DNA of 64,000 nucleotides from Bacteroidales bacterium (GTDB taxonomy: Bacteria; Bacteroidota; Bacteroidia; Bacteroidales; Marinilabiliaceae). The position numbers and the translations under genes were made by a program. Of this stretch, positions 1 through 64,000 are shown in pieces (position 1 is the first letter of the stretch; each line of letters begins with the position of its first letter). The notes under the pieces are model-generated. The model did no database searches and had not been told where the DNA came from. It worked only from the letters and a program-made list of their open reading frames with translations. The stretch covers positions 1-64,000 of the forward strand of contig JAKSLD010000018.1 in the NCBI GenBank assembly GCA_024401395.1, in the 5' to 3' direction.

Positions 1-58
1 ACAAACAAACAAACAAACAAACAAACAAACAAACAAACAAACAAACAAACAAACAAAC
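1..58. repeat. (ACAA)n tetranucleotide microsatellite
   Basis: About 14.5 perfect copies of a 4-bp unit run from the first base of the window to position 58, so the true length is unknown. The tract is not inside a visible gene and ends 78 bp before the first gene of the retroelement. Tracts of this kind change length by slipped-strand mispairing. Because it lies upstream, a length change would alter promoter spacing rather than a reading frame, if it does anything. It could also be a neutral repeat at a contig edge. Confidence 0.95.
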
Positions 59-136
59 TTGTAGTATTACATACGGCAAGAACCACTCGTATAGGTACAT
101 AGGTACTGCTGTGTCTGAAAATGGAAACTTATTGGC

Positions 137-670
137 ATGGCAGGATTAGCAGATATATTGTTAGAAGAGTCAAAGAAGGCTCAAGATGTTATCCTGTTTT
201 TCAGAAACGGGGCGTTTTATCGTGCCTATAACCATAGTGCATATCTATTCTGGAATCTGATAGAGCAATTCAAGGTATTTCACAAGATTAACAAGTCGAC
301 AAAGCAAGAATACTATTTTGTAGGGGCGCCAGAGGGGTCGATGCTGAAGTATATTGCTGGACGGCAGTACACGCAGAACGAGCAAGGCGACATAGTTCTG
401 AGGCTAGATGCAGAGAAAGACAAGATGCCAGAAGATCTGACCTACGAAGAGTGGATAGCTCAATTTGCCAATGAAGAAAATGGAAGTATGGAAGAGGCTC
501 TGAAAGAGGTGCAGTATCTGCTACCCAAGGGAGGACCAGAGCTATACAAGGCGGTGTACAATCAGATAGTAGCGCTACCGCTAGAGCAAATGAACAGTAT
601 GGAGTGCCAAATGTTCCTATACGAACTGAGGAAGCAGATATTTGCCAACAAAAAGAAATTTCCATTTTAG
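137..670 (+). CDS. MutS domain I-like DGR accessory protein (MSL-type)
   Basis: Protein of 177 residues and the first gene of the retroelement unit, 12 bp before the Avd-like gene. Residues 18-31 (VILFFRNGAFYRAY) resemble the start of MutS domain I, where the family has a GDFYE-type motif. A later stretch near residue 62 (VGAPEGSMLKYIAG) resembles the GIPYHAVENYL region of MutS. Only domain I is present; there is no clamp or ATPase. The mismatch-reading Phe-X-Glu of MutS appears here as Phe27-Tyr28-Arg29, so the Phe is kept and the Glu is lost. As I recall, MutS-like proteins have been described beside other DGRs. The role here is inferred: binding the TR-RNA/cDNA hybrid or mismatched duplex. 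No signal peptide or membrane segment is seen. Confidence 0.65.
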   Translation: MAGLADILLEESKKAQDVILFFRNGAFYRAYNHSAYLFWNLIEQFKVFHKINKSTKQEYYFVGAPEGSMLKYIAGRQYTQNEQGDIVLRLDAEKDKMPEDLTYEEWIAQFANEENGSMEEALKEVQYLLPKGGPELYKAVYNQIVALPLEQMNSMECQMFLYELRKQIFANKKKFPF

Positions 671-682
671 GAGGGGCGGCGT

Positions 683-1042
683 ATGGCACTATATTCAGAA
701 TTACCAGTATATAGCAAGACCTACCAGCTATTGTGCGACGTGATGAGGCAGACACCCAATGTGAGGAGGGAGTACAGGTACACCATGTGTCAAGACCTTA
801 CAAGACTGCTGACAGACATGCTAGTGAACATATACGAAGCAAACAGGACGAGGGAAAAGCTAGATGCTATAGAAGAATTGCGGCGAAATGTGGTAAAGGT
901 AAAGATATATCTGCGAGCAATGGTAGATTTAAGGTTGACCTCCGAAGGGTGGTATGTCCAAGAAGCAGAGAAGGCAGAAGACGTGAGCAGACAACTGGCG
1001 TTGTGGGAAAAGTATCTGAGAGGGAAGAAACAGACTATGTGA
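683..1042 (+). CDS. avd: Avd-like four-helix-bundle DGR accessory protein
   Basis: Small helical, basic protein of 119 residues with the layout of the bacterial Avd / four-helix-bundle family: an N-terminal LPVYSKTYQLL segment, the REYRYTMCQDL segment, a long amphipathic helix with many Arg, Lys and Glu residues, and a C-terminal helix ending in KYLRGKK. In the Bordetella phage DGR, Avd forms a pentameric barrel that binds nucleic acid and the reverse transcriptase and is needed for cDNA synthesis and mutagenic homing. It lies 12 bp after the MutS-like gene and 42 bp before the first exported-protein gene, all on one strand, so co-expression is likely. Length matches the family (about 110-130 residues). 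Family assignment is from sequence appearance and context. Confidence 0.85.
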   Translation: MALYSELPVYSKTYQLLCDVMRQTPNVRREYRYTMCQDLTRLLTDMLVNIYEANRTREKLDAIEELRRNVVKVKIYLRAMVDLRLTSEGWYVQEAEKAEDVSRQLALWEKYLRGKKQTM

Positions 1043-1084
1043 CAAAGAAGACAATTACAATATTATTAACTAAATAAAATATCA

Positions 1085-1501
1085 ATGAAGCAGAAAAGAA
1101 TTCTAATGATGCTTATGGCTGGGGCGATAAGTGTTTCGGCTGCGTGGGCAGATGAAGATCCTGCTATTGTGGTGAACAAAGATACGTCGCCACAGTATGT
1201 GAAGCTGACTACTGCTGCTAAGATTACTATTTCGACAGAGGGAGGAGTAGTGAAGTTTGTTGTAGACGAGTCGGCAGAGAAGACAGGCGTTGCAGAAGGC
1301 GAGACGATATCCTTTGGTGTGTATGACTTTGATGCTGTGGAGACAGCGATAGAAGAGCTGTCGGCAGGCAAAGAGATCGTCGGGACGGAATACTACACAC
1401 TTCAAGGTGTGAAAGTAGACGAGCCACAAAAGGGTGTGATGATAATAAGAGTAGTCTATTCCGATGGTACAAGTGACAGTCTGAAAACAATAAAGAAGTA
1501 A
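1085..1501 (+). CDS. Small exported protein with possible C-terminal sorting domain
   Basis: Protein of 138 residues with a clear signal peptide (MKQKRILMMLMAGAISVSAAWA, likely cut after Ala22). The middle (VKLTTAAKITIS, GGVVKFVV, ISFGVYDF) is beta-rich and echoes the N-terminal domain of the next protein (VVITKVGGETIKVAIEDVQDITFAYE, residues about 24-49). The last third contains YYTLQGVKVDEPQKGVMIIR and ends in Lys-Lys, which resembles type A C-terminal sorting signals of the type IX secretion system, usually 'YxLxGxxV...GxYIVxx...KK'. It sits 10 bp before the DGR target, so the two may form a surface pair. No catalytic motif is visible. Function is unknown; export is well supported and type IX sorting is an inference. 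Confidence 0.65.
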   Translation: MKQKRILMMLMAGAISVSAAWADEDPAIVVNKDTSPQYVKLTTAAKITISTEGGVVKFVVDESAEKTGVAEGETISFGVYDFDAVETAIEELSAGKEIVGTEYYTLQGVKVDEPQKGVMIIRVVYSDGTSDSLKTIKK

Positions 1502-1511
1502 AGAAGAAAGT

Positions 1512-2306
1512 ATGAAGAAGATAATTATATCGGCCATTATGGGTTTGATGGCAGTGTGCGGTATGGCACAAGAGACACCAAATACAGTTGTAATAACAAA
1601 AGTGGGTGGCGAGACGATAAAAGTAGCCATTGAAGATGTTCAGGACATTACGTTTGCTTACGAGGCACCAGTGCCAACGGTAGATTTAGTTGACCTTGGT
1701 CTTTCTGTCAAGTGGGCAACATGTAACCTAGGTGCAACTTCACCGACAGATGCAGGATGGTATCTGGCGTGGGGCGAGACATCAGCAAAGACAAACTATA
1801 CTTGGGAGACTTATCTGTCAGACCTTGGCGGAACAATGACACAATGGCAAGATGCAGGCACAGACAAAGATCCACTGAAAGACTATGTCTATGGTGGTTC
1901 TCATTCTGAAGGTATCGGAGCTACAGCTTACGATGCTGCGACAGTTGCTTTAGGTGCGGGCTACCGTATGCCTACACAGACAGAGTTTGCAGAGCTAGCA
2001 AATACGGACAACTGTGCATGGGTATGGTATGATGAAGACAATACCGAATTCAATGGTGTAGCTGGCTATAAGGTAACATCAAAGAAGGCAGGCTATACAG
2101 GCAACTCTATCTTCCTTCCTGCGGCTGGCTGTCGTAACGGAGAGAGCCTCTACTACGAGGGTTCGCTCGGCGTCTACTGGTCGTCTACTCCTTACCCAGG
2201 CAACGCCGTCAGCGCGTACCACCTCGACTTCTATTCGGACTACGTCAGCCCGGACTACGGCAGTAACCGTTATAGCGGGTTCCCTGTTCGTCCTGTTTCA
2301 GAATAG
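1512..2306 (+). CDS. DGR target protein: exported, lectin-fold-like variable protein
   Basis: Protein of 264 residues. Residues 1-20 form a signal peptide (MKKIIISAIMGLMAVCGMAQ). Residues 24-50 form a short beta domain. Residues about 56-264 match the FISUMP/DUF1566-type module common in Bacteroidota (VDLGLSVKWATCNLGA, WGET, GYRMPTQTEF, YWSSTPY, FPVRPV), which is thought to adopt a C-type-lectin or formylglycine-generating-enzyme-like fold. That is the fold used by known DGR target proteins. Residues 202-264 are encoded by the variable repeat. Compared with the template, 20 codons are altered, 18 of them Asn codons in the TR. The TAG stop lies immediately after the VR. The ligand cannot be predicted. 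The current VR encodes many Tyr, Ser, Gly and Asp residues at variable sites, the usual chemistry of diversified binding surfaces. Confidence 0.9.
   Translation: MKKIIISAIMGLMAVCGMAQETPNTVVITKVGGETIKVAIEDVQDITFAYEAPVPTVDLVDLGLSVKWATCNLGATSPTDAGWYLAWGETSAKTNYTWETYLSDLGGTMTQWQDAGTDKDPLKDYVYGGSHSEGIGATAYDAATVALGAGYRMPTQTEFAELANTDNCAWVWYDEDNTEFNGVAGYKVTSKKAGYTGNSIFLPAAGCRNGESLYYEGSLGVYWSSTPYPGNAVSAYHLDFYSDYVSPDYGSNRYSGFPVRPVSE
2115..2303 (+). other. DGR variable repeat (VR)
   Basis: This stretch matches the template repeat at 2670-2858 over 189 bp without gaps (constant offset 555). There are 24 mismatches, and in all 24 the TR base is adenine: 13 A-to-G, 9 A-to-T and 2 A-to-C. No TR C, G or T differs. 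The last 28 bp (2276-2303) are invariant, as expected for the initiation-of-mutagenic-homing side. Just beyond, VR and TR diverge while keeping similar GTCCGATT and GTCGATT strings, which resembles the IMH/IMH* difference of known DGRs. Confidence 0.97.
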
Positions 2307-2669
2307 GTCCGATTCATTCTGATTGATTTAGATTCATTCATTTTTGGTGTCGGCTCGCCCTTAGAAGGCGAGCCGCGGCAAAAATGGGGTAACTTAAAAG
2401 AACGGCGAGAAAGAAAAATAAAGTAACGCTCATCCGAGGCTGGTGCCAGAATGGCATGGTGCTACGGCTCATGCCAGAGAGCGATTGACACATTCAATAC
2501 AGAGCGGCAGTCCGGTGGACGGGACGGGGATAGATGATACCGCCCGTCGGCAAATGGAACCATGAAAAAGTGGAAGTCGTTCGCAATCCATGTGCAGAGC
2601 GCTCACAGAGAGCGAAGAGAGCAATAGCCTTGCGAAGAGACTGAGACATGAGACTGTCCTGCGAAGAGG
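2307..2669 (+). ncRNA. Non-coding spacer, probable 5' part of the DGR template RNA
   Basis: No convincing gene lies in these 363 bp between target and template. The region is rich in short inverted repeats: a 9-bp arm pair at 2351-2359/2367-2375, a 7-bp pair at 2452-2458/2470-2476, and a GACGGG...CCCGTC pairing near 2518-2550. In studied DGRs the TR-RNA starts upstream of the TR and its flanks are folded and bind Avd and the reverse transcriptase. A role as the upstream part of that RNA is inferred; its ends are not visible. Confidence 0.5.
2351..2375 (+). promoter_or_regulatory. GC-rich hairpin downstream of VR
   Basis: Perfect 9-bp inverted repeat CGGCTCGCC / GGCGAGCCG around a 7-nt loop, 45 bp after the target stop codon. 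No T-run follows, so it is a poor intrinsic terminator. In the Bordetella phage DGR a hairpin or cruciform just after the VR boosts target recognition. This one is farther away than in Bordetella, so the same role is only a suggestion. Confidence 0.6.
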
Positions 2670-2858
2670 CTTCCTGCGGCTGGCTATCGTAACGGAGAGA
2701 ACCTCAACAACGAGGGTTCGAACGGCAACTACTGGTCGTCTACTCCTAACCCAGACAACGCCAACAACGCGTACAACCTCAACTTCAATTCGGACAACGT
2801 CAACCCGAACAACAACAATAACCGTTATAACGGGTTCCCTGTTCGTCCTGTTTCAGAA
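2670..2858 (+). repeat. DGR template repeat (TR)
   Basis: Template copy of the VR. Read in the VR frame it holds 21 Asn codons (AAC or AAT); mutating the adenines of AAY codons reaches many residues but never a stop codon. Adenines therefore sit where variation is wanted. The copy lacks the rest of the target gene and begins abruptly at the same base as the homology in the VR. It ends 31 bp before the reverse transcriptase gene. A long open frame across this region (2590-2880) is in a different frame and is not a gene. Confidence 0.97.
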
Positions 2859-2889
2859 AATGTCGATTGGCTTCGGGTGAGTATTTTAT

Positions 2890-4026
2890 ATGGAGACGAT
2901 GAAGAAAAAGGTGGGGAGAGAGCAGTTGCTGCTCGATTTGTACAGAGCATACAAGGGAGCAAGGAAACACAAGCGGGCAAAGAACTACCAGACACAATTT
3001 GAAGAACAACTAGAGAAAAATCTAGTAGAGTTGCGAGACGAGATCTACGAGCGGCGATATGAGCCACGACCCTCGCAGTGCTTTATGATACATGACCCCA
3101 AGATGAGAGAAGTCTTTGCGGCAGACTTCCGAGACAGAGTAGTGCACCATCTAGTGTATGATTATATTGCCAAGATGTTTGAGAGAACATTCATAGCAGA
3201 CACGTACAGCTGTATAAAAGGGCGTGGAACACACTACGGCATAAGGCGAGCACAGCGGATGATACAAGCTTGCTCGCAAAAAAACAAAGGAGAGTGCTAT
3301 GTGCTACAGATGGATATATCAGGGTATTTTATGAGCATAAACAGAGGGAAACTATTGGATATATGCAATAGAACCATAAATAAGATGCAGAAAAGAGAGA
3401 GCGATGAGAAAGGATTGCGATGGGAACAGAAGGTAGACATAGGAATGGTGAGGTATCTGCTAGAAAAGACAATAATGCTAGACCCTACAGATGGATGCTA
3501 TGTGATAGGAGACAGAGAAGAGTGGAAGAAGCTGCCAGACAACAAAAGCCTTTTCAAAGCAGAGGAAGGGCGAGGACTGCCAATAGGCAATCTGACCAGC
3601 CAGCTATTCAGCAATGTATATCTGAACGAGCTAGACCAATATGTGAAAAGAGAACTGGGGTGCGAATATTACGGCAGATATGTAGACGACTGGTTTGTGG
3701 TTCACAGGTCGAAAATATATTTGAGGAGACTGATACCCATAATCAGAGACTATCTAGGAAGAGAATTAGGCTTAGAAGTGCACCCCAGGAAGACGAAGAT
3801 AACCAAGGCGCAATATGGTGTAGCGTTTTTGGGGACATATATAAAACCAGACAGGATATATGTAGAGAATGGAACGTTGAAAAGGATGAGGAAGAAACTT
3901 AGAGCGGCGATACTAGACAAAGAAAAGAGTTTTGAGGGATTGAGGGCTACGGTGGATTCGTACAGAGGGATAACGGGGCACTGGAAGAGTTGGAAGGTTA
4001 GAGAAGAAGTGATGTGGGGGATATGA
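2890..4026 (+). CDS. DGR reverse transcriptase
   Basis: Protein of 378 residues from ATG 2890; an in-frame ATG at 2899 is an equally good start. It carries the RT fingers/palm motifs: YSCIKGRGTHYG (motif 2 area), QMDISGYF with catalytic Asp142, GLPIGNLTSQ at 229-238, and YVDD at 264-267 with the two other catalytic aspartates, followed by FLGTYIKP. The GNLTSQ form of motif 4 is typical of DGR reverse transcriptases, while group II intron enzymes usually have QGxxxSP. There is no maturase or endonuclease domain, and length agrees with DGR enzymes. In the family it copies the TR-RNA to cDNA with errors at adenines, and the cDNA replaces the VR. It lies directly after the TR. All three catalytic Asp are intact, so it should be active. 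Confidence 0.95.
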   Translation: METMKKKVGREQLLLDLYRAYKGARKHKRAKNYQTQFEEQLEKNLVELRDEIYERRYEPRPSQCFMIHDPKMREVFAADFRDRVVHHLVYDYIAKMFERTFIADTYSCIKGRGTHYGIRRAQRMIQACSQKNKGECYVLQMDISGYFMSINRGKLLDICNRTINKMQKRESDEKGLRWEQKVDIGMVRYLLEKTIMLDPTDGCYVIGDREEWKKLPDNKSLFKAEEGRGLPIGNLTSQLFSNVYLNELDQYVKRELGCEYYGRYVDDWFVVHRSKIYLRRLIPIIRDYLGRELGLEVHPRKTKITKAQYGVAFLGTYIKPDRIYVENGTLKRMRKKLRAAILDKEKSFEGLRATVDSYRGITGHWKSWKVREEVMWGI

Positions 4027-4078
4027 GCTATATTTTGCATAATATGAGTCGATGGTTGTTAAAAAAAGGCATTTTTAT

Positions 4079-4107
4079 TTTGGGGTAAACATTTTTTAGT
4101 ATATTTG
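4079..4107 (+). promoter_or_regulatory. Possible Bacteroidota promoter for the 4128 gene
   Basis: TTTG at 4079-4082 and TATATTTG at 4100-4107 match the -33 and TAnnTTTG -7 elements of Bacteroidota, with a 17-nt spacer (slightly shorter than the usual 19-21). The start codon follows 20 nt after the -7 element. Confidence 0.45.
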
Positions 4108-4127
4108 GACGATTTTACACAGAAACG

Positions 4128-4679
4128 ATGCGTTTTCAAGCACCGACCTTCACATACAGCATTGCAGAGCCGGGAGTAGCTAATGCTTCCTTGACCGTGG
4201 GTAATGATATGTTTGCAGACTTTGTGTTGCCGAATGTATGTAACCCCCTTGGCGATCTTCTTACGGGCTTCGTGGAAATGATAACTTGTCCTAAGCATTT
4301 ATGGGGCGAGGATAATGTTGTGCGAATTGTCTGGTATGGAGAAGATGAGCAGTACAACTGGGAGCTGGAGATGTTTGAAGAGAATTCGATATCGGTCAAG
4401 GTGTCACAAGTCAATGATTTCTTTGGAGATGAGGGAGTCGAGCTGCTTTCCTTTGAGTGTCAGTTAGACGAGTTGCTATTACCTATTATACAGAGTCTGG
4501 ATACCTTTATAAAGCAGACCGGTCTATTGAATTATCAGCAGCAGTGGCAGAAAGATGAGTTTCCGCTCACGCTGTTCCTATTCTTGAAGAAGCATCTTAT
4601 AGACAATGGCCGTTGGAACAGGCGGGAGGCGCAAAGGAAAGAAATACTCAATGATGAGATATTGATGCTTTTGGCATAA
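4128..4679 (+). CDS. Hypothetical protein, 183 residues
   Basis: I do not recognise this protein. It looks soluble: no signal peptide and no clear membrane segment. It is acidic in the middle (EDEQYNWELEMFEENS) and ends in a basic, helical tail (NRREAQRKEILNDEILMLLA). It stands alone, with a promoter-like TATATTTG element upstream and 321 bp of leader region downstream, and is separated from the retroelement by 101 bp. Nothing links it functionally to the DGR or to the ilv operon. Its base composition is like that of its neighbours. Small solitary proteins of this size beside accessory loci are sometimes immunity or regulatory proteins, but the sequence does not show that. Confidence 0.65.
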   Translation: MRFQAPTFTYSIAEPGVANASLTVGNDMFADFVLPNVCNPLGDLLTGFVEMITCPKHLWGEDNVVRIVWYGEDEQYNWELEMFEENSISVKVSQVNDFFGDEGVELLSFECQLDELLLPIIQSLDTFIKQTGLLNYQQQWQKDEFPLTLFLFLKKHLIDNGRWNRREAQRKEILNDEILMLLA

Positions 4680-4791
4680 ATATACGTGATGTACTTACGT
4701 ATTAGATGTTCAAGTTGCAGTTTTCACGTAAAATCCTCGTGCTCGGTGTTAATTTATTTACAACGAGTGTACAACATAACGAACTATTGCA

Positions 4792-4799
4792 TATATTTG
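4792..4799 (+). promoter_or_regulatory. Probable -7 element of the ilv operon promoter
   Basis: TATATTTG fits the TAnnTTTG -7 consensus. A start site a few bases downstream would give a 5' leader beginning about 15-20 nt before the leader-peptide ATG at 4823. I see no good TTTG -33 box at the usual distance. The upstream part of this gap (4680-4790) shows nothing else recognisable. Confidence 0.5.
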
Positions 4800-4822
4800 C
4801 ATCGTAATTATTACAAAAAGAA

Positions 4823-4894
4823 ATGTACAACGTACGCAACATACGAGTGGTTGTCCTACTTCTAAACCTTATTGTCCTAGTCGTACAAGGATAA
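4823..4894 (+). CDS. ilv leader peptide (attenuator, 23 codons)
   Basis: Short open frame translating to MYNVRNIRVVVLLLN followed by LIVLVVQG and a TAA stop. Fourteen of its 23 codons specify branched-chain residues: 7 Val, 5 Leu and 2 Ile, mostly in two runs. It lies 106 bp before ilvD, just after a TATATTTG promoter element and just before a terminator with a competing antiterminator. This is the classic design of ilv leader peptides: ribosomes stall on Val, Leu or Ile codons when charged tRNA is scarce and let the polymerase continue. A chance frame with this composition in this position is unlikely. The peptide itself probably has no function. Confidence 0.85.
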   Translation: MYNVRNIRVVVLLLNLIVLVVQG

Positions 4895-4896
4895 TG

Positions 4897-4969
4897 AGTG
4901 AGATGGTTGTTGCAGTATAAATAACATACAGAAACAAGGCCTTCTCACTTTCAGGTGAGGAGGCTTTTT
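4897..4969 (+). terminator. ilv attenuator: antiterminator/terminator switch
   Basis: Terminator: a stem of about 13 bp (4936-4948 with 4955-4967, two G-U pairs) followed by TTTTT. Antiterminator: 4897-4906 (AGTGAGATGG) pairs with 4940-4949 (CCTTCTCACT) at 9 of 10 positions, using the left arm of the terminator. The two structures exclude each other. A ribosome at the leader stop (4892-4894) would cover 4897-4906 and favour termination; a ribosome stalled on the upstream Val/Leu/Ile runs would leave it free. Confidence 0.85.
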
Positions 4970-5000
4970 GATTTGAAAAAATAAAACGAACTGACAAGAT

Positions 5001-6833
5001 ATGAAGCACGAACTTAGAAGCGCTACTACTACACAGGGTAGACGTATGGCAGGTGCCAGAGCTCTTTGGGCTGCTAATGGAATGAAGCCTGAGCAGGTTG
5101 GCAAACCTATTATTGCGATTGTGAATTCATTTACGCAATTTGTACCAGGTCACACACATTTGCACGAAATCGGTCAGGTCGTCAAGAGCGAGATAGAGAA
5201 GAGAGGATGTTTCGCTGCTGAGTTTAATACTATTGCCATTGACGATGGTATTGCGATGGGACATGACGGTATGCTTTACTCATTGCCATCGCGAGACATT
5301 ATAGCTGATTCAGTAGAGTACATGGTAAATGCTCACAAGGCGGATGCCATGGTATGTATTTCGAACTGTGACAAGATTACTCCTGGTATGCTTATTGCTG
5401 CCATGAGACTCAATATCCCAACAGTATTTGTGTCGGGCGGTCCAATGGAGGCAGGCGACCTGAATGGTACGAAGCTAGACTTGATAGATGCCATGATCAA
5501 GTCGGCCGACACAACACTATCAGATGAAGAAGTAGCAAAAGTAGAGGCGAAGGCTTGTCCTACCTGTGGTTCATGCTCGGGTATGTTTACAGCCAACTCA
5601 ATGAATTCATTGACAGAAGCCATTGGTCTTTCATTGCCAGGCAACGGTTCTATTGTAGCTACACACGAGAACAGACACAGACTCTTCTGCGATGCTGCAA
5701 AGCTCATCGTAGAGAACACATACAAGTATTACAGAGACGGAGACGAGAGCGTATTGCCAAAGAGCATTGCTGTCAAGGAAGCATTTATGAATGCCATGAC
5801 ACTTGACATAGCGATGGGCGGTTCGACAAATACCATTCTTCACCTTTTGGCTGTAGCCTACGAAGCGGGAGTAGACTTCAAGATGGCAGATATCGATGCA
5901 TTGAGCAGAAGAATACCATGCCTCTGTAAGGTTGCTCCAAATACACAGAAGTACCACATACAAGATGTAAACCGTGCTGGTGGTATTCTAGGTATTATGA
6001 ACGAGTTGGCAAAAGGCAAGCTAGTCAACACATCGCTCAAGCGAGTAGACGGCATGACCTTGAAAGAAGCTGTAGAGAAGTACGATATTACAGTTGAGCG
6101 TCCTACTCCTGCAGCCAAGAAGCTATACACATCGGCTCCAGCAAATAAGTTCTGCATCAGACTTGGTGCTCAGAATACATATTACGAGTCACTAGACACA
6201 GACAGAGCTAACGGTTGTATCCGCGATATAGAGCATGCCTACACAAAAGACGGAGGCTTGGCAGTATTGTTCGGCAACCTTGCTATTGACGGCTGTGTAG
6301 TCAAGACAGCGGGTGTAGACGAGTCGATCTGGCACTTTGAAGGTCCAGCTAAGGTATTTGATTCACAAGAGTTAGCTTGTGAGGGTATCCTTGGTGGCAA
6401 GATCAAGAGTGGAGACGTAGTAGTCATCACCCATGAGGGTCCAAAGGGCGGTCCAGGTATGCAAGAGATGCTTTACCCAACAAGCTATATCAAATCAATG
6501 CACCTTGGTAAAGAGTGTGCCTTGATTACAGACGGACGTTTCTCTGGCGGTACATCAGGATTGTCAATCGGACACATTTCACCAGAGGCTGCTGCAGGAG
6601 GAAATATCGGCTTGATTAAAGACGGCGATATTATTGAGATAGACATTCCATCAAGAAAGATATGCGTACATCTTTCAGACGAAGAGCTTGCTGCTCGTCG
6701 TGAAGAAGAGATGAAGAGAGGCAAGAAAGCCTTTACAGCACCTACACGACAGAGAAACGTACCAAAGAGCCTGATGGCATACGCATCGATGGTAAGTTCG
6801 GCAGACAAGGGTGCGGCACGTATTATTGAGTAA
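5001..6833 (+). CDS. ilvD: Dihydroxy-acid dehydratase
   Basis: Protein of 610 residues, full length for IlvD/Edd family enzymes. It dehydrates 2,3-dihydroxy-3-methylbutanoate (and -pentanoate) to the 2-keto acids, the third step of valine and isoleucine synthesis, using an iron-sulfur cluster. Visible family motifs are [12 protein letters not shown] and [18 protein letters not shown], which carry the cluster-ligand cysteines, and [20 protein letters not shown] near the C-terminus. It is cytoplasmic. It is the first structural gene after the attenuator and is followed 34 bp later by ilvB. Expression should depend on charged Val, Leu and Ile tRNA through the leader. Confidence 0.97.
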
Positions 6834-6867
6834 TTGAGATTGAACCCATAATCGATCCGAAAAAAGA

Positions 6868-8571
6868 ATGACAGGTTCAGAAGCTATAATAGAATCATTA
6901 CTTGCTGAAGGGGCAGACACCATCTTTGGTTATCCAGGAGGTCAGATCATGCCAGTCTTTGACAAGATGTATGATTATCAAGATAAGTTGCGTCATATCC
7001 TTGTGAGACATGAACAAGGAGCAGTGCATGCGGCGCAAGGCTTTGCCAGGGCATGCGGTAAGACAGGAGTAGTTATTGTTACATCCGGTCCGGGCGCGAC
7101 GAATGTGATTACAGGCATTGCTGATGCGATGGTAGATTCCACTCCATTAGTAGTGATTACAGGACAGGTTTCAAATTCACTTCTAGGCAAAGATGCATTC
7201 CAAGAGACAGACGTCCTTGGCATCACATTACCAATTACGAAGTGGAGCTATCAGATACAGCGTCCAGAAGATATAGCGTGGGCGGTAGCACGTGCGTTCT
7301 ACATTGCGAAGAGCGGCCGACCTGGTCCGGTAGTCCTTGACGTCACGAAAGATGCGCAGGTAGGCACACTTGACGAATTCAAGTATGAGCCATGTAGTTT
7401 TATCAGGAGCTATATACCTGTACCTACGATACAGAAGAGCAAGTTGCAGGAAGCAGCAAAGATGCTTTCAGAGGCAAAGAAGCCATTGATAGTATACGGG
7501 CAGGGCATTATTCTGTCTCACGCAGAAGAAGAATTGAAAGCGCTCTGTAACAAAGCAGGTATTCCAGCGGCATCCACATTGCTTGGTCTTTCTGCATTAC
7601 AATCAGATTTCAAGCACTACAAAGGAATGCTTGGTATGCATGGAAATATTGGTCCGAATGTCAAGACAAATGAGGCAGACGTTATTCTGGCTGTCGGCAT
7701 GAGATTTGACGACCGAGTTACAGGCGCAGTAAATACATATGCAAAGCAAGCCAAGATAATCCATATAGACATAGACGTAGCAGAGATTGGAAAGATTATA
7801 CCAGTTGACCTAGGTATACATGCTGATGCAAAAGAGGCGCTCAATCTGCTGTCGATTCTTACTCCAGAGGCAGAGCATGATGCTTGGGAGGCAGAATTTG
7901 ACAAGTGCTACGAGACAGAATACAATAAGGTAGTCGCTCCAGAAATTGCACCAGGCAAGGGAGATGTCAATATGGGTGAGGTAGTCAACATGGTTGCGAA
8001 AGTATCCAATCAGTCAGCTATTGTGGTTACCGACGTAGGTCAGAATCAGATGATGGGTGCGCGATACTCGCAGTTTAACCAGACACGAAGTATGATTACC
8101 TCCGGTGGTCTTGGTACTATGGGTTTCGGCTTGCCAGCAGCTATTGGAGCCAAGATAGCGCAGCCAGGCAGACCAGTATGTTACTTTGGCGGTGATGGTG
8201 GTGTTCAGATGACCATTCAGGAATTCGGCACTATCATGCAAGAGAAGATAGGAGTTAAAGTTATCATACTCAACAACAACTGGCTTGGCAATGTAAGGCA
8301 GTGGCAGGAACTCTTCTTTGGTGCTAGATATTCTCAGACAAGAATGGTAAACCCTGACTATATGAAGATAGCCGAGGCTTATGGATTTGCCCATAAGAGA
8401 GTTACGACAAGAGAAGAGTTGAAGTCGGCAGTAGAAGAGATGCTTTCGAATGACGAGCCATATATCCTAGAGGCCTGCATTGTAGAAGAAGGTATGGTAT
8501 TCCCTATGATTCCTCCAGGAAAGGGTGTTACAGACATTATGTTGAACGCTAAAGAATGGTACCAGATATAA
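6868..8571 (+). CDS. ilvB: Acetolactate synthase, large (catalytic) subunit
   Basis: Protein of 567 residues of the thiamine-diphosphate family. It condenses two pyruvates to acetolactate, or pyruvate with 2-ketobutyrate. The N-terminal domain has FGYPGGQIMP and RHEQGAVHAAQGFARA, the latter with the catalytic Glu that activates the cofactor. The middle domain is present. The C-terminal domain has the GDGG...LNNNWLGNV cofactor motif. It is followed 3 bp after the stop by its regulatory subunit ilvN, so the two are almost certainly translationally linked. The order ilvD-ilvB-ilvN-ilvC is usual in Bacteroidota. Confidence 0.97.
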   Translation: MTGSEAIIESLLAEGADTIFGYPGGQIMPVFDKMYDYQDKLRHILVRHEQGAVHAAQGFARACGKTGVVIVTSGPGATNVITGIADAMVDSTPLVVITGQVSNSLLGKDAFQETDVLGITLPITKWSYQIQRPEDIAWAVARAFYIAKSGRPGPVVLDVTKDAQVGTLDEFKYEPCSFIRSYIPVPTIQKSKLQEAAKMLSEAKKPLIVYGQGIILSHAEEELKALCNKAGIPAASTLLGLSALQSDFKHYKGMLGMHGNIGPNVKTNEADVILAVGMRFDDRVTGAVNTYAKQAKIIHIDIDVAEIGKIIPVDLGIHADAKEALNLLSILTPEAEHDAWEAEFDKCYETEYNKVVAPEIAPGKGDVNMGEVVNMVAKVSNQSAIVVTDVGQNQMMGARYSQFNQTRSMITSGGLGTMGFGLPAAIGAKIAQPGRPVCYFGGDGGVQMTIQEFGTIMQEKIGVKVIILNNNWLGNVRQWQELFFGARYSQTRMVNPDYMKIAEAYGFAHKRVTTREELKSAVEEMLSNDEPYILEACIVEEGMVFPMIPPGKGVTDIMLNAKEWYQI

Positions 8572-8573
8572 AG

Positions 8574-9140
8574 ATGGAAGAGAATAACAATACGATGTTC
8601 ACCATTACGGTGTACGGAGAGAACCAGGTAGGTCTGTTGAATCAGATATCTATCATTTTTACTCGAAGGAATCTGAATATCTGGAGTTTGACGGTATCAT
8701 CTACAGTAATAGAGAACGTACATAAGTTCACGATTACCTGTAGAACCAGCAGGAAGCAGATAGATGCGGTAGTCAAGCAGATAGAGAAGAGGATAGATGT
8801 CATCAAGGCATTCTACTATACAGATGACGAGATAATCTATCAAGAGTTGGCGTTGTACAAGGTTCCTACGGATGCTATTTTAGACGATTCCAATTTTGAG
8901 CAACTTCTCCATGCGCACAATGCACAAATTCTTGAGATAAACCGTACATTTGTAGCGATTCAGAAGACTGGACACTGTCATGAGACGGCAGAACTTTACG
9001 AGGCGCTATCCAAGTATGGTGTTTTGCAGTTTGTCCGTTCGGGACGAGTAGCAATCACGAGGAGTCCGCTTGAGCCAGTGAACAGTTATCTGGAGGCTAG
9101 AGAAGAGTACAGAAAAGAGTTAGAATCAAAGAAAAAATAA
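8574..9140 (+). CDS. ilvN: Acetolactate synthase, small (regulatory) subunit
   Basis: About 188 residues from ATG 8574 (MEENNNTMFTITVYGENQVG). The open frame extends upstream to an ATG at 8556 that overlaps the end of ilvB, but the family N-terminus begins with the ACT domain at FTITVYGENQVGLLNQI, so 8574 is preferred. The ACT domain (about residues 9-85) binds valine and gives feedback control of the catalytic subunit. The C-terminal half is the usual small-subunit extension. It lies 3 bp after ilvB and 24 bp before ilvC. In some Bacteroides an acyl-ACP thioesterase gene lies between ilvN and ilvC; there is none here. Confidence 0.93.
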   Translation: MEENNNTMFTITVYGENQVGLLNQISIIFTRRNLNIWSLTVSSTVIENVHKFTITCRTSRKQIDAVVKQIEKRIDVIKAFYYTDDEIIYQELALYKVPTDAILDDSNFEQLLHAHNAQILEINRTFVAIQKTGHCHETAELYEALSKYGVLQFVRSGRVAITRSPLEPVNSYLEAREEYRKELESKKK

Positions 9141-9164
9141 TAAACTAATAATATACAAGAACAA

Positions 9165-10208
9165 ATGGCAAAGATGAATTTTGGTGGTGTTATCGAAGAG
9201 GTGGTAACACGCGACGAGTTCCCATTGAACAAGGCACTTGACACACTCAAGGACGAGACAATCGCTGTAATCGGTTATGGCGTACAGGGTCCTGGTCAGT
9301 CACTTAACCTTCGTGACAACGGTTTCAACGTAATCGTTGGTCAGCGTCCAGGTAAGACATACGACAAGGCAGTAGCAGATGGTTGGGTACCAGGCAAGAC
9401 ACTCTTCGGTATTGAGGAGGCAGCAGAGAAGGCATCAATCATCATGTGTCTTCTTTCAGATGCAGCTGTAATGTCAGTATGGCCAACATTGAAGAACTAC
9501 CTCAAGCCAGGTAAGGCACTTTACTTCTCACACGGTTTCGCTATTACATGGAACGATCGTACAGGATGTGTACCTCCAACAGACGTAGACGTTATTATGG
9601 TTGCACCTAAGGGTTCTGGTACATCACTCCGCAGAATGTTCCTTGAGGGTCGTGGTTTGAACTCATCATTTGCTGTTTACCAGGATGCTACAGGCAAGGC
9701 TATGCAGCGTACACTTGCACTTGGTATCGGTATTGGTTCTGGTTACATGTTTGAGACAACATTCCAGCGTGAGGCTACATCAGACTTGACAGGTGAGCGT
9801 GGTTCATTGATGGGTGCTATCCAAGGTCTTCTCCTTGCGCAGTACGAGGTACTCCGTGAGAACGGCCACACACCATCAGAGGCATTCAACGAGACAGTAG
9901 AGGAGCTCACACAGTCGCTCATGCCACTCTTCGCAGAAAAGGGTATGGACTGGATGTATGCAAACTGCTCTACAACAGCACAGCGTGGTGCACTTGACTG
10001 GATGACTCCATTCCACGATGCAATCAAGCCAGTTGTACAAAAGCTCTACAACTCGGTTAAGACAGGTAACGAGGCACAGATTTCTATCGACGCTAACTCT
10101 AAGCCTGACTACCGTGTAGGTCTCGAGAAGGAACTTGCAGCTCTTCGTGAGAGCGAGATGTGGCAGACAGCTGTTACAGTACGTAAGCTCCGTCCAGAGA
10201 ACAACTAA
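9165..10208 (+). CDS. ilvC: Ketol-acid reductoisomerase
   Basis: Protein of 347 residues. It converts acetolactate to dihydroxyisovalerate with NAD(P)H and Mg2+, the second step of valine and isoleucine synthesis. The Rossmann motif GYGVQGPGQSLNLRDNG is at about residues 38-54. It is followed by VGQRPGKTYD, the loop that sets NADH or NADPH preference; I cannot decide the cofactor from it. The knotted C-terminal domain includes GERGSLMGAIQGLL with metal and substrate residues. Codon choice is strongly biased to GGT, CGT and AAG, suggesting high expression. A strong hairpin terminator follows at 10245. Confidence 0.96.
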   Translation: MAKMNFGGVIEEVVTRDEFPLNKALDTLKDETIAVIGYGVQGPGQSLNLRDNGFNVIVGQRPGKTYDKAVADGWVPGKTLFGIEEAAEKASIIMCLLSDAAVMSVWPTLKNYLKPGKALYFSHGFAITWNDRTGCVPPTDVDVIMVAPKGSGTSLRRMFLEGRGLNSSFAVYQDATGKAMQRTLALGIGIGSGYMFETTFQREATSDLTGERGSLMGAIQGLLLAQYEVLRENGHTPSEAFNETVEELTQSLMPLFAEKGMDWMYANCSTTAQRGALDWMTPFHDAIKPVVQKLYNSVKTGNEAQISIDANSKPDYRVGLEKELAALRESEMWQTAVTVRKLRPENN

Positions 10209-10244
10209 TATCAGGTTGATTTAGAAGAAACAATCTAATACGTA

Positions 10245-10280
10245 TCAGTCGCCAGTAATGGTGCTGGCGACTGATTTTTT
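10245..10280 (+). terminator. Intrinsic terminator between ilvC and leuA
   Basis: An 11-bp perfect stem (10245-10255 with 10264-10274, core CAGTCGCCAG/CTGGCGACTG) with an 8-nt loop, followed by TTTTTT. It ends only 13 nt before the leuA start codon, so leuA transcription by read-through would have to pass it. Confidence 0.85.
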
Positions 10281-10293
10281 AATATTACTTTTT

Positions 10294-11802
10294 ATGGATA
10301 ATAAGGTCTACATTTTTGATACTACATTACGAGACGGCGAACAAGTTCCGGGATGCCAGTTAAACACAGTCGAAAAGATTCAAGTTGCTAAGCAGCTAGA
10401 AGCCCTAGGTGTAGATATCATTGAGGCCGGTTTCCCTATTTCCAGTCCCGGCGACTTCAACTCGGTAGTTGAGATTTCGAAGGCAGTTACATGGCCTACC
10501 ATTTGTGCTTTGACCCGTGCAGTTGAGAAAGATATTGACGTAGCGGCAGAAGCTCTTAAATATGCAAAACATAAGCGAATCCACACAGGTATTGGTACCA
10601 GTGATTCGCACATTAAATATAAGTTCAACTCGACACGTGAAGAGATTATTGAGAGAGCTGTAAAGGCAGTCAAGTATGCTCGCAGATACGTGGACGATGT
10701 TGAGTTCTATGCAGAAGATGCCGGTAGAACAGAGAATGAGTATTTGGCGAGAGTAGTAGAGGCGGTTATTGCTGCTGGAGCTACGGTAGTAAATATTCCA
10801 GATACTACTGGTTACTGTTTGCCATCAGAGTTCGGTGCAAAGATTAAGTATCTCTGTGACAATGTTAAGAATATAGACAAAGCTATTATTTCTACGCACT
10901 GTCATAATGACCTTGGTATGGCTACCGCCAATACTATTTCAGGTTTGATAAACGGTGCGCGTCAGTGTGAGGTAACAATCAACGGTATTGGAGAGCGTGC
11001 TGGTAATACATCACTTGAAGAGGTGGCTATGATATTGAAGTGTCACAGTCATTTGGCGCTTCAGACAAATATCAATACACAGAAGATATATCCTACGAGC
11101 CGTATGGTATCCAGTCTGATGAATATGCCAGTTCAGCCAAACAAAGCTGTAGTGGGTAAGAATGCATTTGCTCATTCAAGCGGAATTCACCAAGATGGCG
11201 TGCTCAAGAATGTTCAGACGTACGAGATTATGGACCCACAAGAGGTAGGTTTGGATGTCAATTCGATTGTATTGACAGCTCGTTCGGGTCGTGCGGCGTT
11301 GAAGCACAGACTTCATGTATTGGGAGTAGACCTTGAGGGAGAGAGTCTTGACAAGGTATATGAGCAATTCTTGAAGCTAGCAGACAAGAAGAAAGAGATA
11401 AATGATGATGATTTGTTGGTATTGGCTGGTGCTGATACTACTAAGGATCACCATATCAAGCTAGACTTCTTGCAGGTTACTTCTGGAGTCGGTGTAAGAC
11501 CAGTTGCTTCAGTAGGATTGGATATTGCTGGAGAGAAGTTTGAGGCTGCGGCTACTGGTAATGGTCCGGTAGATGCTGCTATCAACGCATTGAAGCAGAT
11601 AATCAAGAGACATATGGTACTCAAAGAGTTTACCATCCAGAGTATCAATAAGGGTTCTGATGATGTTGCAAAGGTACATATGCAAGTTGAGTATGAAAAC
11701 CATATCTATTATGGTTTCGGTGCGGGTACAGATATTGTACAAGCTTCAGTTGATGCATATCTAGATGCGATAAACAAGTTTACAAAGAAGGCTACAATCT
11801 AA
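10294..11802 (+). CDS. leuA: 2-isopropylmalate synthase
   Basis: About 502 residues from ATG 10294 ([20 protein letters not shown]). An upstream in-frame ATG at 10258 would lie inside the terminator hairpin and is rejected. The TIM-barrel domain carries DTTLRDGEQ and [15 protein letters not shown] with the metal-binding His residues, plus [15 protein letters not shown]. The C-terminal portion (about residues 375-500) is the LeuA dimer/leucine-binding regulatory domain. It condenses 2-ketoisovalerate with acetyl-CoA, the first committed step of leucine synthesis, using the product of the upstream ilv genes. Citramalate synthase is a relative, but overall motifs and length fit LeuA better. leuB, leuC and leuD are not in the window. 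Confidence 0.88.
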
Positions 11803-11826
11803 ATCATAGGTAGTTGCAACGATAAG

Positions 11827-11858
11827 AAAGGGAGTCCCGATGGGGCTCCCTTTTTTTT
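11827..11858 (+). terminator. Terminator after leuA
   Basis: Stem GGGAGTCCC/GGGGCTCCC (11830-11838 with 11842-11850, one G-U pair) with a 3-nt loop and a T8 run. It separates the ilv-leu operon from the convergent dnaG gene and may act weakly in the other direction as well. Confidence 0.9.
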
Positions 11859-11874
11859 GTTTATACGAAACGGA

Positions 11875-13902
11875 TCACCACATTCGTTCGCCCAAGGTAG
11901 AGGCGATACCCTTTCTGACATTCAGCCAATTCATATATTCTCGTGTGAGAGATTCCTGTTGTTCAGAATCGGTGCAAGAAGCGATGCGCTGTGTGAGGTC
12001 GTTTATGGTCTGTTGGACGTATTTGTATCTAAGTTGGGATACGGTTTTAGGAATCAGTTCGTCAAGGCTAGCCTCTTCAGGTTCTATGACGCCGTATCGT
12101 TTGTGCATTTTAGAAAGTTCTATGGTGTCGCTAGTAAGTTCGATTACACGTTTCACCATATCCAAGTTAGAACTTGCGGTATAGGAATTGAGAGGAGCAT
12201 CAGGTTTTTCGGTATAAAATTCAAAGATGCTATTGAATACAGGGTCCAGACTCTTGTAGTTATCGCACTCCAAGCACTCCTTTATATATGCTCCAACGGT
12301 AGATACTTTGTCGTTATAAGACAATTCGCAGTGCATATATTTAAGGAAGAAGCGGAGAATCTCCTGTTCCTCACGAAAATAAGGGTTTGCGAAATCGGCT
12401 GCCTCCATTTGTTGCTGTTCGGCTATATTCTGGGCAGCCTGTTCAAGTCCGGACAGGGTAGTATCAGGGTTTGTCGGAGCTACAGTAGTCTGTTGGAAAC
12501 TGTTAGCCAGAGAAGCGCGGGCTTTAGCCTGTTGGTTAGCTAAATTCTGGCGCACCTGCTGGTTATGTTGTTCTGTAGCAGTACGTTGGGCATCAGCCAC
12601 CACACGTTTTTGGAGGACCTGATATATGACATCCTCACGTATATCCATTAATTTGGCGCACTCCTTAACGTAATATTCACGTAGGATGAGGTCTTGGACT
12701 GCTGCGATAGACTCAACGATACTATTTACGGCAGCACTTTTGCGTTGAGGGTCATTCTCAGCATCCTTCAAAAGGACACTAGCCTTGAACTGGATGAAAT
12801 CAGTCTGGTGAGAATTGATATACTCAACGAACTCCTCGGCAGTATGCTTAAGGGCGAAAGAGTCAGGGTCCTCGCCATCAGGAAGGAGAAGAACCTTAAC
12901 ATTCATACCCTCTTTGAGGATCATATCGATACCGCGCAGAGAAGCCTTGATACCAGCGAAGTCGCCATCATATAGCACCGTCATATTATTGGTGAAGCGC
13001 TGGATAAGCTTTATCTGGTTGGTGGTAAGTGACGTACCGCAAGAAGCTATGACATTTGTGATGCCAGACTGGTGCATAGAGATAACATCAGTATATCCCT
13101 CGACGAGGTAGCATTTATCCTGACGGATTATTTCGTTTTTAGCCTGAAAGATACCATAAACGACATCACTCTTATGGTAGAGTTCGTATTCTGGGGAATT
13201 GAGGTACTTAGCAGTCTTGGCGCTAGTCTGCATTACGCGGCCACCGAAAGCTATGATTTTACCAGAGATGCTATGAATAGGGAACATGACACGTCCCCAG
13301 AAGCGGTCGGCCTGATAATTATTCTCACCAACGATAGTCAAACCAGTCTCAGAGAGATATTCAATTTTGTACCCGGCGTTAAGGGCATCAGTGGTAAAAG
13401 CGTTATGCTGCTGCATGGAGTAGCCCAGACCAAACTCCTTTATAGTATTATCTGTAAAACCGCGGTGGCGGAAATAAGCCATACCCACAACCCGGCCCTC
13501 GTCGGTATCCCAGAGATTAGAGATAAACTTCTTATGGGCGAACTCCATGACGGTGGACAAACTCTCGCGATGGCTCTGAGCCTCCTTCATTTCAGGGGTC
13601 AGTTCCTTTTCCTTCACCTCGATACCCACACGTTTGCCGAGGAATTTGACAGCTTCGACAAAAGTGAGGTGATCATGGTCCATGACAAAAGAGAGAGAGT
13701 TGCCTGCTTTACCGCAGCCAAAGCATTTATAGATACCCTTAGCAGGAGATACAGTAAAAGAACCCGTCTTCTCGTTGTGAAAAGGGCAACAGCCGATATA
13801 ATTAGCTCCTCGTTTTTTGAGGGAGACATAATCGGATATTATATCAACTATACTGCTATTCGCAGATTCTACTATACTATCAATAACTGCTCTTTCTATC
13901 AT
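11875..13902 (-). CDS. dnaG: DNA primase
   Basis: Protein of 675 residues. The N-terminal CHC2 zinc finger has Cys39, His42, Cys60 and Cys63 (CPFHNEKTGSF ... YKCFGCG). It is followed by the RNA polymerase core and the TOPRIM fold (YLVEGYTDVISMHQSG, VIASCGTSLT, VLYDGDFAG). The C-terminal region, with a Gln/Ala-rich linker near residues 440-500, is the helicase-interacting part. It makes RNA primers for DNA replication. It starts 13 bp after the MBOAT gene and points the same way, so it is probably read from the O-acylation pair's transcript, which is unusual; dnaG more often sits beside rpsU and rpoD. Confidence 0.96.
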   Translation of the reverse strand: MIERAVIDSIVESANSSIVDIISDYVSLKKRGANYIGCCPFHNEKTGSFTVSPAKGIYKCFGCGKAGNSLSFVMDHDHLTFVEAVKFLGKRVGIEVKEKELTPEMKEAQSHRESLSTVMEFAHKKFISNLWDTDEGRVVGMAYFRHRGFTDNTIKEFGLGYSMQQHNAFTTDALNAGYKIEYLSETGLTIVGENNYQADRFWGRVMFPIHSISGKIIAFGGRVMQTSAKTAKYLNSPEYELYHKSDVVYGIFQAKNEIIRQDKCYLVEGYTDVISMHQSGITNVIASCGTSLTTNQIKLIQRFTNNMTVLYDGDFAGIKASLRGIDMILKEGMNVKVLLLPDGEDPDSFALKHTAEEFVEYINSHQTDFIQFKASVLLKDAENDPQRKSAAVNSIVESIAAVQDLILREYYVKECAKLMDIREDVIYQVLQKRVVADAQRTATEQHNQQVRQNLANQQAKARASLANSFQQTTVAPTNPDTTLSGLEQAAQNIAEQQQMEAADFANPYFREEQEILRFFLKYMHCELSYNDKVSTVGAYIKECLECDNYKSLDPVFNSIFEFYTEKPDAPLNSYTASSNLDMVKRVIELTSDTIELSKMHKRYGVIEPEEASLDELIPKTVSQLRYKYVQQTINDLTQRIASCTDSEQQESLTREYMNWLNVRKGIASTLGERMW

Positions 13903-13915
13903 AAACGCGGGTCCC

Positions 13916-15703
13916 TTAGAATTGGAAATAGATAAACTTCTGCATATCTGTAGTAACGAACTGGTATAGAATCATAACTAAGAAGAGAGAAGCTACAGCC
14001 ATAAGCCAGAGAGGCATACTTGCGAAAATTATACGGTAGCGGCGTTTGAATCGGTCATCTATCCAATGGATGATCATACCGAGGAAGATTAGATATATGA
14101 TACCGATATGCTGGGCAAGTATTTCAGGGATAAGTTGAGGTTGCCAGTGAGCGCCAATCTGTTCAATCATACTATTAGCCGTATTCCAAGCCTGTTCGTT
14201 AGCCTCCTCAGGGTTAAGGTTAGAGCCGGCGCGGAAGAAGAGGCGAGTAAAAGTGATGAAGACAAAAGTCTGGGCTATGTTCCAAGCACGTCGAGACCAA
14301 GAAATCTCATTACCGCCGAAAGAGCGCCACAGAGCGCTAAATAAAGTACCGAGCGATATGATGCCCAGCCATATCCAAGCGATATTCCACAGAGGGTGGG
14401 CAATAGAGACACTAGCCCAGTAGGACAAGGCGGTCAAGACAGATATTACTATTACGCGAGTCCAGCGACCCATCGGGTGCCAGAGTTTATAGATAATCAT
14501 ACCGATGCCATTCAATCCGCCCCATATTACAAAATTCCAGCTAGCACCATGCCACAAGCCACCGAGGAGCATAGTATTCGTTGCGTTGATATTAGTCGTT
14601 ATTTTCTTCTTCCAATCGGGGCGGAGGAGCATACATATAGCGCAGACAGCGGCAATCAGCATAAGAATTACGGCAACCCACACGTTGCGAGTCAGCAACA
14701 TAGCGATGATGCCCATAGTGATGATGACCGCATAAGAAGCGAAAGTAGCGTTACGGTTACCGCCCATAGGGATATAGAGGTAATCCTGGAGCCAGCGAGA
14801 GAGCGAAATATGCCAGCGCTTCCAGAAATTAGGGGCGTTAGTAGCCTTATAAGGAGCGTTGAAATTCTTAGGGAGGTAGAAACCCATCATGAGGGCGACA
14901 CCGATAGCGATATCAGTATAGCCAGAAAAGTCGGCGTAGACCTGGAGAGAATATCCGAAGAGAGCCAAGAGGTTCTCGAAGCCATCGTAGAGAGTCGGAT
15001 TCTCGAAGACGCGGTCGATGAAATTAACAGCTATATAATCAGACAAGATGATTTTCTTAGTAAGACCATTAAGAATCCAAAATACAGCTATACCAAACCA
15101 GCGGCGAGAGAGCGAGAAAGGGTGCTGTAGCTGGTGGACGAAATCCGAAGCGCGAACGATAGGGCCTGCTACCAGCTGAGGGAAGAAACTCACATAGAAG
15201 CCATAATCCAGAATGCTATTAACAGGTTCAATCTTGCGGCGATAGATATCCATCAAGTAGCTGATGCACTGGAAAGTATAGAAAGAGATACCCACTGGGA
15301 GGAGGATTTGCTCAGCGATAGAAAATTCACTGCCAGACAGTTGGGAGAATACATCAGCAAAGAAATAGGCGTATTTGAAATAGCACAGCAAAGACAAAGA
15401 GTACAAAATACCTATTGTCAGCCATAATTTTCGGAAGACACCAGACAAAGTCCGGTGAATTAATAGGCCGAAAGCATAGCTCACCACGATAGCAGAGAGG
15501 AGGGCGAGAGTGAAGATGCCGCTAGTCTTATAGTAGAAGAAGAGGCTCATTCCGAATAGGAATGCGTTTCGGGCAGCGATTCGGTGGTGGATACAAGAGA
15601 AGACACACATGACCACCAGCAAGAAGAGCCAGAACTCCCCTTGGGTGAACAACAGAGGCTGCGCCTCGTTGTAGAACAGTATATTACTTATCCATTCCGG
15701 CAT
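13916..15703 (-). CDS. MBOAT family membrane O-acyltransferase (AlgI-like)
   Basis: Protein of 595 residues with about ten or more membrane segments. The family core is visible: LLPVGISFYTFQCISYLMDIYR, FPQLVAGPIVRASDF, NFWKRWHISLSRWLQDYLYIP and GGLWHGASWNFVIWG, which holds the active-site His. AlgI/DltB-type proteins pass acyl (usually acetyl) groups across the membrane to a periplasmic partner that modifies a polysaccharide or peptidoglycan. The partner here is probably the SGNH protein encoded upstream, whose 3' end overlaps this gene by 20 bp. The polymer is not identifiable because no glycosyltransferases adjoin. Confidence 0.93.
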   Translation of the reverse strand: MPEWISNILFYNEAQPLLFTQGEFWLFLLVVMCVFSCIHHRIAARNAFLFGMSLFFYYKTSGIFTLALLSAIVVSYAFGLLIHRTLSGVFRKLWLTIGILYSLSLLCYFKYAYFFADVFSQLSGSEFSIAEQILLPVGISFYTFQCISYLMDIYRRKIEPVNSILDYGFYVSFFPQLVAGPIVRASDFVHQLQHPFSLSRRWFGIAVFWILNGLTKKIILSDYIAVNFIDRVFENPTLYDGFENLLALFGYSLQVYADFSGYTDIAIGVALMMGFYLPKNFNAPYKATNAPNFWKRWHISLSRWLQDYLYIPMGGNRNATFASYAVIITMGIIAMLLTRNVWVAVILMLIAAVCAICMLLRPDWKKKITTNINATNTMLLGGLWHGASWNFVIWGGLNGIGMIIYKLWHPMGRWTRVIVISVLTALSYWASVSIAHPLWNIAWIWLGIISLGTLFSALWRSFGGNEISWSRRAWNIAQTFVFITFTRLFFRAGSNLNPEEANEQAWNTANSMIEQIGAHWQPQLIPEILAQHIGIIYLIFLGMIIHWIDDRFKRRYRIIFASMPLWLMAVASLFLVMILYQFVTTDMQKFIYFQF

Positions 15704-17105
15704 TTGTTGTCAATCTCCAGTAGTCGCGATAAATCAATAAGGAGTGCCACAGAAGGTCGGCAATCTGGTCGGCTCCCTTTCTAGTAAAATGAATATAATC
15801 AGTTCCAGCCCATGCAGGTTGGTGTTCGGCCCATACTCGCATAGAATTACGTCCGCCCATAGCGCGGTACATATCCCAGTATATGGCGCCACACTCCAGA
15901 GTAGACTGTTTCAGTTGTTCGATGAGCGGTTCCAAGAAAGGGTGGGTAGTCAGGACCCCATTCACCTTAGTATTCATATCAGCCGGGCCTATTACTATGA
16001 CGGTAGCATTGGGGCAGGCAGACTGTATGAATTTAATCTGTTTAGCGAAAGAGGTACCATACTTTGCTATTTTGACGCTATCCTTCATCATAGGGAGAGC
16101 GTTGCCGCCAAATTCCAGTAAGACCAGTCGGGTATTGAGGGCAGTCAGCATTTCGCTAAACTCCTTCTTCTGTATACGAGTGAAGAAAGTGCCGTCGCTA
16201 CCGCGTAGAGGGATATTAGTCACGGTGACGCCAGTATCGGCATCAATATAAAGTCCAAGGATATCAGCCTCACCAGAAAAGTTGACGTTGAGACGCTTGG
16301 CATCCTTTTTAAGTCGCCAAGTGAGAGACTGCAAGTCGGGGCCTCCTGATAAATACTGAGTATTACCATTCAGTTTTACGGACAAAGAATCCTCGATATT
16401 ATCTGCGAACACCTGAATACGTTTAAATCCAGCCACCTTTTTGGCGTTAATAATCAGAGAAAGAGGGTCGTCAGAGTCGGAATCAATGTGTGTGAACTGA
16501 GCCATTGCGCCATAACCCTTATGAGAAGCTCGTTGTCCGAGCATACCACCTGCCATATAAGAGACCAGATCCTCGTTGAGAGACTGACCTACAGACATTG
16601 CTCCGATATTCTGGACCAAAGGTAGGAGACCTGGGCCGTTGCCACCATACTGCTCCTGGAAACGTGCGCGTAGGAACCCAGTTATACGATCGCCCTCCAC
16701 CTGTGAGTCGCCGTAGTGGATTATATGTACGGGATTTTCAGAAGCGTTATCGAGGGCGGAGAACAAAGGGTGGAGAACAGATATGCAAGTGTCGCCACCT
16801 GGGAGGTAGAGACGAGCGTTATTCTCGGACATAAAAGCGAAATAGAACTTAAGAGTGTCGCTAGGTTCGTCCGGAGTATTCTGTATAGTATCGGCAATAG
16901 CCTCGATAGACATTGTTTTAGAAGACTCCTCGAGGAGGTCCTCGGCCGATAAGCGCTCAGAAGAAACAGCCTTGAATAGAGAAAGATCTGGTATTCTGAT
17001 ATCCATTGGGCCCAAAGACACGGTCGTCCCGCCCCACAAAGTGCAAACAGCGCCAAGGGTGAGTAAAATAGATGCGAGGAATATCAGTATCTTGTAGGGC
17101 TTCAT
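15684..17105 (-). CDS. Exported SGNH/GDSL-type hydrolase, O-acyltransferase partner
   Basis: About 473 residues from ATG 17105 (MKPYKILIFLASILLTLGAV). A TTG four codons upstream is in frame but overlaps the putative promoter. The N-terminus is a signal anchor. The SGNH domain has block I HYGDSQVEGDR, a glycine/Asn block LLEFGGNALPMM, VIVIGPADMN, and the C-terminal catalytic pair DYIHFTRKGADQIADLLW (Asp-X-X-His). Such periplasmic enzymes complete O-acetylation together with an MBOAT protein, and the adjacent overlapping gene encodes one. A role as a plain esterase is possible. The MBOAT gene and dnaG follow in the same unit. Confidence 0.82.
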   Translation of the reverse strand: MKPYKILIFLASILLTLGAVCTLWGGTTVSLGPMDIRIPDLSLFKAVSSERLSAEDLLEESSKTMSIEAIADTIQNTPDEPSDTLKFYFAFMSENNARLYLPGGDTCISVLHPLFSALDNASENPVHIIHYGDSQVEGDRITGFLRARFQEQYGGNGPGLLPLVQNIGAMSVGQSLNEDLVSYMAGGMLGQRASHKGYGAMAQFTHIDSDSDDPLSLIINAKKVAGFKRIQVFADNIEDSLSVKLNGNTQYLSGGPDLQSLTWRLKKDAKRLNVNFSGEADILGLYIDADTGVTVTNIPLRGSDGTFFTRIQKKEFSEMLTALNTRLVLLEFGGNALPMMKDSVKIAKYGTSFAKQIKFIQSACPNATVIVIGPADMNTKVNGVLTTHPFLEPLIEQLKQSTLECGAIYWDMYRAMGGRNSMRVWAEHQPAWAGTDYIHFTRKGADQIADLLWHSLLIYRDYWRLTTNAGMDK

Positions 17106-17114
17106 AATAGAGTG

Positions 17115-17122
17115 CAAATATA
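17115..17122 (-). promoter_or_regulatory. Possible -7 element of the SGNH-MBOAT-dnaG unit
   Basis: On the minus strand this reads TATATTTG, a match to TAnnTTTG, ending 9 nt before ATG 17105. The 5' leader would be very short. No TTTG -33 box was found at normal spacing. Confidence 0.4.
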
Positions 17123-17129
17123 CTCATAA

Positions 17130-17157
17130 TTCCCAATTCCTAGTTCCCAATTCCTAG
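17130..17157. repeat. Two tandem copies of a 14-bp AT-rich unit
   Basis: TTCCCAATTCCTAG occurs twice in direct tandem (17130-17143 and 17144-17157). Related AATTCCTAATT strings recur at about 17261-17290. Simple intergenic repeats; no function visible. Confidence 0.9.
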
Positions 17158-17200
17158 AAATAGGGCGAGTGCAGAATAGTTTTCGAGACAGAGAGAAAGA

Positions 17201-17244
17201 CCTTTCTGGTATAAGGGAAGTCCCTCGTTCATCGTAATTTTTTA
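17201..17244. repeat. 44-bp dispersed repeat, copy 1
   Basis: Matches 18567-18610 at 42 of 44 positions in the same orientation, and diverged inverted copies at 35285-35329 and 35373-35417. It contains the inverted core AAGGGA-AG-TCCCT(Y) and the strongly kept end GTTCATCGTAATTTTTTA. It lies 148 bp before the Rpn-family gene. The rest of the 274-bp gap holds only AT-rich simple repeats and a promoter-like element. Confidence 0.9.
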
Positions 17245-17359
17245 TTTCCGGTGCACTTTTAGGAATTCGTAATTGCTAATTCCTAATTACAAGGAGGAGG
17301 GTGGTGAGGAGAAACTTCTAAGAAAAAAGACGAAGGATATTGGTTGGAAGAAAAATGAT

Positions 17360-17367
17360 TATATTTG
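17360..17367 (+). promoter_or_regulatory. Possible -7 element of the Rpn gene
   Basis: TATATTTG fits TAnnTTTG and ends 24 nt before the start codon. A TTG at 17340-17342 is 17 nt upstream, a marginal -33 match. Confidence 0.45.
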
Positions 17368-17391
17368 CAGTGTTATATTAATTAACTAATC

Positions 17392-18327
17392 ATGGACAAA
17401 AAAGACATTACAAGCTTTACGTCTGGAGAAAAGGCCGGGCGTTACATGAATCCGCTAACAGACTTCGGGTTCAAGAAGATATTTGGAGAGAAAGACATAA
17501 TGATAGCTTTTCTCACCGATTTGTTGAATCCCAAGGTTCCGATAGAGGATGTCATATTCATCGACAAAGAGCTGGCCGAAGACGAAGAAGAGCAGCGCGG
17601 CGTGATTTATGACCTGCGATGCAAGGCGGCAGACGGGTCGGAATTCATCGTAGAGATGCAGAATAAGAAGCAGACCAACTTCAGTGACCGCATCATATTC
17701 TATCTCTCGCGAGCCTTTTCGGCACAAGGGAAGAGAAAGACAGAGTGGGACTACAAGTTGAGTCCGGTGTACGGCGTATTCTTCCTCAACTTTCACTTGA
17801 AAGGGATGAAGATGCAGTCGGTGCGGACAGTACAGCTCAGGGTAGATGAGACAGGAGAAGTCTTCTCAGAGAAGCTGAAAGTCTTCACGCTGGAGCTACC
17901 CGATTATAGGGATAAACCGATGGAATATCCCAAGACACGATTAGAATACTGGTTATATAATCTCGCAAATATGGAAACTATGGAGACACAATTGCCATTT
18001 CAGTCACAGCAGCCCATCTTCAGTAAGATAGGAGGGTTATCTGAGCTTCTCAACATGAGCGAGGAAGACCGCAAGAAGTACTACCGGAGTCTGGATGACT
18101 ACTGGACCGATATCTGCGTGATGGAGAGCGCGGTGGAAGAGGGATTTGAGAAAGGAATGGAAAAGGGAATGGAGAAAGGAATGGCTATGGGGATTGAAAA
18201 AGGCAAGGCAGAAGGAATAGAGACAACCAAGATCGAGACAGCTTTGAAGATGAAACGGTGTGGGTTCCCGATCGAGCAGATAGTGTTGATATCGGGCCTT
18301 AGTGAGGAAGAGATAGAGAAGTTGTGA
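17392..18327 (+). CDS. Rpn family recombination-promoting nuclease/putative transposase
   Basis: Protein of 311 residues. The N-terminus PLTDFGFKKIFGEKDIMIAF and the core YDLRCKAADGSEFIVEMQ are hallmarks of the PD-(D/E)XK nuclease family called Rpn (PDDEXK_2). The acidic residues of YDLRC and the E-X-Q of VEMQ are the expected catalytic residues. The C-terminal part has the repeated EKGMEKGMEKGMAMG string typical of this family, then a small helical domain. Studied Rpn proteins cut DNA and stimulate RecA-independent recombination. The gene stands alone between 44-bp direct repeats (17201-17244 and 18567-18610) and has its own terminator. Catalytic residues look intact. Confidence 0.9.
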   Translation: MDKKDITSFTSGEKAGRYMNPLTDFGFKKIFGEKDIMIAFLTDLLNPKVPIEDVIFIDKELAEDEEEQRGVIYDLRCKAADGSEFIVEMQNKKQTNFSDRIIFYLSRAFSAQGKRKTEWDYKLSPVYGVFFLNFHLKGMKMQSVRTVQLRVDETGEVFSEKLKVFTLELPDYRDKPMEYPKTRLEYWLYNLANMETMETQLPFQSQQPIFSKIGGLSELLNMSEEDRKKYYRSLDDYWTDICVMESAVEEGFEKGMEKGMEKGMAMGIEKGKAEGIETTKIETALKMKRCGFPIEQIVLISGLSEEEIEKL

Positions 18328-18408
18328 AAAGAGTGAAGATTGTGATTTCCCGAATCTATAGTTGAGAAAGATGTAGTGGACTATCGATTAGAAGAAAGAG
18401 TGGTATAT

Positions 18409-18440
18409 AATCCTGGGTCTTGAGAGGCCTGGGATTTTTT
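18409..18440 (+). terminator. Terminator after the Rpn gene
   Basis: Stem AATCCTGGGTCT/AGGCCTGGGATT (12 bp including three G-U pairs), 4-nt loop, then a T7 run reaching 18441. The remainder of the 417-bp gap to lysS holds the repeat at 18567 and the lysS promoter; 18442-18565 shows nothing else. Confidence 0.8.
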
Positions 18441-18566
18441 TATATGATTCCTAATTTTATGTTGCTAAGGGACGCGAACGAAAAGTGATGTTTGTTGGGG
18501 CGAATGTTTTGAAAGGCGAGGAGGTTTGAGAGAGGTTGGTGGGCATTGGGGAGACTCTATGTAGTC

Positions 18567-18610
18567 CCTTTCTAGTATAAGGGAAGTCCCTTGTTCATCG
18601 TAATTTTTTA
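18567..18610. repeat. 44-bp dispersed repeat, copy 2
   Basis: Direct copy of 17201-17244 with two mismatches (G/A and C/T). With copy 1 it frames a 1.3-kb segment that holds just the Rpn gene, its promoter element and its terminator. Confidence 0.9.
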
Positions 18611-18672
18611 ATAAAGGGTGTTGCTGGAGGGGATGGATTTTGAAGTTGGCGGTGTATTAGAAAACATTGTTT

Positions 18673-18703
18673 TTTGCATTTGCGAAAACAATGAGTAACT
18701 TTG
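18673..18703 (+). promoter_or_regulatory. Promoter of lysS
   Basis: TTTG at 18673-18676, a 19-nt spacer, and TAACTTTG at 18696-18703. This is a full match to the Bacteroidota -33/-7 consensus and the best promoter in the window. The start codon follows 41 nt later. Confidence 0.8.
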
Positions 18704-18744
18704 TAGCTGAATGTACATAGGTATATAGATTTCAAAATAAGACA

Positions 18745-20460
18745 ATGGAATTAAGTGAACAAGAGATAGGCCGCAGAAATAGCCTACAGGAGCTTTACAA
18801 GTTGGGTATCAACCCTTATCCTGCACCACTATTCCCAGTGGATGCTCACAGTCAGGAGATTAAAGACAACTTCAAGGCTGAGGAGCAGCGTAAGGTTGTT
18901 ATTGCTGGTCGTATTATGACACGCCGTATCATGGGTTCGGCATCATTCTTTGAGTTGAAGGATGGTCAAGGTCGCATCCAGGTATACATTAAGAGAGATG
19001 ATATTTGTCCGGGTGAGGACAAGACTATGTACAATACCGTATTCAAGAAACTGCTTGATATCGGAGACTTTGTAGGCGTGAAAGGTTTTGTGTTCCTTAC
19101 ACAGACGGGCGAGATAAGCGTACACTGTGAAGAGTTGACAGTTCTGTCGAAGTCGCTTCGTCCGCTACCTATTGTAAAAGAGAAAGACGGTCAGGTATTC
19201 GATGCATTCTCGGATGCAGAGCAGAGATACCGTATGAGATACGTAGACCTTGTGGTAAACGAGGGAGTACGCGACATCTTCATGAAGAGAGCAAAGATTA
19301 TGCAGACTATGCGTAGATTCTTTGACGATCACGGGTACCTAGAAGTAGAGACACCAATACTACAAGCCATCCCTGGAGGTGCATCGGCGCGTCCGTTCAT
19401 CACACACCACAATTCGCTGGATATAGACCAATACATGCGTATTGCTACAGAGCTCTATTTGAAGAGACTCATAGTAGGCGGTTATGACGGAGTGTATGAG
19501 ATAGGCAAGAACTTCAGAAATGAAGGTATGGACCGCACGCACAATCCAGAGTTCACCTGTATGGAGATATACGTAGCCTACAAAGACTACAAGTGGATGA
19601 TGGACTTCACGGAAGAGATGCTTGAGACAATTGCATTGAAAGTCAACGGCACTACAGAAGTACAATTTGGCGACCATACCATATCATTCAAGCGTCCATT
19701 CAAGCGTGTGACAATGATAGATGCCATCAAAGAGTTCACAGGCATTGACATTACCGGCATGAATGAAGACCAGTTGAGAGACGTATGCAAGCAGATAGGC
19801 GTAGAGCAAGACGAGACTATGGGCAAGGGCAAGCTCATAGACGAGATATTCGGAGCGAAGTGTGAGGGCAACTACATACAGCCAACCTTCATTACAGACT
19901 ATCCAGTAGAGATGTCGCCACTCTGTAAGAAGCACAGAGAGAACCCAGAGCTTACAGAGAGATTTGAGTTGATGGTAAACGGCAAAGAGCTATGTAACGC
20001 ATATTCAGAGCTCAACGACCCAATAGACCAGTATGAGAGATTCCAGGATCAGCTCAGACTATCAGAGAAGGGAGATGACGAGGCGATGTTCATTGATATG
20101 GACTTTGTGAGAGCATTGGAATACGGTATGCCACCTACATCAGGTATGGGTATCGGTATTGACCGACTCTGTATGTTGATGACAGGGCAGCAGTCGATCC
20201 AGGAGGTACTCTTCTTCCCACAGATGAAGCCAGAGAAGAAACCACAGAAAGATGCGCCAGAGGCATTTACAGCTGTAGGATTCCCATCAGAGTGGGTAGA
20301 CGTGATATACAAGCTTGGCTATTTGAAAGTTACAGACTTAAAGGGCATGAACCCAGGCAAGCTGTTCCAGGATATGTGCGGCTTGAACAAGAAATTGAAG
20401 CTCGGTCTTACAAATCCTTCGCAAGAGGACATGAAGAAATGGGTTGCTGCTATCCAGTAA
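18745..20460 (+). CDS. lysS: Lysyl-tRNA synthetase (class II)
   Basis: Protein of 571 residues. The N-terminal OB-fold anticodon-binding domain (about residues 50-150) is followed by the class II catalytic core with motif 2 [24 protein letters not shown] and motif 3 [14 protein letters not shown]. It charges tRNA-Lys in the cytoplasm. Compared with many bacterial LysS of about 500 residues it has a C-terminal extension of about 70 residues ([18 protein letters not shown]...), which is usual in Bacteroidota. It has its own promoter; gpsA and pgi follow in the same direction. Confidence 0.97.
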
Positions 20461-20505
20461 GAAGATAGCAGTAGATTCAGGCAAGAGAGACTTTATTGAT
20501 TAAAA

Positions 20506-21525
20506 GTGGGTATAGAAAGAAAATACATATTACCACATAATCCCAGAGTTGCGATGATAGGTAGTGGCTCATGGGCAACTGCCATATGCAAGATGCTCCT
20601 GAGCAACCTACAGACCTTGAACTGGTATCTGAGAAGTCAGAAAAACATAGACCAGTTCAGGCTATCAGGTCGTAACCCTAGTTACCTTACATCGGTTCAG
20701 TTTGACACATCGAAGATAAACTTCACCTGCGACATAAATGAGGTGGTAGAAAATTCGGATGTGATATTTCTAGCTGTGCCATCCGCCTTCATAAAGCCTA
20801 CGCTAGAGAATCTGAAGGTGTCGTTGAAAGACAAGTTCGTGATATCCGCCATAAAAGGATTGATACCTGATGAGAATATGATAGTCGGGCATTGGCTCGT
20901 ACAGAAATTTGACGTACAGGTAGACCGGATAGGCGTAGTATCGGGACCTTGTCATGCAGAAGAGGTAGCCCTTGAGAGACTGTCATATTTGACGATAGCC
21001 TGTCAGGACACCCATCTAGCCAAAGAATATGCCCGTTTACTAGCGGGAGATTTCATCAAGACGACGATAAGCGACGATATATACGGCACAGAATATTCCG
21101 CTGTGCTGAAAAATATCATGGCCATTGCGGCGGGAATATTCCACGGGTTGGGATATGGAGACAATTTCCAGGCCGTATTAGTATCAAATGCCATACAAGA
21201 GATAAAGAGGTTTGTGGATACGGTGCATCCTATTGCGCGAGACATAAAATCGTCGGCGTATTTAGGCGACCTATTAGTGACCAGTTATTCCCAATTCTCG
21301 AGGAACAGGACATTTGGTACGATGTTAGGCAAAGGATATTCTGTAAAGGCGGCGCAAGCAGAGATGATGATGATAGCCGAGGGATACTATGCGGTTAAGA
21401 GTATGCACGAGATAAATCAGCACTATCAGGTACATATGCCTATAACAGAGATGGTGTACAATATTATCTATGCAGGCGGTCTGCCGAAAGTAGAAGCGCG
21501 ACTATTGACAGAACAATTACACTAA
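20506..21525 (+). CDS. gpsA: Glycerol-3-phosphate dehydrogenase (NAD(P)+)
   Basis: Protein of 339 residues starting at GTG 20506. The first ATG in the frame (20554) would cut into the Rossmann strand (VAMIGSGSWATAICKML), so the GTG is preferred. It has the dinucleotide motif GSGSWA, the SAIKGLIPDENMIVG segment, and the catalytic-domain string YSAVLKNIMAIAAGI with the active-site Lys. It reduces dihydroxyacetone phosphate to sn-glycerol 3-phosphate, the backbone precursor of phospholipids. It lies 45 bp after lysS and 30 bp before pgi. Confidence 0.95.
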   Translation: MGIERKYILPHNPRVAMIGSGSWATAICKMLLSNLQTLNWYLRSQKNIDQFRLSGRNPSYLTSVQFDTSKINFTCDINEVVENSDVIFLAVPSAFIKPTLENLKVSLKDKFVISAIKGLIPDENMIVGHWLVQKFDVQVDRIGVVSGPCHAEEVALERLSYLTIACQDTHLAKEYARLLAGDFIKTTISDDIYGTEYSAVLKNIMAIAAGIFHGLGYGDNFQAVLVSNAIQEIKRFVDTVHPIARDIKSSAYLGDLLVTSYSQFSRNRTFGTMLGKGYSVKAAQAEMMMIAEGYYAVKSMHEINQHYQVHMPITEMVYNIIYAGGLPKVEARLLTEQLH

Positions 21526-21555
21526 TAATCAGACACAAGACAAACTAATAAATCT

Positions 21556-22899
21556 ATGCAAAACCTAAAACTTGACACTTCACGGGTTGCTTCATTTGTA
21601 AGCGACGCTGAAATCAAAGCAATCCAACCTGAGGTAGAGGCTGCTACCAAGTTGCTCCATGCAGGAACAGGAGCAGGCAACGATTTTCTTGGCTGGCTTC
21701 ACCTTCCATCATCAATTACAGACGCAGATTTCAAAGAGATAGAAGCTGCAGCTGCTGATATGCGCAGTCGAGTAGACTACGTTGTAGTAGCAGGTATCGG
21801 CGGCAGCTACCTTGGTGCACGTGCTGTCATTGACGGACTTTCAAATTCATTTGACTATCTCCTCAAGGAGCGTAAGAATCCAGTTATGCTCTATGCAGGA
21901 CACAATATCGGCGAGGATTACCTTGCAGAGCTTCTTGACTTCTTGAAAGACAAGAAATTCGGTGTAGTAGTAATCTCAAAGTCAGGTACGACAACAGAGA
22001 CAGCCATTGCATTCCGTCTTTTGAAAGAACTTGTAGAGCGTACAGCAGGCAAGGAAGAGGCAAAGCACAGAATCATTGCTGTAACAGACAAGGCAAAGGG
22101 AGCTCTGAAGACCCTTTCGAACAACGAAGGCTACAAGACATTCGTTATTCCAGACAATGTAGGCGGTCGTTTCTCAGTTTTGACACCAGTGGGTCTTGTA
22201 CCTATTGCTATAGCAGGCTATGATATCCGTGCGCTTGTCAAGGGTGCTGCAGATATGGAGGCAGCAACAGACGAGAAGGTGCCATTTGCGCAGAACCCAT
22301 CAATGATATATGCTGCTACACGTAATGCACTTTACAGAAAGCAGAAAGGCATTGAGATTTTGGTTAACTATCAGCCAAAGCTACACTACTTCACAGAGTG
22401 GTGGAAGCAGCTTTACGGCGAGAGCGAGGGTAAAGACTTGAAGGGTATCTTCCCAGCAGGAGTAGACTTCTCTACAGACCTTCACTCAATGGGCCAGTGG
22501 ATTCAGGAAGGTGAGCGTACAATCTTCGAGACAGTAGTATGCATTACAAAGCCAAACAAGACACAGCTCATTCCAGAAGACAAGGACAATCTTGACGCAC
22601 TCAACTTCTTGGCAGGCAAGAACGTTGACCATGTGAACAAGATGGCAGAGCTTGGTACAGCATTGGCACACACAGACGGTGGTGTACCTAACATCCATGT
22701 TGAGGTTCCAACATTGGACGAGTACAACCTCGGTCAGCTCATCTACTTCTTCGAGAAGGCTTGTGGCATCAGCGGATACACACTTGGTGTGAACCCATTC
22801 AACCAGCCAGGTGTTGAGGCATACAAGAAGAACATGTTTGCTCTCTTGGAGAAGCCAGGCTATGAAGAAGCTACAAAGGCTATCAAGGCTAGATTGTAA
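21556..22899 (+). CDS. pgi: Glucose-6-phosphate isomerase
   Basis: Protein of 447 residues, the shorter Bacteroidota/Firmicutes form. It interconverts glucose 6-phosphate and fructose 6-phosphate. It shows [42 protein letters not shown] and [15 protein letters not shown], all parts of the SIS-fold active site. Codon bias (GGT, CGT, AAG) suggests high expression. It ends with a bulged hairpin terminator. Confidence 0.97.
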
Positions 22900-22919
22900 T
22901 TAGAAATACGTAAGAATAG

Positions 22920-22962
22920 AGAGCGCATATCCCGAGCCCAAAAGGGATTGCGCTCTTGTTTT
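22920..22962 (+). terminator. Terminator after pgi
   Basis: A stem of about 13 bp (22920-22933 with 22944-22956, one bulged base), then TTGTTTTG. It ends only a few bases before the clpC start codon. Confidence 0.7.
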
Positions 22963-22968
22963 GAAAAT

Positions 22969-25536
22969 ATGGCAAACAGATATACACTCACATCCTTACT
23001 AGTAGAGACAGATGCAAAGCTGATGCAACTTTTGACAAAAGAGGCTATGCTTGAGGCATCCAAGCACGGGCATACATGCATATCACCCGAGTATGTACTC
23101 TATGAGATAGCCAGAGGAAAGCATAGTTATGCTGCCCACAAGGCGCTAGTGTCGATGTCATCTGTTTCTCAAGTAGATGAATTAGCATCAAAACTCAGAG
23201 ATTACCTTGGATTAGACAAACTAGTCTGGGGAAGTGAGATAAAGGAAGATCAAGTAGAGATGCTTCCTACGACACAGAATATCTATACGATAGCCCGACT
23301 AGAGGCATTGTATAGAAGAGCAAAGCAGAACAACACCATACATATACTATTAGCTATGGCACGTTACTCACAATCTACAATGGCACAGCAGTACCTATTA
23401 GATATGGGTATAGACTATGACAGGCTGAATCAGACACTAGTAAAAGATTCTAATCTCTTTGGCAGTGACGACGATGATGACGATGATGACGACACATTCG
23501 GTGGAGGACAGAAATCGGGTCGACCATCAGAACCCTCTCGTACGCCAGACAATTCGGCCAACAAGAGAGCAAATCAGAATTCAAATACCCCTGTACTAGA
23601 CAATTTCGGTACAGACTTGACGAATGCGGCTTCAGAGGGAATTCTGGATCCTGTTATAGGCAGAGAGAAAGAGATAGAGCGTATGGTGCAGATACTATCT
23701 CGCAGGAAGAAGAACAATCCGATATTGATAGGCGAGCCAGGAGTAGGAAAGTCCGCTATCGTAGAAGGGTTGGCGTTGAGAATTATACAGAAAAACGTAT
23801 CGCCAGTGCTATTTGACAAGAGAGTGGTAACGCTAGACTTGGCATCGTTGGTAGCTGGTACGAAATACAGAGGTCAGTTTGAAGAGAGAATAAAGGCTAT
23901 TCTCAACGAGTTGACCCAGCATAAAGAAATCATACTATTCATTGATGAGATACACACCATTATAGGTGCTGGCGGAGCGCAAGGCAGTATGGACGCAGCG
24001 AACATACTGAAACCAGCCTTAGCCCGAGGTCAGATACAATGTATAGGAGCCACTACTATAGACGAGTTCCGTCAGTATATAGAAAAAGACGGAGCATTAG
24101 AGCGCAGGTTCCAGAAGATAATGGTAGAGCCGACGACTCCAGAAGAGACGATACAGATACTGAAAAATGTAAAAGACAAGTACGAGGCACATCACAATGT
24201 AACATATACAGATGCTGCCATAGAAGCCTGTGTAACATTATCAGAGAGATATCAGACAGACCGTCATCTACCCGACAAAGCTATAGATGCTTTAGACGAA
24301 GCCGGTGCACGAGTTCATGTAGGTGGCATAAAGATACCTCCGATTATTGATGAGATAACAAAGCAGATAGCAGCCCTGAAAGACAACAAGATAAAGGCTG
24401 TGAAAGAACAGAATTTCGAGTTGGCTGCCAGTTTCAGAGATAAAGAGAGGGCGCTGAACGAGCAATTGGAGGCTGCCAAAGAAGAGTGGAGCAACAGGCA
24501 GAAAGAGAACCGCATAGAAGTAGACGAAGCGCAAGTTGCTGATGTTCTATCATCGATGACAGGCATTCCTATCAGCAGGATTACAGAAGGCGAGAGTCAG
24601 AAACTACTCAAGATGGCAAGCGTTCTGAAGTCGACAGTTATTGGTCAGGATGATGCTATAGGAAAGATAGTCAAGGCTATTCAGAGAAACAGAGCTGGGC
24701 TTAAAGATCCGAACAGACCAATAGGAACATTTATCTTCCTTGGTCCGACTGGAGTTGGAAAGACACATTTGGCGAAAACCATAGCCCAAGAGCTGTTTGA
24801 CAGCGCCGAGGCCCTTGTGAGAGTAGACATGAGCGAGTATATGGAAAAGTATGCGATGTCTCGTCTTGTGGGAGCGCCTCCGGGGTATGTCGGGTACAAT
24901 GAGGGAGGAGAACTCTCAGAGAACGTCAGAAAACATCCATACAGTGTAGTTTTGCTTGACGAGATAGAAAAAGCCCATCCAGATGTGTTCAATCTATTGC
25001 TTCAGGTATTAGACGAAGGCAGGTTGACAGACAGTATGGGCAGACGTATAGACTTCCGAAATACCATTATCATATTGACATCAAATCTCGGTTCGAGAGA
25101 GTTGAAAGAATTTGGTAAGGGAGTAGGATTCTCTCGCAGCAATGTAGATGACAACCAGCATGCCAACAGTGTGATGCAAAAAGCACTTACGAAAGCATTC
25201 GCTCCAGAGTTTATCAACAGAATAGACGATGTCATTATATTCAACGAACTCAAGAAAGAAGATATACTTAAGATTGTTGATATAGAGTTGAATAAACTTA
25301 TTGGCAGAGTAGCGGCAATGGGTTATGCTGTGACAATCACAGATGCGGCTAAGAGTCTGCTGGCAGACAAGAGCTATGACTCAAGTTATGGTGCGCGTCC
25401 GTTGAAGCGTACAATACAAAAGCAGATAGAAGATCCACTGGCAGAGATGATATTGGAAGCACGACTACAGGGAATCAAGGATATCAACATAGATGTAGTT
25501 GATGGAGAGATACATATAGAAGTCGTTCAAAAATAG
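22969..25536 (+). CDS. clpC: ATP-dependent Clp protease ATP-binding subunit (ClpC type)
   Basis: About 855 residues from ATG 22969 (MANRYTLTSLLVETDAKLM); an upstream in-frame start lies inside the terminator hairpin. The order is: N-terminal Clp repeat domain (about 1-150), a linker with nine Asp in a row at 167-175, first AAA+ module with Walker A GEPGVGKS at 255 and Walker B LFIDEIHTI, a UVR-like middle domain (KAVKEQNFELAASFRDKERAL), and second AAA+ module with GPTGVGKT at 592 and VVLLDEIEKAHPD. The middle domain points to ClpC rather than ClpA. It unfolds substrates for ClpP. ClpB is unlikely because its long coiled coil is absent. Confidence 0.88.
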   Translation: MANRYTLTSLLVETDAKLMQLLTKEAMLEASKHGHTCISPEYVLYEIARGKHSYAAHKALVSMSSVSQVDELASKLRDYLGLDKLVWGSEIKEDQVEMLPTTQNIYTIARLEALYRRAKQNNTIHILLAMARYSQSTMAQQYLLDMGIDYDRLNQTLVKDSNLFGSDDDDDDDDDTFGGGQKSGRPSEPSRTPDNSANKRANQNSNTPVLDNFGTDLTNAASEGILDPVIGREKEIERMVQILSRRKKNNPILIGEPGVGKSAIVEGLALRIIQKNVSPVLFDKRVVTLDLASLVAGTKYRGQFEERIKAILNELTQHKEIILFIDEIHTIIGAGGAQGSMDAANILKPALARGQIQCIGATTIDEFRQYIEKDGALERRFQKIMVEPTTPEETIQILKNVKDKYEAHHNVTYTDAAIEACVTLSERYQTDRHLPDKAIDALDEAGARVHVGGIKIPPIIDEITKQIAALKDNKIKAVKEQNFELAASFRDKERALNEQLEAAKEEWSNRQKENRIEVDEAQVADVLSSMTGIPISRITEGESQKLLKMASVLKSTVIGQDDAIGKIVKAIQRNRAGLKDPNRPIGTFIFLGPTGVGKTHLAKTIAQELFDSAEALVRVDMSEYMEKYAMSRLVGAPPGYVGYNEGGELSENVRKHPYSVVLLDEIEKAHPDVFNLLLQVLDEGRLTDSMGRRIDFRNTIIILTSNLGSRELKEFGKGVGFSRSNVDDNQHANSVMQKALTKAFAPEFINRIDDVIIFNELKKEDILKIVDIELNKLIGRVAAMGYAVTITDAAKSLLADKSYDSSYGARPLKRTIQKQIEDPLAEMILEARLQGIKDINIDVVDGEIHIEVVQK

Positions 25537-25613
25537 GTGTAACAATATTCCCCTCTGGGCGTAGACCCTTGCAGTGAAACAGGCAACAAATAATATATAA
25601 AACACTATTTCAA

Positions 25614-26567
25614 GTGCGATTAGCGATAATAGATATAGGTACTAATACCATAAATTTGGCCATTGCGGCTATCAGTGACAAGGGCAATTCCTATCAGATG
25701 ATATACAGCGGCAAAGAGCCTGCAAGATTAGGTAAGGACGGCATAAATGACGGGCGTATGACGCCAGAGGCTATGCAGCGCGGTATAGATGCAATAGCAA
25801 AGCATACGAAGACCATCAAGTCGTTTGATGTCGACAAAGTAGTTGCTATAGGTACCAGTGTGATGCGTTGTGTAGACAATGCTGAAGAATTTGCGCAGAA
25901 GATCAAAGAGCAATTTGACATTGATATTGAAATAGTATCTGGAGACCAAGAGGCTCAGTTGATATATGACGGAGTCAAGCAAGTCATGCCTTTAGGTCAG
26001 GAGAGGAGTTTGATTCTTGATATCGGTGGAGGTTCCTGTGAGTTCATTATAGCCAATAAAGACGGTATGATATGGGAGCACAGTTTTGAGTTGGGAATGT
26101 CGCGACTGTTAGATAAGTTTCATCCGTCAGATCCTGTTACGACACAAGAGATAAAGCAAATAGAATCGTATTTGCGTCCTGAGTTGGCTCAACTTTATGA
26201 GGCGTTGCATAATTATCCTACTACGACGTTGATAGGTACGTCAGGTTCATTTGATACACTGGCAGCCCTAATAGCAGCAAAGAAGCACCCTTCGATGAAT
26301 GTAAAGTTGTCGACATCATACGAGATAGGTGTATCCAACTATATTGAGATGCACAATCATCTGTTGCAGACGACAGCCGAGCAGAGGCGAGCAATGCCAA
26401 AAATGGATAAGAGTCGCATTGATTTAGTAATAGTCGGTACTATTTTTATTAATTTCGTGATCAGAGAGATGCGATTAGAGAGGCTGTTCCAGTGTTCGTA
26501 TGCACTCAAGCAAGGAGCAGTATATCAGTTTATAGAGAAAGAGATAAAAGCTAAACTTCAACAATAA
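25614..26567 (+). CDS. Ppx/GppA family exopolyphosphatase/pppGpp phosphatase
   Basis: Protein of 317 residues starting at GTG 25614 (MRLAIIDIGTNTINLAIA), where the family phosphate-1 motif DIGTNT sits right at the N-terminus. Other motifs are GTSVMR, SGDQEAQLIYDGV and LDIGGGSCEFI (phosphate-2). It is the short single-unit form without the C-terminal HD domain. Such enzymes hydrolyse polyphosphate or pppGpp; the substrate cannot be told apart here. It lies 11 bp before the sigma-54 activator, so the two are probably co-transcribed. Confidence 0.9.
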   Translation: MRLAIIDIGTNTINLAIAAISDKGNSYQMIYSGKEPARLGKDGINDGRMTPEAMQRGIDAIAKHTKTIKSFDVDKVVAIGTSVMRCVDNAEEFAQKIKEQFDIDIEIVSGDQEAQLIYDGVKQVMPLGQERSLILDIGGGSCEFIIANKDGMIWEHSFELGMSRLLDKFHPSDPVTTQEIKQIESYLRPELAQLYEALHNYPTTTLIGTSGSFDTLAALIAAKKHPSMNVKLSTSYEIGVSNYIEMHNHLLQTTAEQRRAMPKMDKSRIDLVIVGTIFINFVIREMRLERLFQCSYALKQGAVYQFIEKEIKAKLQQ

Positions 26568-26578
26568 AATCAATAATT

Positions 26579-27748
26579 ATGTCAAGCATATTAGTCATAG
26601 ATGATCAGAGAAGTATTCGTTCGACGCTCAAGGACATTCTTGAGTTGGAGGGGCATGAAGTAGCGTTGGCAGAGAATGGTAAAGAAGGTGTAGAGATGCT
26701 GTCTAAGTCGAAGTATGACATATTGCTTACAGACATAAAGATGCCAGAGATGGATGGTATGGAGGTATTAGAGAAGGCTGTAGAGATAGCCCCGGGTATG
26801 CCTGTCATTATGATATCCGGTCACGGCAATATAGATACCGCTGTTGAGTCCATCAAAAAAGGTGCATACGATTTCATTGAAAAGCCTGTAGATCTTAACC
26901 GTCTTCTGATTACAGTTAAGAATGCTGTTGAGAAAAACGACCTAGTGGTTGAGACCAAAGTTTTGAAGAAGAAGGTTGCCAGGACGTACGATATGGTAGG
27001 TGGTTCAGAGCCTATGCAGAAGATGAGGGATATGATAGACAAAGTAGCCCCAACAGATGCCAGAGTATTGATTTTAGGTTCGAACGGTACAGGTAAGGAA
27101 CTTGTAGCAAGAGCTATGCACGAGGGTAGCAAGCGAGTAAGTGGTCCTTTTGTAGAAGTAAACTGTGCTGCTATACCGAGTGAATTGATAGAAAGTGAAC
27201 TTTTCGGGCATGAAAAAGGTGCGTTTACCTCGGCTATCAAGCAACGAATCGGAAAATTTGAGCAAGCAAATGGTGGTACATTGTTCCTGGACGAGATAGG
27301 CGATATGTCACTTTCTGCACAGGCAAAGGTTCTCAGGGCATTGCAAGAGAATACAATAACCAGAGTCGGTTCGGATAAAGATATAAAAGTTGATGTCAGA
27401 GTATTGGCTGCTACGAACAAGAATCTAGCAGATGAGATTACGAAGGGCACATTCCGTGAAGACCTTTACCATCGTCTTTCAGTTATTATAGTAAATGTCC
27501 CATCGTTGAACGAAAGAAAAGATGATATACCGGCATTAGCTGAATATTTTCTAGATATGGCATCGCAAGAGATGAATGTGGCAAAGAAAAATGTAGACGA
27601 CGGTGCTATTAAGGCGTTGCAATCGATAAACTGGACAGGAAACATCAGAGAGTTCAGAAATGTGATGGAGAGATTGACGATTCTTTGTTCGGGAGATACC
27701 ATTACGGCTTCTGATGTAGAATCATACGCCCGTCCATTAAGTCAGTAA
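26579..27748 (+). CDS. NtrC-type sigma-54 response regulator lacking a DNA-binding domain
   Basis: Protein of 389 residues. The receiver domain has phospho-acceptor Asp52 in LLTDIKMPEMDG. The AAA+ sigma-54 interaction domain follows with a Walker A variant LGSNGTGKELVARAMH, GAFTSA at about 214 (the GAFTGA loop that touches sigma-54, here with Ser for Gly) and Walker B GGTLFLDEIGDM. The arginine-finger region (REDLYHRL) and NWTGNIREFRNVMERL are present. The protein then ends after SYARPLSQ; the Fis-type helix-turn-helix of NtrC, about 60 more residues, is missing. No sensor kinase adjoins. rpoN itself is encoded near 63.7-64.0 kb. It may act from solution, as described for a few HTH-less activators. 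Confidence 0.92.
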   Translation: MSSILVIDDQRSIRSTLKDILELEGHEVALAENGKEGVEMLSKSKYDILLTDIKMPEMDGMEVLEKAVEIAPGMPVIMISGHGNIDTAVESIKKGAYDFIEKPVDLNRLLITVKNAVEKNDLVVETKVLKKKVARTYDMVGGSEPMQKMRDMIDKVAPTDARVLILGSNGTGKELVARAMHEGSKRVSGPFVEVNCAAIPSELIESELFGHEKGAFTSAIKQRIGKFEQANGGTLFLDEIGDMSLSAQAKVLRALQENTITRVGSDKDIKVDVRVLAATNKNLADEITKGTFREDLYHRLSVIIVNVPSLNERKDDIPALAEYFLDMASQEMNVAKKNVDDGAIKALQSINWTGNIREFRNVMERLTILCSGDTITASDVESYARPLSQ

Positions 27749-27775
27749 AAACAAGCAGACAAAAATAGTACGACT

Positions 27776-28849
27776 ATGAAAAGACTCATACAAATGTTAG
27801 TTATGGCGTCACTGTCGATTTTGGCGGTGGCACAAGATGTTGTCCCTACTACACCCCTAATAAAAATCAGAGATATGCAAGTCCTATCTCAGTTTGATGA
27901 GGTGTTGAAAGATGGGGTAACAGAATTGAATATAGATGCAAAATTCTGCAAGGTTGATGTGGTGGCATGTCCTGATACGCTTGATAATACCAGGGTGGTT
28001 GCCAAACTAGAAGCAATGGACGCAGAAGATGGGTACGTAATAGATGCAGATCGCAAGGAGAGCTCCTTAGGGTTGAAAATCATTACACCGGAGCAATCGA
28101 AGGTAGCCTTCGCAGGAGAATTTCTGATTTATCTTCATAAGAAAACATCATTAAAAGTGAATGCGACGTCCGGAGCGGTCATCATTAATGGCGTTGATGA
28201 GGGTAAAATCAGCATAAAATCAGAAGGGAAGGTTAATATAGACAAGTCAAAGGGAACATTCGATGTCAAGACCATAGGTGGTGCAGTGACAATATATAAA
28301 GTATCTGGTTCACTTAATGTCAAGACTACCAGCACAATTAAAGTTGACCAGTCGGAAGGTGATTTCGACCTTGATTCAGGTGATGCAGCTCTGTCGGTCA
28401 ATGACTTTAAGGGCACATTAAAAACAACTACATTCGGAGGAAAGCAAGCTATAGAACATATGGATGGTGATTTAGACTTGAATAGCAAGGGCGGCTTAAT
28501 CCGTATGACATATATTGTAGCTAATCTGATAAAGGTTAAGACCCAAAGAGGAGATGTTTCATTTGGCAACAGTATCAAAGGTGCTATGGACATCTCGACA
28601 CTTTCAGGTACTATCAGCAATGCACAGCCAATCGTACTGACAGGATCGTCGAAATTTGATTCGGAGACGGGACGTATCAAACTGAAATTTGCCAATAAGA
28701 AAGAAGAATTGGCATTTGACGTGACTGCAGATGAAAAAGATGCTGCAATATCAGTCAAGGGAACAAAGAAGAAAAAGAAATTACAGATGGGAAATGGCAA
28801 TATTATTGTAACTTCGCACTCTGTAAGGGGAGAGCAAATCTTCTCGTAA
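27776..28849 (+). CDS. Exported GIN/DUF4097-like repetitive beta protein
   Basis: Protein of 357 residues with a signal peptide (MKRLIQMLVMASLSILAVAQ). Most of the chain is a run of short beta repeats of the form 'GxxxIKSEGKVNIDKSKGTFDVKTIGG', which suits the right-handed beta-helix of the GIN/DUF4097 (auto-transporter adhesin head-like) family found in Bacteroidota envelopes. No catalytic motif is seen. It ends with a Lys-rich strand and a short tail. It follows the sigma-54 activator by 27 bp and precedes the DUF4254 gene by 29 bp. Function is unknown; periplasmic or surface location is likely. Confidence 0.7.
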   Translation: MKRLIQMLVMASLSILAVAQDVVPTTPLIKIRDMQVLSQFDEVLKDGVTELNIDAKFCKVDVVACPDTLDNTRVVAKLEAMDAEDGYVIDADRKESSLGLKIITPEQSKVAFAGEFLIYLHKKTSLKVNATSGAVIINGVDEGKISIKSEGKVNIDKSKGTFDVKTIGGAVTIYKVSGSLNVKTTSTIKVDQSEGDFDLDSGDAALSVNDFKGTLKTTTFGGKQAIEHMDGDLDLNSKGGLIRMTYIVANLIKVKTQRGDVSFGNSIKGAMDISTLSGTISNAQPIVLTGSSKFDSETGRIKLKFANKKEELAFDVTADEKDAAISVKGTKKKKKLQMGNGNIIVTSHSVRGEQIFS

Positions 28850-28878
28850 CGACTATACACCCCAAATATTATCGTGTT

Positions 28879-29481
28879 ATGAAATTCACAGAACTTTGCT
28901 GGAAAGTTTTTAATGAGTCAATAGCAGATTATCACGTTCACGATAACGTTGATCATCCTATTGCTAATCCATATGACAAGAAAGATTTAGAGCATCTTTT
29001 GTACCATAAAAACTGGATTGATACAGTACAATGGCATTTTGAGGATATTATCCGTGATCCAAATATTGATCCAAAAGAGGCTTTGGTGTTGAAGCGTCGT
29101 ATAGACAAGTCTAACCAAGACCGTACAGATATGGTAGAGTATATAGACTCGTATTTCTTGCAGAAGTATGCCTCAGTAAGTGTGTCTAAAGATGCAAAAA
29201 TCAATACAGAGAGTCCTGCATGGGCTATTGACCGTCTCAGTATTCTTGCCTTGAAAGTCTATCATATGAAGCAAGAGACCGAGAGAAAGGATGTTGATCA
29301 GGCACATATCGAGCGCTGCCAGGCTAAGTTGAATGTACTTTTGGAACAGCATAAGGATCTATCTACAGCTATTGAGGAATTGATAGAAGATATTGAGGCT
29401 GGCCGTAAGTATATGAAGGTTTACAAGCAGATGAAGATGTACAACGATGAGACTCTAAATCCAGTGCTCTATAAAAAATAA
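28879..29481 (+). CDS. DUF4254 family protein
   Basis: Protein of 200 residues, all-alpha and soluble, with the family string LEHLLYHKNWIDTVQWHFEDIIRDP and PKEALVLKRRIDKSNQDRTDMVEYID. The family is widespread in Bacteroidota and is commonly found next to GT9 glycosyltransferase genes. Here a GT9 gene lies about 900 bp downstream, with an OmpA-type lipoprotein gene between. Function is unknown; an envelope-glycan link is a context inference only. Confidence 0.8.
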   Translation: MKFTELCWKVFNESIADYHVHDNVDHPIANPYDKKDLEHLLYHKNWIDTVQWHFEDIIRDPNIDPKEALVLKRRIDKSNQDRTDMVEYIDSYFLQKYASVSVSKDAKINTESPAWAIDRLSILALKVYHMKQETERKDVDQAHIERCQAKLNVLLEQHKDLSTAIEELIEDIEAGRKYMKVYKQMKMYNDETLNPVLYKK

Positions 29482-29574
29482 AGCTTCTATATGTAACATA
29501 TTTTGTCTATTTCTCGTTAAAGGATAAAAAATGACAAGAAATAAACATTACTAACGTATACAAAAGACAAAAAG

Positions 29575-30285
29575 ATGAAACTTACAAAGCTTTTTTTCGT
29601 TATCGCTATGGGCGCATCGCTCGTATTTAGCGGTTGTTCTTCAATGAGCTCAACAACAAAGGGTGCTCTTATTGGTACAGGTGCAGGTGCTGCAGTAGGT
29701 GCTGGTGCAGGTGTTGGTGTTGCTGCTATCGCAGGTAAGAACAAGAAGAAGGGTGCTATTATCGGTGCTGCTGCTGGTGCTGCAGTAGGTGGTACAGCTG
29801 GTGCTCTCATCGGTCGTAAGATGGATAAGAAGAAGAAGGAGCTCGAGGCTCTCAAGAATGCACAGGTTGAGACAGTAGAGGATACAAACGGTCTTGAGGC
29901 TATCAAGGTAACATTCGGTGAGAATGGTATCAAGTTCTCTACAAACAGCTCTGCTCTTAATGCTGACGCTAAGGCAGCTCTTAAGGAGTTCGCTGCAACA
30001 ATGTCTGATATGGCTTCTACAAACATCCAGGTATTTGGTCATACAGATAACGTAGGTTCAGAGGCTGTTAACCAGAAGTACTCTAACCAGCGTGCTCAGT
30101 CAGTAGCTGATTACCTTCAGCAGTGCGGTATTGCTGCTTCACGTATCCAGAGCCAGGGTCTCGGTTACTCAGATCCTATCGCTGACAACTCAACAGAGGC
30201 TGGTCGTGCACAGAACCGTCGTGTAGAGATTTACATCTCAGCTGGTCAGGAGATGATTGATGCTGCTGAGAACGGTACTCTCTAA
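29575..30285 (+). CDS. OmpA-family lipoprotein with glycine-zipper
   Basis: Protein of 236 residues. A lipoprotein signal ends in LVFSGCSS with the lipid-modified Cys at about 22. Residues about 32-82 form two glycine-zipper helices (GALIGTGAGAAVGAGAG and GAIIGAAAGAAVGGTAGALIG). Residues about 105-225 form the OmpA C-terminal domain with FGHTDNVGSEAVNQKYSNQR, which binds diaminopimelate in peptidoglycan. It resembles YiaD. It tethers the outer membrane to the wall. Codon bias and a perfect terminator indicate a strongly expressed single-gene unit. Confidence 0.93.
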   Translation: MKLTKLFFVIAMGASLVFSGCSSMSSTTKGALIGTGAGAAVGAGAGVGVAAIAGKNKKKGAIIGAAAGAAVGGTAGALIGRKMDKKKKELEALKNAQVETVEDTNGLEAIKVTFGENGIKFSTNSSALNADAKAALKEFAATMSDMASTNIQVFGHTDNVGSEAVNQKYSNQRAQSVADYLQQCGIAASRIQSQGLGYSDPIADNSTEAGRAQNRRVEIYISAGQEMIDAAENGTL

Positions 30286-30320
30286 TCAGTAAGGGTTTAG
30301 ACTTACATTAAAAAATTATA

Positions 30321-30356
30321 ACTCTGCTATCGCATAATGCGGTGGCAGAGTTTTTT
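30321..30356 (+). terminator. Terminator after the OmpA-type gene
   Basis: A 14-bp stem (30321-30334 with 30338-30351, two G-U pairs), a 3-nt loop and six T. A TATTTTTG string (30359-30366) overlaps its end and could serve as a -7 element for the GT9 gene, though no -33 box is seen. Confidence 0.9.
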
Positions 30357-30390
30357 ATTATTTTTGCGCCCGAATATTAAACGAACATAG

Positions 30391-31422
30391 ATGCAAAGTA
30401 ATAATACTCTTTTGATCCGCTTGTCGGCTATGGGTGATGTGGCAATGACAGCTCATATCATTACTGATTTGTGTAGACAGTATCCCGACCGTCATTTTGT
30501 ATTGCTGACTACACCTATGTTCGGTGCTTTCTATCCAAAGCTTGATAACCTGGAGATTCTTGATATTAATGTCAAGAAACAATATAGCAAGCCTTCGGAT
30601 CTTTGGAAGCTGGCTCGTATATTGAACAACAAATACCATTTCAATGCTGTAGTTGATCTTCACGATGTATTGCGCACCAAATTGTTGCGTAAATTCCTTC
30701 GTATGTTTTCTTGTTTTAAGTCGAAGGTGGTATGTATAGATAAGGGGCGTGCAGAAAAACGTGAACTTGTATCCCCTAAATGTGAGAAGAAACAGTTGAT
30801 ACCGATGACAGACAGGTATAAGCAGACATTGGCAAAAGCTGGACTGCCTATTGAGGAGACTCATACAAAGCAGCCAATCATGCCGATTCCTAATGCAGAC
30901 GGTATTCCACAAAATAAAAACGGAGAGTATTGGATTGGTATTGCTCCTTTTGCTCAGCATCAGGGGAAGATCTATCCATTGTCCAAGATGCAAGAGGTCG
31001 TAAGAATACTGTCTTCTAAGCCTAATGTCAGACTTTTTATTTTTGGCGGCGGTCCGAAGGAGAAGGGTGTCGCTGAAGATTGGTCAAAGAATAATGATAA
31101 TATTCATAATGCAATTGGTATCATGAAGTTGGATATGGAGCTTGCATTGATATCCAATCTTGATGTTATGGTTTCTATGGATTCATCGGCAATGCATATG
31201 GCATCTCTTTTCGGCGTGCGAACAGTGAGCGTATGGGGTGCGACACATCCATTCGCAGGTTTTTTAGGCTACGGTCAGAAAATGGCAGATGTGGTTCAAA
31301 GAGAAGACTTGGATTGTAGACCTTGTTCTATATTCGGCAATAAACCCTGTAAGCGAGCTGATTATGCCTGTATGGAGATAAAGCCTGAAATTATTGCAGA
31401 CAGGGTCACTAGCCAACTTTGA
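30391..31422 (+). CDS. Glycosyltransferase family 9 (heptosyltransferase-like)
   Basis: Protein of 343 residues with the ADP-heptose:LPS heptosyltransferase layout: an N-terminal LLIRLSAMGDVAMTAHII Rossmann start, IAPFAQHQGKIYPL in the C-domain nucleotide-sugar site, FIFGGGPKEKGVAEDW, and DSSAMHMASLFGVRTVSVWGATHPFAG. The C-terminal Cys-rich segment (DCRPCSIFGNKPCKRADYACM) is typical of Bacteroidota members. It should add a sugar to lipid A core or another surface glycan on the inner face of the cytoplasmic membrane. Its last 14 bp overlap the 3' end of recJ on the other strand. Confidence 0.9.
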   Translation: MQSNNTLLIRLSAMGDVAMTAHIITDLCRQYPDRHFVLLTTPMFGAFYPKLDNLEILDINVKKQYSKPSDLWKLARILNNKYHFNAVVDLHDVLRTKLLRKFLRMFSCFKSKVVCIDKGRAEKRELVSPKCEKKQLIPMTDRYKQTLAKAGLPIEETHTKQPIMPIPNADGIPQNKNGEYWIGIAPFAQHQGKIYPLSKMQEVVRILSSKPNVRLFIFGGGPKEKGVAEDWSKNNDNIHNAIGIMKLDMELALISNLDVMVSMDSSAMHMASLFGVRTVSVWGATHPFAGFLGYGQKMADVVQREDLDCRPCSIFGNKPCKRADYACMEIKPEIIADRVTSQL

Positions 31423-33142
31423 TGTCCTTGACCATAAGCTGCAGTGATGTCTTCCCGGCCCAGAAGTTCTCATCTATGTTGTAGCATAGGTGGAATGGTC
31501 TGCGTATGATGCTGTCAAACATATCACCTTTGCCAAACGCTACACCAAGCATGGTGTTGTTTGATTTTGTGTCAATAACTTCTAGTCGTAAATGTGACAT
31601 ATCTTTGCCGATACGACGTGAGCCACCACGGTCATAGACATTCGTTGTCTGGAATGTCGGCATAGGATTTCCTGGCCCGAATGGTTCGAAACATTTGAGT
31701 TTCGCATAGAACTCAGGTGTTATATCTCGCAAATCCAAAGCGCAGTCAATCTCAACTTGAGGCTCCTTTTGTTCTGGAGTAATAGATTTAGCAACTATTT
31801 CCTCAAATCTGCGCTTGAATTCTTCAACATTCTTTTCCTCAAGGGTAAGGCCAGCTGCATACATGTGTCCGCCGAAATTCTTTAGCAGATCGGAACAAGC
31901 ATCAATAGCCCCATACAGGTCAAACCCCTCTACAGAGCGTGCGCTGCCGGAAACCAATCCTTGAGATTGTGTCAATACGATAGTAGGACGATAGTATTCT
32001 TCGGTAAGGCGAGATGCAACTATACCGACAATACCCTTCATCCACTCTTTGTTATATAATACTGTAGTGTTCTTATTCTTGTATTCAGGGTCGTTCTGAA
32101 TCATTCGCTTGGCCTCTTCTGTCGTTTGACGGTCGAGTTCCATACGATCCTTGTTGGATTTGTCAATATCCTCGCTTACAGAGAGCACCTCTCCTTCGCT
32201 TGTTCCCACAAGAAGTCTCACAGCCTCTTTGCCCGATGACATACGACCAGCGGCATTGATGCGAGGACCTATCTTGAATACGATATCGCTGATAGTGATG
32301 GAGCTATGTTCTGTAGTACGTTTCTTCTCTAAATCAGCAACTTTTATAATCGAACGAAGGCCTACTGAAGGATCCTGATTTATTTTCTTAAGTCCGTGAA
32401 ATGCAAGAATGCGATTTTCTCCAGTCATTGGGACAATGTCGGATGCGATGCTGACTGCCAGGATGTCGAGATAGCTATATAATTCGTCCGCAGGACGTCC
32501 TTGGTGGATGTTGAGTGCCTGCATGAGTTTGAATCCTACGCCACAGCCCGACAGGTTCTTGTCAGGGTACTCGCAATCATAACGCTTACTGTCAATTACA
32601 GCTACTGCCTCAGGTAAAGCGTCTCCTGGGGTGTGGTGGTCGCAAATGATGAAATCCACTCCTTTGCTCTTGGCATACTGCATACGCTCTACAGCCTTGA
32701 TGCCGCAATCCAACGCTATTACAAGAGAGAACCCTTCTTCAGCAGCATAGTTTACACCTTTCTCGGATATTCCATATCCTTCGGTGTATCTTTCTGGAAC
32801 ATAATAGCCAAGACGCTCTTGTGGAATATATTTTTGAAGATGAGAATATACAATGGCTACAGCCGTTGTGCCATCTACATCATAATCGCCATATACCAAT
32901 ACTTTTTCACTATTGGCGATAGCTTTTTCAATGCGCACAACAGCCTTCTCCATATCCTTCATGAGGAATGGATCATGCAAATCATTCAAGTCAGGGTTGA
33001 AAAAACTCTCTGCTTTCTCTTTGGTGTCAATACCTCTTTGTATGAGAAGCATTGACAATTTTTCGTGTATTCCTAACTGTTTAGCAAACTCAACTACTTG
33101 TGTATTATCTGGTTGCTCTTTAAGCTTCCATTTTTTATCCAT
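31409..33142 (-). CDS. recJ: Single-stranded-DNA-specific exonuclease RecJ
   Basis: Protein of 577 residues. The DHH phosphoesterase domain shows VYGDYDVDGTTAVAI, LDCGIK, and ICDHHTPGDALPEAVAVID with the DHH metal motif. The DHHA1 part has GPRINAAGRM and GSARSVEGFDLYGAI ... FGGHMYAAGLTL. A C-terminal OB domain follows. It degrades single-stranded DNA 5' to 3' in recombination and repair. It is monocistronic and convergent with the GT9 gene. Confidence 0.96.
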   Translation of the reverse strand: MDKKWKLKEQPDNTQVVEFAKQLGIHEKLSMLLIQRGIDTKEKAESFFNPDLNDLHDPFLMKDMEKAVVRIEKAIANSEKVLVYGDYDVDGTTAVAIVYSHLQKYIPQERLGYYVPERYTEGYGISEKGVNYAAEEGFSLVIALDCGIKAVERMQYAKSKGVDFIICDHHTPGDALPEAVAVIDSKRYDCEYPDKNLSGCGVGFKLMQALNIHQGRPADELYSYLDILAVSIASDIVPMTGENRILAFHGLKKINQDPSVGLRSIIKVADLEKKRTTEHSSITISDIVFKIGPRINAAGRMSSGKEAVRLLVGTSEGEVLSVSEDIDKSNKDRMELDRQTTEEAKRMIQNDPEYKNKNTTVLYNKEWMKGIVGIVASRLTEEYYRPTIVLTQSQGLVSGSARSVEGFDLYGAIDACSDLLKNFGGHMYAAGLTLEEKNVEEFKRRFEEIVAKSITPEQKEPQVEIDCALDLRDITPEFYAKLKCFEPFGPGNPMPTFQTTNVYDRGGSRRIGKDMSHLRLEVIDTKSNNTMLGVAFGKGDMFDSIIRRPFHLCYNIDENFWAGKTSLQLMVKDIKVG

Positions 33143-33193
33143 AATATATTCTCTCTTCTGAATGCAATATTAGCTATTTTCCGCATTTTTTCA

Positions 33194-33201
33194 TAGCTTT
33201 G
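33194..33201 (+). promoter_or_regulatory. Possible -7 element of hpt
   Basis: TAGCTTTG matches TAnnTTTG; the start codon is 50 nt downstream. A clear -33 TTTG is not present. It lies in the divergent gap between recJ and hpt. Confidence 0.45.
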
Positions 33202-33251
33202 CAACCAACTTTATTTAGCATCGTACAATTTAGCTGTAAAGAAGCAAAAAT

Positions 33252-33791
33252 ATGGCTCGAGTTAAAGTATTAGATAAGGAATTTGAGACATCAATCCCAG
33301 AATCTACTATCCTCAAGAATATTGAGGCTGTAGCAGATAAAATGAACAAAGAGTTGGCCGACAAGAATCCTCTTATGGTATGTGTCTTGAACGGTGCCTT
33401 TATGTTCGCAGCAGATTTGATGAAGAATCTCAGTTTCCCTTGCCAGATTTCTTTCGTTAAGGTAGCCTCATATAGTGGAACAACTTCGACAGGAACAATC
33501 AAGCACCTTATCGGTTTGAATGAGGAAATTGCAGGTAGGACTGTAGTCCTTATCGAGGATATCGTAGATACAGGCGTTACCATCAAGGGACTAAAGGAAC
33601 AGGTCCTTGGTATGGGGGCAAAGGAGGTCAAGATTGCTACATTGCTTTTCAAACCAGAGTCTTGTATCAAGGAAATCAATCCAGAATACGTGGGTATGTC
33701 TATCCCTAACGATTTTATCATCGGTTATGGCTTGGATTATGATGGTTATGGCCGTAATCTTCGTGATATTTATTCGATAGTAAAGAAGTAA
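33252..33791 (+). CDS. hpt: Hypoxanthine phosphoribosyltransferase
   Basis: Protein of 179 residues with the type I PRTase fold. The PRPP motif VVLIEDIVDTGVTIKGL carries the acidic pair. It salvages hypoxanthine (and guanine) to the nucleotide with PRPP. adk follows 31 bp later, so two purine nucleotide enzymes are co-transcribed. Confidence 0.94.
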   Translation: MARVKVLDKEFETSIPESTILKNIEAVADKMNKELADKNPLMVCVLNGAFMFAADLMKNLSFPCQISFVKVASYSGTTSTGTIKHLIGLNEEIAGRTVVLIEDIVDTGVTIKGLKEQVLGMGAKEVKIATLLFKPESCIKEINPEYVGMSIPNDFIIGYGLDYDGYGRNLRDIYSIVKK

Positions 33792-33822
33792 TAAAAACAA
33801 CAAATAAAACAACAGTAGAACA

Positions 33823-34395
33823 ATGCTTAATATTGTTATCTTCGGCCCTCCGGGTTCAGGCAAGGGCACACAGAGCGAGAATTTGATTAAGACCTACAAT
33901 CTCGAGCACATTTCAACAGGTGACCTTCTCCGTAAGGAGATAAGCACTAATACTCAACTTGGTGCACTCGCAAAGGGTCATATGGACAAGGGCGAGCTCG
34001 TTCCTGATGATGTTATCATCGGTATGATTGACTCATTCCTCGACAAGATGACTAACGCTAAGGGTGTTATCTTCGATGGTTTCCCTCGTACAGTAGCACA
34101 GGCTGAGGCTCTTCAGGAACTCTTGAAGACTTACAAGACTGATGTTAATGTTACTCTTAACCTCAACGTACCAGACGAGGAGCTTATCACACGTCTCATC
34201 GAGCGTGGTAAGACATCTGGTCGTTCGGATGACAACCTTGAGACAATCAAGAATCGTCTTGAGACTTACAACAAGCAGACTAAGCCAGTTCTCGACTTCT
34301 ACAAGAAGCAGGGCGTAGCAGTTGACATCAAGGGTGTCGGCTCTATCGATGATATCTTCGCTGATATCAAGAAGGCTGTTGACGCTGTAAAGTAA
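33823..34395 (+). CDS. adk: Adenylate kinase
   Basis: Protein of 190 residues, the short form without a zinc-binding LID. P-loop GPPGSGKGTQS at residues 7-17, then STGDLLRKEI, FDGFPRTVAQAEAL and LITRLIERGKTSGRSDD. It interconverts ATP plus AMP with two ADP. It is followed by a hairpin terminator before fabG. Confidence 0.96.
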   Translation: MLNIVIFGPPGSGKGTQSENLIKTYNLEHISTGDLLRKEISTNTQLGALAKGHMDKGELVPDDVIIGMIDSFLDKMTNAKGVIFDGFPRTVAQAEALQELLKTYKTDVNVTLNLNVPDEELITRLIERGKTSGRSDDNLETIKNRLETYNKQTKPVLDFYKKQGVAVDIKGVGSIDDIFADIKKAVDAVK

Positions 34396-34424
34396 TATAA
34401 CATTACACAATACAAATCAGTTGT

Positions 34425-34466
34425 CAGTTGCTGGCAAACAATTACCGGCGATTGGCAACTGTTTTT
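34425..34466 (+). terminator. Terminator after adk
   Basis: Arms CAGTTGCT (34425-34432) and GGCAACTG (34454-34461) pair with a long partly folded loop, followed by TTTTT. Confidence 0.65.
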
Positions 34467-34479
34467 AATTTGATAAGAA

Positions 34480-35208
34480 ATGAAATACGCTTTAGTTACT
34501 GGTGGTAGCCGCGGTATCGGTCGTGCAGTAAGTGTCGCATTGGCTGAACTGGGGTATAATATCATCATCAATTACCGTAGCAACGCCCAAGAGGCAGAAG
34601 AGACTCTTCGTCTCGTTCGTGAGGCTGGTTCTGACGGCGAGTTCCTCCCTTTCGACGTCGCTAATGCAGAGCAGACTGCAGCAGCTATCTCTAAATGGCA
34701 GGCTGAGCACGAGGGCGAGTACATCGCTTGCGTAGTAAACAATGCAGGTATCCGTAAGGATAATCTTATGCTCTTTATGGGCGCTGAGGATTGGTCGTCT
34801 GTATTGAATATTACCCTCAACGGCTTCTTTAACGTGACACAACCTCTCTTGAAGGATATGTGCGTTAAGAAGTTCGGTCGTGTAATCAATATGGTTTCTC
34901 TTTCAGGCCTTAAGGGCCTTCCTGGTCAGACTAACTACTCTTGTTCTAAGGGTGGCTTGATCGCTGCTACTAAGGCTCTCGCTCAGGAGGTCGCTCGTAA
35001 GGGTGTTACAGTTAATGCTGTGGCTCCTGGATTTATCCGTTCTGATATGACTGCCGACCTCGATGAGAAGGAACTTAAGAAGACTATTCCTGCTGGCCGT
35101 TTCGGTGAGACTAGGGAGGTTGCTGACTTGGTGGCGTTCCTCGCTTCTGATAAGGCAGGCTACATCAATGGTGAGGTCATCTCAATCAATGGTGCTCTCT
35201 ACACCTAA
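34480..35208 (+). CDS. fabG: 3-oxoacyl-[acyl-carrier-protein] reductase
   Basis: Protein of 242 residues, a classical short-chain dehydrogenase. Cofactor motif GGSRGIGRAV at about 8-17, NNAGIRKDNL, catalytic Ser in MVSLSGLKG and the Tyr-X-X-X-Lys in NYSCSKGG, then VAPGFIRSDMT. It reduces 3-oxoacyl-ACP with NADPH. It lies directly upstream of the polyketide-like operon but is separated from it by a strong terminator and 327 bp. It may be the general fatty acid reductase or the dedicated ketoreductase of that pathway, which otherwise has none in the window. Confidence 0.88.
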   Translation: MKYALVTGGSRGIGRAVSVALAELGYNIIINYRSNAQEAEETLRLVREAGSDGEFLPFDVANAEQTAAAISKWQAEHEGEYIACVVNNAGIRKDNLMLFMGAEDWSSVLNITLNGFFNVTQPLLKDMCVKKFGRVINMVSLSGLKGLPGQTNYSCSKGGLIAATKALAQEVARKGVTVNAVAPGFIRSDMTADLDEKELKKTIPAGRFGETREVADLVAFLASDKAGYINGEVISINGALYT

Positions 35209-35232
35209 TTGATTTGCATAACGAAATTGCAG

Positions 35233-35272
35233 GAGGCTGTGTCAAAACAATGGCACAGCCTCTTTCTTTTTA
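35233..35272 (+). terminator. Terminator after fabG
   Basis: Stem of 11 bp (35233-35243 with 35252-35262, one G-U pair), an 8-nt loop and a T-rich tail (TTTCTTTTTATT). Confidence 0.8.
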
Positions 35273-35284
35273 TTCTAACTATTT

Positions 35285-35329
35285 AAAAAAATTACGATGA
35301 ACAAGGGTCTTCCATAGGACTAGTAAGGG
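35285..35329. repeat. Dispersed repeat, copy 3 (inverted, diverged)
   Basis: Reverse complement of the 44-bp element near the Rpn gene. The AAAAATTACGATGAACAAGG end is identical and the other half matches at about 16 of 22 positions, including CTAG and the terminal AAGGG. Confidence 0.75.
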
Positions 35330-35372
35330 TGCAACGTATGTCTAGTATATACCTAGCGATGTTCTATATAAC

Positions 35373-35417
35373 TAAAAAATTACGATGAACAAGGGTGCTC
35401 TCTTTATCTAGCGTGGG
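35373..35417. repeat. Dispersed repeat, copy 4 (inverted, diverged)
   Basis: Tandem partner of copy 3, 43 bp further on. The first 20 or so bases are identical; the rest matches at about 12 of 22 positions with CTAG and GGG kept in register. Between and around the copies no gene is visible. Confidence 0.7.
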
Positions 35418-35466
35418 TGCTCTGTAGGTTCAGAATGAGACTATCTATGAATTTTGATACACCCTC

Positions 35467-35498
35467 TTTGCTCCACTTGTGAAAAATCCTTAAATTCG
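35467..35498 (+). promoter_or_regulatory. Possible promoter of the aryl-polyene-like operon
   Basis: TTTG at 35467-35470, a 20-nt spacer, then TAAATTCG at 35491-35498, one base off the TAnnTTTG consensus. The first start codon of the operon is 37 nt downstream. Confidence 0.5.
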
Positions 35499-35535
35499 CA
35501 TTGCTATTTACAATACGTAATAAACTTAGCTGAAT

Positions 35536-36636
35536 ATGCATTTATTTCCAGCACTAGAGAAGGTTTATACCGAAGAACAACTATCGGCAAAAGACGCTCA
35601 GCGACTAGCCGAGTTCATCGCTTGGGGTCCAGTAGTATTTCAGACTGCCCGCATTATGATGAAGTACGGACTCTTGGATGCTATCCGTGATTCGAAAGAG
35701 GGTCTCACTCGTCAGGAACTGTGTAAGGTATCTGGGTTGTCAGATTATGCAGTCAAGTGCCTTACCGAGGCGTCTCTATGTATAGGAATCATTCTCGTAG
35801 ATAAAGACACCGACCGTTTCATAATATCTAAGGCGGGTTGGTTCTTGCTCACCGACCAGGCTACACGTGCCAATTTCGACTTCAATCACGATGTCAATTA
35901 TGAGGGCTGGTTCAAATTGGAGGAGTCTCTCGTCAATGGCAAACCGGAAGGGTTGAAGCATTTCGGACCTTGGCCAACAATATATGAAGGGCTCTCTAGT
36001 CTCCCTCCTCAAGTACAGAAGAGCTGGTTCGGTTTTGACCATTTCTATTCCGATCATTCTTTTGATGAGGCTCTTAAGATCGTATTCGATGTCTATAAGC
36101 CTAAATCGTTGTTCGACGTAGGTGGTAATACTGGTCGTTGGGCGCTTAGGTGCGTGGAGTATAATCAGGATGTTAATGTTACCATACTCGACCTTCCTCA
36201 GCAGATAAAGATGATGGAGGAGCAGACTAAGGGTAAGGCTGGCTCTGAACGTATCCATGGTTATGGAATAAATCTTTTGGATGAAAATCAGCATTTCCCT
36301 CTGGGAACTAATGTTGATGCCATCTGGATGAGTCAGTTCCTCGACTGTTTCAGTATGCCTGAGATTGTCAGCATCCTTCGTCGTGCCAAGGAGGCAATGT
36401 CTGCCGATACTCGTCTCTATATTATGGAGACATTATGGGACCGTCAGAAATATGAGACTGCAGCATTGTGCCTGACAATGACTAGTCTCTATTTTACTGC
36501 TCTGGCTAATGGTAATAGCAAGATGTATAATACCGAGGATCTTGAGCAGTGTATCAGCGAGGCAGGATTGGCAATCGAGAAAATCCACGACTATTTGGGC
36601 CAGGGACATAGTATCGTAGTTTGTAAGCTCAAGTAG
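35536..36636 (+). CDS. SAM-dependent O-methyltransferase (COMT-like), operon gene 1
   Basis: Protein of 366 residues. An N-terminal winged-helix dimerisation region (MMKYGLLDAI, LTRQELCKVSGLSDYAVKCL) is followed by the class I methyltransferase fold with LFDVGGNTGRWALRC as SAM-binding motif I and LDLPQQIKMM as motif II. This is the layout of plant-type O-methyltransferases. In aryl polyene clusters a methyltransferase modifies the aryl head group; that role is inferred. It opens an operon of 11 genes on one strand and lies 2 bp before the acyltransferase gene. Confidence 0.82.
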   Translation: MHLFPALEKVYTEEQLSAKDAQRLAEFIAWGPVVFQTARIMMKYGLLDAIRDSKEGLTRQELCKVSGLSDYAVKCLTEASLCIGIILVDKDTDRFIISKAGWFLLTDQATRANFDFNHDVNYEGWFKLEESLVNGKPEGLKHFGPWPTIYEGLSSLPPQVQKSWFGFDHFYSDHSFDEALKIVFDVYKPKSLFDVGGNTGRWALRCVEYNQDVNVTILDLPQQIKMMEEQTKGKAGSERIHGYGINLLDENQHFPLGTNVDAIWMSQFLDCFSMPEIVSILRRAKEAMSADTRLYIMETLWDRQKYETAALCLTMTSLYFTALANGNSKMYNTEDLEQCISEAGLAIEKIHDYLGQGHSIVVCKLK

Positions 36637-36638
36637 AA

Positions 36639-37529
36639 GTGGCAGAATCCGAAAATAGTAAGTGGGCTGGAACCACATTCGGTACTTCTTGGATGCATTG
36701 CGTTCTCATAAAGATGCTCCGTTGGGTTGATGTGCGTGTACTATATGCTTTCGTGGCAGTCTTCGTTGTCCCCGTTACATTGATTGTCAGCCCGGGAGCA
36801 AGGGTGATTTACCATTATTTCCGTCGCATTTGGCATCAGTCGGTTTTGCACGCTGCCTGGTCTACATACAGAAATCATTATGTCTTTAGTCAGGTTATCA
36901 TTGACAGATTTGCTATTTGGGCTGGGAAGAAATATAATATAATAACTGAAGGTCATGAGATTTACCAGAAGCTGGCTTCTCAGTCGGATGGTTTCGTGCA
37001 GATGAGCGCTCATGTGGGTAATTATGAGGTGGCAGGATACCATTTCAAGGCTGGTAAGACGCTTAATGCCCTAGTATATGCAGGGGAGAAAGCTACGGTA
37101 ATGACAAATCGGGATAAGATGTTCGCCGAAATGAACATAAGAATGATAGCCACTAGCAATGATATGTCTCACGTATTTGCTCTGGATAATGCACTGACAA
37201 GTGGCGAGATTGTCTCTATGCCTGCCGACCGTATGTTTGGTTCTGCCAAGTGCGTTATTAAGGAGTTTCTCGGTAAGGAGGCTAAATTTCCTCTGGGTCC
37301 GTTTAATATCGCAACGATGCGTGGCTATAGCGTAATCGCTATCAATGTATTTAAGACTAAGTGGAACGCTTTTAAGATATATGTGACAGAGTTGCCGTAT
37401 GATAAGGATGCTTCTCGTCGTGAGCAAGTAGCGCAACTTTCAGAGGCTTATGTGCGCGAATTGGAGAAGAGGGTGAAGCAATACCCTTATCAGTGGTTTA
37501 ATTTCTTCGAGTTTTGGGAGGATAGGTAG
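36639..37529 (+). CDS. LpxL/HtrB-like acyltransferase, operon gene 2
   Basis: Protein of 296 residues starting at GTG 36639, 2 bp after the preceding stop. There is a membrane anchor near residues 33-50. The lysophospholipid acyltransferase signature is SAHVGNYEVAGYHF (His with downstream acidic residue), followed by VSMPADRMFGSAKCVIKEFLG. LpxL-like enzymes move acyl chains from ACP onto lipids. In aryl polyene clusters such a protein probably attaches the finished polyene chain to a lipid anchor. Substrate cannot be read from sequence. Confidence 0.8.
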   Translation: MAESENSKWAGTTFGTSWMHCVLIKMLRWVDVRVLYAFVAVFVVPVTLIVSPGARVIYHYFRRIWHQSVLHAAWSTYRNHYVFSQVIIDRFAIWAGKKYNIITEGHEIYQKLASQSDGFVQMSAHVGNYEVAGYHFKAGKTLNALVYAGEKATVMTNRDKMFAEMNIRMIATSNDMSHVFALDNALTSGEIVSMPADRMFGSAKCVIKEFLGKEAKFPLGPFNIATMRGYSVIAINVFKTKWNAFKIYVTELPYDKDASRREQVAQLSEAYVRELEKRVKQYPYQWFNFFEFWEDR

Positions 37530-37531
37530 TT

Positions 37532-37984
37532 ATGGATATGATGTGCCCTACTGAGCAATTTTTGCGTGATATTGATATCCATGATATCCTTCCGCAGCGA
37601 GAACCGTTCATTTTGGTGGACAAACTGACCTATATCGATGATACTTCTACTCGAACTGAGGTTACTATTGCAGATAATTGTATATTTGTAAGTGATGGTA
37701 CCTATATTTCCGAGGGACTGATAGAGATAGTAGCACAGACTTGCGCCGCACGTATCGGTTATATCAGTAAATATGTCCTTCATAAGGGGGTGAGTATAGG
37801 GTATATCGGAGCTATTAGAGCATTGGAACAAAACTATATCCCTAAAGTAGGCGATAATTTGATTTGCTCCATAGATATAGTAGACCAGGTGTTCAATATG
37901 TCACGAGCTAAGGCGGTGATCTATTGCGGAACACAAGTAGTGTTGACTACTGAAATTAAGATTGTAGAAAAGTCGGAGAGCTGA
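37532..37984 (+). CDS. Hotdog-fold dehydratase-like protein, operon gene 3
   Basis: Protein of 150 residues. Residues about 17-30 (HDILPQREPFILVDKL) align with the FabZ active-site strand LPHRYPFLLVDRV, but the catalytic His position is Gln22. The central helix EGLIEIVAQTCAARIGY keeps a Glu. It is therefore either a non-catalytic half of a dehydratase complex or an enzyme using another residue. Aryl polyene systems use a two-subunit dehydratase, so pairing with a second hotdog protein is plausible; one is encoded at 61959-62306. Spacing to both neighbours is 2 bp. Confidence 0.75.
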   Translation: MDMMCPTEQFLRDIDIHDILPQREPFILVDKLTYIDDTSTRTEVTIADNCIFVSDGTYISEGLIEIVAQTCAARIGYISKYVLHKGVSIGYIGAIRALEQNYIPKVGDNLICSIDIVDQVFNMSRAKAVIYCGTQVVLTTEIKIVEKSES

Positions 37985-37986
37985 AG

Positions 37987-39726
37987 ATGATATCAGTTAT
38001 ATCTCACAATATCATATCTCCAATTGGAGATACCTCTTTGCAGAATTATTCGGCAGTCAAGGCTGGTAATTCGGCATTGTCACGCTATGAAGGCAAATGG
38101 CAACTTCCAGAGCCTTTCTTCGCCTCTCTTTTTACCGACCAACAGAATAGGGCTATCCAACTCGATGGTAAGACTCGCTTTGAGTCTTTGGTAATAGCGT
38201 CTATCTCAAAGGCTTTAGAAAATGTGTCGGTTGATGTCCATAGCCCTAGGTCGATTCTTATCTTGAGTACGACTAAGGGTAATGTTGAGCTTCTTGCTGA
38301 CTCTTCTCATTTCAATAACCCTGAAAAAGAACTTCCTGGCTCTGCCGCAAATACCATAGCATCTCATTTTGGGTTCTCTACAAAACCTATTGTAGTATGT
38401 AATGCTTGCATATCTGGTGTCTCGGCATTGGTCTTGGCACGAAGATTGCTGGAGTCTAAGCTGTATGATAATGCTGTAGTATGTGGCGCGGATGTCCAGA
38501 GCGCTTTCATCGTCTCTGGCTTTCAGTCGTTCAAAGCTTTGTCTCCCGATAATTGCCGTCCGTTCGATGAGTCTCGTGTCGGTCTGAATCTAGGAGAGGC
38601 TGCCGCAACAATAGTATTGACACGTCAGACTGAAGTGCATGATAATCAGTGGTATATAATTTCTGGTGGCGTCCGTAATGATGCTAACCATATAAGCGGA
38701 CCTTCACGTACGGGTGAGGGTAGCTATCGTGCACTTCTTACTTTGGGTGCTCCAGAGGAGGAGCTGGCGTTTATCAATGCTCATGGTACCGCTACATTAT
38801 ATAATGACGAGATGGAGTCCATTGCTCTCGACCGCGCAGGTTACCATAGTGTAACTATTAATGCTCTCAAGGGCTACTATGGTCACACTATGGGGGCTGC
38901 AGGTATCCTCGAAACCATCATTTCTATGTGTGCAGTGGACGATAATACTGTAATCGCGACTAGAGGCTATGAGAAAAAGGGTGTCAGTGGTAATATATCT
39001 GTGAGTAATATTAATGCTCCTACTGATAATCAGTCGTTTATAAAGCTTCTCTCGGGTTTCGGAGGGTGTAATGCGGCTCTGTGGGTAGGTCGAGGAGCTG
39101 ACTACGCAAATAAAAAAACTGCGAGCAACCTTAATGCTCCCTTAATGCAGCAAGGATGCAGCAAGGGGTCAGTGACTCATCGCGTATCTATTACTCCAGA
39201 GGGAGTAACTTTGGATGGAGTGGTTCTTTCAACGGAACAGAAGGGTAAGGCTCTCCTTACGGAGTTGTATAAGGCTAATGTGGGCGATTATCCGAAATTC
39301 TACAAGATGGATGTGATGACTCGCCTCGGCTTTATGGCTTCTGAGTTGTTGCTTAAGGCCGAGGGTAAGGAGAGGTTCACTCCTTGTGAGAATCGTGCAG
39401 TAATTTTGTTCAACAGGACTTCTTCTCTAATCGCTGACAAGGCACATCAGGAATCTATCAATGACCCTGCCGCTTTCTTCCCTTCTCCATCGGTATTCGT
39501 CTATACTTTGCCGAATATCATAACCGGTGAGATAGCAATACGTAATAAGTATTATGGTGAGACATCGTTCTATATCTTGGAGCAGTATGACGAAACCGTA
39601 ATCAATCAGGTCCTTGAGGCTTCTTTCCTCGATACCCATACCACAAGTATCATCGCTGGTTGGGTAGATTGCGAGAGTGAGGAGCTCTTCAACGCACAGA
39701 TGTATATAGTTGAAAAAGAATATTAA
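37987..39726 (+). CDS. Beta-ketoacyl synthase with fused second KS-like domain, operon gene 4
   Basis: Protein of 579 residues. Residues 1 to about 370 form a full ketosynthase with Cys141 (CNACISG), His266 (NAHGTAT) and His300 (YYGHTMGAAG). Residues about 390-579 resemble only the N-terminal half of a ketosynthase (Ketoacyl-synt_2 type; MTRLGFMASELLLKAEG, PSVFVYTLPNIITGEIAIRN) and have no catalytic Cys there. The second part could work as a chain-length or scaffold domain. The enzyme should extend an ACP-bound chain with malonyl-ACP. It lies 2 bp after the hotdog gene and 17 bp before the ACP gene. Confidence 0.88.
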   Translation: MISVISHNIISPIGDTSLQNYSAVKAGNSALSRYEGKWQLPEPFFASLFTDQQNRAIQLDGKTRFESLVIASISKALENVSVDVHSPRSILILSTTKGNVELLADSSHFNNPEKELPGSAANTIASHFGFSTKPIVVCNACISGVSALVLARRLLESKLYDNAVVCGADVQSAFIVSGFQSFKALSPDNCRPFDESRVGLNLGEAAATIVLTRQTEVHDNQWYIISGGVRNDANHISGPSRTGEGSYRALLTLGAPEEELAFINAHGTATLYNDEMESIALDRAGYHSVTINALKGYYGHTMGAAGILETIISMCAVDDNTVIATRGYEKKGVSGNISVSNINAPTDNQSFIKLLSGFGGCNAALWVGRGADYANKKTASNLNAPLMQQGCSKGSVTHRVSITPEGVTLDGVVLSTEQKGKALLTELYKANVGDYPKFYKMDVMTRLGFMASELLLKAEGKERFTPCENRAVILFNRTSSLIADKAHQESINDPAAFFPSPSVFVYTLPNIITGEIAIRNKYYGETSFYILEQYDETVINQVLEASFLDTHTTSIIAGWVDCESEELFNAQMYIVEKEY

Positions 39727-39743
39727 CATTAAAATAGTAATAT

Positions 39744-40004
39744 ATGGCAACTGCAGAGTTGATTAATGAAGTAAAAGAGCACATCATTGATGTCCTCCAC
39801 CTTGAAGATATAACACCAGCTGATATCGAGAATGATGCACCTCTCTTTGGTGACGGCCTGGGGCTTGATTCTATTGATGCTCTCGAACTCATCGTTATGC
39901 TTGAAAAGCAGTATGGTATCCGTATAGCTAATCCTGCCGATGGCAAGGATGTTTTCAAGAGCGTGACATCAATAGCTGAGTTCGTCGCTTCTCATAAAGC
40001 ATAA
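39744..40004 (+). CDS. Acyl carrier protein, operon gene 5
   Basis: Protein of 86 residues, acidic and helical, with the phosphopantetheine attachment Ser43 in GLGLDSIDALEL. It carries the growing chain between the two ketosynthases encoded on either side. It lies 17 bp after the first and 9 bp before the second ketosynthase gene. It is separate from the primary fatty acid ACP, which is not in the window. Confidence 0.93.
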   Translation: MATAELINEVKEHIIDVLHLEDITPADIENDAPLFGDGLGLDSIDALELIVMLEKQYGIRIANPADGKDVFKSVTSIAEFVASHKA

Positions 40005-40013
40005 TCTTTCGCT

Positions 40014-41780
40014 ATGAACCAATCAATTGTCATAACGGGTTCTGGTATAGTTACGGCTATAGGCAACGACAAGGAGAGTGTCTATCAATCTCTTCTTCAG
40101 CGTAAGTCGGGTGTTGCTCTGCCTGCTATTCTCCAGACTAACCATAAGGATATTCCTGTGGGGGAGGTCAAACTGACTAATGACGAGATGAAGTCTCTCT
40201 TGTCTGTCGATGATCCCTATATCAATCGTACGACCCTTATGGGTATGATGGCAGTTGATCAGGCTATAGCAGAGGCTCGCTTGGTGGGTACCTCAAAGGA
40301 TAAGTATCGTGTATTCTTGGTGAATGGAACTACCGTAGGCGGTATGGACATTACTGAGACTTATTTTTCTTCTATGCTCTCTAGTGAGGAGCACATGAAG
40401 TGTATGCTCACTCACGATTGTGGTAACTCAACACGTGTTCTCGCAGAGCGATATGATTTTATCCAGGATTACACTACCGTATCTACAGCTTGTTCCTCAG
40501 CGGCCAATGCCCTGATGCTTGGCGCTAATCTTATTAAATCGGGACAGGCTGATATCGTCATAGCAGGTGGTACGGAGTCTCTATCTAAGTTCCACCTCAA
40601 TGGCTTCAACTCTCTTATGATTCTTGACAAGGGGCAGTGTCGTCCTTTTGATGATACTCGTGCAGGATTGAATCTTGGAGAAGGTGCCGGGTTCGTTATC
40701 CTCGAGTCTGCTGAGTTGGCAAAAAAACGAGGTGCAGATATTCAGGCGTATCTTACAGGTTATGGTAATGCTTGTGATGCCTACCACCAGACGGCTTCTA
40801 GCCCTGACGGAGAAGGGGCTTACCTCGCTATGTCGCAGGCTCTCTCTATGTCGGGCTTGAAATCTGAGGATATTGACTACATAAATGCCCATGGTACAGG
40901 TACGCCGAATAATGATGAAAGTGAAAGCGCTGCCATATTCCGTGTCTTTGGCGATGAGGTGCCGGCAATATCTAGTACAAAATCTTTTACCGGACATACG
41001 ACTAGTGCTTCTGGTGGTATCGAAGCGGTTATTTGTCTGTTGGCATTGCAGCATAATTTTCTCCCTGCAAATATAGGATGGTCTAATCAGATGACTAATG
41101 GTATTACCCCGACTTTGGGTGAGGAGAATCATGAGGTGAATAATGTCATGTGCAACTCTTTCGGCTTCGGTGGTAATGATTCTTCTTTTATCCTCTCAAA
41201 GTGTGAGACCGCACAGACTCCTATGGTATTTGCCGATGGCGAAATAAAGGTCGTAAGTCGTGTTGAGATAGAGGATGTGGCCGAGCTCGCACGTATCAAG
41301 GAGTATCTGAAGCCAATGGAGGTCCGTCGAATGGGTCCTCTAATGCGTTCGACATTACTTTCTTCTCTGGATGCCCTCAAGCAGGCTGGAATAGAATGCC
41401 CAGATGCAATTATTACCGGTACTACTCTTGGGTGTATAGATAATAGTGAGAAATTATTGCGAGAGATGACTTCTACTGATGAGGCATCTACTAGCCCGAC
41501 TCTCTTTATGCAGAGTACGCACAATACTATAGGTAGTGCTATTGCAATTAACCTGGGGTGCCACGGCTATAATACTACTTACACTCAGGCAGAGGACTCG
41601 CTTGATTGGTGTATCAAGGATGCCGAGTTGTTGCTGAGAAGTGGTCAGGCTAAGAGTGTATTAGTGGGCTGTCATGACGAGAATACAGAATGGTATGGTT
41701 GGGTGCAGAGAGCTATTGGCAGAGATGTGATTCCTAATATACATTCTGTAGCAATGGTACTAACTCTCATAGATAAGTAG
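40014..41780 (+). CDS. Beta-ketoacyl synthase with fused second KS-like domain, operon gene 6
   Basis: Protein of 588 residues. The first 400 or so form a FabF-like ketosynthase with Cys160 (STACSSAANA), His293 (NAHGTGTPN) and His328 (FTGHTTSASGG). Residues about 435-588 repeat the N-terminal KS half (RRMGPLMRSTLLSSLDALKQ, STHNTIGSAIAINLGCHGY), as in the other ketosynthase of the operon. Having two such double proteins suggests an elongating enzyme and a partner, as with the two KS enzymes of aryl polyene synthesis. The LolA-like gene follows 2 bp later. Confidence 0.88.
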   Translation: MNQSIVITGSGIVTAIGNDKESVYQSLLQRKSGVALPAILQTNHKDIPVGEVKLTNDEMKSLLSVDDPYINRTTLMGMMAVDQAIAEARLVGTSKDKYRVFLVNGTTVGGMDITETYFSSMLSSEEHMKCMLTHDCGNSTRVLAERYDFIQDYTTVSTACSSAANALMLGANLIKSGQADIVIAGGTESLSKFHLNGFNSLMILDKGQCRPFDDTRAGLNLGEGAGFVILESAELAKKRGADIQAYLTGYGNACDAYHQTASSPDGEGAYLAMSQALSMSGLKSEDIDYINAHGTGTPNNDESESAAIFRVFGDEVPAISSTKSFTGHTTSASGGIEAVICLLALQHNFLPANIGWSNQMTNGITPTLGEENHEVNNVMCNSFGFGGNDSSFILSKCETAQTPMVFADGEIKVVSRVEIEDVAELARIKEYLKPMEVRRMGPLMRSTLLSSLDALKQAGIECPDAIITGTTLGCIDNSEKLLREMTSTDEASTSPTLFMQSTHNTIGSAIAINLGCHGYNTTYTQAEDSLDWCIKDAELLLRSGQAKSVLVGCHDENTEWYGWVQRAIGRDVIPNIHSVAMVLTLIDK

Positions 41781-41782
41781 TA

Positions 41783-42406
41783 ATGGGTAGGTTGGTAGCT
41801 ATATTGATAAGTGCCTTGGCATTCTCGCAATGTCTTTTTGCTCAGGATATGACTGAACAACAGATAAAGGATGAGGTGTATAAAGTCGTAACAGGGATTC
41901 AGTCTATTCAATGTGACTTTACTCAGACTAAAACGGTGAAGATGCTGGCAGCCAAGTCTGTGTCTACAGGTAGAATGGCATATCAGCACGATAAGAAACT
42001 TCGTTGGGAGTATATAACCCCATTTGAGCATAGGTTTATTCTCAATGAGACTAATGTTCTTATTTTGGATAAGGATAAGAAAGAGGTTGTCGATGTAGAG
42101 AAGAGTCGCATATTCAAGGAAGTATCCAAAATGATAAAGGGTGATGTAGTCGGACAGAGTTTCAAAGATGGGAAGACTTTCGACGTTGCTTGTTCTGTCG
42201 TTGAAAATGAGTATGTTGCAGTGCTGACTACCAAGAAAAGCCAACTGAAGAAGATGTTTTCTGGGCTGACCTTGCATATTGATAAGAATAGATCTGTTCT
42301 GACACAGATAGAGCTGGTCGGTGCAAAAGGCGACAAGACGGTACTCTCTTTTCAGAACATAGAGGTAAATAAACCAATAAATGATGCTCTATTTACTATT
42401 AACTAA
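41783..42406 (+). CDS. LolA-like periplasmic carrier, operon gene 7
   Basis: Protein of 207 residues with a signal peptide (about 1-20, ending SQCLFAQ). The LolA-type half-barrel strings are QSIQCDFTQTKTVKML, TGRMAYQHDKKLRWEY and RFILNETNVLILD. LolA carries lipoproteins through the periplasm. The copy in aryl-polyene clusters is thought to carry the lipidated pigment instead. The general LolA of this organism is not in the window. Confidence 0.85.
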   Translation: MGRLVAILISALAFSQCLFAQDMTEQQIKDEVYKVVTGIQSIQCDFTQTKTVKMLAAKSVSTGRMAYQHDKKLRWEYITPFEHRFILNETNVLILDKDKKEVVDVEKSRIFKEVSKMIKGDVVGQSFKDGKTFDVACSVVENEYVAVLTTKKSQLKKMFSGLTLHIDKNRSVLTQIELVGAKGDKTVLSFQNIEVNKPINDALFTIN

Positions 42407-42425
42407 TCATCAATAATTGTAATAA

Positions 42426-43934
42426 ATGAATGAGATTTCTCTAGATAAAGTCAAACAGTCGCTGCACGACAGAGGGATATGCGTAATTATTCCGACGTAC
42501 AATAATGCCCAGACTATAAAGCAGGTCGTAGAAGATACGCTGCAGTATTGTCGGGATGTCATTGTCGTGTGTGACGGCTGTACAGATGGGACACTAGAGA
42601 TTGTGAAGGAAATATCGGGAATAACGCTAGTTGATTATGTTAAGAACCAAGGTAAGGGCTATGCGTTGAAGAAGGGCTTCAAGACAGCGCTTGCTATGGG
42701 TTTCTCCTATGCAATAACACTTGATTCTGACGGACAGCATTATCCCTCTAATATTCCTGATTTTCTCGAAGCGAATAAGAAATATCCTGGGAAACTGATA
42801 GTTGGACAACGTAACCTAGATGGCGTAGTACGAACAAAAGGAAGTAGCTTTGCAAATAAGTTCAGTAATTTCTGGTTCTTCGTACAGACTGGGTGCAATT
42901 TAAAGGATACCCAGACAGGATATAGGTTGTATCCGCTCAAGAAATTATGTGGGTTGTCAATTCTGACTTGTCGCTACGAGGCAGAATTGGAGTTGATGGT
43001 CTTTGCTTCTTGGAATGGTGTGCAGATAGAGTCTATTCCGATAGATGTATATTATCCAAAACCGGAAGATAGAGTCTCTCATTTCAGACCTATTGCTGAT
43101 TTTGCAAGAATATCTGTTCTCAATACTGTACTTTGTGTAGGGGCGTTGTTATTCGGATTGCCAGCTAAGATATTCCGTTTCTGTATGAAATGGGGACGTA
43201 CAATCTATTCCTTACTGTTTTTCATAATAACATCAGTCTTCCTTATCACGCCAATGCTTTGGTTTTATATGAAGATTGGCAAGATAACTGAAAAGAAAAA
43301 AGAGAACCTGCATAAACTGATATACCATTATTCTCGTTTTGTAATGATACATCATGGTATTCCGGGAGCAACATTTTCTACAAATCTTCCACTACATAAG
43401 GCAGATTTGAGTCAGCCGTCAGTAATTATCTGCAACCACCAGTCGCATCTCGACCTGATGTGTCTCTTAGCGCTCTCGCCTAAGATTGTATTTCTTACGA
43501 ACGATTGGGTATGGAACAGTCCGTTTTATGGTTTCATTATTAGGAATGCAGAATATTTGCCGGTAAAAGATGGACTGGATGCCATAATGGAGCAGTTGCA
43601 GTCGCTAGTTGATAGAGGATATAGTATAGCAGTGTTCCCAGAGGGTACCCGCTCCGAGGAGTGTAAGATAGGTGTATTCCATAAGGGGGCGTGCCATATA
43701 GCAGATGCTTTTGGGCTAGATATTCTGCCTATGCTACTATATGGTCCTGGCAAGGTACTTAAGAAACATACACGACATTTGGAGAAGTATCCACTCCATG
43801 TGGAGGTGTATGACAAGATAAGTCAGACAGAATTACAAAAGATAGGTGATATAAAAAACCAGACGAAATATTTACGTCGATTGTCTATGGCACGCTACGA
43901 GCAATTGTGTGACAAGATGGATCAGGACGTATGA
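42426..43934 (+). CDS. Fused GT2 glycosyltransferase and PlsC-like acyltransferase, operon gene 8
   Basis: Protein of 502 residues. Residues about 17-235 are a family 2 glycosyltransferase (CVIIPTYNNAQTIKQVV, VVCDGCTDGTLEI, TLDSDGQHYP with the metal Asp, DTQTGYRLYP). Membrane segments follow at about 235-290. Residues about 320-470 are an acyltransferase with His338-X4-Asp343 (NHQSHLDLM) and FPEGTRSE. GT-acyltransferase fusions are a hallmark of aryl polyene clusters. It probably glycosylates and/or lipidates the polyene at the inner membrane. Its 3' end overlaps the next gene by 4 bp. Confidence 0.88.
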   Translation: MNEISLDKVKQSLHDRGICVIIPTYNNAQTIKQVVEDTLQYCRDVIVVCDGCTDGTLEIVKEISGITLVDYVKNQGKGYALKKGFKTALAMGFSYAITLDSDGQHYPSNIPDFLEANKKYPGKLIVGQRNLDGVVRTKGSSFANKFSNFWFFVQTGCNLKDTQTGYRLYPLKKLCGLSILTCRYEAELELMVFASWNGVQIESIPIDVYYPKPEDRVSHFRPIADFARISVLNTVLCVGALLFGLPAKIFRFCMKWGRTIYSLLFFIITSVFLITPMLWFYMKIGKITEKKKENLHKLIYHYSRFVMIHHGIPGATFSTNLPLHKADLSQPSVIICNHQSHLDLMCLLALSPKIVFLTNDWVWNSPFYGFIIRNAEYLPVKDGLDAIMEQLQSLVDRGYSIAVFPEGTRSEECKIGVFHKGACHIADAFGLDILPMLLYGPGKVLKKHTRHLEKYPLHVEVYDKISQTELQKIGDIKNQTKYLRRLSMARYEQLCDKMDQDV

Positions 43935-45244
43935 ATAATGAGATTATTATGAAAGGAGATATAGAGTTTTGTTCAGTTGAGGAGATAAATCTCTATCAAG
44001 AGGGGTTGTTGCGCAAGGCGTTAGAGTACTTAGCAACAAATTCTCCATATTATAAGCGTGTCTTTGCTGAGCATAATATTGATGTAAATGAGATCCAAAC
44101 CATTGAGGATCTGCAGAAGATACCTTTCACAGAAAAGAAAGACCTTCAGTTGTATAATGATGATTTTCTCTGCTGTCCGAAAGAGAAGATCGTTGACTAT
44201 ATAACGACATCAGGCACTCTAGGAGATCCTGTTACATTTGGCTGTACGGATGCCGATTTGGAGCGATTAGCCTATAATGAGATGAAATCATTCAGATGTG
44301 CAGGTCTCGGTCCGGGTAATATAGTGCAGTTGATGACCACTATGGATAAGCGCTTTATGGCAGGATTGGCATATTTCCTTGGAGTGAGGAAGCTGGGCGC
44401 AAGTATTATCCGTGTAGGCAATGGTATTCCTGAATTGCAGTGGGATACGATACAGAGAATTAAGCCAGATACCATTATGTGCGTACCTTCGTTCATACTG
44501 AGGTTGATACAGTATGCCGAAGAGCATAATATAGATTATAAGAAATCCAGCATAAAGAGAATCATCGGTATTGGAGAGGGATTGAGAGAGCAAGATTTCT
44601 CGCTCAACCTATTAGGTCGACGTATTAATGAAAAGTGGGATGTTGAATTGTTTGCCACCTATTCTTCGACAGAGATGGGCGCTACATTCTCAGAGTGTGA
44701 GTGCAGTAGGGGAGGTCACGTTCATCCTGAGTTGATTATAGTAGAGATTATCGGTGAGGATAATAAGCCTGTAGCTGATGGAGAAGCTGGAGAAGTAGTT
44801 GTTACTACACTTGGTGTAGAGGCAATGCCACTATTGAGGTTCAGGACTGGAGATATTGCAGCCAAGTGTGTAGAGAAATGCGAATGCGGTCGTTCCTCCT
44901 ATAGGCTGACCCCTATTATAGGCAGGAAGAACAATATGATAAAATATAAAGGTACGACACTATATCCGCCAGCTATAAATGATGTGCTTGACAATGTGGA
45001 TTATGTGGAGAACTATGTGATAGAGGTTAGGGACAGTGCTGCAGGTACGGATGAGGTTGTGGTTAAGGTTGGCCTAAAACAAGGGGTAGAAGGCAATGTT
45101 GAGAAAGATTTGAAGGATAGATTCCGCTCGAGATTGAGAGTGGCGCCTATTGTAGAGATATTGCCAGTAGGGGAGATACAGAAGATAAATTTCCCAGCCA
45201 AGAGTCGTAAGCCTATTAAGTTTATTGATAACAGAAAGAAATAG
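43931..45244 (+). CDS. PaaK-like adenylate-forming ligase, operon gene 9
   Basis: Protein of 437 residues of the phenylacetate-CoA ligase / F390 synthetase branch of the ANL superfamily. The nucleotide loop is TTSGTLGDPVTF. Also present are the YSSTEMGATFSECE motif, LLRFRTGDIA with the ribose-binding Asp, GRKNNMIKYKGTTLYP, and a C-terminal lid with Lys near the end. It should activate an aromatic acid starter as an adenylate for loading onto the ACP. The exact acid is not predictable. It overlaps the GT/acyltransferase gene by 4 bp and lies 6 bp before the next gene. Confidence 0.85.
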   Translation: MNNEIIMKGDIEFCSVEEINLYQEGLLRKALEYLATNSPYYKRVFAEHNIDVNEIQTIEDLQKIPFTEKKDLQLYNDDFLCCPKEKIVDYITTSGTLGDPVTFGCTDADLERLAYNEMKSFRCAGLGPGNIVQLMTTMDKRFMAGLAYFLGVRKLGASIIRVGNGIPELQWDTIQRIKPDTIMCVPSFILRLIQYAEEHNIDYKKSSIKRIIGIGEGLREQDFSLNLLGRRINEKWDVELFATYSSTEMGATFSECECSRGGHVHPELIIVEIIGEDNKPVADGEAGEVVVTTLGVEAMPLLRFRTGDIAAKCVEKCECGRSSYRLTPIIGRKNNMIKYKGTTLYPPAINDVLDNVDYVENYVIEVRDSAAGTDEVVVKVGLKQGVEGNVEKDLKDRFRSRLRVAPIVEILPVGEIQKINFPAKSRKPIKFIDNRKK

Positions 45245-45250
45245 AACTGT

Positions 45251-46381
45251 ATGAAATACCCATCAATATACGATGATATACGTCCTTTCGATGAGGAAGA
45301 GATTGTAGAGGCAATGCAGGAGATAGCATCTGACAATACATTTCCTATGTTGGCCAATTTTGTCTTTCCAGACAAGTCATTTGATGAGGTAAAGGCTCTA
45401 TTTGCGTCCTTAAAGACGATAGACGACTTCCAGTCCAAGGTTATGTATCAAGCCAACAAGCAGATTATGGCAAGATCCATTACAAACATGACTGTAGGAG
45501 GAATGGAGAAGCTTGATACTAAGCGCAGATACCTTTTTGTCTCCAACCATAGAGATATTATGCTTGATGCCAGTCTGCTACAGAATTCGATGAAAGACTA
45601 TGGGCATGAGACGGCTCAGATTACGTTCGGCGCCAACCTTATGAGAGGCGATATGGTGGTAAATATCGGAAAGTCGAATAAGATGTTCAGGGTTGAGAGA
45701 GGCGGTAATATGAAAGTCTTCTACGAAAGTTCCAAGCATTTGTCGGATTATATCAGATATGTCATCACCGAGAGAGGCGAATCGGTATGGATAGCCCAGC
45801 GAAATGGGCGTACGAAGAACGGAGATGACCGTACAGACCAAGGCATCATCAAGATGTTCTGTATGAGTAAGCGCGAAGATAAAGTCAGTGCGTTGGTAGA
45901 CTTGAATATTGTGCCGGTATCAGTATCATACGAGTGGGAGCCATGTGACATATTGAAAGCTATGGAACTATACGTTTCGAGCATCAAGACATACGAAAAG
46001 ACGCAGAATGAAGATCTGCACAGTATTCTGACAGGCATTTTGCAGACAAAGGGCAGAGTACATTTTGAGATATGTGACCCTATCAGAGAAGAAGAACTCG
46101 AAGCCTTGAAAGACCTCAATAGCGGAGAGTATCACAAGCAAGTAGCGAAACTGGTAGACCAGCGTATCCATTCGGCCTATAGACTCTATCCGAATAATTA
46201 CATAGCGTATGACAAGCGTTTCGGAGGAGAAAAATACAAGCACTGCTATACGGAAGTAGAAAAAGAACTCTTTGAGCAGCATGTGAATGTGCTAGATACG
46301 TATCCAGAGTTTGACAAAGAGCAGCTGGAAGAGATATTGCTGGACATATATTCCAATCCTGTCGTAAATAAAGAAAATTGA
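45251..46381 (+). CDS. Glycerol-phosphate-type acyltransferase, operon gene 10
   Basis: Protein of 376 residues without clear membrane spans. The acyltransferase block I is LFVSNHRDIMLDASLL (His with downstream Asp), block II is around KMFRVERGG, and a later block is VWIAQRNGRTKNGDDRTDQG. It resembles the Bacteroidota 1-acylglycerol-3-phosphate acyltransferases that lie beside MMPL genes. Its stop TGA (46379-46381) shares one base with the ATG of the MMPL gene, so translation is coupled. A role in building the lipid anchor of the polyene is inferred. Confidence 0.8.
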   Translation: MKYPSIYDDIRPFDEEEIVEAMQEIASDNTFPMLANFVFPDKSFDEVKALFASLKTIDDFQSKVMYQANKQIMARSITNMTVGGMEKLDTKRRYLFVSNHRDIMLDASLLQNSMKDYGHETAQITFGANLMRGDMVVNIGKSNKMFRVERGGNMKVFYESSKHLSDYIRYVITERGESVWIAQRNGRTKNGDDRTDQGIIKMFCMSKREDKVSALVDLNIVPVSVSYEWEPCDILKAMELYVSSIKTYEKTQNEDLHSILTGILQTKGRVHFEICDPIREEELEALKDLNSGEYHKQVAKLVDQRIHSAYRLYPNNYIAYDKRFGGEKYKHCYTEVEKELFEQHVNVLDTYPEFDKEQLEEILLDIYSNPVVNKEN

Positions 46382-49362
46382 TGGGCAATATTATTGTCAG
46401 GCTATACGATTATATCAAAGCCCATAAAGGTGTAGCGACTGTAGTGACTACAATCGTTTCGGCGCTTCTGTTGTATAAGATATTCAGCATTAACTACAAA
46501 GAAGATATTTCCGATTTTCTGCCTTTGGACGACAGGCAGCAGAATGCGCTAAGTGTCTATCAAGAGATATCTGGAGCAAATAAACTATTTGTAGCATTCA
46601 AGTGCAAAGACGAAGAAGATTCAGATCCCGACAAGATAGTAGATGCCATAGGAGCATTTGCAGATGAGCTAGAAGAGCAAGACACATTAGACATCATTAC
46701 AGATTATACGGCGAGGATAGATTACGATCAGATAAGTGAGATATCCGATTTCGTATATAAGAATATACCATACTTCCTAGACGAAGAAGACTATCAAAGG
46801 ATAGAGAAGCTCCTAGAAGAAGACAAATATATAGGTGAGCAGCTGGCAGAAGACAAGAGAGCACTGCTATTCCCTATGGGAGGGATGAGAGAAGTCAGCA
46901 TAGGGTATGACCCATTAAATCTATTCTCACCTGTTTTTAAAGACATGCAAGAGAGGATTACTAATGTAGACTACGAGATATCCGAAGACTGCATTTTCAC
47001 ATCCGATCTGAAAAGAGGCATAGTGATGGTTACCTCGCCATACGGAAACAGCGAAACAGACAAGAATCCCGAGTTTGTAGAGTTTCTCAAAAAAGTGGCA
47101 CAATCCGTGGAGGCTGAGAATGAAGAAATAGAGATAACCATAATAGGAGGTCCAGTCATAGCCATAGGAAATTCCCAGCAGATAAAGATAGACAGTATTA
47201 TATCTGTAATAATATCAGTAGTACTGATACTATTACTACTGCTAATAGCATTTGGAAACGTCAGGAATATCGGGTTGATAGTGATATCAATCTCGTGGGG
47301 TATGCTATTCGCGGTTGGGGCGCTCGCGTTTGTACACGACGAAGTGTCGATAATAGTAATAGGTATAGCCTCAGTAATAATAGGCATAGCAGTAAATTAT
47401 CCGTTGCACCTTGTTACACATTTAAGACATACAGAAGATATGCGGTCGGCATTGAAAGAGATAGTCATGCCACTGCTGATAGGAAATGTAACGACAGTCG
47501 GTGCTTTCTTTGCGTTAGTCCCATTACAAAGCATAGCGCTGAGCGATTTAGGGCTATTCAGTTCATTTCTGCTAATCGGTACGATAATATTTTCTCTTAT
47601 TATTTTACCACATCTCTGCGAGGCATCTAGTCATAGAAAAAGTAGTTCGAAGGTAGCGTCTGGTTCCTTGGAGCATTCGGGTTGCTCGCAATTTTTTGAA
47701 AAACTAGGTAATGTGTCGTTAGAAAACAAGACCTGGTTAGTATGGGGTGTTGTGGCATTAACAGTCGTATTCAGCTATTATAGCATACAGACCTCATTCG
47801 ACTCTAATCTCTCCAATATCAACTACATAACAGAAGAGCAGAAGGTAGAACTAGAGCAATTTGAGCGTATGCTGACCAGCGCGGCGACGGAAGAGACACT
47901 ATATTTGATAACATCGAACGAAGATTTAGACGAAGCACTAGATATCAATCTAAAGAATCAAAAGTTTATTAAAGAATTATTAGAAAGAGGAGATATCAGT
48001 TCACATACCAGCTGCAGTCGGTTTATTACATCGAAGAGAGAACAAGAGCGAAGAATAGGGATGTGGCGAGAATTTGTTGATGCTCATTCAGAAGAAGTAT
48101 TAAGACAGTTAGACGTGCAAGGAAAGACGTTAGGATTTACAAGAGATGCGTTTGCCGATTTTGAAGAGATATTGAAAGGCGAATACGAGCCACGAGAAGT
48201 TGAATATTTCGGGCTGCTGACAAAAACCATATTTTCGGACTGCATCTGTGCGGATGGCAAGACAGGGTCGTACTCCGTGTTAGACATTATTACTACGCCA
48301 CAAGAAAAGATACACGAGTGCAGAGAAAAGATACAAGAAGGGGTCGGTACAGCCTATTGCTTTGATGTAAAGACATTAAATTCCAGTATAGCAGAAAGTC
48401 TCTCAGACAACTTCAACTATATCGGCTTCATGTGCGGCTGCATAGTATTCTTTTTCCTATGGTTCTCGTTCGGAAGATTAGAGCTAGCCATATTGTCATT
48501 TATACCGATGGCGATCAGTTGGGTATGGATATTAGGTATAATGGCAATATTCGGCATGCAGTTCAACATAGTCAATGTGATACTAGCCACATTCATATTC
48601 GGACAAGGAGACGACTACACCATATTCATGACAGAAGGTGCCAGCTACGAATACACATACAGGAAGAAAATGTTGGCATCCTACAAGCAGTCGATTATAC
48701 TATCAGCGCTGATAATGTTTATCGGTATAGGTTCGCTTATAGTAGCCAGGCATCCTGCGTTGCACTCATTGGCAGAAGTAACCATAGTCGGGATGTTCTC
48801 GGTAGTGCTCATGGCATATATGTTCCCACCCCTAGTGTTCAAGTTCCTTGTTTCCCGGAAAGGGCAGTACAGGATAAGGCCATTGTCGATAAGAAACATA
48901 TTCGAGAAGAACAGAGACGAGATACCCGAAAGAGGCAATATAGAAGATTACTTGCCACTGGTCAGAGACAGGTACAGATATAAAGGTATGGACATAGAGA
49001 GAAAAGTGAGAGAGAACCTAAAAGCGTATGGTGACCACGAGCAATTAGCGACGAGAGGGGAGAAAAAGGTGGTAGTCATAAATGGAGGGTATGGAGAAAT
49101 AGCCATGCTATTGGCGCTGAAAAACAGAGGAGTAAAGGTGGTAAGTCTAGACAAAGACGAAGAAAAGACCCTTGTTTCGAAGTACAGCAATGAATTTCTG
49201 GAGAATGTGGAAACAGGAGTATTAGACTGCGATTTGCTAGTGTTAGAGGGCGATACGCGGTATTACATAATAGAGCCCACGGACGAAGAAATAGATTATT
49301 TCAATAAAAAATGTGAATTCTCTTGCATTGGAGATGAGAATGTTGTAATTTTGCGCCGTTAA
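46381..49362 (+). CDS. MMPL/RND-type exporter with C-terminal Rossmann-like domain, operon gene 11
   Basis: About 993 residues from ATG 46381; a TTG one codon upstream is less likely. Two RND halves are visible: an N-terminal helix, a periplasmic loop (SINYKEDISDFLPLDDRQ), a helix cluster around residues 270-420, a second loop, and a second cluster at about 680-830 (MAISWVWILGIMAIFGMQFN, ATFIFGQGDDYTIF). MMPL proteins export lipids and polyketides using the proton gradient. The C-terminal 110 residues (from about 885: KKVVVINGGYGEIAMLLALK, VVSLDKDEEK) look like a glycine-rich Rossmann or degenerate methyltransferase domain in the cytoplasm, which is not part of ordinary MMPL proteins. It closes the operon and should move the finished product toward the outer membrane with the LolA-like protein. 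Confidence 0.88.
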   Translation: MGNIIVRLYDYIKAHKGVATVVTTIVSALLLYKIFSINYKEDISDFLPLDDRQQNALSVYQEISGANKLFVAFKCKDEEDSDPDKIVDAIGAFADELEEQDTLDIITDYTARIDYDQISEISDFVYKNIPYFLDEEDYQRIEKLLEEDKYIGEQLAEDKRALLFPMGGMREVSIGYDPLNLFSPVFKDMQERITNVDYEISEDCIFTSDLKRGIVMVTSPYGNSETDKNPEFVEFLKKVAQSVEAENEEIEITIIGGPVIAIGNSQQIKIDSIISVIISVVLILLLLLIAFGNVRNIGLIVISISWGMLFAVGALAFVHDEVSIIVIGIASVIIGIAVNYPLHLVTHLRHTEDMRSALKEIVMPLLIGNVTTVGAFFALVPLQSIALSDLGLFSSFLLIGTIIFSLIILPHLCEASSHRKSSSKVASGSLEHSGCSQFFEKLGNVSLENKTWLVWGVVALTVVFSYYSIQTSFDSNLSNINYITEEQKVELEQFERMLTSAATEETLYLITSNEDLDEALDINLKNQKFIKELLERGDISSHTSCSRFITSKREQERRIGMWREFVDAHSEEVLRQLDVQGKTLGFTRDAFADFEEILKGEYEPREVEYFGLLTKTIFSDCICADGKTGSYSVLDIITTPQEKIHECREKIQEGVGTAYCFDVKTLNSSIAESLSDNFNYIGFMCGCIVFFFLWFSFGRLELAILSFIPMAISWVWILGIMAIFGMQFNIVNVILATFIFGQGDDYTIFMTEGASYEYTYRKKMLASYKQSIILSALIMFIGIGSLIVARHPALHSLAEVTIVGMFSVVLMAYMFPPLVFKFLVSRKGQYRIRPLSIRNIFEKNRDEIPERGNIEDYLPLVRDRYRYKGMDIERKVRENLKAYGDHEQLATRGEKKVVVINGGYGEIAMLLALKNRGVKVVSLDKDEEKTLVSKYSNEFLENVETGVLDCDLLVLEGDTRYYIIEPTDEEIDYFNKKCEFSCIGDENVVILRR
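49323..49353 (+). promoter_or_regulatory. Probable promoter of rplU-rpmA
   Basis: TTG at 49323-49325, a 20-nt spacer, and TAATTTTG at 49346-49353, a match to TAnnTTTG, inside the last codons of the exporter gene. A small hairpin (49386-49391 with 49398-49403) lies in the resulting leader. Confidence 0.6.
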
Positions 49363-49441
49363 ATCCGTATTGTGCATGGTTAAGTACTGACGAAGTTGTC
49401 AGTCGCCTGCGGGTAGTAACGTATAATACATAATAAAAAGA

Positions 49442-49753
49442 ATGTACGCTATTGTAGAAATTGCTGGTCAGCAGTTTAAAGTAGAGAAAGACGCAAAGAT
49501 TTTCGTTCATCGTCTTGCACAGAACGAGGGTGAGTCTGTAGAGTTTGACAAGGTACTCATGGTTGACAACAATGGTGCTGTAACAGTAGGTGCTCCTACT
49601 ATCGCAGGTGCAAAGGTATCAGCTAAGGTATTGTCACATGTAAAGGGCGATAAGGTTATCGTATTCCACAAGGTACGCCGCAAGGGCTTTGAGAAGAAAA
49701 ACGGTCACCGTCAGTTCTTCTCACAGATTCAGATCGAGAATATCGTCTGCTAA
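49442..49753 (+). CDS. rplU: 50S ribosomal protein L21
   Basis: Protein of 103 residues, full length, starting [17 protein letters not shown] and containing [20 protein letters not shown] and [17 protein letters not shown]. It binds 23S rRNA domain V region. It is paired with rpmA 39 bp later, the universal arrangement. Codon bias is that of a highly expressed gene. Confidence 0.98.
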
Positions 49754-49792
49754 TTTTATTGTTTAACCCTAGAAAAGAAAAAGTAATTAGAT

Positions 49793-50053
49793 ATGGCACA
49801 TAAAAAAGGTGTCGGTAGTTCTAAGAACGGCCGCGAGTCAGAAAGCAAACGTCTAGGTCTTAAGATCTTTGGTGGTCAGTTTGCGAAGGCAGGCAACATC
49901 ATCGTACGTCAGCGTGGTACACAGCATCACCCAGGTTTGAACGTAGGTATGGGCAAGGATCATACATTGTTCGCATTGGTTGAGGGTACCGTTAAGTTTG
50001 AGAGGAAGCAGAACGACAAGTCGTTCGTTTCCGTAATTCCAGCTGAGGCATAA
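49793..50053 (+). CDS. rpmA: 50S ribosomal protein L27
   Basis: Protein of 86 residues beginning [20 protein letters not shown], then [22 protein letters not shown]. The N-terminus reaches the peptidyl transferase centre. There is no cleaved N-terminal extension of the Firmicutes kind. A long hairpin with a T-rich tail follows. Confidence 0.98.
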
Positions 50054-50084
50054 TTAGCTGAGAAGTAAAAGAAACTTATATAAC

Positions 50085-50143
50085 AAGCTCTTGCTTCCCC
50101 GCGAGTTATAGCCTCGAGGAAAGTGAGAGTTTGTTTTGTTTTT
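50085..50143 (+). terminator. Terminator after rpmA
   Basis: Arms 50085-50099 and 50118-50132 pair with a few G-U pairs and mismatches, with an inner CGAG/CTCG stem, followed by GTTTTGTTTTT. Only about a dozen bases separate it from the serS start. Confidence 0.6.
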
Positions 50144-50155
50144 AATAGACCTAAC

Positions 50156-51427
50156 ATGTTAACATTAAAGGTAATTCAAGAGAAGAGAGATTATGTGATT
50201 TCTCGTCTTAAGGTTAAGCAGTTTGATGCTACCGAGATTGTAGACAAGATCATTGCACTAGACAACCAGCGTAAGGCTACACAGTCGGAAGCTGAGAGTG
50301 CACAGATGAAGATGAACGAGATCTCGAAGTCGGTAGGTATGCTTATGAAGGCTGGCAAGAAAGAAGAGGCAGAAGCTGCTAAGGCAGAGACAGCCGCTTT
50401 GAAGTCGGTCATTGCAGAGGCGAACAACAAGCTTAACGAGATTCAGGAAGAGTTACAGAAGAACTTGGTTCTTCTTCCAAATATGCCTTATGAAGAAGTT
50501 CCAGAAGGCAAGACAGCTGAGGATAACGTTGTAGTAAAGCAAGGGAATGAGATTCCACAGCTTGCCAGTGATGCACTCCCACACTGGGAACTTGCTAAAA
50601 AGTACAACTTGATAGACTTCGAGCTTGGTGTTAAGATTACAGGTGCTGGTTTCCCTGTTTACATAGGTAAGGGTGCTCGTTTGCAGCGTGCCCTCATCAA
50701 TTTCTTCCTTGACGAGGCTAGAAATGCAGGTTACACAGAGATTATGCCACCTACAGTAGTAAATCAGGCATCAGGTTTCGGTACAGGACAATTGCCAGAT
50801 AAGGAAGGTCAGATGTATCACTGTGATCTTGATGATCTCTACCTTATCCCAACAGCAGAGGTACCTGTGACAAACATCTACCGTGACGTAGTTCTTGATG
50901 CAAAGGATCTTCCTATCAAGAACTGTGCTTATACACAGTGTTTCCGTCGTGAGGCAGGTTCGTACGGTAAGGACGTTCGTGGTCTTAACCGTTTGCACGA
51001 GTTCTCTAAGATAGAGATTGTACGTATCGATACACCAGAGCACTCAGCAGAGAGCCATAAGGAGATGTTGGCACATGTAGAGAGCTTAGTTAAGAAGCTA
51101 GAGTTGCCATACCGTATTCTTCACCTCTGTGGTGGTGATATGAGTTTCACTGCAGCTACATGTTTTGACTTTGAGGTATTCTCTGCAGCGCAGCAGCGTT
51201 GGTTGGAGGTTAGCTCGGTATCGAATTTCGATTCTTACCAGGCAAATCGTCTCAAGTGTCGTTATAAGAATGCAGGAGAGAAGCCACAACTCTGTCATAC
51301 ATTGAATGGTTCGGCTATGGCATTGCCACGTATTGTTGCGGCGTTGCTTGAGAACAACCAGACAGAGAAGGGTATCCGTATTCCGAAGGTACTCGTTCCT
51401 TACACAGGTTTCGAATACATCGACTAA
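50156..51427 (+). CDS. serS: Seryl-tRNA synthetase
   Basis: About 423 residues from ATG 50156 (MLTLKVIQEKRDYVISRL). An upstream in-frame start at 50123 would lie in the terminator hairpin. The N-terminal coiled-coil arm (about residues 30-100, KMNEISKSVG, AEAAKAETAALK) binds the long variable arm of tRNA-Ser. The class II core has TAEVPVTNIYRD, CFRREAGSYGKDVRGLNRLH (motif 2) and LNGSAMALPRIVAALLEN (motif 3). Confidence 0.97.
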   Translation: MLTLKVIQEKRDYVISRLKVKQFDATEIVDKIIALDNQRKATQSEAESAQMKMNEISKSVGMLMKAGKKEEAEAAKAETAALKSVIAEANNKLNEIQEELQKNLVLLPNMPYEEVPEGKTAEDNVVVKQGNEIPQLASDALPHWELAKKYNLIDFELGVKITGAGFPVYIGKGARLQRALINFFLDEARNAGYTEIMPPTVVNQASGFGTGQLPDKEGQMYHCDLDDLYLIPTAEVPVTNIYRDVVLDAKDLPIKNCAYTQCFRREAGSYGKDVRGLNRLHEFSKIEIVRIDTPEHSAESHKEMLAHVESLVKKLELPYRILHLCGGDMSFTAATCFDFEVFSAAQQRWLEVSSVSNFDSYQANRLKCRYKNAGEKPQLCHTLNGSAMALPRIVAALLENNQTEKGIRIPKVLVPYTGFEYID

Positions 51428-51458
51428 TAAGTCGTTGTAACGATAATATCATTAAATT

Positions 51459-51499
51459 TGAGAGCCGATGTCGCGCATATAGTGAGATATCGGCTCTCA
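51459..51499 (+). terminator. Hairpin between serS and nadK
   Basis: Perfect 11-bp stem (51459-51469 with 51489-51499, core GAGAGCCGAT/ATCGGCTCTC) and a 19-nt loop. No T-run follows, so termination is uncertain; it could instead protect the serS mRNA end. Confidence 0.5.
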
Positions 51500-51518
51500 T
51501 GTTATAAACAGTTGTCCT

Positions 51519-52406
51519 ATGATAATATACGCTCATAGTTATACTCCGGAAGCGAGAGACATATATGCCAACCTACTTGGCTCGTTGAAGAATTCTGGTG
51601 TGACGCCCAAAGTGTGCGACTGTCTGTATGATAATTTCATTGCGGATGGATTAGCTACGGTTGAGGATATACTTCCACTAGAGCCAGTGTTGTCCAGTGC
51701 CTCGGGCAGAGCTATGTTCAGTATAGGAGGAGACGGTACCTTTCTAGAATCTGCCAAGAAAGCCCTGATGACAGATATACCTATTCTTGGCATAAACAAA
51801 GGCAGACTAGGATTCCTGTCCGACGTTCAAGCTTCGCAAGTTCCGTGGGCGGTAGGAGAACTGATGAGAGGAGCGTATAGAGTAGCGAATCTTGATGTGC
51901 TTTCGGTATATGCGCAAGACCAGAGAGAGCCATTAGACTATGCCTTGAATGAATTTTCGGTAAGCAAGTGCGACAACTCATCGATGCTTACGATACATGC
52001 GTATGTAGATGGAGATTATCTGACTACATATTGGGCAGACGGATTAATCATAGCTACAGCAACAGGTTCGACAGCCTATTCGTTGAGTGTTGGAGGCCCT
52101 ATTGCCTTTCCTTCGACACCTAGTTTCATTATTACGCCAATAGCGCCACATAATCTCAGCATACGTCCGATAGTTGTGCCAAACAATGTGGCGATAAAGC
52201 TAGTTGTTGAGGGTAGGGGACCGAAGATATTGACATCTATGGACGGCAGGACACACTTGATGGAAAACAACTGTCAGTTCAGGATAGGCAAGTCGCCATT
52301 CTCCGTGAGAAGGGTAGAATTTGAGGGACACTCCTTCTTTGCGACCTTAAGAGACAAGCTCATGTGGGGTGCAGACAAGAGAAACTATGAAAACAATGTT
52401 GGTTGA
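51519..52406 (+). CDS. nadK: NAD kinase
   Basis: Protein of 295 residues. SIGGDGTFLESAKKA carries the GGDG active-site motif; GRLGFLSDVQ and the ATATGSTAYSLSVGGPI segment are also family hallmarks. It phosphorylates NAD+ to NADP+. porG follows after 81 bp. Confidence 0.95.
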   Translation: MIIYAHSYTPEARDIYANLLGSLKNSGVTPKVCDCLYDNFIADGLATVEDILPLEPVLSSASGRAMFSIGGDGTFLESAKKALMTDIPILGINKGRLGFLSDVQASQVPWAVGELMRGAYRVANLDVLSVYAQDQREPLDYALNEFSVSKCDNSSMLTIHAYVDGDYLTTYWADGLIIATATGSTAYSLSVGGPIAFPSTPSFIITPIAPHNLSIRPIVVPNNVAIKLVVEGRGPKILTSMDGRTHLMENNCQFRIGKSPFSVRRVEFEGHSFFATLRDKLMWGADKRNYENNVG

Positions 52407-52487
52407 TACCGCACATTCGTAGGATATTTTGGTACGTTTCTTGAATAGTTGGTGATTATTGTAGAATACGATATAATATTGCATCAG

Positions 52488-53285
52488 ATGTATAAGACCC
52501 TTTTCATAATGAGTGTCATAGTAGCAATGCTATGCAGCTCAGTGCAAGCTCAAGATCGTTTGGAGATGGGCTTCATGGGGGGAGTGTCTTATTATCTAGG
52601 AGATCTTAATCATACTCAACACTTTAAAAGTCCTAGACCGGCAGCGGGATTCGTGGCCAGATATATGGTTAATGACCGTATAGCGGCGAGGGCTAATGTG
52701 TTTGGAGGCGGTATTGCCGGAGAGTATCCTGGAATGGGAGACAAGTATCCAGTAATAGTGCCCAGTACCGGTGCGGATATGTCTGCAGTTCGGGGGAGCG
52801 ATTTTATAGGGAAGAGTGCGAAGATTGATAGTGAATATGATTTTTCGAGGGTGTTGGTAAGTGTTGATTTGATGGGAGAGTTTAATTTTCGTTCGTTTGA
52901 CCATGTGTTTAATCAGGGAGAATCCAGGTGGGCTCCGTATATGACATTAGGTTTAGGAGCGACTTTTTACAAGAGTTATGTCGATGAACCGACCGGCAAA
53001 ACAGATTTTGTATTATCTTTGCCCTTTGGTTTGGGCATTAAGTATAAATTGTTCAAATGGTTGCGTGTAGGACTCGAGTGGACTATGCACAAGACATTTG
53101 CAGATGACCTTGATTTGGTGGAGCCGAAAGCGAACCAGATCAACCCAAATGATCCGTATGGTTCAAAGCACCATACGGTTACACATAATAACGACTGGTA
53201 TTCGTTTTGTGGCATAACGCTTACGGCAAGTATGTTGCCTAGGAAGTTGAGCTGCAATGACGGTCTTAGGAAATTTAACAAGTAG
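52488..53285 (+). CDS. porG: PorG/DUF6089 family outer-membrane barrel protein
   Basis: About 265 residues from ATG 52488 ([22 protein letters not shown], a signal peptide); the frame's upstream ATG at 52449 is not preceded by signal-like sequence and is rejected. The mature protein is beta-strand rich with family strings [34 protein letters not shown] and an NNDWYSF end. In Porphyromonas gingivalis PorG lies upstream of uppS and a bamA homologue and belongs to the type IX secretion ring PorK/PorN. The same gene order here (2 bp to uppS) supports the call. The family also occurs in species without type IX secretion. Confidence 0.78.
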
Positions 53286-53287
53286 AT

Positions 53288-54031
53288 ATGTCGCTAAAGG
53301 ACAAAATAGTAAAAGAGAAGTTACCTCGTCACGTGGCCATTATTATGGATGGTAATGGGCGTTGGGCGAAGCAGCAAGGCGAAAATGTACGATTGTATGG
53401 GCATCAGCATGCTATCACGGCTGTACGTGAGGTTACAGAAGGTGCTGCTGAACTCGGCATTGAGTATTTGACACTATATACCTTTTCGACAGAGAACTGG
53501 AATAGACCAAAGGCGGAAGTTGATGGTCTTATGGCGTTACTAGTGTCGACTATTGCGGCTGAGACCCCTACATTGTTGAAGAACAATGTCAGTCTCAGGG
53601 TAATAGGAGACAAATCGCTACCTGCAGAAGCTCAAGCCAAGTTGGATGAGTGTATTCAGAAAACAGCACACTGCACAGGGTTGAAATTGGTTTTGGCATT
53701 AAGCTACAGTTCCCGTTGGGAGATTACCAAGGCTGTTCAGGATATGGCTAAGGATGCTGTGGAAGGTAAGATAAGTGTGGGAGAGATAAATGCAGATACT
53801 ATATCTGGGTATATGGCGACGAATTTTATGCCAGATCCAGAGCTGCTTATCCGTACCAGTGGAGAATATAGAATCAGTAATTTCCTACTTTGGCAGATAG
53901 CATATTCAGAGTTGTATTTTACACCTGTATTGTGGCCAGACTTCAGAAAAGAGAATCTTTATGAAGCTCTTGTTGATTTTCAGGGTAGGGAAAGACGATT
54001 CGGAAAGACAAGCGAACAAGTTCAAAACTAA
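53288..54031 (+). CDS. uppS: Undecaprenyl diphosphate synthase
   Basis: Protein of 247 residues, a cis-prenyltransferase. The N-terminal [14 protein letters not shown] holds the catalytic Asp. [33 protein letters not shown] and FTPVLWPDF follow. It makes the lipid carrier for peptidoglycan and surface glycans. It lies 2 bp after porG and 23 bp before bamA. Confidence 0.96.
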
Positions 54032-54054
54032 TATATAGAGCACAAACAAATACA

Positions 54055-56640
54055 ATGCGTAGATACACATATATCACTAGTCTAATACTTTTGTTGTTGG
54101 CATTATTGCCAATGGCTTCTTTTGCTCAAGACAATACACCGTCATCTGAAGAAGTGTCGAAAGTGTCATACTCAGGTATTGCTCGAAAATATACCATTGC
54201 TGACATTCAGGTTACAGGAGTTCCTCATATGGACCAGAAGATGCTTCAGAATCTTTCGGGACTCAAGACGGGGCAAGTTGTTGCTGTACCTGGAGACGAA
54301 TTGACACAGGCTGTCAAGCGTTATCTGAATCACGGTTTATTTTCAGATGCAAAGGTTTATGTCAATAAGATAGAGGGTAATGACATCTATATTGAGATAG
54401 TATTGAAAGAGCGTCCACGATTGACCAGGGTTGATTTCCATGGAATAAAGAAGAGTGAAATCAAGGACGTGTCATCCAAGGTAGCAATTATGGAGGGTAC
54501 ACAAGTTACCCCATTCCTTATAACACGAGCAGAAAAGTATGTTAAGCAATACTTTGTAGGAAAGGGTTTCTATAATGTGGATGTCAAGATTACGCAGCGT
54601 AATGACCCTAGGAATAAAGGTTTTGTGATATTAGACTGCTCTATTGATAAAAAAGAGAAGGTTAAGGTCAAGTCATTGGTATTCAGAGGTAATAATGTGA
54701 TGCCATACCGTAAGCTTAACCGTGCGATGAAGAAGACTAATGAGAAGGCTTTCTATAATTTCTTCCGAACTAAGAAATTCGTAGAAGAGTCGTATCGTGC
54801 TGACCTTGTGAAACTTGTGGAGTATTACAATAAAAACGGTTATCGTGATGCCCGAGTAGTAAATGAGGAAGTGGTCCGAAATGATGATAATACGGTTAAC
54901 ATTACAATTGATATCGAAGAAGGTAGAAAATACTATTTAGGAGATGTCACTTGGGTAGGTAACAGTGTATATTCAGGAGGATATTTAAGTCACTTGTTGC
55001 AGATGTCTAAGGGAGACGTATACAACAGTGAGAAACTCATGAAGCGCCTCAGAAATGATGAGGATGCTGTGTGGATGGCATATCAGGATAATGGTTATCT
55101 TTTCTCGTGGATAGAGCCAGTGGAGACAAATATCTACGGAGATACCATTGATATAGAGATGCGAGTACAAGAAGATAAGCAGGCATCTATCCGTGAGGTT
55201 GTAATTAAAGGTAACGACAAGACACATGAGCGAGTTATCCGTCGAGAGATTCGAACAAAGCCAGGTCAGTTGTACAGCAGATCGCAACTTGTTCGTACGA
55301 TTCGTGAGTTAGCGAACCTTGGGCACTTTGATTCGGAGGCAATGGATCCACAGCCGAAGCCAGATAGAGAGGCTGGAGTAGTGGATATACACTATAATCT
55401 TGCAGAAAAATCAAATGACCAGATTGAGATATCAGGAGGTTGGGGAGCTGGTATGTTTGTAGGTTCGCTTGGTCTCTCATTCAACAACTTCTCGTTACGA
55501 AATCTCTTTAATAAAGAAGCATACAGTCCACTGCCTACAGGTGACGGTCAGAAATTATCGCTAAAGGCGCAGGCCAACGGCAAGTATTTCAAGTCGTTCA
55601 GTGTATCATTTACAGAGCCATGGCTAGGAGGCAAGAGACCGAACTCATTCTCGATGTCGGCTTTTGTTTCATCGCAGACAGGTGTAAGTACTAATTACTA
55701 CAATAACTTCTACAATGGATATTCCAGCGGTTATACTATGGGAGATGCCAGGAAGCCAGCCAAGAAAGAGTTACACCAGTTCCGTAAGGTATCAGGCTTG
55801 TCGGTAGGTTTCGGTAAGCGACTCACATGGCCTGATGACTGGTTTGTGCTATATACAGAGGCAGGATATCAGCATTACAACCTTAAGAACTGGCAGTATT
55901 TCTTGATGCAGAATGGTCATAGTCATGATATTTCATTTGGTGTCACACTGTCACGTAGTTCTATAGACCATCCAATCTATACCAGATCAGGTTCCAATTT
56001 CTCACTTGGATTGCATTTCACGCCTCCATATTCGTGGTTTGACCATCACGACTGGAAGAATGAGATTGACGAGCAGAAATTGTATGAGTTTATAGAGTAT
56101 CATAAGTGGACATTCAAGGGAGCGGTATTCAAGCCATTGGACAATGTCAGCAAGTTGATATTGATGGGTAAGTTTGAGATGGGCTTCCTTGGATACTATG
56201 ATAGATATCGTAAATCTCCATTCCAGAAGTATGTAATGGGTGGTGATGGTATGTCGGGATATTCGACCTACGGCGAAGAGACTATAGGCTTGCGTGGTTA
56301 TGAGAACTCATCATTGACACCTAGAAAGATAGTGAATGGTTCGTACTCATACGATGGTAACATATACAATAAGCTCACGATGGAGCTACGTTATCCATTG
56401 ACCTTGAAGCCACAGGCGACAGTATTTGCGTTGGCATTTGCCGAGGCAGGTAACTGTTGGAGTGAGTTCCAGGATTATTCACCATTTGACCTTAAGAGAT
56501 CGGCTGGTGTAGGATTGAGAGTATTCCTGCCTATGTTTGGTCTTCTTGGTGTAGACTGGGGATATGGATTTGACAGTGTCACAGGCTTTAAGAATGCTGG
56601 AGGTTCGCAATTCCACTTTGTGATGGGACAGTCGTTCTAA
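54055..56640 (+). CDS. bamA: Outer membrane protein assembly factor BamA
   Basis: Protein of 861 residues with a signal peptide ending MASFAQ. Residues about 40-440 hold about five POTRA domains (YTIADIQVTGVPHMDQK, VKVKSLVFRGNNVMPYRKL, YYLGDVTWVGNSVYSGGYL, ASIREVVIKGNDKTHERVI). The rest is the 16-strand Omp85 barrel ending GGSQFHFVMGQSF with a terminal Phe. It inserts beta-barrel proteins into the outer membrane. Four OmpH/Skp chaperone genes follow, which likely deliver its clients. Confidence 0.96.
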   Translation: MRRYTYITSLILLLLALLPMASFAQDNTPSSEEVSKVSYSGIARKYTIADIQVTGVPHMDQKMLQNLSGLKTGQVVAVPGDELTQAVKRYLNHGLFSDAKVYVNKIEGNDIYIEIVLKERPRLTRVDFHGIKKSEIKDVSSKVAIMEGTQVTPFLITRAEKYVKQYFVGKGFYNVDVKITQRNDPRNKGFVILDCSIDKKEKVKVKSLVFRGNNVMPYRKLNRAMKKTNEKAFYNFFRTKKFVEESYRADLVKLVEYYNKNGYRDARVVNEEVVRNDDNTVNITIDIEEGRKYYLGDVTWVGNSVYSGGYLSHLLQMSKGDVYNSEKLMKRLRNDEDAVWMAYQDNGYLFSWIEPVETNIYGDTIDIEMRVQEDKQASIREVVIKGNDKTHERVIRREIRTKPGQLYSRSQLVRTIRELANLGHFDSEAMDPQPKPDREAGVVDIHYNLAEKSNDQIEISGGWGAGMFVGSLGLSFNNFSLRNLFNKEAYSPLPTGDGQKLSLKAQANGKYFKSFSVSFTEPWLGGKRPNSFSMSAFVSSQTGVSTNYYNNFYNGYSSGYTMGDARKPAKKELHQFRKVSGLSVGFGKRLTWPDDWFVLYTEAGYQHYNLKNWQYFLMQNGHSHDISFGVTLSRSSIDHPIYTRSGSNFSLGLHFTPPYSWFDHHDWKNEIDEQKLYEFIEYHKWTFKGAVFKPLDNVSKLILMGKFEMGFLGYYDRYRKSPFQKYVMGGDGMSGYSTYGEETIGLRGYENSSLTPRKIVNGSYSYDGNIYNKLTMELRYPLTLKPQATVFALAFAEAGNCWSEFQDYSPFDLKRSAGVGLRVFLPMFGLLGVDWGYGFDSVTGFKNAGGSQFHFVMGQSF

Positions 56641-56715
56641 AAGCGTAAAAATTGGCACGCATTTTGAATAAGAGATAGTTGTTACATAATAATTAATAAC
56701 TAAACACTTAAGGAT

Positions 56716-57231
56716 ATGAAGAACATTTTGTTGACAATCGGAATCTTGATGGCACTTGTTTGTGGCGCATCAGCACAGAAGATAGCTTTTGTAGATACTG
56801 AGTATATTTTGAAGAATATTCCAGCATACGAATCTGCTAACGAGCAGCTCTCGGATATTTCCAAGAGATATGAGGATGAGATCAAGGCCAAGATGCAAGA
56901 GGTTGCTAGTCTTTATGAGACATATCGTACAGAGAGTGTGTTCTTGACAAACGATATGAAAGTGAAGAAAGAGAATGAGATTGTAGAGAAGGAGAAGGCA
57001 GCAAAGCAGCTTCAGCAAAAGTATTTCGGTCAGGATGGAGAGTTGTACAAGAACCGTGAGTCTCTTGTAAAGCCTATTCAAGATCAGGTATACAATGCGG
57101 TAATGGCCATTGCCAAGGAGAAGAATCTTAGTGCTATATTTGACAAATCATCATCGAATGGTTTGATGTTCGCAGATTCGAGCCTTGACATCTCGGACAG
57201 TGTATTGAAGAACCTTGGATATTCTAAGTAG
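56716..57231 (+). CDS. OmpH/Skp family periplasmic chaperone, copy 1
   Basis: Protein of 171 residues with a signal peptide (MKNILLTIGILMALVCGASAQ). The mature start KIAFVDTEYILKNIPAYESANEQL and the long charged coiled coil (about residues 45-130) define the family. The end SIFDKSSSNGLMFADSSLDISDSVLKNLG (in parts) is the conserved beta end. Skp trimers hold unfolded outer-membrane proteins for BamA. It is the first of four tandem copies and lies 75 bp after bamA. Confidence 0.9.
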   Translation: MKNILLTIGILMALVCGASAQKIAFVDTEYILKNIPAYESANEQLSDISKRYEDEIKAKMQEVASLYETYRTESVFLTNDMKVKKENEIVEKEKAAKQLQQKYFGQDGELYKNRESLVKPIQDQVYNAVMAIAKEKNLSAIFDKSSSNGLMFADSSLDISDSVLKNLGYSK

Positions 57232-57267
57232 AGAATAACATACATTTAACCAAAATAAAATTAAGTA

Positions 57268-57771
57268 ATGAGATACTTATTTACTCTTCTTGCACTATTG
57301 GTGATGATACCAATGATGCAGGCGCAAGAGCTTAAGTTTGGGCATTTTAACAGTGCTGCCTTTATGGAGCAGATGCCAGAGATTAAGCAATTGCAAGCTG
57401 ATATGGATAAGCGTCAAAGTGAAGTTGAGACACAGGTAGCCAATTTGCGTGAGCTCGGAGAAAAGAAAATGCAAGAGTTCCAGGCCAAGCAAGCTTCGAT
57501 GACAGATGACGAGAAAAAAGCAGCATTTACAGAACTTCAAGAGTTGGATCAGCGAGTTCAGAGTTTTGTAAGCACATCGCAGCAAGATTTGCAGCGTCAG
57601 ATGCAGGAGCGTATGTTGCCTATACAGCAGAAGTTGCTTCGAGTTGTGCAAGAGGTAGGTGTTGAGAATAACTTTCTCTACATCCTTGAGAGTGAAGCAG
57701 GATTGGCAGTTCATATTTCAGACAAGAGTGTTGATGTAACACCTCTTATCAAGGCCAAGCTTGGTATGTAA
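57268..57771 (+). CDS. OmpH/Skp family periplasmic chaperone, copy 2
   Basis: Protein of 167 residues with a signal peptide ending MMQAQ. The mature start is ELKFGHFNSAAFMEQMPEIK, then a Gln/Glu-rich coiled coil (LRELGEKKMQEFQAK, QQDLQRQMQERMLP), and an end LAVHISDKSVDVTPLIKAKLG. Closely related to copies 3 and 4, more distant from copy 1. Gap to copy 3 is 33 bp. Confidence 0.9.
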   Translation: MRYLFTLLALLVMIPMMQAQELKFGHFNSAAFMEQMPEIKQLQADMDKRQSEVETQVANLRELGEKKMQEFQAKQASMTDDEKKAAFTELQELDQRVQSFVSTSQQDLQRQMQERMLPIQQKLLRVVQEVGVENNFLYILESEAGLAVHISDKSVDVTPLIKAKLGM

Positions 57772-57804
57772 TTAACTTTGATATCCATAAAATTAGAAAA
57801 GACG

Positions 57805-58326
57805 ATGAAAATTAAGAATATGATATTAGCTGCTGCTGCAATGATTTGTGCAGTATCGGCACAGGCACAGACACTTAAGTTTGCGCATATAGACACACAG
57901 AATCTGATTTCACAGCTTGACGAGTTCAAGCAGGCACAGGCGCAGCTTGAGGCAGAAGGTACTAAGATTCAGGAGCAGATGCAGTCTATGCAGCAAGAGT
58001 TCCAGACAAAGTATCAGGATTATGTTACTAAGGCAGATTCACTTCCAGCAGTAGTTCGTCAGGTTAAAGAGCAGGAATTGCAGGAGTTGGATCAGCGTCT
58101 TCAGGTTATGAACAAGGCAGCTCAGCAGAGCCTTCAGCAGACACAGGCAAAGTTGTTCCAGCCAATTATGAAGAAAGTTCAGGATGCTATTGATGCAGTT
58201 GGTAAGGAGAACGGATTTGTATATGTATTCGATCTCACATCGCAAGTTATTCTTTATCATTCTGAGCAGAGCGTTGACGCTGAGCCATTGGTATTGGCGA
58301 AAATTGCTTCGATGCCAAAGAACTAA
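57805..58326 (+). CDS. OmpH/Skp family periplasmic chaperone, copy 3
   Basis: About 173 residues from ATG 57805 (MKIKNMILAAAAMICAVSAQAQ, a signal peptide). The frame's earlier ATG at 57778 adds nine residues that spoil the signal and is rejected. The mature start is TLKFAHIDTQNLISQLDEFK, then a very Gln-rich coiled coil (EGTKIQEQMQSMQQEFQTKY). The end is QSVDAEPLVLAKIASMPKN. Confidence 0.9.
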   Translation: MKIKNMILAAAAMICAVSAQAQTLKFAHIDTQNLISQLDEFKQAQAQLEAEGTKIQEQMQSMQQEFQTKYQDYVTKADSLPAVVRQVKEQELQELDQRLQVMNKAAQQSLQQTQAKLFQPIMKKVQDAIDAVGKENGFVYVFDLTSQVILYHSEQSVDAEPLVLAKIASMPKN

Positions 58327-58345
58327 ATCGTAAATAAGAGTATTT

Positions 58346-58867
58346 ATGAGTCGCACTATTCGCTATACATTGGTAGTTTTTGCATTGGTATTAGTATCTT
58401 TTTTAGGAGCTAATGCACAAGACTACAGATTTGCGCATCTTGATTTTCAGAGGATATTGAATGATTTTCCTGAAAAGAAAGTGGCTGAGGCTCAGTTGTA
58501 TGACGAGACACAACAGCTCAAGGACCAGTTGCTGGTTATGAATGCAGAGTTGGAGCGCAGATTTGCAGATTATATGCAGAAGCGTGATTCTCTACCAGAC
58601 TTGGTGCGTAATACCATTGAGAAAGATCTTCAGGATACAGAGGCGCGAATAGAGACATATCGAGAGATGGCGATGAGAAGTGTTACAGAAAAAGAGCAGA
58701 GACTTCTCAAACCTATAGTCGATAAGATTATGGCGGCAATAAATAAAGTGCGTGAAGAGCATGACTTTACCTATATTTTTGATACAAGTACAAAAGTGAT
58801 ATTGTCATATTCTCCGCTAAGTTATGATGCAGAGCCATTGGTGAGAGCCAAATTAGGGATGGATTAG
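58346..58867 (+). CDS. OmpH/Skp family periplasmic chaperone, copy 4
   Basis: Protein of 173 residues with a signal peptide ending LGANAQ. The mature start is DYRFAHLDFQRILNDFPEKK, a coiled coil follows (ETQQLKDQLLVMNAELERRF), and the end is SPLSYDAEPLVRAKLGMD. It closes the series 19 bp after copy 3, before a strong terminator. Confidence 0.9.
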   Translation: MSRTIRYTLVVFALVLVSFLGANAQDYRFAHLDFQRILNDFPEKKVAEAQLYDETQQLKDQLLVMNAELERRFADYMQKRDSLPDLVRNTIEKDLQDTEARIETYREMAMRSVTEKEQRLLKPIVDKIMAAINKVREEHDFTYIFDTSTKVILSYSPLSYDAEPLVRAKLGMD

Positions 58868-58885
58868 ACGAATATTGGTATCATA

Positions 58886-58930
58886 AAATAGGCCTATTAC
58901 TTTATAGTAGTAGGCCTAATTGCTTTTTTT
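58886..58930 (+). terminator. Terminator after the bamA-ompH operon
   Basis: Stem of about 12 bp (TAGGCCTATTAC at 58889-58900 with GTAGTAGGCCTA at 58907-58918, one G-U pair), a 6-nt loop and a T7 run at 58924-58930. Confidence 0.88.
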
Positions 58931-58931
58931 G

Positions 58932-58939
58932 TAACTTTG
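58932..58939 (+). promoter_or_regulatory. Possible -7 element of the 58958 gene
   Basis: TAACTTTG is identical to the lysS -7 element. It touches the preceding T-run; the start codon is 18 nt later. A matching -33 element is not visible. Confidence 0.45.
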
Positions 58940-58957
58940 TCCCAAATAATTTTTTGT

Positions 58958-59167
58958 ATGGTAAAAATATTCCTGTTTACGTTAGCCCTTGTTGCTATTG
59001 CCGGCATATTGCTAGGGATTCAGATACTACTTAAGAAGAATGGTAAGTTCAGTTCGCAGCATATAGGGCAGAGTAAAGCTATGCGTGAGCGTGGCATACA
59101 TTGTCTGCAGACCCAGGACAGGTTGGCGTATAATGACAAGAGGAATGTGGAGGATATGGAGAAATGA
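58958..59167 (+). CDS. Small conserved membrane protein, 69 residues
   Basis: Starts at ATG 58958 (MVKIFLFTLALVAIAGILLG); a frame extension upstream to a TTG overlaps the promoter element and is rejected. One membrane helix at about residues 3-24 is followed by a short cytoplasmic or periplasmic tail with AMRERGIHCLQTQDRLA. I recall similar small 'membrane or secreted' proteins in Bacteroidota beginning the same way and sharing the AMRxRGIHC motif, but no function is known. Its stop overlaps the next start by 4 bp (ATGA), so it is coupled to the glycosyltransferase. Confidence 0.7.
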   Translation: MVKIFLFTLALVAIAGILLGIQILLKKNGKFSSQHIGQSKAMRERGIHCLQTQDRLAYNDKRNVEDMEK

Positions 59168-60771
59168 AAGCGAATAAAACTGAAATATATTTCTGGATAA
59201 TAATGATCGTAACATTAGTATTCGGTCTATTGTTATTTAATCTCAGGATAGATGAGGGTGGCGATGACAGCACATACATCTGCAGAGCTATGGATGTTGT
59301 GTCGAGCGGTACGTATCCAACATTCCAGGGGCCACTTTACCCTTGGTTCCTTGCTATATTTGTTGCGATATGGGGACCTAATCTTATAGTGCTGAAGCTA
59401 ACGTCATTAGTTTGTGTATTAGGCGGGCATTATGTCTTCTATAAGGTTGCTCGCAAAAAAATGAATACGAGCCATCTGCTTGTGGTATTAGGATTAATGA
59501 GTATTAATTCATTATACCTATTCTTTTCTTCGCAAACATACTCAGAATCATTATATGCATTAGTACAATATGCGTTTTTGGGCCTATTGTTGAGATTAGA
59601 GGGTAAAGCAGAAGAGAAACTGAGTGTCAAGCAAGTATTATTGGTCATTCTACCAGTTGCCCTATGTATAGTCTGCGGGTACTTAATTCGTACTGTCGGA
59701 GCATTTTGGGTCGTTGTTGCAATAGTATACCTCTGTTTGAGGAAATATTATAAAGTTGCATTTGTTCTACTAGGTACAACCATAGTTATGCTCGGCCTGT
59801 GGGTCGGAGTGAAGACTGCGGTATGGGGAGAGGCAAAGGGACAAAGTCAGATAGAGCAGCTAACCAGAGTCCATCCATACGAAGTTGAAAAAGGGCAAGA
59901 GACTATAGGTGGGTATTTCGTACGTTTTGCAGAGAACTCGGAGAAATATCTGTCCAAACACATGCTGCGCATAGCTGGATTCAAGCCAGTTAACAGTAGG
60001 GAGACATCAGCTTTAGGCACTATATTACTATATGTAGTATTTCTATATGGTGCATTCTGTGCGTACAAGAAAGAGAACCGAGTTGTATTGCTATGTGCGA
60101 TACTGGCGGCAACAATGATGGGTGTGACGTTTTTTGCGTTACAGACATTGTGGGACCAGTATAGACTGATAATACCATACGTCTTGGCATCGTATGTAGT
60201 ATTGATATATGGGTTATATCAGTTATTCCTATTGATGGGAGAAAAAATCGCGAAGATAGCTATAGGTGCTGTGGTGTGTCTGAGTGCGTTGTTGTCGTTC
60301 TCTCAGACCATTCAGAAGATAGATCTGATGCAGCTAAGGACAAATCTGAATGGGAATATGCTATATGGATACACCCCGGACTGGTATAACTACCTGGGAA
60401 TGTGTCAGGCTATAGCGACAGAATTGCCTGAAGATGCATTTGTAGCATGTCGAAAACCAAATATGGCAAGAATCTATGCAGGAGGAAAGAAATTTCACGG
60501 CATATATAATTTCCAGACAGAAGACCCTGATGAGCTTTTGAATGCTTTGAAAGAGAGAGGAGTGACACATATTATCCTGGCTTCGTTGAGAAGAGACCCA
60601 CTGTATCCTGGTCAGGGAGTAATAAATACCATTCATAGATATATGCATTTTATTGTGCAGAAATATCCGACTGCATTTTATGAAATTGCATCGATGGGAG
60701 ATGAGAATAATGAGCCAGCGTATTTGTATGCGATAAATTATGATGCGCCAGCTATAGAGACTAAGGATTAG
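59164..60771 (+). CDS. GT-C type membrane glycosyltransferase (ArnT/PMT-like)
   Basis: Protein of 535 residues with about ten or more membrane segments in the first 400 and a soluble C-terminal domain. The first periplasmic loop has RIDEGGDDSTYICRAMD and PTFQGPLYPWFLA, the layout of the GT-C acidic motif and following loop of the GT39/GT83 families. These enzymes use lipid-linked sugars and act on the outer face of the cytoplasmic membrane. The C-terminal part (YAGGKKFHGIYNFQTEDPDE, VTHIILASLRRDP) is common in this class. The acceptor is unknown. Its last 4 bp overlap the end of the convergent YgjP-like gene. Confidence 0.8.
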   Translation: MKANKTEIYFWIIMIVTLVFGLLLFNLRIDEGGDDSTYICRAMDVVSSGTYPTFQGPLYPWFLAIFVAIWGPNLIVLKLTSLVCVLGGHYVFYKVARKKMNTSHLLVVLGLMSINSLYLFFSSQTYSESLYALVQYAFLGLLLRLEGKAEEKLSVKQVLLVILPVALCIVCGYLIRTVGAFWVVVAIVYLCLRKYYKVAFVLLGTTIVMLGLWVGVKTAVWGEAKGQSQIEQLTRVHPYEVEKGQETIGGYFVRFAENSEKYLSKHMLRIAGFKPVNSRETSALGTILLYVVFLYGAFCAYKKENRVVLLCAILAATMMGVTFFALQTLWDQYRLIIPYVLASYVVLIYGLYQLFLLMGEKIAKIAIGAVVCLSALLSFSQTIQKIDLMQLRTNLNGNMLYGYTPDWYNYLGMCQAIATELPEDAFVACRKPNMARIYAGGKKFHGIYNFQTEDPDELLNALKERGVTHIILASLRRDPLYPGQGVINTIHRYMHFIVQKYPTAFYEIASMGDENNEPAYLYAINYDAPAIETKD

Positions 60772-61490
60772 TATCGGGTGTGATACTTATTCAGCTCCTT
60801 GTCGTATTTTTTAGCCATACCATTGCATACTTCCTCCATTTTTGCCCAAAAGCCAGACTGGTGATCGTGGTAGATGGTATGGCATAGTTCGTGGAGCAGC
60901 ACGTAGTCAATCAGGTGGTCTGGTAGACGCATACAATGGATATTGATACATATTCGGCCGCGAGTATCGCAACTACCCCAACGGCTAGTCATATCTCTGA
61001 AGTCGAGCTTATTGTATGAGAATCCATATTTTTTAGCAAGAGTAGAAATACGCGGGATGATATACTGTTTGCTTTCCACCTTAAGGGCAGCAGCGATAGC
61101 TTTTCGGATAAAATTTTGTAGTTGACCATCATCCTCCTTTACGTCTGGGGGATATACGACATCAATTATACCAGATGATACTTTCCCGTGAAAGCGGTTA
61201 TCCTTAGCGGTAGGGGATAAAGATAGTGTGTGATTCTTTGTTGAAAAGTTCTCCTGAGAAGTAAATATATGAGTAGGTTGGCTTTTGTCTATCTTTTCCT
61301 GGCTCTTTCTGATGAATTCCAAGTTTGCCTGTACGAACTCGTATATCAGTTTAGGTGTTGTCAGAGGAGGAACAGATACGCGCACTACTCCTCCTGCACC
61401 TACACGCAAAGTCACTCGTCGGCACTGCCTGCTTTCGTAGACGTCAACTGCGCCTATAGGAGGTATGTTTATTTGGTAAGAGGCAGCCAC
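60768..61490 (-). CDS. YgjP-like M48-type metallopeptidase (DUF45)
   Basis: Protein of 240 residues. The zinc motif HELCH lies in YVLLHELCHTIYHDHQSGFW, with a third His ligand downstream. The conserved TSRWGSCDTRGRICIN string of the YgjP/WLM-like family precedes it. An N-terminal SH3-like region (VTLRVGAGGVVRVSVPP) is also typical. No signal peptide, so cytoplasmic. It is the last gene of a minus-strand run, 4 bp after DUF2062. Function in bacteria is poorly known. Confidence 0.85.
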   Translation of the reverse strand: MAASYQINIPPIGAVDVYESRQCRRVTLRVGAGGVVRVSVPPLTTPKLIYEFVQANLEFIRKSQEKIDKSQPTHIFTSQENFSTKNHTLSLSPTAKDNRFHGKVSSGIIDVVYPPDVKEDDGQLQNFIRKAIAAALKVESKQYIIPRISTLAKKYGFSYNKLDFRDMTSRWGSCDTRGRICINIHCMRLPDHLIDYVLLHELCHTIYHDHQSGFWAKMEEVCNGMAKKYDKELNKYHTRY

Positions 61491-61494
61491 GGCC

Positions 61495-61959
61495 TTAATT
61501 TGTGCGACGGGTGAATTTCAATATGATATAAGAGAGCAGTCCGAAGAGCCCCCCTAGCAAGACAGAGAAAACTATGGCACCTATAACATATTGATACAAA
61601 CTCTGCATAGCCTCGTCAAGAGTTATATTATCTATGCTAAGAAGGGTAGGTCGGTCCAGAATCAATCCACCTAGGTACAAACTTCCCCATAGGATAAAAG
61701 GTATGACAGGCGGGAGGCTGATATTAGAGAACGTCAATACTATAGCTCTATTGAGTTTACACAATTGAGCCACAGCTACGGCTACCCACATTTGGAAACC
61801 CCATATAGGCATACTGCTCATCATGGCACCGAACCCGATAGAGAATGCCATTCGAGAATTAGACATCTCCCTATTGGTCAGTTCATTGACGAACCAACGC
61901 CAAGCCTTTAAAGGGTAGTCGTAGAATAGAGCCTTTAGTGCTTTGACGACAATATTCAC
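61495..61959 (-). CDS. DUF2062 membrane protein
   Basis: Protein of 154 residues with about three membrane segments. The family string is FSIGFGAMMSSMPIWGFQMW, followed by FSNISLPPVIPFILWGSLYLGG. DUF2062 proteins are often found with, or fused to, GT2 enzymes in aryl polyene or flexirubin-type clusters of Bacteroidota. This one shares one base with the end of the upstream hotdog gene, so the two are coupled. It lies 12 kb from the main cluster in this window. Function is unknown. Confidence 0.8.
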   Translation of the reverse strand: MNIVVKALKALFYDYPLKAWRWFVNELTNREMSNSRMAFSIGFGAMMSSMPIWGFQMWVAVAVAQLCKLNRAIVLTFSNISLPPVIPFILWGSLYLGGLILDRPTLLSIDNITLDEAMQSLYQYVIGAIVFSVLLGGLFGLLSYIILKFTRRTN

Positions 61960-62306
61960 TACGCTACCAGTGTGCCTTTAAGTTTAACAAGAAGATTACC
62001 GTTCTTGTCCTTGAGTTCTGCAGATACAGTAGGCTCCTCGCCATCTGCGGCCAAAGAAAGAGCTACAGAGACAGGACTGCTTTCTGGTTTGATAGGGCTA
62101 ATATACTTAACCTCCTTGATTGTATGAAAGTTAGAGAACTGACGGTTGAGCATCATACAAGCACAATTTCTGACGAGCCATACTGACATTACACCTGGTA
62201 CTACTGGGTTGCCTGGGAAATGACCCTTGAAGATATGGCTATCAGAATTGATAGTTGCGGTGTAGAGAGTCTCGCTCTCCTTAGATATATTAAATAATGT
62301 ATTCAC
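61959..62306 (-). CDS. Hotdog-fold ApeI/FabZ-like dehydratase
   Basis: Protein of 115 residues. It has the FabZ/ApeI string HIFKGHFPGNPVVPGVMSVW with the GHFPG loop and conserved His. The helix position that holds the catalytic acid in FabZ (LILEAMAQ) reads VWLVRNCA, so the acid is not obvious. The C-terminal strands (VSVALSLAADGEEPTVSAELKD) complete the fold. It could be the partner of the Gln-substituted hotdog protein at 37532-37984, together making one working dehydratase. It lies 21 bp after ispD and overlaps DUF2062 by one base. Confidence 0.72.
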   Translation of the reverse strand: MNTLFNISKESETLYTATINSDSHIFKGHFPGNPVVPGVMSVWLVRNCACMMLNRQFSNFHTIKEVKYISPIKPESSPVSVALSLAADGEEPTVSAELKDKNGNLLVKLKGTLVA

Positions 62307-62327
62307 GATTATATTATTAGTCTATTA

Positions 62328-63005
62328 TTAATCTACTACCAAAGGCATAACAGCCTCGGCATAGAGCATGTCATCCTTGGTTGTTATTTTTACATTCTCT
62401 ATGTTGCCGTGAGTCAAATGAACGTGAGCGCCAGCGGCCTCTACTACGCTAGCATCGTCGGTAAACATATCATTATACTCCTGTTCGTATGCCGAAAGAA
62501 TCAAAGAAGTCTTGAAAACCTGTGGAGTCTGAACCAAAACTACGCTAGAGCGATTAACGGCGTGACTCATGCCGCCATCATCTATGATGCGGACGCTCTG
62601 GGTAGAATCTGTGACTGGGATAGCGGAGCCGTATGCTGCGGCTTCGATATATGTGCGGTTGATAGTCTGACGAGATACCAATGGACGAACGCCATCGTGT
62701 ATAGCTACGATGCCGTCATCCTGTACCTGATTAAGACCATTTTTCACGCTGGCGAAGCGAGTCGTACCTCCGTGAACTATTTTATGTTCGATAGTGAAAT
62801 TGTGTTCCTTGCAAAGGTCGTTCCAACGTTCGATTTGGTGTGCTGGCAATACAAGGATGATTTTCATATCGGGGCGGTACTTTGCGAAACGCTCTATGGT
62901 GTGCATGAGTACGGGGCGACCATGCAAGAGAAGGAACTGTTTAGGAATTTCAGTACCCATTCTTTTGCCCGACCCTCCAGCAACTATAACTGCGTAATAA
63001 TTCAT
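62328..63005 (-). CDS. ispD: 2-C-methyl-D-erythritol 4-phosphate cytidylyltransferase
   Basis: About 225 residues from the ATG at 63005 (MNYYAVIVAGGSGKRMG); the frame extends upstream but the family N-terminus begins here. The CTP-binding glycine-rich loop AGGSGKRMGTEIPKQF, VAIHDGVRPLV, and TDDASVVEAAGAHVHLTHG near the end are family motifs. It acts in the MEP isoprenoid pathway, whose product feeds uppS and quinone synthesis. Confidence 0.94.
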   Translation of the reverse strand: MNYYAVIVAGGSGKRMGTEIPKQFLLLHGRPVLMHTIERFAKYRPDMKIILVLPAHQIERWNDLCKEHNFTIEHKIVHGGTTRFASVKNGLNQVQDDGIVAIHDGVRPLVSRQTINRTYIEAAAYGSAIPVTDSTQSVRIIDDGGMSHAVNRSSVVLVQTPQVFKTSLILSAYEQEYNDMFTDDASVVEAAGAHVHLTHGNIENVKITTKDDMLYAEAVMPLVVD

Positions 63006-63022
63006 GGTGTGTGTTGTGTTAT

Positions 63023-63670
63023 TTATAGTATTAATAATGTAGTGCACATACAAGCAAATCCGACACAGAACCCGGCAATGATCTGGTGGATGTTATGTGC
63101 TATAAGGTAAAGTCTAGCCCAACCTACGATGCCAGACAAGAAAACGATTGCGTATAATCCAGGTCCGGTATCGATATTCAAGTCGAGGCCTATCATAAGG
63201 ACGAAGCATAGTAAAGCTCCCATTCCCATACTATGAAGGCTTATTTTCCAGAAAGGGGTGATTACGAGGGCAACCAGCAGTACGGCGAAAGTGCCATATA
63301 CTATGCCAGTGAGCGACTCGGGAAGTTCCCATTTACGCTCGGCTATAATTCCAGTTACAAAAGATGTGATGCAAGAGAGAAGTAAAGGCCAAAAACGTTC
63401 GGCCTTAGAAGGCATCTCAATATCCGATACCACTCTGAAAACGATGCATATTCCCATCCACAGGAGGGGAATAAGAGTCGTTCCGAGGCTGATATAGAAC
63501 AATACCGAGCTCTTGAAATCCATAGGCAATTTACTCCAAGGAGAAGAAGAGAAATACAACATATATAGTAAAAGGTATATTGGCACCAGTAGTGGATGTG
63601 CCAATATAGACAGCCCTCGAGCTGCTTCCCAAAGGAAAAAGTTGTTCTCTTCTGGTCGTTTAATTGCCAA
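63023..63670 (-). CDS. PAP2-like membrane phosphatase-related protein
   Basis: Protein of 215 residues with about five or six membrane helices. The last third has KISLHSMGMG and ARLYLIAHNIHQIIAGF, which resemble the Ser-Gly-His and Arg-X5-His pieces of the PAP2 superfamily. The N-terminal catalytic block (KX6RP) is not clear, though ERKWELPESL might stand near it. It may be a lipid-phosphate phosphatase or a non-catalytic relative. It lies 17 bp before ispD and 24 bp after rpoN on the minus strand. Confidence 0.6.
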   Translation of the reverse strand: MAIKRPEENNFFLWEAARGLSILAHPLLVPIYLLLYMLYFSSSPWSKLPMDFKSSVLFYISLGTTLIPLLWMGICIVFRVVSDIEMPSKAERFWPLLLSCITSFVTGIIAERKWELPESLTGIVYGTFAVLLVALVITPFWKISLHSMGMGALLCFVLMIGLDLNIDTGPGLYAIVFLSGIVGWARLYLIAHNIHQIIAGFCVGFACMCTTLLIL

Positions 63671-63694
63671 ATTGATGTATGTTAAAAGTAAATT

Positions 63695-64000
63695 CTAAAT
63701 TATTTTTCTCAGTCGAGCGACAGGAACGCCTAGCTGTTCGCGGTATTTAGCTACAGTACGGCGAGCTATAGTGTAGCCCTTCTCCTGCAATATTTCAGTC
63801 AGGCGGTCATCTGTCAGAGGTTTGTGCTTATCCTCGGCATCGATGCTTTCCTGAAGAATCTGCTTGACCTCTCTAGAAGAGATGTCGTCGCCCTCGGGGC
63901 TTTGTGCCTTCTCAGTGAAGAAATATTTAAGGGCATAGATACCGAAAGGAGTCTGGACATATTTGCTATTAGTCACGCGAGAAATAGTGCTGACATCCAG
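63695..64000 (-). CDS. rpoN: RNA polymerase sigma-54 factor, C-terminal part (cut by window end)
   Basis: The open frame continues past position 64000, so only the C-terminal 101 or so residues are seen. They include DVSTISRVTNSKYVQTPFG of the DNA-binding region and the RpoN box ARRTVAKYRE, which reads the -24 element. The last residues are VPVARLRKII. Sigma-54 needs AAA+ activators; the window encodes one at 26579-27748. The PAP2-like gene follows 24 bp later. Confidence 0.93.
   Translation of the reverse strand: MDVSTISRVTNSKYVQTPFGIYALKYFFTEKAQSPEGDDISSREVKQILQESIDAEDKHKPLTDDRLTEILQEKGYTIARRTVAKYREQLGVPVARLRKII

Follow-up and report, generated by a model that had tools for sequence, protein, structure and literature searches.

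Few systems rewrite chosen genes, and diversity-generating retroelements (DGRs) belong to them; in the DGR of Bordetella phage BPP-1 the order is avd, template repeat (TR) and brt, with mtd as the target. A protein called MSL is said to act as a DGR accessory, the likely primary source reportedly being Wu et al. 2018 (NAR). MSL (Pfam PF01624) is named alongside HRDC as a known DGR accessory in the parts of PMC10053308 accessible to us, and the accessible parts of PMC3521204 and, for Treponema denticola, of PMC4891356 describe DGRs with several or remote variable repeats (VRs).

Here, we analyzed a 64,000-nucleotide stretch of DNA (the window) that opens contig C10 of a Bacteroidales genome (3.30 Mb, 47 contigs, 97.9% complete). 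An earlier note on this DNA had claimed a complete DGR in its first 4 kb, made up of a target gene with a VR, a TR, a reverse transcriptase (RT) with YVDD and GNLTSQ, an Avd-like gene and a MutS-domain gene. All of these parts are present in that place on the + strand:

137..670, + strand: MSL gene, a 177-aa ORF with a MutS_I domain (Pfam MutS_I 23.2 bits, cut-off 20.6)
683..1042, + strand: Avd gene, 119 aa (PHROG 3206 'Avd protein of DGR', E 6.6e-16)
1085..1501, + strand: companion gene, 138 aa, apparently exported, immediately 5' of the target gene
1512..2306, + strand: target gene, 264 aa, Lcl_C/FISUMP-like, with a C-type-lectin fold predicted from a model and fold matches, and the VR at its 3' end
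2115..2303, + strand: VR, with changed positions within 2131-2275
2276..2303, + strand: unchanged 3' end of the VR, equal to the TR in the alignment; by analogy, a candidate initiation-of-mutagenic-homing (IMH) segment
2351..2375, + strand: 9-bp inverted repeat, perfect, around a 7-nt loop and 47 nt downstream of the VR; it may form a hairpin or cruciform of the target site
2670..2858, + strand: TR, from the alignment with the VR
2890..4026, + strand: DGR reverse transcriptase, 378 aa, with YVDD and GNLTSQ (Pfam RVT_1 64.3 bits; PHROG reverse transcriptase 3e-96; alignment with other DGR RTs)

The gene at 1085-1501, between Avd and the target, was missing from the parts that the note had listed.

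The cassette and its cis VR

The RT, Avd and MSL reading frames are open in the window and the RT motifs are intact in an alignment with other DGR RTs, in agreement with the note's view that the core parts look intact. Its Avd-like call was upheld by the PHROG match, while the NCBIfam DivGenRetAVD score (44.9 bits, cut-off 80) and the Pfam bAvd score (29.6, cut-off 40) both fell under their cut-offs. The contig ends at base 1 of the window, inside an ACAA tandem repeat (1-58), with MSL as the first readable gene. Downstream of the RT, an ORF without a family match (4128-4679) is followed by ilvD, ilvB and ilvN, so the site looks chromosomal. A phage-borne DGR is disfavoured by these neighbours, on the one side where the contig can be read, and by a scan of viral contigs with the RT, which gave seven pattern matches and zero confirmed ones. 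An Rfam scan of window positions 1-12000 found nothing.

The VR and TR are 87% identical over 195 nt. Over TR positions 2670-2853 (184 nt), all 24 mismatches fall at TR adenines, which occupy 53 of the 184 positions (hypergeometric p = 1.0e-15), and the adenine is replaced by G in 13 cases, by T in 9 and by C in 2. The proposal, made from the sequence at the outset, that the bacterium diversifies a surface or secreted protein is supported, export being predicted. The inverted repeat at 2351-2375 has a DNA fold z of -6.4; the same scan found a 7-bp inverted repeat after a VR on contig C43 and none after a VR on contig C21, compared with 9 bp after the cis VR. By the features tested, the window element is a DGR.

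MSL and its relation to Avd

Residues 2-95 of MSL are modelled as a MutS mismatch-recognition domain, followed by helices (pLDDT 86.7), and when residues 1-94 were compared by fold, rows 1-40 of the best 50 were all taken by MutS-family structures, with ~80-90 residues matched. Foldseek returned no match at E <= 0.001 for this model or for that of the target. In a 47-row alignment, which leaves out two MSL fragments and a fusion described below, the wedge Phe is kept in 46 sequences and its partner Glu is found in one, so that the family departs from the Phe-X-Glu motif of MutS. Pfam and the fold comparison of residues 1-94 found none of the connector, clamp and ATPase domains of MutS in the 177-aa MSL. 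A protein search with MSL gave one match, 99% identical, and the MSL profile, run against the sequences of solved structures, gave 0 matches. In the literature searched, we found no stated MSL function, Glu loss, MSL-Avd fusion or Avd-free MSL clade, and the novelty of these MSL points is not established.

We surveyed the accessory genes in related loci by searching ORFs with seeds from the window, from a second DGR of the same genome (contig C27) and from the genomes G011 and G002. The best 80 of 418 loci were combined with seven pieces from the genome itself or from the same family, and the removal of L085, L087 and L122 as duplicates of G011, G002 and G048 left 84 loci. Of these, 29 have MSL and Avd, 23 Avd only, 21 MSL only and 11 neither, with MSL thus in 50 of 84. 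As the 80 were chosen from 418 for their similarity to these RTs, such fractions cannot be carried over to DGRs in general. MSL precedes Avd in all 28 two-gene loci, at a distance of 12 nt or less or overlapping it in 24 and 173-1200 nt away in the others. In L147, a single 297-aa ORF matches the MSL profile at 33-151 and the Avd profile at 163-271 (leave-out profiles, E 8e-10 and 8e-7). This ORF is apparently an MSL-Avd fusion; Pfam recognises neither half, so the claim rests on our own profiles.

VR/TR pairs with an adenine bias (within 90 nt, 7 or more mismatches at A and no more than 1 elsewhere) were present in 19 of the 21 MSL-only loci, 19 of the 29 loci with both genes, 19 of the 23 Avd-only loci and 2 of the 11 loci with neither. 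Where an MSL-only locus has a whole MSL and a placed RT core (11 loci), the gap from MSL to RT measures 331-493 nt including the TR, leaving little or no room for Avd. When the 20 other genomes with MSL-only DGRs, two of them of known completeness (87 and 88%), were searched with the Avd profile, 18 gave nothing and two gave weak matches (28.8 and 31.8 bits). An RT tree of 83 rows, midpoint-rooted for drawing and without one locus below the length filter, placed all 21 MSL-only rows in a single clade of 22 (support 100/99); the one additional row, L091, begins at the end of a contig. The window RT belongs to a neighbouring 7-row clade with MSL and Avd (98/85), and both clades lie inside a 31-row clade (100/97). 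The simplest reading of this tree is that Avd was lost once, with MSL kept, in the MSL-only clade. The genome studied here has cassettes of both kinds, MSL with Avd in the window and MSL only on C27.

Because their genes adjoin and are apparently fused in one locus, Avd and MSL would act with the RT in one complex. In this complex MSL would hold the mismatch-filled duplex, in which the cDNA is paired either with TR-RNA or with the VR, and would not call in repair; that is, we infer that MSL handles mismatched duplexes. A competing explanation, which we judge seriously plausible although it falls somewhat short of probable, is that MSL has nothing to do with mismatches and is a scaffold that docks RT and Avd on TR-RNA, having taken over the docking done by Avd in the Avd-free clade. 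The juxtaposition of MSL and Avd in 24 of 28 loci and the possible fusion in L147 are consistent with a scaffold, as is the coexistence of MSL without Avd and A-mutated VRs in 19 of 21 loci; moreover, the window MSL is acidic (pI 5.4) and Avd basic (pI 9.1), which suits a protein partnership. However, what is conserved in MSL is the part of MutS that binds mismatches, wedge Phe included (46 of 47 sequences), which a mere scaffold would not need.

A bolder version of mismatch handling by MSL can be put forward tentatively, and we rate it as somewhat unlikely. MSL would be a MutS-derived domain, retuned by loss of the Glu to hold error-filled DGR duplexes and to keep host mismatch repair away from them, and it would have replaced Avd in one Bacteroidales-rich lineage, giving an Avd-free class of DGRs. 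The window element, in the sister lineage with MSL and Avd, would then represent the step before the loss, and the genome would hold both kinds. The question touched here is how a cDNA carrying roughly two dozen mismatches enters its target without being repaired away. If MSL is indeed a repurposed MutS recognition domain able to replace Avd, the accessory step becomes directly testable, and testable in this very genome, since it has both cassettes.

The targets of the template and their probable rewriting

A search of the genome with the window TR gave ten matches, namely the TR itself and the cis VR, one match each on C43 and C21, the TR of the second DGR on C27, four partial matches on C46 and one on C15. 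In the C21 VR, 26 of the 28 mismatches to the window TR are at TR adenines (p 9e-15), and in the C43 VR 24 of 27 (p 2e-12); the identity of both to the TR stops near TR position 2853. The C21 target (278 aa) has a different N-terminus from that of the window and a short tail past the VR, and the C43 target lacks its beginning, its contig ending 5' of the VR, and continues for ~230 residues past the VR. On C7 and C42, a copy of the companion (100% and 99% identical) is followed by the first 181-184 residues of a target-like gene, 85-87% identical to the window target; both genes run off their contigs ~20 codons short of the VR. We thus see three VRs and at least four target genes (C10, C21, C7 and C42), and the C43 piece may belong to the C7 or the C42 target.

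Three of the four C46 matches were rejected as VRs, as they have 8, 8 and 9 off-adenine mismatches against 5, 6 and 9 at adenines (71 nt). A family of 150-174-aa genes adjoining the targets on C7, C21 and C42 was likewise set aside as a DGR part, its members being spread over many contigs of the genome (26 matches, counting the query); its C42 copy has no Pfam or NCBIfam family at cut-off.

The window target scores 24.4 bits for Pfam Lcl_C, below the cut-off of 34.9, and its model has a C-type-lectin fold, with Mtd among the fold matches. We counted residue kinds in an alignment of ten targets, those of the window and C21 and eight other relatives, after dropping P0005, P0010, P0013, P0014 and P0016 (more distant, or without a VR) from a 15-row alignment; P0009 and P0012 were counted separately despite having nearly the same VR. 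Each of the 21 AAC/AAT codons of the TR corresponds to 4-7 residue kinds in these ten targets. Codons that have A in first or second place (30) average 4.2 kinds, compared with 1.4 for the 31 codons without and 1.5 for the rest of the protein (145 positions; p = 1.8e-9).

The second DGR could be compared with its counterpart in G011, which is another species of the genus. Their cassettes are 95.8% identical, and the 215-nt TR region has 0 differences. Between the VRs of the two species there are 28 differences, 27 of them at TR adenines, and within each genome 24 of 25 and 24 of 24 mismatches between VR and TR are at A. Since the TR is identical and the VRs differ almost only at its adenines, we conclude from this sequence comparison that A-directed rewriting by the second DGR has happened in nature.

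For the window cassette itself, it is rather improbable that we are looking at a relic, once active and with its VR changes now frozen. Relatives with a broken RT exist (a stop lies inside the RT match in G035 and G045), and the C21 and C43 VRs have two and three off-adenine differences; against this, the reading frames of RT, Avd and MSL are all open, every difference between the cis VR and the TR over 184 nt is at an adenine, and the sister DGR has different VRs over identical TRs in two species. A history without reverse transcription, in which duplication, conversion and selection drove apart ordinary paralogous segments that we now see as VRs, can be dismissed as extremely improbable: the genome does encode many related proteins (25 matches to the window target), but the mismatches lie almost all at adenines of one strand's template (p 1e-15 to 2e-12), 27 of the 28 two-species VR differences fall at A of an identical TR, and the three C46 segments, which are ordinary paralogs and serve as a negative control, differ off adenine as well as on it.

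The best explanation as a whole, which we hold with high confidence, is a DGR whose one TR matches VRs in at least three targets, with predicted A-error copying and overwriting of the VRs, and with Avd and MSL proposed to act in one complex with the RT. The RT is predicted to copy the TR with errors at adenines; the TR would be transcribed, the cDNA integrated and the VRs overwritten, and the targets would be exported. This single TR matches VRs in at least three genes, and those VRs differ from it almost only at its adenines, so the element is likely to go on changing the predicted binding faces of several proteins with a lectin fold and predicted export. One TR over dispersed targets, three of them behind a near-identical companion, points to a coordinated lectin-like repertoire rather than to a single changing protein.

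The window companion matches no Pfam, NCBIfam or PHROG family, and the T9SS type A sorting domain (TIGR04183) was not found in it. We scanned 11 upstream ORFs, picked by eye from the 38 loci with a target away from the contig start (57 targets detected), for this domain. It scored above cut-off in the companion-position ORF of seven related loci (G011, G035, G045, L106, L113, L118 and L138) and below it in L084 (15.4 bits), and gave no match in L101 and L121. A profile comparison of the window companion with the T9SS-domain proteins of the related loci gave a 57% probability, and the T9SS protein SprA is encoded in the genome (2498 bits). For the window companion, the idea of a T9SS-sorted partner to DGR targets is no more than a lead.

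Comparison with known DGRs

The MSL of the window has the same Pfam domain and the same place as a DGR accessory gene as the MSL named in the accessible parts of PMC10053308. With domain I of MutS it has the fold and the wedge Phe in common, and it differs from MutS in lacking the Glu (46 of 47 sequences) and the connector, clamp and ATPase domains. The accessory of the Treponema denticola DGR is HRDC, as far as the accessible text of PMC4891356 goes, whereas the window DGR has MSL and Avd.

Like the BPP-1 DGR, the window element combines Avd, TR and RT with adenine-confined mismatches, a target of predicted C-type-lectin fold and an inverted repeat behind the cis VR. It differs from that DGR in its chromosomal neighbourhood, its additional MSL gene, its companion gene and its targets on several contigs, and the hairpin loop and distance are also different. 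In having one TR and VRs in several paralogous targets, some of them far from the cassette, it resembles the DGRs described in the accessible parts of PMC3521204 and, for T. denticola, PMC4891356; compared with the multi-VR DGRs as described there, the targets of the window TR differ from one another both in their N-terminus and in the sequence past the VR.

Companion genes and a sorting domain

Directly 5' of the targets of seven related diversity-generating retroelements (DGRs), the position that the 138-aa exported-looking companion occupies in the window, we found small exported-looking proteins carrying a type IX secretion system (T9SS) type A sorting domain, at the following positions in the compared loci:

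L074 6158-6670, T9SS type A sorting-domain protein 5' of DGR target
L077 633-1124, T9SS type A sorting-domain protein 5' of DGR target
L078 2410-2898, T9SS type A sorting-domain protein 5' of DGR target
L106 1667-2143, T9SS type A sorting-domain protein 5' of DGR target
L113 1170-1679, T9SS type A sorting-domain protein 5' of DGR target
L118 1497-2003, T9SS type A sorting-domain protein 5' of DGR target
L138 885-1319, T9SS type A sorting-domain protein 5' of DGR target

A companion paralog (52% identical) and two target paralogs were also present just beyond the window, on the same contig (C10:65369-67573, in L021). Since a search of the bacterium's own genome with the window TR returned no match near these paralogs, the companion-target pair also occurs without a VR of that TR.

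Contig start and a repeated gene family

The contig begins inside a perfect ACAA tandem repeat (window 1-58, 14.5 copies) just 5' of the gene for MSL, the MutS domain I-like accessory, and this repeat may have caused the assembly break there. Separately, a family of ~150-174-aa proteins, with members at L025 2679-3170, L024 2702-3151 and L023 4330-4854, gave 26 matches genome-wide, counting the query; for the one copy scanned, neither Pfam nor NCBIfam gave a family hit that reached its cut-off.

Accessory genes and RTs in related and second cassettes

The MSL-Avd pair lies ~1.8-5 kb 5' of the RT in six loci from Alistipes, Rikenella and Paludibacter (L111, L115, L124, L128, L131 and L140), five of which yielded no clean VR/TR pair by the mismatch filter (at least seven adenine mismatches and at most one other in 90 nt). 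At L147 1378-2271, a single 297-aa ORF matched both MSL and Avd profiles, each built without L147, and is an apparent MSL-Avd fusion; a Pfam scan did not recognize this ORF. Two related DGR RTs (G035:C29:3100-4167 and G045:C5:38549-39616) each carry one stop within the RT match and, judged from sequence, are decaying relatives.

The genome that holds the window encodes a second DGR on contig C27 (L019 469-2996), comprising VR, MSL, TR and RT and lacking Avd in its cassette. Its MSL and RT are 30% and 54% identical, respectively, to those of the window DGR, while comparison with another species of the genus revealed an identical TR and VRs that differ at TR adenines.
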